DNA of 41,825 bases, from contig DYON01000002.1 of the NCBI GenBank assembly GCA_020720525.1, positions 1 through 41,825 on the forward strand. The letters are read 5' to 3'. Below, in pieces: positions 1 through 41,825 of the stretch. Numbering within the stretch: position 1 is the first letter of the stretch; each line of letters opens with the position of its first letter. The stretch comes from Acetofilamentum sp. (GTDB lineage Bacteria; Bacteroidota; Bacteroidia; Bacteroidales; DTU049). Below the pieces are notes generated by a model. The model was not told the origin of the DNA. It saw only the letters and a program-made list of their open reading frames with translations, and searched no databases. The translations under genes were made by a program, and so were the position numbers.

Positions 1-72
1 AAAAACTTCCGTCGTCGAGCGCGTAAAGAAGCTTAGGTGTTTTGCGAGGATGAAGCATTTGAAAACTATTAA

Positions 73-579
73 TTATTTATCTGTTTTATATCCAATTGCT
101 TTCCTTGGTTCATTTGTTTTTTGGTGTAATGCATCGAGCTTATCTAGCAAAAACCTAAACGCTTGATTGAGTTTAGCATCGAGTTGTTGAATTTCTTTTT
201 TCAAATCCTCGCTTTCCCTTAAAAAGGATCTGTATCGTGAAAATGCACGCATAATTTCAATATTGACCCTAATTGCTTTTTCCGATCGCAAAACAGATGA
301 AAGCATTGCAACTCCTTGTTCTGTAAAAACAAGCGGATTTACAGAAGAATGCTTCAACATTTTTAACCGGTCACAATTTGTGACCAGTTCATCTTTCTCT
401 TCCTTAGATAGTTCAAACATAAAATCTTCTGGAAAACGCTCAATATTGCGTTTAACCTGCTGCTTCAAGACTTTGGTTAAAACACCATACAAATCGGCCA
501 AATCGGCATCAATCATTACTTTGAATCCTCTGATTTGAAAAATAAGTGTTTCATATTCAGGTTTAATCAAGCTGTTCAT
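73..579 (-). CDS. ORF6N domain-containing protein (phage/anti-repressor-like DNA-binding family)
   Basis: Protein MNSLIKPEYETLIFQIRGFKVMIDADLADLYGVLTKVLKQQVKRNIERFPEDFMFELSKEE... matches the ORF6N pattern (IRGxxVMxDxDLAxLYGVxTKxLxQQVKRNxxRFPxDFMFxL; later LVFTEQGVAMLSSVLRS). Confidence 0.9.
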   Translation of the reverse strand: MNSLIKPEYETLIFQIRGFKVMIDADLADLYGVLTKVLKQQVKRNIERFPEDFMFELSKEEKDELVTNCDRLKMLKHSSVNPLVFTEQGVAMLSSVLRSEKAIRVNIEIMRAFSRYRSFLRESEDLKKEIQQLDAKLNQAFRFLLDKLDALHQKTNEPRKAIGYKTDK

Positions 580-666
580 AAGAGTGCGTTTGCTTAAAAC
601 ATTAATTCTCTCCGAATCACTTTCTGCAATTCAAGTCATAAAACTGTTCAACTACACAGAAAAAGC

Positions 667-1272
667 CTATTTAGCATCTGGCTTATAAAACATCTCGAGT
701 AGCTTGTGCATATATTTGCCAAGCACGTCGAATTCGATGTTTACAATGGTTCCAGCTTCAAAATTGTGAAAATTGGTGTGTTCTTGAGTATAAGGAATAA
801 TGGCTACCGAAAACTGACCTGGCTCGTTGTCAACCACAGTGAGGCTAACACCATTTACACAAATTGAACCTTTGGTTACGGTGAAATTGTTCAAGCTCAC
901 ATCGTATTCGAACCAGTATTTCCAACTACCATCGAACTCCTCCACCTTGAGGCAGGTGGCAGTCTGATCGACATGTCCTTGTACAATATGTCCGTCGAAG
1001 CGACCATCGGCTTTCATACTGCGTTCCAAATTCACTTGATAGCCTTCTTTCCAGTTGCGCAAACAGGTTTTATTCAATGTTTCGTCGATGGCGGTTACCA
1101 CATATTTTTTCTTTTTCACTTTCACAACCGTAAGGCAAACTCCGTCGTGGCTCATGCTTTGATCGACTTTAAGTTTTTTTGCCAAAGGCGATTTCACCGT
1201 GAAATGAATATTGCTTCCTTCACGGGTTATTTCTACAATTTCGCCCATTTCTTCAACTATTCCACTAAACAT
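667..1272 (-). CDS. ribE: Riboflavin synthase, alpha subunit
   Basis: Starts MFSGIVEEMGEI. Duplicated lumazine-binding halves (SHDGVCLTVV..., CVNGVSLTVV...). Confidence 0.95.
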   Translation of the reverse strand: MFSGIVEEMGEIVEITREGSNIHFTVKSPLAKKLKVDQSMSHDGVCLTVVKVKKKKYVVTAIDETLNKTCLRNWKEGYQVNLERSMKADGRFDGHIVQGHVDQTATCLKVEEFDGSWKYWFEYDVSLNNFTVTKGSICVNGVSLTVVDNEPGQFSVAIIPYTQEHTNFHNFEAGTIVNIEFDVLGKYMHKLLEMFYKPDAK

Positions 1273-1288
1273 ATTTTTGGTTTTTAAG

Positions 1289-2692
1289 TTATTTCTTCAT
1301 TGCTTCTTCCACTTCGGCAACGGTAATGGGGAGGCGTTTTCCAATAAAACGACCACCTGTTTCGGTAACCAAAATATCGTCTTCGAGGCGAATACCGCCA
1401 AAACCGCGATATTTTTCCACTTCGGCATAGTTGATAAATGATTCAAATTTCTTCTCGGCTTTCCACTGGTCAATCAAAGCTGGGATGAAATAGATTCCGG
1501 GTTCGTCGGTCATTACAAAACCTGGTTGCAAGCGGCGACCCATCCGAAGATATGCTGTGCCAAACTGATCGATGCGCTGAACTTCGTCGTCGTAGCCAAC
1601 CAGATTTTCGCCCAAGTCTTCCATATCGTGCACATCGAGGCCCATCATGTGTCCTAAACCGTGTGGAAAGAACATTGCGTGAGCACCGGCAGCAACAGCT
1701 TCGTCAACATTACCTTTCATAAGGCCAAGACCAGTCAAACCAGCAGCAATTACTTTTGCCGATTCGAGATGAATACTCTGGTAAGTAACGCCAGGTTTAA
1801 CAAGTTCAAGCGCACGGTTATTTGCGTCAACCACAATTTGATAAACAGCTTTTTGAATGGGCGAAAACTTTCCGCTTACAGGCATGGTTCGAGTATAATC
1901 GGAAGCATAATACATATTGCTTTGTGCTCCGGCATCGCTAAGCAGCAAATCGCCATCTTTCATGGTATTGCCATGGTAGTGGTTGTGAAGTGTTTCGCCA
2001 CGAACCGACAAAATAATTGGAAACGACGGGCCTTTTCCGCCCGACATGGCTATTCCTTCCATAATTCCACAAATTTCCTGCTCTACAACACCGTGGCGAG
2101 CCATTCTAAAAGCCGCCATGTGCATATCGTAGCCAATTTTAGCTGCTTTTTCGAGTTCGACAATTTCGAATTCATCTTTTACCGCACGTAAAGCAATAAC
2201 AGCTTTTGTAAGAGCAATACTCGCGCTGGTTTTCAAATCTCCAAAAGGAATGTGAAGCCACTCTTGAAGCATCATTTTATTGGCAGAACGATATGGAGGC
2301 AAATAGTGAATTGTTTTTTTCTGCTCTTTGGCTTTTTCGATATATGCTGCCAATTTTGCAAAAGGAAGTGTTTCGCTTATTCCAGCTTTTGCAGCTAATT
2401 CTTTCATCGAAGGTTGAGGTCCCATCCAAATAATGTCTTCGATATCTACATCGTTACCAAAAACTATTTGTTCACCTTCGTCGAAGTCGATAATTGCAGC
2501 CAATCCGGGAATATCGAGACCAAAGAAGTACAAAAAACTACTGTCTTGGCGAAAATGATATCCGTTGGCGGGATAATTCATTGGTGTTTCGGTATTGCCC
2601 ATAAAAATTGCAATTCCCGACATCTCGTTTTTCATCAATCGTTTGCGGCGACCAATGTACACGTTTTTATCAAAAAGCTCCATATTGTTCAA
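1289..2692 (-). CDS. pepP: Xaa-Pro aminopeptidase, M24B family (aminopeptidase P-like)
   Basis: M24 metal-ligand motifs: LLSDAGAQSNMYYASDYTRT, FFPHGLGHMMGLDVHD, MTDEPGIYF, GGIRLEDDILVTE. AMP_N-like N-terminus. Confidence 0.93.
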   Translation of the reverse strand: MNNMELFDKNVYIGRRKRLMKNEMSGIAIFMGNTETPMNYPANGYHFRQDSSFLYFFGLDIPGLAAIIDFDEGEQIVFGNDVDIEDIIWMGPQPSMKELAAKAGISETLPFAKLAAYIEKAKEQKKTIHYLPPYRSANKMMLQEWLHIPFGDLKTSASIALTKAVIALRAVKDEFEIVELEKAAKIGYDMHMAAFRMARHGVVEQEICGIMEGIAMSGGKGPSFPIILSVRGETLHNHYHGNTMKDGDLLLSDAGAQSNMYYASDYTRTMPVSGKFSPIQKAVYQIVVDANNRALELVKPGVTYQSIHLESAKVIAAGLTGLGLMKGNVDEAVAAGAHAMFFPHGLGHMMGLDVHDMEDLGENLVGYDDEVQRIDQFGTAYLRMGRRLQPGFVMTDEPGIYFIPALIDQWKAEKKFESFINYAEVEKYRGFGGIRLEDDILVTETGGRFIGKRLPITVAEVEEAMKK

Positions 2693-2720
2693 TTTTTAAA
2701 GAAAACTTGATTTGTTTCCC

Positions 2721-2728
2721 CAAAAGTA
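2721..2728 (-). promoter_or_regulatory. Putative Bacteroidota -7 promoter element (TACTTTTG) upstream of the M24B peptidase
   Basis: Plus strand CAAAAGTA = minus strand TACTTTTG, matching TAnnTTTG, about 30 nt upstream of the ORF start. Confidence 0.55.
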
Positions 2729-2869
2729 ATAATTTTGTTTGAATTAGAGTCGTACAACTCAGGCATATTTTCACGAAATTTTACCCCAAACAAAAGGGCA
2801 ATTATATTCAGTTCAGTCAATTATTATTCAATTTGAAAAGAATTTGACCGCTATTTCAATCGAAACTTG

Positions 2870-2877
2870 TACTTTCG
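2870..2877 (+). promoter_or_regulatory. Putative -7 promoter element (TACTTTCG) upstream of pepT
   Basis: TACTTTCG (one mismatch to TAnnTTTG) about 24 nt before ATG 2901; TTTG at 2843-2846 could be the -33 element. Confidence 0.5.
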
Positions 2878-2900
2878 TGCAAGATTAAAATACTGCGATC

Positions 2901-4130
2901 ATGAAACAGATTCTAATTGACCGTTTTTTGCGTTATGTGGCCGTTGATACACAAAGCGACCCCGAAAGTGAGTCTTTCCCAAGCACCAGCAAACAATTGG
3001 TTTTGGCAAATATGCTTGTTGATGAATTGAAACAAATTGGACTCGACGAAGTCGATATCGATCAATATGGCTATGTGATGGCTACAATTTCTTCCAATTT
3101 AGATAGAGAAGTACCTGTTGTTGGCTTTATTGCTCATATAGATACAGCTACCGAGCTTCCGGGCCATGGCATTAAACCTCAGCAAATAGAAAACTACAAC
3201 GGAAAAGACATTGTTCTGAATGCCGAAAAAAATATTTTGCTTAGTCCAACCGATTTTCCCGACTTACTTCGCTATGTAGGGCAAACCATCATTTGTACCG
3301 ATGGAACCACCTTGCTGGGTGCCGACGACAAAGCTGGAATTGCCGAAATAATGACTGCTGCCGAATATTTGATTAAAAATCCGGTGATTAAGCATGGAAA
3401 AATACGCATTGGCTTTACTCCCGACGAAGAAATTGGAAAAGGTGTCGATTTTTTTGATGTTAAAAAATTTGGTGCCAATTTCGCTTACACCCTCGATGGA
3501 AGCGGACCAGGCGAATTGGAATACGAAAACTTCAATGCAGCATCGGCCAAAGTGAAAATAAAAGGCAACAACATACATCCAGGCTATGCCAAAGGCAAAA
3601 TGTTGAATGCTGGCCAGCTTGCAGCCGAATTTATGGGAATGTTGCCCATCAACGAGCGTCCTGAATTTACCGACCATTACGAAGGCTTTTTTCACCTGCT
3701 TGCTATCAATGCAACCGTCGAAGATGCCGAACTCAATTACATTATACGCGACCACAGTCGTTCCATTTTCGAACATCGCAAAGAACAAATAGTGCAGGTT
3801 GCAGCATTTTTGAATCAGAAATACAGTCGCGAAGTGTTTTCTGTAGAGCTAAAAGATCAGTACTACAACATGCGCGAACAAATTGAACCCGTTTTTCACA
3901 TTGTTGAAACGGCAAAACAAGCTATGGTAAACGTGGGCATCAAACCCGATGTAAAACCTATTCGTGGTGGCACCGACGGAAGTCGATTGAGCTACATGGG
4001 TCTTCCCTGCCCCAACCTGTTTGCTGGGGGACACAATTTTCATGGAAAACATGAATTTATTGCTGCCGAAAGCATGGTGAAAGCTGTTGAAACGGTTCTA
4101 AATATTGTGGCTATCATTTCGTCGAAGTAG
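2901..4130 (+). CDS. pepT: Peptidase T (tripeptide aminopeptidase, M20B)
   Basis: MKQILIDRFLRYVAVDTQSDPESESFPSTSKQ..., GFIAHIDTATELPGHGIKP, TLLGADDKAGIAEIMTA, GFTPDEEIGKGVDFFD, IRGGTDGSRLSYMGLPCPNLFAGGHNFHGKHEF: full PepT motif set. Confidence 0.96.
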   Translation: MKQILIDRFLRYVAVDTQSDPESESFPSTSKQLVLANMLVDELKQIGLDEVDIDQYGYVMATISSNLDREVPVVGFIAHIDTATELPGHGIKPQQIENYNGKDIVLNAEKNILLSPTDFPDLLRYVGQTIICTDGTTLLGADDKAGIAEIMTAAEYLIKNPVIKHGKIRIGFTPDEEIGKGVDFFDVKKFGANFAYTLDGSGPGELEYENFNAASAKVKIKGNNIHPGYAKGKMLNAGQLAAEFMGMLPINERPEFTDHYEGFFHLLAINATVEDAELNYIIRDHSRSIFEHRKEQIVQVAAFLNQKYSREVFSVELKDQYYNMREQIEPVFHIVETAKQAMVNVGIKPDVKPIRGGTDGSRLSYMGLPCPNLFAGGHNFHGKHEFIAAESMVKAVETVLNIVAIISSK

Positions 4131-4177
4131 GTTTTTCCGTTCTTCGTTTCGCAACAAATCACTTTTAGTAAACTTCT

Positions 4178-5467
4178 ATGGGTTTTACCAAAACACTGCG
4201 CTCTTTTCCACGCAATTTCTACACAGTTATTGTAATGGAATTTTTCGAGCGGGGATCGTACTATGGCGTTATGTCGGTACTCTCCGTTTATTTGGCCATG
4301 AGTACCTCCGAAGGTGGACTTGGTTTTAGCAAAGAGGGTATTGGCGCAATAAAAAGCACCATCACTCCCCTGCTCTATTTTTTGCCTATTCTAGCTGGTG
4401 CTATTGCCGATCGTTACGGATACAAAAAAGTTCTCTCCTTGGCATTTGTTCTCATGAGCTCGGGCTATGCTTTCACTGGTATGGTTACTTCGTACACATC
4501 TGTGTTTCTCTGTTTGCTACTAATGGCTACGGGTGCTGGATTGTTCAAACCACTCATTTCGGGAACTATTGCCCGCGTAACCGACGAAAAAACATCTTCA
4601 CTCGGCTTCGGAATTTACTATTGGTCAATTAATTTAGGCGCATTTATATTCCCACTGTTTCTCATACCGTGGTTGAAAGGAATTGGTTGGAACTATATTT
4701 TCATCATGGCCGCAGTTGGAACAGGTTGGCTGTTTATTTTCAATTTGCTTGCCTTCAAAGAACCACCACGGCCCAAAAGCACCAAAACCATTGTTCAAAC
4801 TTTGTCCGAAATGGTTCTTGTACTAAAAAACATTCGCTTCATTTCTCTAATAGTCATTTATTCGCTGTTTTGGGTACTCTATTTCCAAATGTACGATACG
4901 GTGTTGTGGTATGTAACCGAACACATGAATATGGAGCCTGTAAATGTTGCGGTGAATGGTTTTTTATTAAATTTTATTGAAAATCCAAGCTGGAAATTCG
5001 AAGCTGAACATGTTACGGTTGTAAATGCAGGTGTTATCATCGCATTGCAGTTGGTGGTTTCGGCATTGGTTCGGAAAGCAAAAGCATTACCCACCATGAT
5101 CATCGGAATTGGCTTTGGAACTCTTGGAATGGCAATTCTTGCTATTTCTGCTTCGGCATGGGTTTTCGTTGCTGGAATTATGATTTTTACGGTTGGCGAA
5201 ATGGTTGCTCACCCAAAATTCATTTCATATATCGGACTTATTGCCCCTCCAGACAAAAAGGCGCTTTATTTGGGCTACTCGTTCCTGTATGGCGTTATTG
5301 GAAGCGGTGTTGGCGGAATTTTAGGCGCAACATTGTATGTGCATTTTATCGAAAACAACAACAATCCTTCCGCTTTATGGCTTTCGTTTAGTGCCATTGG
5401 AGTTGTTTCGATGATTGGTTTGCTTATCTACAATCGCCTGTTTGGCAAAAAAGGAGCTTCTGTTTAA
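4178..5467 (+). CDS. MFS transporter, POT/PTR peptide-transporter-like
   Basis: Polytopic protein; MEFFERGSYYGVMSVLSVYL matches the POT ExxER-YYG region; directly downstream of pepT. Confidence 0.8.
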   Translation: MGFTKTLRSFPRNFYTVIVMEFFERGSYYGVMSVLSVYLAMSTSEGGLGFSKEGIGAIKSTITPLLYFLPILAGAIADRYGYKKVLSLAFVLMSSGYAFTGMVTSYTSVFLCLLLMATGAGLFKPLISGTIARVTDEKTSSLGFGIYYWSINLGAFIFPLFLIPWLKGIGWNYIFIMAAVGTGWLFIFNLLAFKEPPRPKSTKTIVQTLSEMVLVLKNIRFISLIVIYSLFWVLYFQMYDTVLWYVTEHMNMEPVNVAVNGFLLNFIENPSWKFEAEHVTVVNAGVIIALQLVVSALVRKAKALPTMIIGIGFGTLGMAILAISASAWVFVAGIMIFTVGEMVAHPKFISYIGLIAPPDKKALYLGYSFLYGVIGSGVGGILGATLYVHFIENNNNPSALWLSFSAIGVVSMIGLLIYNRLFGKKGASV

Positions 5468-5510
5468 GGTAAATTAATGACATTTTCTTTCAATACACGA
5501 TTTATCGAAT

Positions 5511-5560
5511 CTCTACAACGTCTTCTCCTTATATAAGACGCAATGAATTGCATCTCTGCA
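5511..5560. repeat. Degenerate palindromic intergenic repeat, copy A
   Basis: CTCTACAA-N15-TAAGACGCAA (5511-5543), then imperfect palindrome AGACGCAAT-GA-ATTGCATCT (5536-5555). CTCTACAA and TAAGACGCAA recur in copy B with identical 23-nt offset. Confidence 0.65.
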
Positions 5561-5703
5561 AATACTCCTTGCCTTTTAATTCTTTGCCAATTTGAAACAT
5601 TTGATACACCGAAGAAAAGTCAGATGATTCATAAATTGGTAAATACCGACAGAATTATTAGGGCTCAAAGCAATTCTCGGCGGCATTACTCCATCTACCA
5701 ATC

Positions 5704-5753
5704 GTTGCAATGCAACGCCTCTACAATTGTCCTCTTTTTCATAAGACGCAACG
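5704..5753. repeat. Degenerate palindromic intergenic repeat, copy B
   Basis: Palindrome GTTGCA-A-TGCAAC (5704-5716) followed by CTCTACAA-N15-TAAGACGCAA (5719-5751). Confidence 0.6.
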
Positions 5754-6179
5754 GCTGAGGCTATATGCAGTAAGGATTGCGGGTAATTTCCTATCAGTTT
5801 ACACAAAAAGTTAAAGCGGACTTCTGACCTTCGCATACCACTAAAACCCTTATGGCATTTACACTTTGTTGAACTAAATCCGCTTTTAGCGGATGGCTTC
5901 TTGCAAAGATACTGAAGTTTTTGCGTATGAGTGATTTTAACCTTTTAAATTTTACACTTATGAGGCAAAAAAACTTCTCCAACTATCGTTGAACGAGCTA
6001 TTTCAGCCACAAAACTCGCCCAAAAACCACCAAATCCTGTCGTAAAACACATAGAAAACATGACTTTCCCATACCGAGCGTTGTCTTAGTGTTTTATTGC
6101 AGAGACAGTGGGTGGTTCAGTGTTTCTGCATCTAATAAACATTCATGTAACTTAACAGGACAGTGCTTTGAAACTTGGC

Positions 6180-6199
6180 TGCCGACAGGCAGGTCGGCA
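6180..6199. repeat. Short GC-rich inverted repeat TGCCGAC-AGGCAG-GTCGGCA
   Basis: Perfect 7-bp arms with a 6-nt spacer in an AT-rich non-coding stretch. Confidence 0.65.
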
Positions 6200-6309
6200 A
6201 CAAAAACATACCGCCAATCCAGTTTAAGTATTGCCAGTCATTCTGGATGAAAATCAAACAATTACGGAAGTCGAATTTTATTTTTCGTCGCTATTTCTTT
6301 AGTTTTGAT

Positions 6310-6317
6310 TATTTTTG
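6310..6317 (+). promoter_or_regulatory. Putative -7 promoter element (TATTTTTG) upstream of malic enzyme
   Basis: Exact TAnnTTTG match 20 nt before ATG 6338. Confidence 0.55.
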
Positions 6318-6337
6318 CTCACTAAAACAAAAAAATT

Positions 6338-7789
6338 ATGGATTCATCAATGCTCAAATTGGAAAATCTCGACTCTTTGTTCCCAAAAGAATTTACCCCT
6401 GAGCAAATGGCCAAAGCAAAAACAATTTTCTTAAAGAAATTGGCCGAAACAGCTCACCGTCACTATGGAGGTAAAATACAAACCGTGCCCAAAGCACCAG
6501 TACCTGGCTTCAACTGGTTCAACGTTTGGTACACACCAGGTGTTTCGAAAGTATCGACCGACATCCGCGACAACAACGATGCTTCGTTCGAATTGTCGAA
6601 TCGCGGCAATTTAGTAGCTGTTATTAGCGATAGCACCCGAGTGCTTGGCGATGGCGACGTAACCCCTTCGGGTGGTTTGGGAGTAATGGAAGGTAAAGCT
6701 TTCCTCATGAAATATTTAGGCGGCGTTGACGGAGTTGCACTTTGTATTGATAGCCGTGGAAAAGACGGAAAAAACGACCCCGACAAAATTATTGAATTCG
6801 TGAAAATGGTTCAGCACAGCTTTGGAGCCATCAACCTCGAAGACATAAGCCAACCCAATTGCTTTAAAGTTCTCGACGTTTTGCGCGAAGAATGCGACAT
6901 TCCTGTTTGGCACGACGATGCACAGGGTACAGCCAGTGTAACTTTGGCTGGCGTTATAAATGCTTTGAAACTTGCTGGCAAAAAAATGAACGAAGCCAAA
7001 TTTGTGCTTTTTGGCGCAGGCGCTTCCAACACTACTATTGCTCGCCTTCTCATTACAGATGGCGTTAACCCAGCAAACGTAATTATTTTCGACAGCAAAG
7101 GATCGCTCAACAAGAACCGCAGCGATATTGAAGCCGATAAACGCTTCTACCGAAAGTGGGAATTATGCGAATCGACCAACCCTGGCTGCCTCAACACCAT
7201 GGAAGAAGCCATGAAGGGTGCCGATGTTCTCATTTCACTTTCCACTCCGGGCCCCGACACCATCAAGCCCGAATGGATTCGTGTAATGGCCGAAAAATCG
7301 ATTGTATTCACCTGTGCCAATCCAGTTCCCGAAATTTATCCTTATGCAGCCAAAGAAGCTGGAGCGTTTATTGTTGCAACCGGTCGTGGCGATTTTCCCA
7401 ACCAAGTAAACAACTCCATTGGTTTCCCCGGAATTTTAAAAGGTGCTTTGATGGTTCGCGCTAAAAAAATTACAGACAATATGGCCATTGCGGCTGCACA
7501 TTCGCTTGCCGATTATGCCGAAAAACGAGGAATCAATCCCGAAAACATTGTGCCTACCATGGACGAAGCCAATGTGTTTCCGTACGAAGCTGCCGATGTG
7601 GCAATGCAAGCCATTAAAGATGGAGTTGCACGCCACATTATCACCCGCGACGAAGCCTACGAATGGGCAAAAAAAGACATCAACTATTCGCGCGATTTGG
7701 TGAAATCGATGTACGACAATGGTTTCATTGGCGCTCCTCCCGCCGAAATGATTGAAGAAGCCCTGCAATTTGCCATTAAGCAAGTTTAG
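6338..7789 (+). CDS. Malic enzyme (NAD(P)-dependent, short form without phosphotransacetylase domain)
   Basis: VWYTPGVSKV, NRGNLVAVISDSTRVLGDGDVTPSGGLGVMEGKAFLMK, VWHDDAQGTASVTLAGVINALK, FGAGASNTTIARLL. Confidence 0.93.
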   Translation: MDSSMLKLENLDSLFPKEFTPEQMAKAKTIFLKKLAETAHRHYGGKIQTVPKAPVPGFNWFNVWYTPGVSKVSTDIRDNNDASFELSNRGNLVAVISDSTRVLGDGDVTPSGGLGVMEGKAFLMKYLGGVDGVALCIDSRGKDGKNDPDKIIEFVKMVQHSFGAINLEDISQPNCFKVLDVLREECDIPVWHDDAQGTASVTLAGVINALKLAGKKMNEAKFVLFGAGASNTTIARLLITDGVNPANVIIFDSKGSLNKNRSDIEADKRFYRKWELCESTNPGCLNTMEEAMKGADVLISLSTPGPDTIKPEWIRVMAEKSIVFTCANPVPEIYPYAAKEAGAFIVATGRGDFPNQVNNSIGFPGILKGALMVRAKKITDNMAIAAAHSLADYAEKRGINPENIVPTMDEANVFPYEAADVAMQAIKDGVARHIITRDEAYEWAKKDINYSRDLVKSMYDNGFIGAPPAEMIEEALQFAIKQV

Positions 7790-7792
7790 TGT

Positions 7793-8377
7793 ATGATTCA
7801 TTATCTCAACGGAAAAATAACCGAGATTAATCCTACCTACGCCGTTGTGGAATGCAGCGGCGTAGGTTATTTTGTAAGCATTTCGCTCAACACATACGAG
7901 AAAATTCAAAAGCAAGAACAAGTAAAACTTCTCACTCATTATATTGTGCGCGAAGACGGTCATTTTCTTTTTGGATTTGCTACCGAAGACGAGCGATTTA
8001 TTTTTCGTTTGCTTCTTAGCGTTTCGGGCGTAGGTGCAAATACTGCACGAATGCTATTGTCGGCTATGACTCCTGGCGAAGTGGTCGAAGCCATTTCAAG
8101 CGGAAATACTGGGCGCCTACAACAAGTTAAAGGAATTGGGCTAAAAACTGCGGAAAGAGTTATTGTCGATTTGCGCGACAAAATAGACAAAGGCTCAGTT
8201 GTGTCGGGAAATATTTCACCAGTGCACAATACAATTAGACAAGAAACGTTATTGGCATTAACTCAACTTGGCTTTGCCCGTCAAACGGCCGAAAAAGCTA
8301 TTGAAAAGGTTATTCAGCAAGCGGGCGACATCGAAACTGTTGAAGATATGATTCGTCGGGCATTAAAATTTTTGTAG
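7793..8377 (+). CDS. ruvA: Holliday junction branch migration protein RuvA
   Basis: MIHYLNGKITEINPTYAVVECSGVGYFVSISLNTYEKI...; tandem helix-hairpin-helix region (LLSVSGVGANTARMLLS, LQQVKGIGLKTAERVIVDLRDK). Confidence 0.95.
   Translation: MIHYLNGKITEINPTYAVVECSGVGYFVSISLNTYEKIQKQEQVKLLTHYIVREDGHFLFGFATEDERFIFRLLLSVSGVGANTARMLLSAMTPGEVVEAISSGNTGRLQQVKGIGLKTAERVIVDLRDKIDKGSVVSGNISPVHNTIRQETLLALTQLGFARQTAEKAIEKVIQQAGDIETVEDMIRRALKFL
7835..7867 (+). promoter_or_regulatory. Strong inverted repeat / predicted RNA hairpin inside the ruvA 5' coding region
   Basis: ACCTACGCCG (7835-7844) and CGGCGTAGGT (7858-7867) are perfect 10-bp arms; inner bases extend the stem to 15 pairs including G-U wobbles, with GAA as loop. 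Confidence 0.55.
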
Positions 8378-8392
8378 AACTAGAAGAACAGA

Positions 8393-11300
8393 TTGGTGAA
8401 AGGATATTTTTATTTCCCGGTAGTAACAACACTTGCCATTATTGCGGCTCAGGTGATAACACCTGTATCGCACCACAAGCGAATGCGCAACATGCCTGTC
8501 AACTCTTTTGTTACTGTTCCCGTCGATACTCCTCCGCCAGGCGACTCTCTCCCCTATCCTTTCGGCGATGACCCATCGTATTCGCCCCAAGGCAACAGCA
8601 ATGCATTGTTTCTGAACGACCCCAAAAATATTTCGGACACAGTAATCTACGACCCCGAAACTGGCGAGTACATTTTTCAGCGTAAAGTTGGATTGTTCGA
8701 CTACAGACCATCTTTTAGCATGAATCGCGACGAATATTTTCAATACGACTTCGATAAGGCTGTTCGCGATTATTGGAAAGAACGCGCCGATGCCTCGGGA
8801 AGCAGAAGCAACACCAATGGGCTTCACATCAATATACCAAGGCTTGGCAACGAAGGAATTTTTGGGTCGAACACCATCGACATCCGACCATCAGGAACAG
8901 CCGAGCTTATTTTTGGAATTAATGCTAATAGGCGCGACGACCCAGCTCTCAACGTGAAACAACGCCGCACAGCCAATTTCGATTTTCAAGAAAAAATTCA
9001 GATGAATGTTCAAGCTAAAATTGGCGATAAAGTCGATTTTGGCGTCAAATACAATACAGAGTCTTCGTTCGAGTTCGAAAACAAAATGAAACTCCAATAC
9101 GAAGGCAAAGAAGATGAAATTATTAAAAGCATTGAGGCCGGCGATGTTACGTTGCCTCTCAACAGTACTCTAATAAACGGAAGTCAAAGTCTCTTTGGCA
9201 TCAAAACAAAACTCCAGTTTGGGAAAGTTACTGTCACAAGCGTTGTTTCGCAACAAAAAGGACAAACCTCTAATATTACTGTTACTGGCGGTGCTCAAAC
9301 CAGCGATTATGAGCTTTATGCCGATGCATACGAGGAGAAAAAGCACTATTTGGTTTCGCAATATTTCAAAAACAACTACAACAGTTGGCTCGAAAACATG
9401 CCTGTGATTGGTTCGCCCATCAACATTACCAAAATGGAAGTGTGGGTTACCAACATTGGCCCAGCAACTCAAGAAAACAGAAATATTGTGGCCATGATGG
9501 ATTTGGGCGAGCAGAATCCTTACAATACCAATGTTACTGGTTATCCAACATCACTTGCACAATTTCCCGATAACGAATCGAACGATCTTCTCGATATTGT
9601 TGATGTTGGAAGCATTAGAAATATCAACTCTGTAAACGCTTACCTCAACGGACTTGGGTTTGCAGGAGGTGTCGATTACGAAAAAATCGAGAATGCACGC
9701 CTTCTTACTCCAACCGAATACACCTACAACTCAAAACTCGGTTTCATTTCGCTCAATAGTACCCTCAACGACGATCAGGTACTTGCCGTAGCATTTCAAT
9801 ATACGGTGCTTGGCAACGACAGCGTGTTTCAGGTAGGTGAATTTTCGACTGGTGGCATTTCTGCGCCTAACTGTTTGATGGTAAAACTCATCAAAAGCAC
9901 AGCGCAAAATACCAAAATTCCACTTTGGGGCTTGATGATGAAAAACGTGTACGCCATAGGTGGTTATCAAGTCAATCCCGAAGACTTTCGGCTCGATGTT
10001 TTGTACAAAAGCGATGCACTTGGTGTTCCAGCTGGCTATTTGCTCGAAGGCAACCTACAAGGAATTCCGCTTATCAGAGTGCTCAATATGGACAATCTGA
10101 ATGCAAACGGCGATCCCGAACCCGATGGAGTGTTCGACTTTATCGACAATGCTGCTACCAATGGTGGAACCATTAACTCCAAAAATGGACGCATTTTCTT
10201 TCCATTTCTCGAACCTTTTGGAAATGACTTGCGAAACGAAATTGGCGATCAGACACTTGCCGATAAATATTGCTACGATTCGCTTTATACAATGACCAAA
10301 ACTGGGGCAAGGCAATATCCAAACAAAAATCGTTTCACCATTGCCGGTCGTTTTAAATCGTCGGTTGGAAACGAAATTTCGCTCAATGCCATGAACATTC
10401 CACAAGGAAGTGTAAAAGTAACCGCTGGAGGAATTTTGCTCACCGAAAACGTCGATTATACAGTCGATTATACACTTGGTCGTCTCAAAATAATCAACGA
10501 AGGAATTTTAAATTCTGGAGCTCCAATCAATATCAGTCTCGAAAGCAATTCGTTGTTTAGTATTCAAACGAAAACATTTTTAGGAACTCATATCGATTAC
10601 GAAGTCAATCGCAATTTATTGGTGGGAGCTACAATTCTCAACCTAACCGAGCGCCCGTTTACCTACAAAGTAAACATTGGAGAGGAGCCAATTTCTAATA
10701 CTATGTGGGGGCTTAATGTTTCGTATCAAACCGAATCGCGATTGCTTACCAAAGCGGTTGATGCATTGCCATTTATAGAAACTAAAGCCATTTCGAAAGT
10801 TAATATCGATGCCGAAGTAGCAAATCTAATTCCTGGCCACGCCCGAGCAATTGGGAAAACAGGAACTGCCTATATCGACGACTTCGAGGGAAGTAAATCG
10901 TCAATCGACATCAAAAATGTGGGAACTTGGTTTATTTCGTCAATTCCGCAAGGGCAAAGTGCTCTGTTTCCAGAAGCATCGAACGATACCAGCCTTGCAA
11001 GCGGATTCAACCGCGCAAAACTTGCATGGTACGTTATCGACCCATTGTTTTTTAGAAACAACAACTTGACTCCCGAACATATTAGGAACGATATGGCAAT
11101 GCGATTGAATAATTATATGCGAGAAGTTCTCGAAACAGAAGTTTTTCCCTACAAACAAAATGCTAGCAATATTGTAACTAATATTGCTGTTCTCGACCTT
11201 GCTTACTATCCTGCCGAAAAAGGTCCATACAACTACGACGTCGATCCAACCGCCATTTCAGCAGGTATCGATACAGATGGAAACCTCAACGACCCAGCTT

Positions 11301-14300
11301 CGCGTTGGGCGGGTATAATGCGAAAAGTAGAAACCCCCGATTTCGAAGAAACCAATGTGGAATACATCGAGTTTTGGGTAATGGATCCTTTTATTTACAA
11401 CCCTTCGCATTCTGGTGGTAAGCTCATTTTCGACATTGGAGATATATCAGAAGATGTTTTACGCGACCATCGCAAAAGTTACGAAAATGGTTTACCAACA
11501 TCGGCAACAATCGAAAACGTAGATACAACTCAATGGGGTCGCGTTCCTTTGCTTCAATCTTTGGTAAACTCGTTCGACAACGACCCAACTTCGAGAGAAT
11601 ACCAAGACGTTGGACTTGACGGGCTTTCCGATGCCGACGAAAGCACCTACTTTTACAATTCGTATGTAAATGCGGTAGGAACTGTTTTTGGCACTGGTTC
11701 TGGTGCTTATGCAAAAGCAGTTGAAGATCCTTCAATCGACAACTTCCATTATTTTCGTGGAACCGACTACGACCAAGACGAACTCGACATATTGGAGCGT
11801 TACAAAAAATACAATGGTGTTGATGGCAACAGCCCAACAAGCGAGCAATCAACCGAAGCATATCCAACATCTTCAACCACTTTGCCAAACGTAGAAGATA
11901 TCAACCGCGACAATACACTCAACGAATCGGAACGCTATTTTCAATACGAAATAGACCTCGATCCTGCAAACATGGTGGTTGGCGAAAACTACATTACCGA
12001 TGTATTTACTGCTTCGCCTCGCTTGGCCGACGGCACTACCGGTTCGGTAAAATGGTATCAGTTCAAAATCCCCATCAAAGATCCCGATTTTGTGGTTGGT
12101 GGAATTCAAGATTTCAAATCGATTCGCTTTATTAGGGTTTTGCTCAAAGATTTTTCGGAACCTGTGGTTTTGCGCTTCGCCACATTGGAACTTGCGCGCA
12201 GCCAATGGAGAAAATACGACAACGCATTGCTTTACCCAGGAGAATACATCCCAGCCGACGACCAGAATGGAACATCGTTCGATATTTCGGCAGTAAATGT
12301 AGAAGAAAACGGAAGTCGAACTCCTATTCCCTACGTTCTACCTCCTGGCATTGAGCGAGAAGTTGGCTATGGTTCCACAACCATGTACGAAATGAACGAG
12401 CAATCGTTGGTTTTGAAAGCCTGTGACCTTATCGATGGCGATGCTCGCGCTGTTTATAAAACATGTGATTTCGATATTCGTTTGTACAAGCGTCTTAAAA
12501 TGTTTGTTCACTCCGAACTTACACAACCCGATTTGTATTCGCTCACCGATGGCGAAGTGTCGCTCTTTGTTCGTCTTGGAACCGACTTCACCAACAATTT
12601 CTACGAATACGAAATTCCTTTGCACCCAACCCCTTTGAATGTAAGTGCGCAAGACCCCAACTTACGTCAGTTGATTTGGGCCGATTCGCTCGATTTAGAA
12701 CTCTCGAAACTAACCGACCTCAAAAAAGCACGCAATATTGCAATGCGTCTCGAAAACTCTACGGTAAATTTGATGACACCATACTATCAGTACGATGGCG
12801 AAAACAAAATGACCATCATGGGTATTCCAAACCTGAGCGATGTGCGTACCATCATGATTGGTGTGCGTAATCCAAAACGAAGTCCGCTAAACCTTTCCGA
12901 CGACGGAATGTCCAAATGTTTCGAGGTGTGGGTAAATGAATTGCGCCTCTCCGATTTCGACGAAGATGGTGGATGGGCTGCCACAACGCGAGTTACAGCC
13001 GACCTTGCCGACCTCGGAAACATTGCCTTGGTTGGTAATGTTTCTACTGCTGGATTTGGTAGCATCGAAAAGAAAGTTTCGGAACGACAAAAAGACAATA
13101 TCATGTCGTACGATTTTGCCACAAATCTTGAATTGGGTAAATTTCTTCCCGAAAAAACCAGTCTAAAAATCCCCATGCACTTCGACATCAGCGAATCGTT
13201 CAGCAATCCGCAATACAACCCACTCAACCCCGACCTTTATTTGCGCGACGACCTCGAAACCTACACCACACAGTCCGAAAAAGATTCAATCATTAATATT
13301 GTTCAAGACTACACCCGACGCAAAAGTCTCAACTTCGTAAATATTCGCAAAGAAAAATCGGCAGGAAGCACAAAATCGCATCTTTACGATATTTCCAATT
13401 TTGATTTCACTTATGCCTACAACGAGGTTTTCCAACGCAATATAGAAATTGAATACAACCTCAAGAAAAACTACCGTGGTGCTTTGGGGTACAATTTTTC
13501 AAATACTCCCAAAAATTACCAGCCTTTCAAAAAGGTAAAATTGCTCCAGAAAAAAGCATTCAAGCTTATTGGCGATTTCAACTTCTATTTGCTTCCCAAG
13601 TCGCTTTCGTTCCGAACCGACCTCGATCGTGGCTACGAAGAAAACCTGTGGCGCAACAAAACCGATGCACTGATTCTGATTGAACCTTCCTATTTGAAAA
13701 CATTCAATTGGAACCGTACCTACTCGATGAAATTTGATTTGACCAAAAGCATCAAAGTCGATTTCAACGCCATGGCAAATGCAAGAGTAGATGAACCTGC
13801 TGGAAAAATTGACAACGCCGACAGTGAATATCAGGCTAAAATGGATTCGATTTGGCAAAACATTAAAAGCATGGGGCGCATCACCAATTACAATCAATCG
13901 CTGAAAGTAAATTATGCGCTCCCAATCAACAAACTGCCAATGCTCAATTGGATAAGCTCTTCGGTGCAATATTCAGGCGATTACAAATGGATTGCTGCAC
14001 CTTTATATAAAGACTCTCTTGGCAATTATACAGAGCATCCGTATGGAAACACCATTGAGAACAACCGTTCTATTTCTATCAACACCAACGGCAACATGGT
14101 GAATTTGTACAACAAGATTCCATATCTCAAGAAATTGAATCAGAAAACGACCAAGCCAACTGCCAACAATCGCAGAACTTTACCAACCGACTCGACTGAC
14201 GCAGAAAGCAAAGACACAACAGCACTATTTAAAAAAATAGCCGACAATTTGCTGAAGTTTGTAATGATGACAAAAAACGTTTCACTGGCTTACACTATTG

Positions 14301-15613
14301 CCGAAGGCTCGTTTATTCCAGGCTATAAAGGCGGAATTGACATTCTTGGAATGTCCCTAAAAAAGCAAGCTCCTGGCTGGGGATTTGTGTTTGGCGACCA
14401 ACGAGATATTCGTCCATTTCTCGTTCAAAACGATTTATTGAGCAAAGATTCGCTGCTAAACAATGCGTTCGCAACTCGACGAAACGAAAATCTCAATGCA
14501 CGTGTATCACTCGAACCTTCAAACAACATGAAGATTGAGATTACAGCCATGCGAAACTACACAGCCAATCACAGCGAATACTTCAAATACGACGAAGCAA
14601 ACAACAACTTCCGCAGCTACTCGGCGGTCGATAATGGCAGCTTCAGTATGTCTATTATCACTTGGAAAACAGCCTTTATTACAGATTATGAAGACTATTC
14701 CAATCAGACTTTTGAGGAATTCAAAAACATTAGACCAACAATTGCAGCTCAAGTAGCACAAGGCAGCGGCAATTGGGATGGAACCTATTTTACCGACACT
14801 ATTACGGGAATGCAATATCCAACAGGCTATGGTCCCACTTCGCAAGAAGTTCTGATACCATCGTTCTTATCGGCATACACAGGAGCCAATCCAGCCAAAT
14901 ACATACGCAATACATTTCCTAAAATTCCTCTACCAAACTGGCGACTCACATACAACGGTTTAACCGAAATTTCTTGGTTCAAAAAACGCTTCAAATCGGC
15001 TACCGTTTCGCATGCTTACCGCTCTACATACAACATTGGCGGCTACACATCGAATGTTCTCTTCTCCGATGCCGATGCCGACGGATTCACTTTTGTGAAA
15101 GATGCCATGAACAACTTCTTGCCGCGCTACGAAATTGCACAAGTAAGCATCACCGAGCAATTCAGCCCGCTTATTAATATTGATCTTACTTGGAAAAACA
15201 GTTTGATTAGCAAAATTGAATACAAGAAATCGAGAAACCTCTCAATGAGTTTTGCCAACAACCAGCTCACCGAAGTTATTTCAGGCGAAATAACCCTTGG
15301 TCTTGGATACAGAATTAAAGATGTTGAATTCGAAATTTCGAACAAGCCATTCAAAAGCGATTTGAGCTTAAAAGCCGATTTCTCTATCAGAAACAACAAA
15401 ACCGTTTTGAGAAAAATTGTCGAAAATGTAGATCAAATAAGCGCTGGGCAGAAAATTATTTCGGTGAATATTTCTGCCGAATACATGCTCAGCCAGAAGT
15501 TTACGATAAGGGCTTTCTTCGACAAAGTAATCAACAACCCCTATATTTCGTCGCAATTTCTCAACAGCAACACCAATGCAGGTATAAGTCTTCGCTTTTC
15601 GTTGGCACAATAA
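8393..15613 (+). CDS. sprA: SprA/Sov, outer-membrane translocon protein of the type IX secretion system
   Basis: 2406-aa exported protein between ruvA and gcvH; SprA-like segments (LNVKQRRTANFDFQEKIQMNVQAKIGDKVDFGVKYNTESSFEFENKMKLQYEGKEDEIIKSIEAGDVTLPL, ARAIGKTGTAYIDDFEGSKSSIDI). Initiation appears non-ATG (TTG 8393 or GTG 8396). Confidence 0.94.
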   Translation: MVKGYFYFPVVTTLAIIAAQVITPVSHHKRMRNMPVNSFVTVPVDTPPPGDSLPYPFGDDPSYSPQGNSNALFLNDPKNISDTVIYDPETGEYIFQRKVGLFDYRPSFSMNRDEYFQYDFDKAVRDYWKERADASGSRSNTNGLHINIPRLGNEGIFGSNTIDIRPSGTAELIFGINANRRDDPALNVKQRRTANFDFQEKIQMNVQAKIGDKVDFGVKYNTESSFEFENKMKLQYEGKEDEIIKSIEAGDVTLPLNSTLINGSQSLFGIKTKLQFGKVTVTSVVSQQKGQTSNITVTGGAQTSDYELYADAYEEKKHYLVSQYFKNNYNSWLENMPVIGSPINITKMEVWVTNIGPATQENRNIVAMMDLGEQNPYNTNVTGYPTSLAQFPDNESNDLLDIVDVGSIRNINSVNAYLNGLGFAGGVDYEKIENARLLTPTEYTYNSKLGFISLNSTLNDDQVLAVAFQYTVLGNDSVFQVGEFSTGGISAPNCLMVKLIKSTAQNTKIPLWGLMMKNVYAIGGYQVNPEDFRLDVLYKSDALGVPAGYLLEGNLQGIPLIRVLNMDNLNANGDPEPDGVFDFIDNAATNGGTINSKNGRIFFPFLEPFGNDLRNEIGDQTLADKYCYDSLYTMTKTGARQYPNKNRFTIAGRFKSSVGNEISLNAMNIPQGSVKVTAGGILLTENVDYTVDYTLGRLKIINEGILNSGAPINISLESNSLFSIQTKTFLGTHIDYEVNRNLLVGATILNLTERPFTYKVNIGEEPISNTMWGLNVSYQTESRLLTKAVDALPFIETKAISKVNIDAEVANLIPGHARAIGKTGTAYIDDFEGSKSSIDIKNVGTWFISSIPQGQSALFPEASNDTSLASGFNRAKLAWYVIDPLFFRNNNLTPEHIRNDMAMRLNNYMREVLETEVFPYKQNASNIVTNIAVLDLAYYPAEKGPYNYDVDPTAISAGIDTDGNLNDPASRWAGIMRKVETPDFEETNVEYIEFWVMDPFIYNPSHSGGKLIFDIGDISEDVLRDHRKSYENGLPTSATIENVDTTQWGRVPLLQSLVNSFDNDPTSREYQDVGLDGLSDADESTYFYNSYVNAVGTVFGTGSGAYAKAVEDPSIDNFHYFRGTDYDQDELDILERYKKYNGVDGNSPTSEQSTEAYPTSSTTLPNVEDINRDNTLNESERYFQYEIDLDPANMVVGENYITDVFTASPRLADGTTGSVKWYQFKIPIKDPDFVVGGIQDFKSIRFIRVLLKDFSEPVVLRFATLELARSQWRKYDNALLYPGEYIPADDQNGTSFDISAVNVEENGSRTPIPYVLPPGIEREVGYGSTTMYEMNEQSLVLKACDLIDGDARAVYKTCDFDIRLYKRLKMFVHSELTQPDLYSLTDGEVSLFVRLGTDFTNNFYEYEIPLHPTPLNVSAQDPNLRQLIWADSLDLELSKLTDLKKARNIAMRLENSTVNLMTPYYQYDGENKMTIMGIPNLSDVRTIMIGVRNPKRSPLNLSDDGMSKCFEVWVNELRLSDFDEDGGWAATTRVTADLADLGNIALVGNVSTAGFGSIEKKVSERQKDNIMSYDFATNLELGKFLPEKTSLKIPMHFDISESFSNPQYNPLNPDLYLRDDLETYTTQSEKDSIINIVQDYTRRKSLNFVNIRKEKSAGSTKSHLYDISNFDFTYAYNEVFQRNIEIEYNLKKNYRGALGYNFSNTPKNYQPFKKVKLLQKKAFKLIGDFNFYLLPKSLSFRTDLDRGYEENLWRNKTDALILIEPSYLKTFNWNRTYSMKFDLTKSIKVDFNAMANARVDEPAGKIDNADSEYQAKMDSIWQNIKSMGRITNYNQSLKVNYALPINKLPMLNWISSSVQYSGDYKWIAAPLYKDSLGNYTEHPYGNTIENNRSISINTNGNMVNLYNKIPYLKKLNQKTTKPTANNRRTLPTDSTDAESKDTTALFKKIADNLLKFVMMTKNVSLAYTIAEGSFIPGYKGGIDILGMSLKKQAPGWGFVFGDQRDIRPFLVQNDLLSKDSLLNNAFATRRNENLNARVSLEPSNNMKIEITAMRNYTANHSEYFKYDEANNNFRSYSAVDNGSFSMSIITWKTAFITDYEDYSNQTFEEFKNIRPTIAAQVAQGSGNWDGTYFTDTITGMQYPTGYGPTSQEVLIPSFLSAYTGANPAKYIRNTFPKIPLPNWRLTYNGLTEISWFKKRFKSATVSHAYRSTYNIGGYTSNVLFSDADADGFTFVKDAMNNFLPRYEIAQVSITEQFSPLINIDLTWKNSLISKIEYKKSRNLSMSFANNQLTEVISGEITLGLGYRIKDVEFEISNKPFKSDLSLKADFSIRNNKTVLRKIVENVDQISAGQKIISVNISAEYMLSQKFTIRAFFDKVINNPYISSQFLNSNTNAGISLRFSLAQ

Positions 15614-15649
15614 TTTTTACGACATGCTTTGTAGAATCAAAAAATAATG

Positions 15650-15657
15650 TAATTTTG
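15650..15657 (+). promoter_or_regulatory. Putative promoter (TTTG 15628-15631 / TAATTTTG 15650-15657) upstream of gcvH
   Basis: TAnnTTTG match with TTTG 18 nt upstream; 20 nt before ATG 15678. Confidence 0.6.
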
Positions 15658-15677
15658 GACTTCTAAAATGAACAAAA

Positions 15678-16058
15678 ATGAAAATTCCTGAAGATTTGCT
15701 CTACACCAAAGATCACGAATGGTTACGCATTGAAGGTGATACTGCATTTATTGGCGTTACCGACTTTGCTCAGTCTGAATTGGGCGATGTTGTTTTTATT
15801 GAAGTTGAAACAGTGGGTGAAGTTCTTGAGCAAGAAGAAGCTTTAGGCACCATTGAAGCAGTAAAAACTGTTAGCGATGTGTTTATGCCTGTTGCGGGCG
15901 AAGTTCTCGAGTTCAACGAATTGGTGAAAGATACTCCCGACCTCGTAAATAAAGACCCATACGGCGATGGCTGGATTGTGAAAATTAAAATTACCGAACC
16001 AGCTCAGCTGAGCGAACTGATGAATGCCGAAAATTACAAAGCTCAAACTGGGCATTAA
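15678..16058 (+). CDS. gcvH: Glycine cleavage system H protein
   Basis: MKIPEDLLYTKDHEWLRIEGDTAFIGVTDFAQSELGDVVFIE...; lipoyl-lysine region ALGTIEAVKTVSDVFMPVAGEV. Confidence 0.95.
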   Translation: MKIPEDLLYTKDHEWLRIEGDTAFIGVTDFAQSELGDVVFIEVETVGEVLEQEEALGTIEAVKTVSDVFMPVAGEVLEFNELVKDTPDLVNKDPYGDGWIVKIKITEPAQLSELMNAENYKAQTGH

Positions 16059-16188
16059 TAGTTTGTCTTTTAGCAGTTTTTTATGTGTTTTCCACCTTTA
16101 ACTTGCTGGATTACGCCTTTTTCTGATATGCGCTTTGTGAATAAACCATTTTTCCGCATCTTTGATTAAATTTTTAAACTTCAAAACC

Positions 16189-16872
16189 ATGGAAATTAAA
16201 AAAAATCCCAAATACGATTTGGAACCACGCAAAGGTCTTTTCCTTGAATTGGGCTTGGTGTTTGCCCTTGCTCTTGTTCTCACAAGTTTTGAGTGGAAAA
16301 AAACTGAAGGTGGCGAAAACGACTGGGATCAACTTCAAGTAGTTGACATTCCAGAAGAAATGGTAGAAATTACCCGTGCTGAAGAGCCAGAACCTCCAAA
16401 ACCAGAACCACAAACCACCTTACTCGACATCGTTGACGATGATGTAGATGTTCAAGACGACCTCGATATTAATGCCGAAGACGATCAAGACAGCGAAGTG
16501 GGCAATTTTGTTGCTCCCGTTCAAGACGACGACGAGCCAGTAATTGTTGAAGCCGAGATTTTTACCATTGTTGAAGAGCAACCCGAATTTCCTGGTGGCG
16601 AAGAATCGCTGATGAAATTTTTGCAGAGCAATGTTAAATACCCACAATTGGCAAAAGAAAGCAACATTCAAGGAACAGTATATGTTCAGTTTGTTGTGGA
16701 ACCAAGCGGAAGCGTTTCTACCGTAAAAGTACTTCGCGGTATTGGTGGTGGTTGCGACGAAGAAGCTGTAAGAGTTGTGAAAAACATGCCTTCTTGGAAG
16801 CCTGGCAAACAGAGAGGAAAATCTGTTCGGGTTTACTTCAATCTTCCTATCAAATTTATCCTTCAAGGATAA
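16189..16872 (+). CDS. TonB-family energy transducer (acidic linker)
   Basis: Cytoplasmic N-terminus plus TM (PRKGLFLELGLVFALALVLTSFEW), Pro/acidic linker, C-terminal TonB domain (FPGGEESLMKFLQSNVKYPQLAKESNIQGTVYVQFVVEPSGSVSTVKVLRGIGGGCDEEAVRVVKNMPSWKPGKQ). Start placed at internal ATG 16189. Confidence 0.88.
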   Translation: MEIKKNPKYDLEPRKGLFLELGLVFALALVLTSFEWKKTEGGENDWDQLQVVDIPEEMVEITRAEEPEPPKPEPQTTLLDIVDDDVDVQDDLDINAEDDQDSEVGNFVAPVQDDDEPVIVEAEIFTIVEEQPEFPGGEESLMKFLQSNVKYPQLAKESNIQGTVYVQFVVEPSGSVSTVKVLRGIGGGCDEEAVRVVKNMPSWKPGKQRGKSVRVYFNLPIKFILQG

Positions 16873-16893
16873 AAAATTGATAACGACTTTCTG

Positions 16894-16918
16894 AAAACCG
16901 GCTTTTGCCGGTTTTTTT
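16894..16918 (+). terminator. Rho-independent terminator after the first TonB-family gene
   Basis: AAAACCGGC-TTTT-GCCGGTTTTTTT. Confidence 0.85.
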
Positions 16919-17018
16919 ATTGCCTATAACTTCCTCAAACATCACTTTCGCTTATCTGTTCTTGTGCTTAAATGTAAGTATTTATAAATTAGCTTATTAA
17001 TCTAAATACCCAACCAAC

Positions 17019-17696
17019 ATGGAAACCAAGAAAAAAAATTCAAAGAACATGGAAAAATTCAAAACGCTCTTTTTCCAAACAGGTCTTCTCGTTTCGCTAT
17101 TTGTTGTTCTTGCAGCATTCGAATGGAAAAAATACGACAACAACGATAGCAATTTGTACCAAACGACGTTTGTTCCCATCGACGACGAAATAGCACCAAT
17201 AACAAAGGAAGAACCTATCAAGACCAAAGTAATTCAAACAACAACTATTCTCGACATCAAAAATGATGATGTAGTTGTAACCGACACTTTGGTATTCGAT
17301 ACCAATCCCAGTATAAATCAGGTCGTTGTTACACACATCAATAAAGACACCACTGAGCCAGTGATTATTGATCCAGCACCAGTACTAATTGCTCCAATTA
17401 TGCCCGAATTTCCTGGTGGAACCGAAGCTCTTTACACCTTTCTGGCTGAAAACATCAAATACCCACAAGTGGCACGAGAAAGCCATATTCAAGGAATTGT
17501 TTTTGTAACCTTTGTGATTGAACAAGATGGAACAGTGTCGAATGCAACTATTCTAAGAGGCATAGGTGGTGGTTGCGACAACGAAGCAGTGCGCGTTGTT
17601 GAAAAAATGCCCAAGTGGAGCCCTGGAAAAAACAGTCTTGGCCGTCCAATTCGAGTTCAAATGAATCTTCCAGTGAAATTTGTTTTACAAAGCTAA
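17019..17696 (+). CDS. TonB-family energy transducer, tandem paralog
   Basis: Same architecture as 16189..16872: TM LFFQTGLLVSLFVVLAAFEWKKY; C-terminus FPGGTEALYTFLAENIKYPQVARESHIQGIVFVTFVIEQDGTVSNATILRGIGGGCDNEAVRVVEKMPKWSPGKN. Confidence 0.88.
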   Translation: METKKKNSKNMEKFKTLFFQTGLLVSLFVVLAAFEWKKYDNNDSNLYQTTFVPIDDEIAPITKEEPIKTKVIQTTTILDIKNDDVVVTDTLVFDTNPSINQVVVTHINKDTTEPVIIDPAPVLIAPIMPEFPGGTEALYTFLAENIKYPQVARESHIQGIVFVTFVIEQDGTVSNATILRGIGGGCDNEAVRVVEKMPKWSPGKNSLGRPIRVQMNLPVKFVLQS

Positions 17697-17697
17697 T

Positions 17698-18927
17698 CTA
17701 CACTTCCACAATACGAAAGAGCTTATCGCCACGCCGAACAACTCGATCGACCTTAAAAGCAAACAATCGGCCTTTTGGCGCAAATGGTTCCACTCCCTTG
17801 TCGAGATGAATTTCATCAATTATACCTTCGTACAAGCCTGTTGAAGAACCAGTAATAGTTATTTTGGTACCAGGCAACACTTTGTCGGTTTCGGCTTTTG
17901 CTTCTGCTACTCCTAAATTTGAAAAATAGTTGGTTATTTTACCAATAAACTCACGACGTTCTGTTGCCGAGCTACCATGTTTGGTGCTCCATTCGCCTAT
18001 TTTTTTGCCCATGTAGTAGCCTTCCCAAAAACCACGGTTATACACCTTTTCTAATCGCGACATCCAGTTTTCGACCATTTTTTCAGAAAAAGTGGCGTTA
18101 GCTACTGCTTGCACAGCTTCGGAATACACCTTCACAACAGCACTTACATATTCGGGTGGACGACCACGTCCTTCAATTTTAAGAATAGAAACGCCTGCAT
18201 CGATGAGTTTATCGACAAAACCAACTGTGCATAAATCTTTGGGCGACATAATATACTTGTTGTCAACCACAAGTTCTACTCCACCTTCGAGGTCGGTTAC
18301 TCGATAGGGTCTGCGGCAAATCTGTGTACACGCACCTCGGTTGGCACTGCTGTTGGTATTATCGAGACTCAGATAGCACTTTCCGCTCACAGCCATACAT
18401 AGCGCACCGTGTGCAAACGCTTCGAGACGAACGAGCTGACCAGCTGGTCCGCAAATATTCTTTTCGCCTATCGCAATTGAAAGATTTTTCACCTGCTCCA
18501 AATTCATTTCGCGCGAAAGAACCATCACATCGGCCCATCGAGAAAAGAAGCGAACTGCCTCGATATTGGTAATATTCGATTGTGTTGAAAGATGAACATT
18601 AAGACCAAGTTCGCGCGCCTTTTCGAGAACAGCTATATCGGTTGCAATTACTGCATCAATGCCACTTTGTGCGGCAACCGACAATAGCGAATTAACTTCT
18701 TCGAGTTCGTTGTCGAAAATAACAGTGTTAAGAGCCAGCCAAGCTTTCGCTCCATAGTTGCGGCAAAATTTTACAATCTGCGATAAATCGTCGGCTTGAA
18801 AATTGACTGCCGAGCCCGATCGCATATTGAGTTTTCCAACGCCAAAATAAACAGAGTCGGCACCACTCTCAAGAGCTGCATGCAACGATTCAAACGACCC
18901 CACTGGAGCAGTAATTTCAACTTTCAT
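17698..18927 (-). CDS. U32 family peptidase-like protein (TrhP/YegQ-like)
   Basis: MKVEITAPVGSFESLHAALESGADSVYFGVGKLNMRS..., ICGPAGQLVRLEAFAHGALCMAVSGKCYLSLDNTNSSANRGACTQICRRPY (U32 Cys-rich signature). Start set at ATG 18927. Confidence 0.9.
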   Translation of the reverse strand: MKVEITAPVGSFESLHAALESGADSVYFGVGKLNMRSGSAVNFQADDLSQIVKFCRNYGAKAWLALNTVIFDNELEEVNSLLSVAAQSGIDAVIATDIAVLEKARELGLNVHLSTQSNITNIEAVRFFSRWADVMVLSREMNLEQVKNLSIAIGEKNICGPAGQLVRLEAFAHGALCMAVSGKCYLSLDNTNSSANRGACTQICRRPYRVTDLEGGVELVVDNKYIMSPKDLCTVGFVDKLIDAGVSILKIEGRGRPPEYVSAVVKVYSEAVQAVANATFSEKMVENWMSRLEKVYNRGFWEGYYMGKKIGEWSTKHGSSATERREFIGKITNYFSNLGVAEAKAETDKVLPGTKITITGSSTGLYEGIIDEIHLDKGVEPFAPKGRLFAFKVDRVVRRGDKLFRIVEV

Positions 18928-18931
18928 ATCA

Positions 18932-18939
18932 CAAAGGTA
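18932..18939 (-). promoter_or_regulatory. Putative -7 promoter element (TACCTTTG) immediately upstream of the U32 gene
   Basis: Plus strand CAAAGGTA = minus strand TACCTTTG, 4 nt upstream of the ATG. Confidence 0.4.
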
Positions 18940-18997
18940 CACAAAGAGTACGAAATGTTTTTTTTGTTAAATTGGATCTGTAATCAAAAATAATTTA

Positions 18998-19005
18998 TAC
19001 TTTTG
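18998..19005 (+). promoter_or_regulatory. Putative -7 promoter element (TACTTTTG) upstream of small lipoprotein 1
   Basis: Exact TAnnTTTG match 36 nt before ATG 19042. Confidence 0.6.
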
Positions 19006-19041
19006 AAAAAACAATCTAATCGTTAAACCAAAACTGAAACC

Positions 19042-19539
19042 ATGAAAAAAATCTTTCTCTTTCTCGGAATTGTTTTTGCTGCAACCATGATCGCATGTGG
19101 ACCTACTACAGACGACGCCATTAAGCACAACGACGGCATAGTTGCCGACCAAAAGAAGCTTCTTGAAATGGAAAATGACTTTGTTAACACCATAGTTGAC
19201 GGAGACGATGCCGCAGACATCAAAAAAGCATACAAAGAATACACTGCTTACATTGATGAAACCTTGAAGAAGTATGAAGAAATGGACGAATTCGACGATG
19301 CCGACACATTCCGCAAAGCCATTCTTGATCTTTTGAAAGAATTTCAAGATATTGCCAAAAACGAATACAAAGAGATGGTTGACATTTACACAATGGATGC
19401 CAAAGAACTCACCGAAGACGACTTTGCAAGATGGGAAGATCTTGCCGAAATAGTTGAAGAAAAAGAAGGCAAAGCCAACGATAGTTTCCTCGACAAACAA
19501 AAAGAGTTCGCAAAAGAATACGATTTCTCACTTGAATAG
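19042..19539 (+). CDS. Small helical lipoprotein, member 1 of a tandem family
   Basis: Signal peptide with lipobox (MKKIFLFLGIVFAATMIAC-GPTTDD). Shares A..(H/Y)ND.(I/V)VADQKK, DTFRKAI..LL..FQ, EYKEM.DIY and FAKEYDFSL with 19628..20125. Confidence 0.85.
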   Translation: MKKIFLFLGIVFAATMIACGPTTDDAIKHNDGIVADQKKLLEMENDFVNTIVDGDDAADIKKAYKEYTAYIDETLKKYEEMDEFDDADTFRKAILDLLKEFQDIAKNEYKEMVDIYTMDAKELTEDDFARWEDLAEIVEEKEGKANDSFLDKQKEFAKEYDFSLE

Positions 19540-19555
19540 AAGTCACTTTCGCTTT

Positions 19556-19590
19556 AAAAGGCTGTCTTTTTTTTAGACGGCCTTTTTTTT
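19556..19590 (+). terminator. Rho-independent terminator after lipoprotein 1
   Basis: AAAAGGCTGTCT-loop-AGACGGCCTTTTTTTT; 12-bp stem with one G-U wobble. Confidence 0.85.
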
Positions 19591-19627
19591 AAACAAAAAG
19601 AAAAAATCACCCTTAAAAGAAACAAAC

Positions 19628-20125
19628 ATGAATAGAATTCTAACTTTTTCAGTGTTTATATTGTTGTTTTCAGCAGTATTTGCCCAAACAAAAGAACAAG
19701 CAATCGATTATAACGATAAGGTTGTAGCCGATCAAAAAAAGATGCTAATTCTCGAAGATTTTTTCGTTACAGCAATCATAAACGACTTGGGTGGCGACAC
19801 CATTAAGCTTGAGTATGAAATTTACTGCGATTATTTGCAATTCACACTTGACAAATACTCAAAAATGAAAAAATTCGATAGCAAAGACACCTTTCGAAAA
19901 GCGATTATTGAGTTGTTGACCAACTTCCAAAAGGCAGCTACCACAGAATACAAAGAGATGCTCGATATTTATAGTATTCCTACTGAAGAACTCACCGACA
20001 CCCATTTCAATCGATGGACTGAGCTATCCGAAATTGTTGATAAGAAGGAAAACGAATATAACGACGCATTTTTGGAAGCACAAAAAGTTTTTGCAAAAGA
20101 ATACGACTTTTCATTGTCCGAATAA
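19628..20125 (+). CDS. Small helical secreted protein, member 2 of the tandem family (no lipobox Cys)
   Basis: Signal peptide MNRILTFSVFILLFSAVFAQTKEQ with no Cys; extensive identity to 19042..19539. Confidence 0.85.
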   Translation: MNRILTFSVFILLFSAVFAQTKEQAIDYNDKVVADQKKMLILEDFFVTAIINDLGGDTIKLEYEIYCDYLQFTLDKYSKMKKFDSKDTFRKAIIELLTNFQKAATTEYKEMLDIYSIPTEELTDTHFNRWTELSEIVDKKENEYNDAFLEAQKVFAKEYDFSLSE

Positions 20126-20177
20126 ACCAATTGCTGTATATCGAAGAGGGTTTTGCAACAATAAGTTCTAATATTTG

Positions 20178-20185
20178 TACTTTTG
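20178..20185 (+). promoter_or_regulatory. Putative promoter (TTTG 20152-20155 / TACTTTTG 20178-20185) upstream of small lipoprotein 3
   Basis: TAnnTTTG match with TTTG 22 nt upstream; ATG at 20212. Confidence 0.6.
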
Positions 20186-20211
20186 TGCAGATTTAATGAA
20201 CACTTTTCAAC

Positions 20212-20784
20212 ATGAAATACATTGTCGTTTTTCTTTTTGCTTTGCTGGGATTTTTTATTTCGTGTGGTCCTTCCGACGAAACACGAAAAGCAGCCAACGA
20301 GGTTTTTGAAACCACTCACAATGATGTAAATAGCGTTATCGCAACCGATAGCAGTTATGCTTTATGTATGCAATATCTACTCAACGAAATTCAGTCTCCC
20401 GATTTAAAAAAAGCAAAAAAAAGAGTTCGTGAAATAACCGATAGTATATCGCGTCTCGACTTGTATATAGACTCGCTAAGGGCACAAATTGAAGAAGCCT
20501 CATCTAACATCGACTCGATGAATAGAAATACTGAAAAATTCACACTTCTTGCTTCTGCCGACACGCTTTTAAGAAAATACAAAATGGTAGCAGCCGATAT
20601 TTATCCAAAAATTGCCGATCATCTTAGAAATTTGACGTTGCCAGTTAAGGATGCTGAATATACAATTGTATTGCAACTTACCTATCAAGCCGATTCTATT
20701 TTGAATAGCTCGGTTGAACGTTTCAACAACGAAAGTGCGGCATTTTTTGAAGAATACTCGCTCAAAGATTTTAACGAGGAATAA
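20212..20784 (+). CDS. Small helical lipoprotein, diverged third member
   Basis: [27 protein letters not shown] lipobox; helical body; C-terminus [15 protein letters not shown] resembles FAKEYDFSLE. Confidence 0.75.
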
Positions 20785-22519
20785 GTTTAACCTTCAATTC
20801 GTCGAGTTGTTGCTGACTCACTGCCGAAGGAGCATCGGCCATAACATCGCGTCCTGAATTGTTTTTGGGGAATGCAATAAACTCGCGAATATTGTTTTGA
20901 CCTGCCATCATGGCAACAAAACGATCGAAGCCAAATGCTATTCCACCATGAGGCGGTGCTCCATATTCGAAAGCACCTAGCAGAAATCCAAATTGAGCAG
21001 ATGCTTCTTCGTCGGTAAAACCAAGTGCTTTAAACATTTGCATTTGCAAATTGCGGTCATGAATACGAATACTGCCACCACCAATTTCGACGCCATTGAT
21101 TACCAAATCGTAAGCATTGGCTCGCACTTTACCGGGGTCGGTAGCGAGCAAAGCGAAATCGTCGGCAATGGGCGAAGTAAACGGATGATGCATTGCAAAA
21201 AAGCGTTTTGAGTCGTCGTCCCATTCGAGCAAGGGAAAATCGACCACCCACAACGGAGCAAAATGATCAGGATTTCGTAAGCCTTGACGAGTTCCCAATT
21301 CGAGTCGGAGCTCACCTGCAACCGAAAAAATATTTTTATTGGAACCAGCAACAACCAGCATCAAGTCGCCATCGGCAGCATTGCATTTGGCTTTCCAATT
21401 GTTGAGATCGTCGGGTGTAAAAAATTTATCGACCGACGATTTGGCCGAGCCATCGACAGCAAATTTAACCCAGATAAGACCCGTACCGCCAATTTGCGGA
21501 CGCTTAATCCACTCGGTAAGTTCGTCGAGTTGCTTGCGTGTGTATTCGGCTGCACCTTCCACCACCAAAGCCAACACTTGGTCGGCATTGTCGAACACAA
21601 CAAAGCCTTTGTTTTTTGCCAAATCGGTTAAATTCTGAATTTGCATACCAAAGCGAATGTCGGGTTTGTCGCTACCATACAAACTTATGGCTTCGGAATA
21701 TGGCATTCGCAAAAATGGGGGCAAATCGATATTGCGCACAGCTTTAAAAAGATGACCAGTAAGAGCTTCGAAATTGACGAGTACATCTTCGCGTTCAACA
21801 AACGACATTTCGCAATCGATCTGCGTAAATTCGGGTTGACGGTCGGCACGAAGGTCTTCGTCGCGAAAACAGCGAACAATTTGAAAATAGCGGTCGAATC
21901 CCGAAACCATCAACAATTGCTTGTAGGTTTGAGGCGACTGAGGCAAGGCATAGAATTGATTCTCGTTCATTCGCGAAGGCACAATAAAATCGCGAGCGCC
22001 TTCGGGAGTACTTCGTATGAGATATGGCGTTTCAATTTCGAGAAAGTTGGCGTCGCTCAAAAATTTGCGAATTTCGAGTGCCATCCGATGACGAAGAATG
22101 ATATTATGTTGCAATGGATTGCGTCGCAAATCGAGATAGCGATATTTCATACGCAACTCTTCGCCACCATCGGTTTCGTTTTCGATAGTGAAAGGAGGTG
22201 TTTGCGCCGAATTAAGCACTTTGAGCTTTTTAACTTCAATTTCAACTTCCCCAGTTGGAATGTTTTTGTTTTTATTGCTTCGTTCGCGCACCATTCCTTC
22301 GGCAGAAACAACAAACTCGCGACCAAGTTTTCGAGCTGCTTCGCACAAATCTTTATTGGTTTCCATATCGAAAACCAACTGAGTAATTCCATATCTATCG
22401 CGCAAATCGATAAATGTAGTGCCTCCAAAATCTCTAATATGTTGCACCCATCCACTAATTAAAACCTGTTGACCAACATTTTGAATGCGCAATTCTCCGC
22501 AAGTATGAGTTCTGTACAT
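20771..22519 (-). CDS. aspS: Aspartyl-tRNA synthetase
   Basis: [50 protein letters not shown]; class II motifs ([69 protein letters not shown]). Confidence 0.97.
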
Positions 22520-22589
22520 GAAATTTTTTTGCGAAAATAACAATAATCGTTCATCCAAAAAGTTTTAATTTTACCACATCGTTTGATTT

Positions 22590-23762
22590 ATGAGAATTAT
22601 CGGGGTATTTTTAATTCTTTTTTTTGGTTGTTCTGAACTATATGCTCAGGACAATCTCATTTACAATGGCAGTTTCGAGACCTATCGAAACTGCCCCGAA
22701 GATTATGTGCATTATCTTGAAGGCATTACCGAGCTGGTTCCGGGTTGGTGCATCAACAACACTTCAACACCCGACTACTTCAATCGATGTAGCATTCGAA
22801 GCAAAGTTGGTGTTCCTTCCAATTTTGCAGGCAACATGGAGCCAAAAAGTGGCAACGCCTACGCTGGAATGATACTGCGCGCCGATTCGTCGCGTTACCC
22901 CTACTCGCGCGGCTACAACGAGCACTTGCAATCCATAATCACAATGCCATTGGAGCGCAACCATTTGTATTATTTCGAGTTTTATTTTGTTTTGAGCAAA
23001 AATAGTGGCATTGCATCGAATGGAATGTCGGTGTATTTAAGTTCGTCGAAACCCCTTTTCGACGAAGCGGCCGAAAGCTTCACCTTTGTTCCTCAACTCG
23101 AAATGCCTCGCGACTCGGTATTGGACAATAGAGACGAGTGGTCGAAATTTTCGGGTGTTTTTCGTGCAAGTGGCGAAGAAAAATATATTACCATTGGCAA
23201 TTTCACAAATTACAATGAACTCACTTATGAAACATTGATTGAGGATGCCTCGGCCGAAATTCATTCATTTGCTTATTATTTATTCGACGATTTCAAACTC
23301 ATTCCAACCAACAATATTTCGCAGCACAAAATCACAGCCATCATGAATCAACTCGATTCGTTTCCACCACTGACCTATACTATCAACGATACGTTATTTA
23401 TGGAGGACATTGAAATAGGCGAGACCATTATTTTACGCAATGTTTACTTCGAGTTCGACAAAACCGAACTATTGCCCTACTCTTATGCCGAGCTAAATAA
23501 GATATATGACATTCTAATGATGTATCCAAATATGAAAATTGAAATTTCGGGACATACCGACAACATTGGGTCGGAAGCCTACAACCAAGCACTCAGCGAA
23601 GCAAGAGCCAAAGCTGTTCTTGAATATTTATACCAAAAAGGGATTGATTTGAAGCGAATGCGCTATGTTGGCTACGGAAGCAAAATATCGATAGCCGACA
23701 ATCTTCTCCCCGAAGGACGTAAACTCAACCGCCGAGTTGAAATTAAAATTCTAAGCAAATGA
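22590..23762 (+). CDS. Exported OmpA-family protein with N-terminal beta-rich domain
   Basis: Signal peptide (LFFGCSELYAQDN), N-terminal NLIYNGSFETYRNCPEDYVHYLEGITELVPGWC domain, C-terminal OmpA domain (VYFEFDKTELLPYSYAELNKI...IEISGHTDNIGSEAYNQALSEARAKAVLEYL). Confidence 0.88.
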   Translation: MRIIGVFLILFFGCSELYAQDNLIYNGSFETYRNCPEDYVHYLEGITELVPGWCINNTSTPDYFNRCSIRSKVGVPSNFAGNMEPKSGNAYAGMILRADSSRYPYSRGYNEHLQSIITMPLERNHLYYFEFYFVLSKNSGIASNGMSVYLSSSKPLFDEAAESFTFVPQLEMPRDSVLDNRDEWSKFSGVFRASGEEKYITIGNFTNYNELTYETLIEDASAEIHSFAYYLFDDFKLIPTNNISQHKITAIMNQLDSFPPLTYTINDTLFMEDIEIGETIILRNVYFEFDKTELLPYSYAELNKIYDILMMYPNMKIEISGHTDNIGSEAYNQALSEARAKAVLEYLYQKGIDLKRMRYVGYGSKISIADNLLPEGRKLNRRVEIKILSK

Positions 23763-24217
23763 CCCTTGAACGCGACGACAACTTCTTCATGCAAGAAGCC
23801 TTGAAAGAAGCGCAAAAAGCAGCCTTCGAAAACGAAGTACCTATAGGAGCCGTTTTGGTTTTAAATAATAAAATTGTGGCTCGGTCGCACAATCAGACCG
23901 AATTGCTTAAAGATGTAACAGCACATGCCGAAATATTAGCCATAACAAGTGCTGCATCGGAGTATGGCATTAAGTTCTTCGATGATTTTGTGCTCTATAT
24001 AACCTTAGAACCATGTGTGATGTGCGCCGGGGCTCTTAGGTGGGCTAGAATTGGGAAAATAGTATATGCAACCGACGACCCCAAAGCTGGATTCTCTCTC
24101 TACAACAAGAACATTCTTCACCCCAAAACAATTCTTGAAAAGGGACCTGGTGAAAATGAATCAAAAAATCTTCTTCAAGATTTTTTCAAAAATAGGAGAA
24201 AAAAAATAAAAATTTAG
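23759..24217 (+). CDS. tadA: Nucleoside deaminase / tRNA adenosine(34) deaminase
   Basis: HAEILAI, LEPCVMCAGALRWARIGKIVYATDDPKAG; ATGA overlap with the upstream OmpA gene. Confidence 0.92.
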   Translation: MTLERDDNFFMQEALKEAQKAAFENEVPIGAVLVLNNKIVARSHNQTELLKDVTAHAEILAITSAASEYGIKFFDDFVLYITLEPCVMCAGALRWARIGKIVYATDDPKAGFSLYNKNILHPKTILEKGPGENESKNLLQDFFKNRRKKIKI

Positions 24218-24268
24218 CCCTTTAGCAAAAAAAATTCTATTTGTTTTAAATAATTGAAGATAAATTAT

Positions 24269-24276
24269 TACTTTTG
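24269..24276 (+). promoter_or_regulatory. Putative -7 promoter element (TACTTTTG) upstream of the PorE-like gene
   Basis: Exact TAnnTTTG match 26 nt before ATG 24303. Confidence 0.6.
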
Positions 24277-24302
24277 TGCATTGAATAAAATATTGACTCT
24301 TT

Positions 24303-26312
24303 ATGAATAAGACTTTGCTGATTATTGCATTGCTTTTTGCAGGAATATCAATGTCGAATGCTCAATCCGACGATATTCTAACACGCATGGGGAACGACAA
24401 AACGTTCAAAGCTGAATATGAAAAAGCCGAAGTATTGCTTTTGGATTACAACTTCGAAGAAGCTGTAAAAACCTATTTAAAATGGGATTCTGTCTATTCT
24501 GGAAATGCAAATTTGCAGTATAAAATTGGATTTTGCTACGCCAACATGGGCAGCGAAAAGCCAAGAGCTATTCCCTTTTTAGAAAAGGCTTCAAGCATGG
24601 TTGTTAAGGAATATACTGGCGAATACAACGAAATGAATGCTCCTGTAGATGTATTTATGTATTTGGGAATTGTTTATCATGTTGATTACAAATTCAATAA
24701 AGCCATAAACAATTACGACAAATTTATTAAGTACGCCGAATTCGACAGTCCCGAATTGGTTGACTCGGTAAAGACGCTTAAAGAAAAATCGTACAACGCC
24801 ATAAAAATCATCAACAACCCTTTAAGTATTAAAATAGAAAACCTCGGAAATCCTATCAACACAGGGTTTAGCGAATACAGCCCCATTATAACAACCGATA
24901 TGAAGACACTTTATTTCACCAGTCGTCGCGAAGGCAGCACTGGCGGAAAGAAAAATGAAAAAGGACAATACTACGAAGATGTATATTTCACCTCAATAAA
25001 CAACAATGGACAATGGTCGGTTGCAAAACATATCGGTGGAAAAATCAACACCATTGGTCACGAAGCTACAATTAGCATTTCGCCAGATGGCAAAACAATT
25101 TTATTGTACAAAGACGACAAAGGCGATGGAAACATTTATTTTTCGGAATTGCTAAACGAAAACGAATGGAGCAAGCCTGAAAAAATGCCCGATCCCATTA
25201 ACTCCACATCTTGGGAAACCCATGCTTGTTATTCGCCCGACATGAATTTTATATTTTTTGTAAGCAATCGACCAGGTGGTTTTGGAGGAAGGGATATTTG
25301 GATGACCGAAAAAATCAATGGAAAATGGATGGAGCCCGAAAATCTTGGTTCAACCATCAACACTCCATACGACGAAGATTCACCTTATATGCTCCCCGAT
25401 GGATTTACATTGTATTTTTCGTCGCAAGCACACGACAATATGGGTGGTTTTGATATTTTTATAAGCACACGAACCGAGGATGGTTTTTGGACAACACCCG
25501 AAAACATGGGCTATCCAGTAAACACCACAGAAGATGATGTTTTTTATATTCCAACACCAGACGAAAAACACGCATTCTATTCATCCGCCAAAAACTATGG
25601 CAAAGGTGGCCAAGACATATATTACATGACCATTGTAAAAGCCAAGAAAAAAACCATCAAGCTTCGTGGCCGAGTAGCCGACGCAAACTCATTCAAAGCA
25701 TTGGAAGCCAGCATTGAGTTTTATTCAAACGGCAAAGAAATGGTTATATCGAGTCTCACTTCTGCTGAAGATGGCTCTTATGTAACAACTCTTTTGCTTG
25801 GCGATTCCTACGAAATCAAAGCAAAGTCCGATGGATATAAAATGTCCACATACGACCTCTCAGTTCTTGAAGACGAAAAGCGCGACGAGCTTATTCTTGA
25901 TATATTTTTAAGCAAGCTTTTACTAGCAGGCGACACGGCCAAAGCCCATATAGAAGATGTACGGGTTGGAGAAAAGATTGTACTCAACAATATTTTTTAC
26001 GATTTCAACCGCGCTACCTTACGCCCCGAATCGGTTGAAGAGTTGACTAGGCTTGTTAAATTAATGAAAGATATTCCATCGTTGAAAATAGAGCTTTCGA
26101 GCCATACCGACAATGTAGGGTCAGACGAATACAACATGAAGCTTTCGAACGAACGCGCCAAGTCTGTGGTATCATTTTTGGTAGCGTCGGGAATTGCTTC
26201 CGACAGGTTGGTTGCTAAAGGCTATGGCGAAACTCAGCCAATAGTCACAAACACAAGCGAAGAAGGTCGTCAGGCGAATCGCAGAACTGAATTTAAAATT
26301 TTGAGTAAGTAA
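24303..26312 (+). CDS. PorE-like protein: TPR + PD40 beta-propeller + carboxypeptidase-regulatory-like domain + OmpA C-terminal domain
   Basis: TPR-like N-terminus; PD40-type repeats (EYSPIITTDMKTLYFTSRR, ATISISPDGKTILLY, ACYSPDMNFIFFVSNRPGGFGGRDIWM, SPYMLPDGFTLYFSSQ); CRD segment (IKLRGRVADANSFKALEASIEFY); OmpA segment (IELSSHTDNVGSDEYNMKLSNERAKSVV). Order matches the published PorE architecture. Confidence 0.85.
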   Translation: MNKTLLIIALLFAGISMSNAQSDDILTRMGNDKTFKAEYEKAEVLLLDYNFEEAVKTYLKWDSVYSGNANLQYKIGFCYANMGSEKPRAIPFLEKASSMVVKEYTGEYNEMNAPVDVFMYLGIVYHVDYKFNKAINNYDKFIKYAEFDSPELVDSVKTLKEKSYNAIKIINNPLSIKIENLGNPINTGFSEYSPIITTDMKTLYFTSRREGSTGGKKNEKGQYYEDVYFTSINNNGQWSVAKHIGGKINTIGHEATISISPDGKTILLYKDDKGDGNIYFSELLNENEWSKPEKMPDPINSTSWETHACYSPDMNFIFFVSNRPGGFGGRDIWMTEKINGKWMEPENLGSTINTPYDEDSPYMLPDGFTLYFSSQAHDNMGGFDIFISTRTEDGFWTTPENMGYPVNTTEDDVFYIPTPDEKHAFYSSAKNYGKGGQDIYYMTIVKAKKKTIKLRGRVADANSFKALEASIEFYSNGKEMVISSLTSAEDGSYVTTLLLGDSYEIKAKSDGYKMSTYDLSVLEDEKRDELILDIFLSKLLLAGDTAKAHIEDVRVGEKIVLNNIFYDFNRATLRPESVEELTRLVKLMKDIPSLKIELSSHTDNVGSDEYNMKLSNERAKSVVSFLVASGIASDRLVAKGYGETQPIVTNTSEEGRQANRRTEFKILSK

Positions 26313-26334
26313 TTCAAAATCTGCAAGAAAAGTG

Positions 26335-26342
26335 TAATTTTG
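26335..26342 (+). promoter_or_regulatory. Putative -7 promoter element (TAATTTTG) upstream of the S46 peptidase
   Basis: Exact TAnnTTTG match, 24 nt before ATG 26367; overlaps the TTG start listed in the ORF track. Confidence 0.55.
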
Positions 26343-26366
26343 TCAAACAAAAGAAATAAAGCTGTT

Positions 26367-28547
26367 ATGAAAAAGTTCCTGTTAATCAATGTTATTGTAT
26401 TCCTTTCTGTGTTTAAGGTTTCGGCCGATGAAGGTATGTGGTTGCCTTTGTTAATTGACCGTCTCAATTATACCGACATGCAGAAAATGGGTCTTCAGCT
26501 CACCGCTGAGGAAATTTATAGCATCAATCACTCCAGCCTTAAAGATGCAATTGTGTCGATGAACGATGGCATGTGCACTGCTTTTATGGTTTCGAAGGAG
26601 GGTTTGATGATGACCAATCACCACTGTGGATTGGAATACATCACAGAGAATTCCATTAAATACAATTCGGATTATGTTCAAAACGGATTTTGGGCATTAG
26701 ATAAGAAACAGGAATTATACAATCCTAATTTAAAGGCAACGTTTCTTGTTCGCATGGAAGATGTAAGCCAGAAAGTACTAAGCCAACTCAACGAATCAAT
26801 GTCTCCACTCGACAGAGAAGCAAAAATCAAAGAAATTTCAAATCGAATTATTGAAGAAAGCATTAAAGGAACTCATTACGAAGGTGAAGTAAAAAGCTTT
26901 TTCAAAGGTAATGAATTCTTCTTATTTATTTATGAAGTTTTTCGCGATGTTCGATTGGTTGGCGCACCTCCGATGGCAATAGGAAACTTTGGTGCAGATA
27001 GCGACAACTGGTTGTGGCCTCGCCACACTGCCGATTTTGCCTTCTTCAGAGTGTATATGGGTCCCGACGGAAAACCAGCTCCCTACGACAAAAGAAAAAA
27101 CATTCCTTATGTTCCAAAATATTCAATTCCCGTTTCAATAAAAGGAGTTCAGCAAGGCGATTTCACAATGGTAATGGGATATCCAGGAACCACAGACCGC
27201 TTCATGACAAGTAGTGGATTAAAAATGGCCCTCGACGTTATAAATCCATCTGTTGTGAAAATCCGCGATTCTAAGTTGAGACTGATGAAAGAAGACATGG
27301 ATCGCGATCCATCAATCAAATTGATGTACCGCTCTAAATACAATCGTTCATCTAATTATTGGAAATACTTTATTGGTCAAACAGAAGTTTTAAAGCGACT
27401 GAAAGCAATAGACAAAAAGAATGCACTTGAAGCAGAGTTTACAAAGTGGGTTAATGCCGACGGCGCAAGAAAAACCAAATATGGAATGGCGTTAAGCATT
27501 ATAAACGAAGCATACACCGAAATCACAAAATACAAGAAAGCCCTTATTTATTATAAGGAATGTGTTACACGTGGACCCGAAATCGTTTCATTTGCAAGCA
27601 AGTTCGATTCGCTCAATTTCTACTTGAACTCTACCGACTTACCCGAAGATCAAAAAGCAGCTAAAGTTGCCGATTTAAGTACAAAACTGAAATACTACGC
27701 ATCAAATTATTATTTCAACAGCTACAACGTCGATGTTGACAAGAAAATTTTCATCAGCCTACTCCGAATAATGAAAGATGATATTAGCCCAGAATTCTAT
27801 CCAAGTGTGTTTGATGAAGTTGACAAAAAATTCAAAGACAATTTTACCTTGTATGCCAATTTCATTTTCGAAAAGTCAATTTTTGCAAGTAAAGAGTTGA
27901 TTTATGAATTCCTTCGTGAACCCAATGGCAAAATATTGGAAAAAGATCCTGGTTTTATTGTCATGAAGTCGTTCAACGTAAAACACCTCGAAATTCTTGA
28001 ACAAACCAATGTGGTTGAACAAAAACTTGCTCAAGGCGAGAGAATATATATGAATGGTATTATGACAATGCTCAACGGTAAACAGAAATTTTATCCCGAT
28101 GCCAACAGTACCATGCGCCTCACCTATGGTAAAGTGGTTTCGTACACCCCAACCGATGGAGCAGAAACTCCTTACTACACAACTATTGATGAATTAATAA
28201 AACGCGAAGACGCAAATAATCCAGAATTTATTGTTCCCGAAAAGCTGAAAGATCTTTACAACAAAAAGGATTTTGGACAATATACCGATAAAAATGGAAC
28301 CATTCCAATTGATTTTCTTTCGGATTGCGACGTAACTGGCGGCAACTCGGGAGCTCCTATTTTGAATGGAAAAGGCGAATTGATTGGCATTGTGTTCGAC
28401 ATCAACTGGGAAGCAACCGCTTCGAGTTTGAGTTATATTCCTAATCAAACTCGTACTATTTCGACCGACATTCGCTACATACTTTTCCTAATTGAAAAGT
28501 ATGCCGAAGCCACCAATATTATTCAGGAACTCGATATCAGGAAATAA
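26367..28547 (+). CDS. S46 family dipeptidyl-peptidase (DPP7/DPP11-like)
   Basis: Signal peptide then DEGMWLPLLI, MTNHHCGLEYI (His), GDFTMVMGYPGTTDRFMTS, DVTGGNSGAPILNGKGELIGIVFDINWEA (Ser). Confidence 0.93.
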   Translation: MKKFLLINVIVFLSVFKVSADEGMWLPLLIDRLNYTDMQKMGLQLTAEEIYSINHSSLKDAIVSMNDGMCTAFMVSKEGLMMTNHHCGLEYITENSIKYNSDYVQNGFWALDKKQELYNPNLKATFLVRMEDVSQKVLSQLNESMSPLDREAKIKEISNRIIEESIKGTHYEGEVKSFFKGNEFFLFIYEVFRDVRLVGAPPMAIGNFGADSDNWLWPRHTADFAFFRVYMGPDGKPAPYDKRKNIPYVPKYSIPVSIKGVQQGDFTMVMGYPGTTDRFMTSSGLKMALDVINPSVVKIRDSKLRLMKEDMDRDPSIKLMYRSKYNRSSNYWKYFIGQTEVLKRLKAIDKKNALEAEFTKWVNADGARKTKYGMALSIINEAYTEITKYKKALIYYKECVTRGPEIVSFASKFDSLNFYLNSTDLPEDQKAAKVADLSTKLKYYASNYYFNSYNVDVDKKIFISLLRIMKDDISPEFYPSVFDEVDKKFKDNFTLYANFIFEKSIFASKELIYEFLREPNGKILEKDPGFIVMKSFNVKHLEILEQTNVVEQKLAQGERIYMNGIMTMLNGKQKFYPDANSTMRLTYGKVVSYTPTDGAETPYYTTIDELIKREDANNPEFIVPEKLKDLYNKKDFGQYTDKNGTIPIDFLSDCDVTGGNSGAPILNGKGELIGIVFDINWEATASSLSYIPNQTRTISTDIRYILFLIEKYAEATNIIQELDIRK

Positions 28548-28564
28548 GTGTTGAATTTCTAAAG

Positions 28565-28602
28565 AAAAAAGCTGTCAATTTTTAAGTTGACAGCTTTTTT
28601 TT
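28565..28602 (+). terminator. Rho-independent terminator after the S46 peptidase
   Basis: AAGCTGTCAA-TTTTTAAG-TTGACAGCTTTTTTTT. Confidence 0.88.
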
Positions 28603-28620
28603 GACATTAAGCCCAATATT

Positions 28621-29058
28621 CTAAGCAAACCAACTCACCATAATGCGCCGGCAGAAAAAATCGTTCTCTTCGGGACAATAAAAATTGACTTCCATATTGT
28701 CGGTTCTGTAGAAAAAATCGTCGGGTTCTTCTTCGTCGGGCACACCAAGCAAATCGATAATTTCATCGATATGTTTGTCGAGCAGATAAGCCTTGGGGTC
28801 GTCTATTCCAACCGATTCGAGCCAATCGAAAGTGTTTTGAATTCTACGATGACCAAAATAGATTGTTTCAACCACCATTGTTTCTTTGCCAAAGCTTATC
28901 GACAACACATCGCTATCGCCAAAACGGTAATAGTAAATTATGTAGTGATTCTCAGAATTGTTGTACTCTTCGTCAGGGTTGCCAAAAAGCGTAGTAACCC
29001 TTTCGACACCTTCGCCCCGATTTACACCCAAAAACGATTGAAATGCTTCTTTTTTCAT
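28621..29058 (-). CDS. Hypothetical protein, acidic, ~145 aa
   Basis: MKKEAFQSFLGVNRGEGVERVTTLFGNPDEEYNN...; two 'LLG.P/LFGNP-DEE' motifs suggest an internal duplication. Start set at ATG 29058. Confidence 0.7.
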   Translation of the reverse strand: MKKEAFQSFLGVNRGEGVERVTTLFGNPDEEYNNSENHYIIYYYRFGDSDVLSISFGKETMVVETIYFGHRRIQNTFDWLESVGIDDPKAYLLDKHIDEIIDLLGVPDEEEPDDFFYRTDNMEVNFYCPEENDFFCRRIMVSWFA

Positions 29059-29130
29059 ATTGCAAAGAAACAAAAAAAAGCTATTGTTGCGACAAATGAA
29101 CAAATTAATGAAACCATCTTTACGAAAAAA

Positions 29131-29928
29131 TCAGTTTATTTCAATGGAAAATTTATCCCAGTCGAGGGCAAATGGAAAATCTTTTCGGTATTTGATTAGT
29201 TTTTCATTGTTGAGCGAAACCAACACAACATCGTCGGTTCTATTGGGTTGTTCGGGCTGCCAAAATCCTTCAGGCGACGCAAGGCACGAACCACCATTGT
29301 AATTCCAACCGTTTTGGTCGGACCCATTTCGGTTCACCCCAACCACATAGCTCTGGTTTTCGATTGCTCTCGCCATAATCAACTGTCTCCAATGAAAACT
29401 CCGCGAAGCAGGCCAATTAGCGACCACCAACAGCAAATCGTAATTAAAAACATTGTTAACAAATGAGTTGCGCGACCAAACAGGAAAACGCAAATCGTAA
29501 CAAATCAATGGTCGAATTTTCCACCCACGATACAAAAACACAAGCGGCGATTTTCCAGGCGAATAGCTTTTATCTTCTTTACCAAGCGAAAATAAATGCC
29601 GCTTATCGTAGCTATACAATTCCCCATTGGGCGTTACCCACAAAAACCGATTAAAAAACCTCCCATTTTCAGAGACAATAATGCTTCCTGCTACTGCCGC
29701 ATTATGCTTGGCTGCGCACTCTTTCATCCATAAAACAGTGTTTTCCTGCTCAAGCAAATTGTATTGTTCGGGTTGTGTTAAAAAACCTGTTGTAAACATT
29801 TCGGGCAATAGAAAAATATCTGTTTTACCAGAATAATCGTCGAAAACTTGATTAAACAACGCTCTATTGGCAGAAGGATTGTTCCAAACAAGATTGGGCT
29901 GACACAATGCAATAGTGAGTTTGTCCAT
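29131..29928 (-). CDS. Carbon-nitrogen hydrolase, omega-amidase/YafV-like
   Basis: Nitrilase triad context: FLLPEMFTTGF (Glu), YSYDKRHLFSLGKE (Lys), RPLICYDLRFPVWSRN (Cys). Confidence 0.9.
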   Translation of the reverse strand: MDKLTIALCQPNLVWNNPSANRALFNQVFDDYSGKTDIFLLPEMFTTGFLTQPEQYNLLEQENTVLWMKECAAKHNAAVAGSIIVSENGRFFNRFLWVTPNGELYSYDKRHLFSLGKEDKSYSPGKSPLVFLYRGWKIRPLICYDLRFPVWSRNSFVNNVFNYDLLLVVANWPASRSFHWRQLIMARAIENQSYVVGVNRNGSDQNGWNYNGGSCLASPEGFWQPEQPNRTDDVVLVSLNNEKLIKYRKDFPFALDWDKFSIEIN

Positions 29929-30042
29929 AATTTTTCATTTACCATGCGAACATACTCAAAATAGCCGAAACCAATAGCATTTTAACTACAAAAACTTCAA
30001 ACAATGGCTAAATTGGCATAGCTTCATGTCAAGTATATTGAT

Positions 30043-30050
30043 TATTTTTG
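30043..30050 (+). promoter_or_regulatory. Putative -7 promoter element (TATTTTTG) upstream of the PASTA gene cluster
   Basis: Exact TAnnTTTG match; long (~50 nt) leader to ATG 30108. Confidence 0.5.
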
Positions 30051-30107
30051 CATCAAGGATAAATATCCTGCAATAAATCAGACAAAAGACAGTTTTATAA
30101 ACTCTGT

Positions 30108-30857
30108 ATGAAGATACTACGATTTATCAAGAGCATTCACTTCTGGAAACACCTGTTGTTGATTATGGGTGCTTCGTTGTTGTTGGTTTGGGCAACATTG
30201 TTTTTTCTACGGCTTTACACTTTTCATGGTCAGTCGATAGAAGTTCCCGATTTTAGTGGGAAAACTTTTTCCGAAGTTCAACAAGACCGCGAAAGCCGCT
30301 TTTATCGTTTTCAGATTGTCGATTCTGTTTACGACAACACCAAAACGGCAGGCTCCATTGTAAGCCAATTGCCATTGCCAGGCTCGCATGTTAAAAAGGG
30401 ACGAATGGTTTACATTACCATTATTGCTTTTCAACCCGAAAAAACAAAACTTCCCAATTTGGTTGACCTCACTGCACGCCAAGCGAGTGCAATTCTTGAA
30501 ACCCATGGTTTGAAAGTTGGAAAAATAAATTATGTTCCCGATGTTGGCCGAACTGTTATTAGAGCTACCTATCAAGGGAAAACAATTAACTGGGGAACAG
30601 AGTTGAACAAAGGCGAAAAAATTGATTTAACAATTGGTCGTGGAAGCGGAAACGAGAAGGTTTATGTGCCAAAACTAGTTGGTAAAACTCGATCCAAAGC
30701 TCGTCAAATGGTAAATGAAGCCGGGTTGAACATTGGAGCCGAAGTATTTATGAACCCCGACGACACCGTTAATGTTCGTGTAGTACGTCAAAACCCAGCT
30801 TATGGAAACGAAAATGAAGTAAATCTGGGTATTGCGATCGATTTATGGTATGAATAA
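30108..30857 (+). CDS. Membrane-anchored PASTA-domain protein (no kinase domain)
   Basis: Single N-terminal TM (HLLLIMGASLLLVWATLFFLRLY) then three PASTA-like units (IEVPDFSGKTFSEVQQD, TKLPNLVDLTARQASAILETHGLKVGKI, VYVPKLVGKTRSKARQMVNEAGLNIG). Confidence 0.88.
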   Translation: MKILRFIKSIHFWKHLLLIMGASLLLVWATLFFLRLYTFHGQSIEVPDFSGKTFSEVQQDRESRFYRFQIVDSVYDNTKTAGSIVSQLPLPGSHVKKGRMVYITIIAFQPEKTKLPNLVDLTARQASAILETHGLKVGKINYVPDVGRTVIRATYQGKTINWGTELNKGEKIDLTIGRGSGNEKVYVPKLVGKTRSKARQMVNEAGLNIGAEVFMNPDDTVNVRVVRQNPAYGNENEVNLGIAIDLWYE

Positions 30858-32739
30858 AAACCTGCCTGCTATGCTAAAAAGTCTTGCTGCTGCTTTTCTT
30901 TTCCTTGTTTCAACCTTTCTGTTGGCGCAGGAATTACTGATACCAGTTGGAATGAATCCATTGTTGATAAACAACACCAGTATTTCAACAAAAGCCAAAG
31001 GTGTCGATCTCAGGCTTCCTTTTTACGAAGATTTTTCGTCGAGTTTTGTCTATCCCGATTTTTCGGTATTTTCGGACAGTACAGTATTTATTAATAGCAG
31101 TTTTGCCGTTTCGCCTGTTACTATTGGAGTTGCTACTTTCGACGGACTCGATGCAAATGGATATTTGTACGAACATGGAAGCAGTTTTGCTTTCCCAGCC
31201 GACTCCCTTACATCGTTGTCAATGCGACTCGATTCCATTTTCACAGGCACACCACACTTGAGTTCACCAGCCGACTCCATTTATTTCAGTTTCTTTTATC
31301 AACCTCAAGGTTATGGCGAAAAGCCCGATGGAGAAGATTCGCTGTTGCTCGAATTTTACGCAGCAAACCAAAACAAATGGGTTGAAGTTTGGTCGGTTGG
31401 CGGAACATCATATACTGCATTCGAAGCTCTGAATGGAAGTTCGTGGAAATGCGTTATGCTACCCATAACCGATACCTCATTTTTGAACGAAGGATTCAAA
31501 TTCCGATTTCGCAACTATGCAAGCTATGCCGATTTATCGTTTCCATCGTGGTCGGGCAATGCCGATTTTTGGAACATCGATTATATTTTCATCGATAGCG
31601 ACCGCGACAAAACAGATACTATCCCGTCCGATTTGGCTTTTCGCGAAAGAAAAGAAACGCTTCTGAAAAATCATTTTGTAATGCCATGGAATCAATTTAT
31701 GGCAAATGTATCGGGCGAAATGGCAAGCGAAATAGATGTTGATTACAGCAATTATTCCACTTCGTTGTTGAATGTAACCGAACGATTGGTGATTACTGAC
31801 CTTTCTGGAACTACATCTACATACAATTCGGGGCTAAGTGCAGCCAACCTTGCACCTAGAACCGACACAGCTTTTCGAAGAAATCCAATTCCGTACACCT
31901 ATACTTCGTTGGTAAGCAAAAACGCCGAATTTTTGGTTCAGATGTCTATCAACACAGCTACCATCAGCGATCCAATTAAAGAAAACGACACATTGGCTTA
32001 TTATCAGCATTTCTACAATTATTTTGCTTCCGACGATGGTACTGCAGAGGCGGGATATGGACTCACACTCAATGGTGCTAAAGCTTCGTTTCGCTTCGAC
32101 CTTAATGCAGCCGACACATTGCGTTCGATACTCATGTTTTTCAACCGAACAGTTAACGATGCCAATCAGATTTACTTCTACCTTACTGTTTGGGACAACA
32201 ATGGTGGAGTGCCTGGAAATATTATTTACCAGCAAGGTGGCGTTCGTCCCGAATTCGAAAATGGTTTCTACAATTATCACACATACACCCTCGACAATCC
32301 TCTGCCCGTAAATGGAAGCATTTATGTTGGTTGGGTTCAGACCACCGACGAAGTATTGAATTTGGGCTTCGATAAAAACAACGACCGCAGCAATCGTCTA
32401 TTCTACAACACCGATGGAAATTGGTACAACAGCCTTTACGCTGGAACGCCTATGATTCGAATTGTTGTTGGTTCCGAAAACGAACCTCATGTTGGATTAG
32501 AAGAAAGCGAAAGCAAAGTTTCGTTGTATCCCAATCCTTGCAACAATTGCGCAATGGTCTCCTTTTCGGATTCTGAGCTTAAAAAAGTTTCCGTTATCGA
32601 CATCAATGGCCGACTGGTTCAGCAAAGCATGTGCGAAAGCAATTTACAAACCAACCATTTGCAAGCAGGATTTTACACCATTGTTGTAGAAAAAGCATCG
32701 TCGCAACCCATTATTCTGAAGTTGGTGATAACAGAATAA
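30850..32739 (+). CDS. Exported protein with T9SS C-terminal sorting domain
   Basis: Signal peptide (LAAAFLFLVSTFLLAQE); T9SS type A-like C-terminus (VSLYPNPCNNCAMVSF...VSVIDINGRLVQQS...LQAGFYTIVVEKASSQPIILKLVITE). ATG overlaps the PASTA gene by 8 nt. Confidence 0.85.
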   Translation: MNKNLPAMLKSLAAAFLFLVSTFLLAQELLIPVGMNPLLINNTSISTKAKGVDLRLPFYEDFSSSFVYPDFSVFSDSTVFINSSFAVSPVTIGVATFDGLDANGYLYEHGSSFAFPADSLTSLSMRLDSIFTGTPHLSSPADSIYFSFFYQPQGYGEKPDGEDSLLLEFYAANQNKWVEVWSVGGTSYTAFEALNGSSWKCVMLPITDTSFLNEGFKFRFRNYASYADLSFPSWSGNADFWNIDYIFIDSDRDKTDTIPSDLAFRERKETLLKNHFVMPWNQFMANVSGEMASEIDVDYSNYSTSLLNVTERLVITDLSGTTSTYNSGLSAANLAPRTDTAFRRNPIPYTYTSLVSKNAEFLVQMSINTATISDPIKENDTLAYYQHFYNYFASDDGTAEAGYGLTLNGAKASFRFDLNAADTLRSILMFFNRTVNDANQIYFYLTVWDNNGGVPGNIIYQQGGVRPEFENGFYNYHTYTLDNPLPVNGSIYVGWVQTTDEVLNLGFDKNNDRSNRLFYNTDGNWYNSLYAGTPMIRIVVGSENEPHVGLEESESKVSLYPNPCNNCAMVSFSDSELKKVSVIDINGRLVQQSMCESNLQTNHLQAGFYTIVVEKASSQPIILKLVITE

Positions 32740-32741
32740 TT

Positions 32742-33764
32742 ATGACGAATCAAATTGACGAAATTCCGGAAGAAGAACGCGAGCTCTACGAACACCACCG
32801 CATTGTTGTTGATAAAGGGCAGACTCAAATCCGAATCGATAAATTTCTCGTAAACCGTATCGAAAGTATTAGTCGGAATCGGATACAAAATGCAGCAAAA
32901 GCCGATTGCATTTTGTGCTTTGGAAAGCCTGTGAAATCGAATTACAAGGTGAAGCCCAACGACGAAATAAGCATTGTGCTTCCATATCCTGTAATTGAGC
33001 TGGAAATTTTGCCCGAAGACATTGACGTGAATGTGGTTTACGAAGACAATGCATTGCTGATAGTTGACAAAACACCAGGAATGGTTGTTCATCCCGGCTT
33101 CAACAACTATACTCATACGTTGCTCAATGCTTTACTATTTCATTTTTCGAAAACAGTTCAGCCTCCTCCTTTTCCACTTTTGGTTCACCGAATCGACAAA
33201 GACACGAGTGGCTTGTTGGTTGTAACCAAAGAAGAATACGCACAAACTTTTTTAGCAAAGCAGTTTTTCGATCACAGCCTCGAGCGCAAGTACAAGGCTT
33301 TGGTTTGGGGTGATCTTGATGACGACATCGGAACGGTAAGTGGATTCATTGGGCGAAGTACTAAAGACAGGAGGGTGATGGCCGTTTTCGACGACGAAAC
33401 TCACGGGAAGTGGTCGGTTACACATTATAAAGTATTAGAGCGATTTGGATTTGCAACACTGATTGAATGTCAGCTCGAAACTGGCCGCACGCATCAGATT
33501 CGCGCACACATGCGCCATATTGGTCATCCACTTTTTGCCGACGAAATGTATGGTGGAAAAACCATCATCAAGGGAAATCCGACCACAAAATTTCGACAAT
33601 TTATCGACAACTGTTTTACCATCATGCCTCGTCAGGCATTGCATGCAGGCTTATTGGGTTTTGTTCACCCAACCACAAACGAAATGATTCGTTTTGAAAG
33701 TGAATTGCCCCCCGATTTTTCGGAAGTACTCGAAAAAATGAGAAGAAACAGTAAAAATTCTTAG
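32742..33764 (+). CDS. rluD: RluA-family pseudouridine synthase (RluD-like)
   Basis: S4-like N-terminus (IRIDKFLVNRIESISRNRIQNA), catalytic motif LLVHRIDKDTSGLLVVTK, LETGRTHQIRAHMRHIGHPLFAD. Start set at ATG 32742. Confidence 0.93.
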   Translation: MTNQIDEIPEEERELYEHHRIVVDKGQTQIRIDKFLVNRIESISRNRIQNAAKADCILCFGKPVKSNYKVKPNDEISIVLPYPVIELEILPEDIDVNVVYEDNALLIVDKTPGMVVHPGFNNYTHTLLNALLFHFSKTVQPPPFPLLVHRIDKDTSGLLVVTKEEYAQTFLAKQFFDHSLERKYKALVWGDLDDDIGTVSGFIGRSTKDRRVMAVFDDETHGKWSVTHYKVLERFGFATLIECQLETGRTHQIRAHMRHIGHPLFADEMYGGKTIIKGNPTTKFRQFIDNCFTIMPRQALHAGLLGFVHPTTNEMIRFESELPPDFSEVLEKMRRNSKNS

Positions 33765-33773
33765 CTTTGTTGC

Positions 33774-35021
33774 ATGCTTTTTTTCAGACTCATCAAAGAG
33801 AGTTTTTTGTTTGCCATATCGGCAATTCTTGTGAATCGGCTCAGAACCATTCTGACCGTAACAGGTATCACCATTGGCATTTTTTCGGTTATTATGGTTT
33901 TCACGGTTGTCGATTCCATGAAAAGTCAGATTACCACAAGCATTGAGTCGCTGGGCACCAATGTTGTTTTTATTCAAAAATGGCCATGGACTTTTTCGGC
34001 AGATTTTGCTTGGTGGAAATACCTAAAAAGACCTGTTCCCAAGCTCGACGAGATGGAAACCATCCGAAAGCAAAGCAATACAATACAATATGCCACATTT
34101 ATGGCATCGACATCAAGCGATGTCGATTTCAAAGACAACAAAGTTGAATCGACACCCATTGGTGGTATTTCTGACGATTACAACAAAGTTTTTATTTTCA
34201 ATGTATTGAATGGCCGCTATTTCAGCCCAAGCGAGCTCAACAATGGAGTTGCTGTGTGTTTGATTGGTGCCAACATAGCCGAAAAACTATTTCAGAACGA
34301 AGACCCAATAGGAAAAGAGGTAAAAATATTGAACCGCCAAGTGAATGTGATTGGCATTTTAAAAGCCGAAGGTACCAACAATTTTGGCAACAGCAACGAT
34401 GATATGGTAATGGTTCCATTCAATTTTTTTAGAACAATTGTGAATATGAACAACGAGCAACGTTTAAACACATTCATTGCTGTAAAAGGGAAAAATGGAA
34501 TTCCCAACGAAGAAATGTCGTACGAACTCACTGGAACAATGCGTAGCATACGCCGACTGAAACCTGGAACCGATGACGATTTCTCCATCAACGAGCCTAG
34601 CATGCTTACCGAAAACCTTTCGGGACTTTTCGATATCATTACTGTGGCAGGCTGGATTATTGGAGGATTTTCGCTGTTGGTTGGAGGCTTCGGAATTGCC
34701 AACATTATGTTTGTATCGGTTCACGAACGAACAGGAATTATAGGTATTCAAAAATCGTTGGGTGCAAAAAATTCTTTTATCATGAATCAATTTTTGGTGG
34801 AAGCTGTTTTTATGAGTCTGTTTGGTGGAATTTTCGGTCTTATACTAGTGTGGTTGCTTGCAATGCTAGCGAGCAATGCCTTGAATTTTCCAATTGGATT
34901 ATCGGCCAGCAACATCATTCTAGGAGTAAGTGTATCGGCGGGTATTGGACTCATAGCCGGCTTAATTCCAGCCTACAGTGCATCGAAGCTTGACCCAGTT
35001 GAAGCAATTAGGCAAAATTAA
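33774..35021 (+). CDS. ABC transporter permease, MacB/FtsX family
   Basis: N-terminal TM + MacB_PCD region (NRLRTILTVTGITIGIFSVIMVFTVVDSMKSQI); C-terminal FtsX core (GGFGIANIMFVSVHERTGIIGIQKSLGAKNSFIMNQFLVEAVFMSLFGG...PAYSASKLDPVEAIRQN). Confidence 0.92.
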   Translation: MLFFRLIKESFLFAISAILVNRLRTILTVTGITIGIFSVIMVFTVVDSMKSQITTSIESLGTNVVFIQKWPWTFSADFAWWKYLKRPVPKLDEMETIRKQSNTIQYATFMASTSSDVDFKDNKVESTPIGGISDDYNKVFIFNVLNGRYFSPSELNNGVAVCLIGANIAEKLFQNEDPIGKEVKILNRQVNVIGILKAEGTNNFGNSNDDMVMVPFNFFRTIVNMNNEQRLNTFIAVKGKNGIPNEEMSYELTGTMRSIRRLKPGTDDDFSINEPSMLTENLSGLFDIITVAGWIIGGFSLLVGGFGIANIMFVSVHERTGIIGIQKSLGAKNSFIMNQFLVEAVFMSLFGGIFGLILVWLLAMLASNALNFPIGLSASNIILGVSVSAGIGLIAGLIPAYSASKLDPVEAIRQN

Positions 35022-35040
35022 AAATTAGTGGCACATAAAT

Positions 35041-35460
35041 CTACCGGTTATACTTGTGGTAGTCCCATTTGTTGTTTTGCTGCTCAATAAGCAAATCGTA
35101 AATGGTTAGCGAAAGACGAAGAAATATATCGAGTTTGTTGTTTTTAAGCCATTCGCGTGCTGGAGTAACACCTCTACAAGCATCGGCAAAAACAATATAA
35201 AAGGTAAGATTGTTTTTCTTCAGCCAAGCAATTGCAGCCTCTTCGGAGTCGATGGCATCGCTTAATACCCCCAATTCGGGCGAATTGTTTTCGAACAGCC
35301 ATTTAAGCGCTTTTTTATCGGCACGAACAGCATTCGAAAAAGCCGCAAGTTCGGGATAACCACTTTCCATTAAAACTTTAAAAAACTCCGACTTGCCACT
35401 TATAGCCTGCTCGAGAGCAAGTAAGATTTTTACATCGTAGTCGAAGAGCATTTTTGCCAT
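35041..35460 (-). CDS. Hypothetical protein of ~25-aa tandem repeats (A..WL..NN type)
   Basis: LAAFSNAVRADKKALKWLFENNSPE / LGVLSDAIDSEEAAIAWLKKNNLTF / YIVFADACRGVTPAREWLKNNKLDI, preceded by a diverged unit ILLALEQAISGKSEFFKVLMESGYPE. Start set at ATG 35460. Confidence 0.75.
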   Translation of the reverse strand: MAKMLFDYDVKILLALEQAISGKSEFFKVLMESGYPELAAFSNAVRADKKALKWLFENNSPELGVLSDAIDSEEAAIAWLKKNNLTFYIVFADACRGVTPAREWLKNNKLDIFLRLSLTIYDLLIEQQNNKWDYHKYNR

Positions 35461-35470
35461 AAACAAATAA

Positions 35471-36049
35471 TTACAATTGACCCCACTCAACTTCGGGCTG
35501 AGCAATACCTGCAACGCTAAGCATGCGCGAAACCAGAGGCGAAATGAGTTGTTGAATATTCTCGGGATGATGATAGTAAAACGGAGATGCAGGAAACACT
35601 ATTGCGCCAGCTTGAGTTGCGCGCGTCATGTTTTCGAGATGAACAAGGCTATATGGAGCTTCGCGCACCATCAAAACAAGGGGTTTGCGTTCTTTGAGCA
35701 TTACGTCGGCTGCACGAAGAATGAGATTGTTGGAATGGCCTGTTGCAATTCCAGCAAGGCTACCCATGCTACACGGAGCCACAAACATAACATTGAAGCC
35801 CGCAGAACCAGATGCAAGAGCCACAAACAAATCGTGGTTTTCGTAAAACATTATTTTGCCAGATTCGGGAATTGACCCAGCATTTTCAAAATCCCAAACA
35901 CTTTTCCCATTGTCGCTAAAAACCACTGCAATTTGAGTGATTGATTCAACCGCAAGCAATTGTTTAATCAGCGATGCTCCATACATGGAACCACTAGCTC
36001 CTGTAATGGCAACAACAACTTTCGATATAGGTTCAGAAATGATATTCAT
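35471..36049 (-). CDS. ubiX: UbiX family flavin prenyltransferase
   Basis: KVVVAITGASGSMYGASLIKQLL; FVAPCSMGSLAGIATGHSNNLILRAADVMLKERKPLVLMVREAPYSLVHLENM. Confidence 0.94.
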   Translation of the reverse strand: MNIISEPISKVVVAITGASGSMYGASLIKQLLAVESITQIAVVFSDNGKSVWDFENAGSIPESGKIMFYENHDLFVALASGSAGFNVMFVAPCSMGSLAGIATGHSNNLILRAADVMLKERKPLVLMVREAPYSLVHLENMTRATQAGAIVFPASPFYYHHPENIQQLISPLVSRMLSVAGIAQPEVEWGQL

Positions 36050-36629
36050 AAGTTAGCGACAAAGCTAGGTTGTACTGTCCTCTGTTGAAGTAGTAAGATA
36101 CATTTCCCTGATGAGGTCGAATAGGAAGAACAGAGTGAGAATATCGCAAATTGACTGCGCTATTATCGCCTAAAACATACCTGAATCCGGCGTTAACCGC
36201 CAATTCGTACTTTTTGAATGGAGGTCTATTGGGCATAAGTCCATAAATGTCGTATTCAACATCGGTATTTTTAATGAGCACTCCAAACGAAAGACCTGTT
36301 TCGAAGCCAAACGATTTTTTCAGCATGCGCCGATAAAGAATCGGCATCTCAATATAATTGAGTCGCAAGATGTATTTGGTCAAATTGTCTTTGGTTGGAT
36401 TGCGGCGGCTACCTTTCTGAACAAAAAGCAATTCCATATCGAGGGTCGAAAAATCGTTAAGAGGAATCCCTATCAAAAAACCAGCACTGATGCCAGCCTT
36501 ATCGAATCCCGAAATGGCATCGCCTTGAACTTGCGTTCCTGTAATTCCAAGACGGAAACCACCTGAAAAACTTTGAGCATACGAACCAACGGTTAACAAT
36601 AGAGCAACACAAAAAAGTAATGTTTTCAT
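36033..36629 (-). CDS. Outer-membrane beta-barrel protein, PorT-family-like
   Basis: Signal peptide (MKTLLFCVALLLTVGSYAQS) then FSGGFRLGITGTQVQGDAISGFDKAGISAGFLIGIPL..., LRLNYIEMPILYRR..., ending in aromatic YEYHF. Start set at ATG 36629. Confidence 0.8.
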   Translation of the reverse strand: MKTLLFCVALLLTVGSYAQSFSGGFRLGITGTQVQGDAISGFDKAGISAGFLIGIPLNDFSTLDMELLFVQKGSRRNPTKDNLTKYILRLNYIEMPILYRRMLKKSFGFETGLSFGVLIKNTDVEYDIYGLMPNRPPFKKYELAVNAGFRYVLGDNSAVNLRYSHSVLPIRPHQGNVSYYFNRGQYNLALSLTYEYHF

Positions 36630-36645
36630 GATTCTTTTATCAACA

Positions 36646-36653
36646 CAAAAATA
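36646..36653 (-). promoter_or_regulatory. Putative -7 promoter element (TATTTTTG) upstream of the PorT-like gene
   Basis: Plus strand CAAAAATA; 16 nt upstream of ATG 36629. Confidence 0.5.
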
Positions 36654-36666
36654 CAAACATTTTCGC

Positions 36667-37029
36667 TTACAAACAAAATGCGTTTTCGATAAGTTCGATA
36701 TGCACATCGAAATCGGGCGATACCATTACCGAAACCACATCGAAACGAACATTTTGCTCAACATTATTTTGCAAGATAAATGCTTCGGCAGCACGAATCA
36801 TAGCGCTTTGTTTTCGCTGATCGATTGCCTGCCAAGGTTCTCCATAAGCCTGACTGGTTCGTGCTTTCACCTCAACAAAAACGACCCAATTGTTGTGCAG
36901 AGCCACAATATCAATTTCGTCTTTACCATTTCTCCAATTGCGGTATAAGATTTGGTAGCCAAGCCGTTCGATAAAGAGAGCAGCTTCGCTTTCACCAATT
37001 TTTCCTACTTTTACACTTTTATTGTCCAC
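36667..37029 (-). CDS. yraN: YraN/UPF0102 family nuclease-like protein
   Basis: KVGKIGESEAALFIERLGYQILYRNWRNGKDEIDIVALHNNWVVFVEVKARTSQAYGEPWQAIDQRKQ; probable GTG start near 37029. Confidence 0.88.
   Translation of the reverse strand: MDNKSVKVGKIGESEAALFIERLGYQILYRNWRNGKDEIDIVALHNNWVVFVEVKARTSQAYGEPWQAIDQRKQSAMIRAAEAFILQNNVEQNVRFDVVSVMVSPDFDVHIELIENAFCL
37006..37013 (+). promoter_or_regulatory. Putative -7 promoter element (TACTTTTA) for the TPR sensor gene, lying inside yraN
   Basis: One mismatch to TAnnTTTG, 19 nt before ATG 37033. Confidence 0.4.
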
Positions 37030-37032
37030 AAC

Positions 37033-39567
37033 ATGAATTTTAATCGACTTTTTTTTCTTCCTGTCGCAAAAATAGTCATTTTGCCATTGGTATTTCTTTT
37101 TCTTCAAACAACGGCAAGCGGCGACACAATTGACAGTCTCCGACAGCAATATAAACGTGCTCAAAACCAAGAAAAGGCAAAAATTTGCAATCAGCTTGCT
37201 TACGAATTTTTTGAATCCAATTTCGACAGCACTTTCCGATATGCTACATTGGCATTAGAGCATGCGCACCATCATCAACAATTCAAAGACGAAGCTCAGG
37301 CTTTGTTTAGTCTTGGATATTGCAGCGAAGTTGCCGAAGACTATTTGGGCGCACTCGATTTATACAACAAATCGTTTGAAGTTTATCTTCGCATCAACGA
37401 TAAAAACGGAATTGCAAGCGTTGCCAACTATATAGCTACTCTATATAAACATACGGGTCATTACGAAACAGCTGTTGAATATTACAACACTGCATTGAAG
37501 TACTATTTCGAATTGAAAGACCTCACAGGAGTAACATATACCCTTAACAATATTGGAGTGATGTATTTTTGGGCTGGGAACTTCGACAAAGCCTTCGATT
37601 CGTACAACAGAAGTCTTAAGTATTCGCAATTACTCAACGATTCGGCTTCGATTGGAAGCACACTCAACAACTTGGGATTGCTTGCTTTGGCTCAAAATGA
37701 AAACGAGAAAGCCATGGGACTTTTTGAGGAATCGCTAAGAATGAGCCAGCTAATCGAAGACCAAAGCGGCATTGCAACAGCATATTCCAACATTGCTGAT
37801 GTTTTCATTCGCCTTGGAAAATGGGAGGAGGCGATGAATTATCTCGATTTAGTTGAAATGATTAACCCAATAGAATTTAGCTCAACTATTCGCACCAATG
37901 CTCTTCTCGACAAAGCACGGGTTTATGAAAAGCTAAGTCGAATTTCAGAAGCATCGTTATATTACGAAAAAGCCATAAAGAGTGCCAAAGACAATCAACT
38001 GCGACCAATACTATCAGAAATATATTTCGATTACGCACAGCTGCTTTCAGCGCAAAATCAATTCGAACAGGCGACAGCTTATTACAAACAGTGCATTGTT
38101 TTGCGCGATTCTATGCACACCGACAAGCTAAACGAGCAATTGGCAAACACGCAATTCAGCATAGAATTGAACGAAAAAGGCAGAGAAAATCAGCAATTGA
38201 AACGACAAAACGAAATCAATTCGTTGCAAGTGGAAAAGTGGAAATGGATTATGTTAATTGCCATTATTTCCGCCATTATCATTCTGCTTTTGCTGTTGAT
38301 ACTGTTGGCAAAACTTCGAAATGTATCGACTCACCGCAAAGAACTAAAAAACAAAAACAACGAAATTGTTGGTTTGAACAAAGAACTAACATTGCTGCGC
38401 GATAAACTCAAAATACAAATTAATGAGCAAAATATTGAGCTAAAAGACGAAAAACAACGTCGGGTTTGGATGGAAAAAGACCTCGCCGAAATCAAAGAAG
38501 AAAAAGATAAGCAAATAATGGTATCTACGATGTTGCGAAACCACGTTGCAGAAGAGATTCAATCGTCGGTTGAGCTTATTCGCGATTATTCAAAACAGCT
38601 TTCGGCAGATGCTATAAATAAGGAGTCGAGAAATCTACTTTCGTTTATTTCGTTCAATGCAAGGCATATTCAGTTTTCGCTGCAAGAGTTAATGGTTCTT
38701 GATGGCGATAAAAATAAATGGAACACATTGCGCAGTGGAAGCTTTAGTTCGGCACAATTGATAGAAGAAACCGAAAACTATTTTCGCAGGTTAATTCCCG
38801 AAGCCAAACTATTCATATCGCGAAACACCGATTGTTTATCGGATTGCAAAGGCGACAAAAACATGACTGTTCGCTTGCTCAACGACGCCATTGTTTTGCT
38901 TTATCGAAACTCTTCGGACCGAACTGTTCAACTTACGACAAAGCAAGGCGAAAAAACCCTCAACATTGAAGTATCAGCTATTATTTCGCCACAAAATATT
39001 GCAGCATTGCTGAAATATTCTTCGGAAGTGCGCACCATTAGCCCCGAATCGGCAAATGATATGAGAAATTTCGACATAATAACACCATTGTATTATTTAC
39101 ACCAATTTTCAATCCTCACTGGCGTTCAGTATGAGTTTATCTCCGAAGACAATAGAATGCACATTCATTTCAAAATCGACGAAACTGAAATCACCAAGGG
39201 AAAGCAAAAAAACAAATACAATTTTGGTGTATCGGGCAACGACGATCCAATCAACATCATGTTGCTCAGCAAAAACCTCGAGGCATTTGGCTCGGTAAAT
39301 CTAATCAACATCAAAGAAAGCTCCCATCTTCAAAATAAAAACGAATTTGATGGTTTGTTTGTTGATGTGCCCACCGATCAAATAAAAGAATTTTGCGAAA
39401 CAATTCATTTGCTTAAAAAAGACAATCAAAAAACAATATTTGTTGCTATGTCGGCATACCTTTTACCCGAAGATCGTGACTGCCTCTTGAATGCTGGCTT
39501 CAATTTCTGCTTAGCAAAGCCCATCTCGCCCCAAGCTCTTGCACGATTATTCGAGAATTTGAAATAA
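37033..39567 (+). CDS. TPR-containing hybrid histidine-kinase-like membrane protein with degenerate kinase core and C-terminal receiver-like domain
   Basis: Signal peptide, TPRs (e.g. GVTYTLNNIGVMYFWAGNFDKAFDSYNRSLKYSQ), TM WKWIMLIAIISAIIILLLLLILLAKL, coiled coil, degenerate HisKA/HATPase-like region, C-terminal REC-like FDGLFVDVPTDQIKEF...TIFVAMSAYLLPEDRDCLLNAGFNFCLAKPISPQALARLF. Start set at ATG 37033. Confidence 0.8.
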   Translation: MNFNRLFFLPVAKIVILPLVFLFLQTTASGDTIDSLRQQYKRAQNQEKAKICNQLAYEFFESNFDSTFRYATLALEHAHHHQQFKDEAQALFSLGYCSEVAEDYLGALDLYNKSFEVYLRINDKNGIASVANYIATLYKHTGHYETAVEYYNTALKYYFELKDLTGVTYTLNNIGVMYFWAGNFDKAFDSYNRSLKYSQLLNDSASIGSTLNNLGLLALAQNENEKAMGLFEESLRMSQLIEDQSGIATAYSNIADVFIRLGKWEEAMNYLDLVEMINPIEFSSTIRTNALLDKARVYEKLSRISEASLYYEKAIKSAKDNQLRPILSEIYFDYAQLLSAQNQFEQATAYYKQCIVLRDSMHTDKLNEQLANTQFSIELNEKGRENQQLKRQNEINSLQVEKWKWIMLIAIISAIIILLLLLILLAKLRNVSTHRKELKNKNNEIVGLNKELTLLRDKLKIQINEQNIELKDEKQRRVWMEKDLAEIKEEKDKQIMVSTMLRNHVAEEIQSSVELIRDYSKQLSADAINKESRNLLSFISFNARHIQFSLQELMVLDGDKNKWNTLRSGSFSSAQLIEETENYFRRLIPEAKLFISRNTDCLSDCKGDKNMTVRLLNDAIVLLYRNSSDRTVQLTTKQGEKTLNIEVSAIISPQNIAALLKYSSEVRTISPESANDMRNFDIITPLYYLHQFSILTGVQYEFISEDNRMHIHFKIDETEITKGKQKNKYNFGVSGNDDPINIMLLSKNLEAFGSVNLINIKESSHLQNKNEFDGLFVDVPTDQIKEFCETIHLLKKDNQKTIFVAMSAYLLPEDRDCLLNAGFNFCLAKPISPQALARLFENLK

Positions 39568-39616
39568 AAAAAACAGGAATTGCTTCACAAAAAACACCAA
39601 CTAAATTCTCAAGGAA

Positions 39617-41539
39617 CTATTTCTTCACAAAAGAACCGCTGTAATTCCAGCCACTCCCTTCAACAACAACTTGATAGAGACCAGCAGCAAGCGCCGAAAT
39701 GTTGGTTGCTTGACCACTTAGAAAACTCGATTTAAGCACAACAGCTCCACGAGAGTCGTAAACTGTAAGTGCTAATTTGAGTTCAGCCGAACCGCAAGAA
39801 ATAGTTATTTGATTGGATGCTGGATTGGGGAAAATAGATATTTCGGGAACTATTTGCTCGCCAACACTTAAAATCATACTGTTGTTTGCCGATAAAAGCC
39901 AAAGAGTTGGGTCGAAGCGAACTGAATCGGGATACGCATGATATACAAAGCGGAATTCTTGTCCCGAAAAAGTACTATTGAAAACAACGGTGGTATCGAT
40001 ACCATTGTTCCAAAAAGTGATGGGAACGGGCATTTCGAAAAAGCTAACCGATGAATGACTTTGAGTTTGATTGATAACAACGCTAACTGTATCGTCTGAT
40101 AAATACGAAATTTGTGTCTGGTAGCTGGGATAGCCTTCTCCATACAACCAATCGGCGAAAAACTCGGTCAAATCGAGGCCAGATGAAGTTTCGAGATGAG
40201 CAATGAGATCAGGCGATTTAGCATAATCATATTTATTTGACGGATCGTTGAAATAATTTCGAATTCCCTGAAAAAACGCACTATCGCCAGTAACCCACCT
40301 CAACATGTGCAGTACGTATGCGCCTTTGTAGTAACTTAAACGCGAAGAAAAAACCCGACCGACATCGGTTGTATCGTAAACATATACCGAACCATCAGGT
40401 GCTGAAATAACTGTGTTGATTGCCATTTGCTTCCAAGGCATCCAGTACAAATCGGTGGGAAAAAACCTCTCGTAATTTAGAGCAGTGAAATAGGTTGCAA
40501 AACCTTCGTTGAGCCAGATATCGTGCCAGCTACCACAAGTAACTGCATCGCCAAACCATTGGTGAAGCAGTTCATGTGCCATAAGCTCATAGCCAAAACC
40601 AACCATAAAGCTCATCGTCTGATGCTCCATTCCTCCACCCCAGCCAAACTGAGCATGACCATATTTTTCGCTCATATATGGATAGGGAGCAATGATAGAG
40701 TCATAGAATTGCATCACAGGCGCAAGTGTTGGTGTTGATCCCTGCGCATTTAAAAGATCCTCTGGAAAAACATAATTCAACACCGGCAGAGAGCCTTGCG
40801 ATAAGGAAAAATTGTCTGTGTAAATGCTGTAATCGGTTACAGCAATAGCAATAAGGTATGCAGCAATAGGATAGCGATGTCTCCAATGAGCAGTTGTTGC
40901 TGCACCCACTGTTTCGGAAACCAACAATCCATTTGATGCAGCATGGTAACCGTTTGGATGTGTAACATAAACGTCGATTGAATCGATTTTGTCGCTCAGA
41001 TCGTTTTTGCAAGGCCACCATTCATAAGTACCATAAGGCTCCGACAAGGTCCATAAAACTGGCGTATTGCTAGTTCCATGAACACCTGTTACAAATGAAC
41101 CAAACGAACCAGTTGCTAAACTCGGCGTTCCGTGATAAAAAATGGTAATACTATCGAGTGTTCCAGCTATAATTGCTGGAAATCCTGTTATAGAAACAAC
41201 ATCAGTAACATGAACTGACATGGCAGGAGCTCCATGATACTTAACCGAATCGACCCACATGCCTACTTCGAGCGAAAAATCAAGCTGAGTTAAATTATTC
41301 TGAACAGCAACAAAATACGAGGTTACCGTGCCGCTGATGGCATTCAAAGCTGGGTCAACTGTCCAATTGAAACGATGGTACTTGAGATCGTATTCATGAC
41401 CAACAAATACGGGAGCTTTCATCATCTTCGATGCTCTAAATGCATCGTTGCGAGCAATCTCGTTGGTTGCGTTTATGTCTATTTGTGCCGAAAGCGACAA
41501 ACATAGAGCCGTAAAAAAGAAAAATATGGCAGTTTTCAT
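39617..41539 (-). CDS. M1 family aminopeptidase with T9SS C-terminal sorting domain
   Basis: GGMEHQTMSFMVGFGYELMAHELLHQWFGDAVTCGSWHDIWLNEGFATYF (HExxH-18-E). C-terminus ISIFPNPASNQITISCG...LTVYDSRGAVVLKSS...ISALAAGLYQVVVEGSGWNYSGSFVKK. Confidence 0.94.
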   Translation of the reverse strand: MKTAIFFFFTALCLSLSAQIDINATNEIARNDAFRASKMMKAPVFVGHEYDLKYHRFNWTVDPALNAISGTVTSYFVAVQNNLTQLDFSLEVGMWVDSVKYHGAPAMSVHVTDVVSITGFPAIIAGTLDSITIFYHGTPSLATGSFGSFVTGVHGTSNTPVLWTLSEPYGTYEWWPCKNDLSDKIDSIDVYVTHPNGYHAASNGLLVSETVGAATTAHWRHRYPIAAYLIAIAVTDYSIYTDNFSLSQGSLPVLNYVFPEDLLNAQGSTPTLAPVMQFYDSIIAPYPYMSEKYGHAQFGWGGGMEHQTMSFMVGFGYELMAHELLHQWFGDAVTCGSWHDIWLNEGFATYFTALNYERFFPTDLYWMPWKQMAINTVISAPDGSVYVYDTTDVGRVFSSRLSYYKGAYVLHMLRWVTGDSAFFQGIRNYFNDPSNKYDYAKSPDLIAHLETSSGLDLTEFFADWLYGEGYPSYQTQISYLSDDTVSVVINQTQSHSSVSFFEMPVPITFWNNGIDTTVVFNSTFSGQEFRFVYHAYPDSVRFDPTLWLLSANNSMILSVGEQIVPEISIFPNPASNQITISCGSAELKLALTVYDSRGAVVLKSSFLSGQATNISALAAGLYQVVVEGSGWNYSGSFVKK

Positions 41540-41561
41540 TGATAATTGTTTTCTTGTAGAG

Positions 41562-41569
41562 CAAAAATA
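41562..41569 (-). promoter_or_regulatory. Putative -7 promoter element (TATTTTTG) upstream of the M1 aminopeptidase
   Basis: Plus strand CAAAAATA; 22 nt upstream of the ATG at 41539. Confidence 0.55.
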
Positions 41570-41825
41570 CGATTAATTGGTTGCAAAACAATCAAAATAC
41601 ATAGAAAATGCAACAACGATTCAAAAAGCGGCTTCATTGGAAGCAAGTTTTCTAATTCATGAATTTGGCTTTTGGGGATTCATATCGACACAACTAATCA
41701 TCGGTCGCAAATGAAAAAAACAAAAAAGTCTCAAATTGAACCCTTGCGTCCCCCAGTGGGACAAAAACCCACTTTGGCATCTTATGGATGTTTTTGCAAC
41801 TTGTTGTTTGTCTGATATATAAGCA

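Follow-up and report, generated by a model that had tools for sequence, protein, structure and literature searches.

A probable TPR hybrid histidine pseudokinase in Acetofilamentum sp.

Introduction

What may a sensor protein do when it has the layout of a hybrid histidine kinase and seems to have lost the catalytic residues of its kinase core? The question is raised by a gene at positions 37033..39567 (+) of the 41,825-nucleotide stretch of DNA analyzed here (hereafter, the window), from Acetofilamentum sp., an uncultured member of the Bacteroidota. Its predicted product of 844 amino acids had been read, in an earlier note made from the sequence alone, as a pseudo-kinase scaffold, and this reading is supported by the sequence comparisons described below. 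We consider it moderately probable that the gene encodes a TPR hybrid histidine pseudokinase, in which a dead core acts by contact with a partner and the receiver is phosphorylated in trans.

Gene and domain organization

The reading frame is open over its whole length. The start was placed at the ATG at 37033, and a TTG at 36952 represents a possible longer start. Full-length orthologues were found at two loci, L010/L077 (71% identity) and L011/L078 (35%), referred to below as L010 and L011. The order of modules proposed earlier was borne out: a signal peptide, a TPR ectodomain, a transmembrane helix, a coiled coil, degenerate DHp and CA domains and a receiver. The signal peptide (residues 1-30, 37033..37122) was assigned by eye from the sequence MNFNRLFFLPVAKIVILPLVFLFLQTTA. 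The ectodomain (about residues 31-358, 37123..38106) consists of tandem TPRs, as indicated by a match to Pfam TPR_12 (E 3.7e-32), seven TPR_2 stretches and regular helix pairs with pLDDT values of 70-91 in the predicted structure. The transmembrane helix (residues 406-426, 38248..38310) corresponds to a hydrophobic stretch, IMLIAIISAIIILLLLLILLA, that the orthologues conserve, and is followed by a cytoplasmic coiled-coil linker (residues 427-470, 38311..38442), which forms a long helix in the model and can be aligned to the corresponding linker in canonical relatives.

The pseudo-DHp domain (residues 471-558, 38443..38706) was delimited by HMMER, MAFFT and profile-profile alignments together with the model, the pseudo-CA (Bergerat-like) domain (residues 559-722, 38707..39198) by its CA-type order of secondary structure and by Foldseek matches to HK853, DivL and RetS, and the receiver (residues 723-844, 39199..39564) by matches to SLN1 and other hybrid-kinase receivers (E 3.5e-7) and by the beta/alpha order in the model. 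When the window protein alone was compared with Pfam, neither a HisKA nor a HATPase match was obtained over the ∼370 C-terminal residues, and the match to Response_reg was sub-threshold (E 0.018, falling to 0.0058 when just the C-terminal part was scanned). The AlphaFold models are of moderate confidence, the kinase core included (mean pLDDT 67.5 and 70.1), and show two DHp helices, CA-type secondary structure and a receiver. Using Foldseek, the best matches of the C-terminal model include ShkA, HK853, DivL and RetS, while TPR proteins rank first for the full-length model.

Descent from hybrid histidine kinases

The relationship of the core to histidine kinases was established at the level of the orthologous group. 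When the C-terminal part of each of the three orthologues was scanned singly against Pfam, one matched HisKA (E 5.6e-5), and its H-box region in the profile-profile alignment identifies it as L011. A C-terminal profile of the three rows detects HK853 (E 6e-7) as well as the SLN1 receiver, and a full-length profile search of the order retrieved TPR hybrid kinases of identical layout, with E-values down to 2.7e-84. Profile-profile alignment (hhalign) with ten canonical relatives gave a probability of 99.2 over 341 columns; the profile of these relatives in turn detects the kinase part of L011 (E 1.4e-19) and the receiver of the window protein (E 2.8e-12). For the kinase part alone, the profile of the three orthologues scored 73.9 against the canonical relatives, versus 21.8 for the best of 100 shuffles, while a profile of the window protein and its close orthologue only scored 18.2, within the shuffle range. 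Both the assignment as a kinase and the register of the window protein thus depend on L011, with which its DHp shares 30% identity, the basis of that register. By sequence, the kinase core of the window protein is unrecognizable on its own, and the reliance of the register on L011 is the main weakness of the analysis.

Taken together, the HisKA match of L011, the HK853 match, the shuffles and the Foldseek results argue for a DHp-CA fold and common descent. We favor, with reasonable though not high confidence, an origin of the gene from a canonical hybrid kinase of the layout TPR-TM-DHp-CA-receiver whose catalytic residues decayed. L011, in which HisKA is still detectable and the broken G1 box recognizable, appears to have decayed less far. 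In a protein tree the three orthologues constitute a long branch of their own (100/100), with an unresolved position among the canonical kinases.

Catalytic residues of the kinase core

In the H-box, AEEIQSS of the window protein takes the place of SHEIRTP, and the position of the phospho-accepting His is occupied by Glu507 (38551..38553, +), which is Glu in L010 and Gly in L011. The underlying H-box alignment, made earlier by eye, was obtained again with HMMER (against HK853), with MAFFT (14 relatives) and with profile-profile alignment. A nearby candidate, His504 (in RNHVAEE), lies outside the H-box and is replaced by Asn in L011. A role of Glu507 as a phosphomimic was rejected, in view of the Gly in L011. 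The adjacent Glu of the HE motif, Glu508, is invariant in the three orthologues, as is Ser511, which stands at the T of HExxT.

MAFFT and hhalign agree in aligning DAIVLLYRNS with the N-box DIIDNSIKYT, so that Leu622 (38896..38898, +; Leu in L010, Phe in L011) occupies the position of the Asn. The HMMER register against HK853 would place Asp618 there; this candidate was discarded, since MAFFT, hhalign and the start of the helix in the model favor Leu622. The G1 box is degenerate (38971..39012, +) and reads VSAIISPQNIAALL, the replacement given in the earlier note to within one residue: KDTGIGID corresponds to about AIISPQNIA, MAFFT and hhalign being one residue apart, and in L011 SKGTDSYVK stands against KDTGIGIDK. 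The place expected for G1 and the lid is occupied in the model by a helix (residues 653-665). In the G2 box (39073..39099, +; MAFFT), DIITPLYYL is found versus GAGLGLPLA. The same note had seen neither an N-box nor a GLGL motif; the G2 glycines are indeed gone, but the dead N-box helix can still be recognized (DKNMTVRLLNDAIVLLY). Neither DxGxG nor GxGxG is present, the glycines of both G-boxes are lost, and the core thus lacks the catalytic residues of HisKA and HATPase_c.

The loss of the H, N, G1 and G2 residues is common to all three orthologues, as the earlier note had asked to be checked, while the closest full-length TPR hybrids of the order retain them. Among related frames from loci of the own genome and, more widely, of the order and the class, the His is kept in 85 of the 87 frames readable at this position (one gene, L040/L085, being counted twice), the N-box Asn and G1 in all readable ones, and G2 in all but one. 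The His is replaced by Gln in L083 and by Tyr in the second gene of L023, which also has Asp in place of the first G2 Gly. On the basis of these alignments, the protein is predicted, with a fair degree of confidence, to be unable to bind ATP in the normal manner or to autophosphorylate.

The receiver domain

The three phosphorylation residues proposed earlier for the receiver are invariant in the three orthologues, and in the model they lie at the strand ends where such residues are expected: the phospho-acceptor Asp778 (39364..39366, +) at the end of beta3 (774-778), Ser807 at the Ser/Thr position (39451..39453, +) at the end of beta4 (802-807), and Lys829 (39517..39519, +) just after beta5 (825-828). 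The fold of PF00072 and its Asp/Ser/Lys set are thus present, though the Pfam score is below the gathering cut-off. The acidic pair had been regarded as lacking; the beta1-alpha1 loop is altered and one residue longer, but acidic residues remain (GNDD in the window protein, DNDD in L010 and ESYD in L011, versus EDD in relatives). The altered loop may weaken the binding of Mg2+. Although the receiver is the fastest-evolving part of the protein (61% identity to L010), the invariance of these three residues suggests that phosphorylation still matters.

Genomic setting and selection

The gene is present in three of the 12 genomes of the family: that of the window, G009 (HGW-Bacteroidetes-6, contig PHDB01000006, carrying L010) and G001 (a Bacteroidales MAG, JAFGWG010000040, carrying L011). 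PorT-like and UbiX genes are found near both orthologues; in G009 both flanks are the neighbors seen in the window, and in G001 the PorT-like barrel and UbiX adjoin the gene. In two genomes of the same genus, G008 and G010, the pseudokinase gene is missing and the M1 peptidase, UPF0102, barrel and UbiX genes directly adjoin one another; it is thus an accessory gene. A single-sequence search of 84,980 genomes retrieved no relatives, and a search with the three-row orthologue profile yielded nothing beyond the two known orthologues.

In the window (36667-41539), the gene is flanked on one side by UPF0102 (YraN) and on the other by an M1 peptidase that carries a T9SS sorting tail. Also within the window (35041-35514, −) is a gene for a protein of ∼140-157 residues with no Pfam match; homologues occur beside UbiX in L073 (7572-7988), L074 (8203-8634) and L076 (7993-8424), and the protein represents a conserved family of unknown function.

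Comparison of the window gene with that of G009 gave a pN/pS of 0.22 overall, with 0.17 for the TPRs, 0.15 for the pseudo-DHp, 0.27 for the CA domain and 0.34 for the receiver; these values are uncorrected, synonymous sites being near saturation and NG86/YN00 rates mostly not computable. The pseudo-DHp is also the region most identical to L010 (84%), while the CA domain shares 20% identity with L011. Since pN/pS is low, and lowest in the pseudo-DHp, the gene is a maintained one rather than one in decay, and the dead DHp is the most constrained part of the protein. The dead state is old, because the dead residues are common to two genera.

Proposed function and alternative explanations

The catalytic residues are lost, yet the gene is under selection, and the protein therefore probably acts by touching partner proteins. 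The periplasmic TPR array would bind a ligand or a protein, and the signal would run via the transmembrane helix and the coiled coil to the pseudo-DHp helices, which may modulate a partner histidine kinase or regulator through contact. The receiver (Asp778, Ser807, Lys829) would take phosphoryl groups from the partner, as RetS does from GacS; by analogy, its phosphorylation in trans is probable. That a dead kinase can act via a paralogue is known from ChrS (PMC9491836). A more specific version, in which the wholly non-catalytic core serves purely as an interaction platform and the TPR array has been rewired through it to tune another kinase in trans, as an allosteric subunit or a phosphate sink, is put forward tentatively, at somewhat less than even odds. 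No partner kinase is encoded beside the gene, and none was singled out genome-wide; the own genome contains 11 HisKA and ∼24 receiver matches, none of which adjoins it. Nor did the hybrid kinases of G000, G009 and G001 point to one: with ∼32-44% identity over the core, they do not clearly pair as orthologues of one another.

Signalling could also run in reverse, as in DivL, which is among the structural matches, has no kinase activity and senses DivK~P (PMC4211667): the pseudo-core would sense a phosphorylated response regulator, and its own receiver would be structural or weakly phosphorylated. Such a role would accord with the conservation of the pseudo-DHp, the receiver-docking surface of kinases, and with a receiver that is the least conserved part and has an altered acidic loop. 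It appears rather unlikely, however, given that Asp778, Ser807 and Lys829 are invariant despite this divergence. A divergent but active kinase or phosphatase, using another residue or an unrecognized nucleotide site, is very improbable. The invariant Glu508 and Ser511 might permit some activity like that of transmitter phosphatases, but there is no conserved His at or near the H-box in the DHp helix, the N-box Asn is Leu, Leu and Phe in the three proteins, and the glycine motifs are all gone. Least credible of all is the view of the gene as a decaying relic that is being lost: although the gene has no adjacent partner, is absent from two genomes that keep the same neighbors and has a CA domain that diverged fast in L011, its frames are open for 843-844 codons in all three genomes, its pN/pS is low and its dead residues are shared across genera.

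Comparison with known systems

The canonical TPR hybrid kinases of the order (L079-L086, L091 and L105), in which this architecture is common, share the domain order of the window protein; they keep H, N, G1 and G2, the His being lost only in L083, whereas the window protein lacks all four. In L083 (1489-4041, −) the H-box reads NISQEIRTP with the other catalytic residues intact, and the sibling L084 keeps the His; this reflects a sequencing error or else an initial loss that occurred independently. At L079 (4117-5382, +), L081 (219-1502, −) and L082 (4090-5346, +), a second gene for a soluble DHp-CA-receiver protein of ∼420 residues directly follows the canonical TPR hybrid; together they form a conserved two-kinase unit, and no such second kinase accompanies the window gene. 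At L023 (1492-2712, −), a soluble hybrid kinase directly downstream of a canonical hybrid kinase carries Tyr in place of the His (LLHNLSYDLRIPLNG), as in DivL. The TPR sensor domain of FimS of Porphyromonas (NCBIfam NF053520) matches residues 14-314 of the window protein (E 2.4e-19), but the match, of 69 bits versus a cut-off of 600, is limited to the TPR half of the profile, with none in the kinase.

Searches of the open-access literature turned up no TPR hybrid pseudokinase described from Bacteroidota. Histidine pseudokinases as such are already known. RetS of Pseudomonas aeruginosa, like the window protein, is a membrane hybrid with a degenerate HATPase that lacks G-boxes; GacS phosphorylates its receiver, and its core is inhibitory (PMC5992135). 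In RetS the H-box is kept, as is the HExxT phosphatase motif, and there are two receivers, whereas the window protein has no His, a TPR ectodomain and a single receiver. DivL of Caulobacter, which was matched both by Foldseek and weakly by sequence, resembles it in having a histidine kinase fold without the phospho-acceptor His. It differs in its Tyr at that position, its PAS sensors and its retention of weak ATP binding, and it is not known to carry a receiver. DivL and RetS each keep part of the catalytic machinery, while the window protein has lost the His together with both halves of the ATP site; the fuller loss of motifs and the TPR ectodomain set it apart, as does a pseudo-DHp that is the best-conserved region between close relatives although its catalytic residues are lost. 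With intact relatives and a half-decayed orthologue at hand, the path from kinase to pseudokinase can be read.
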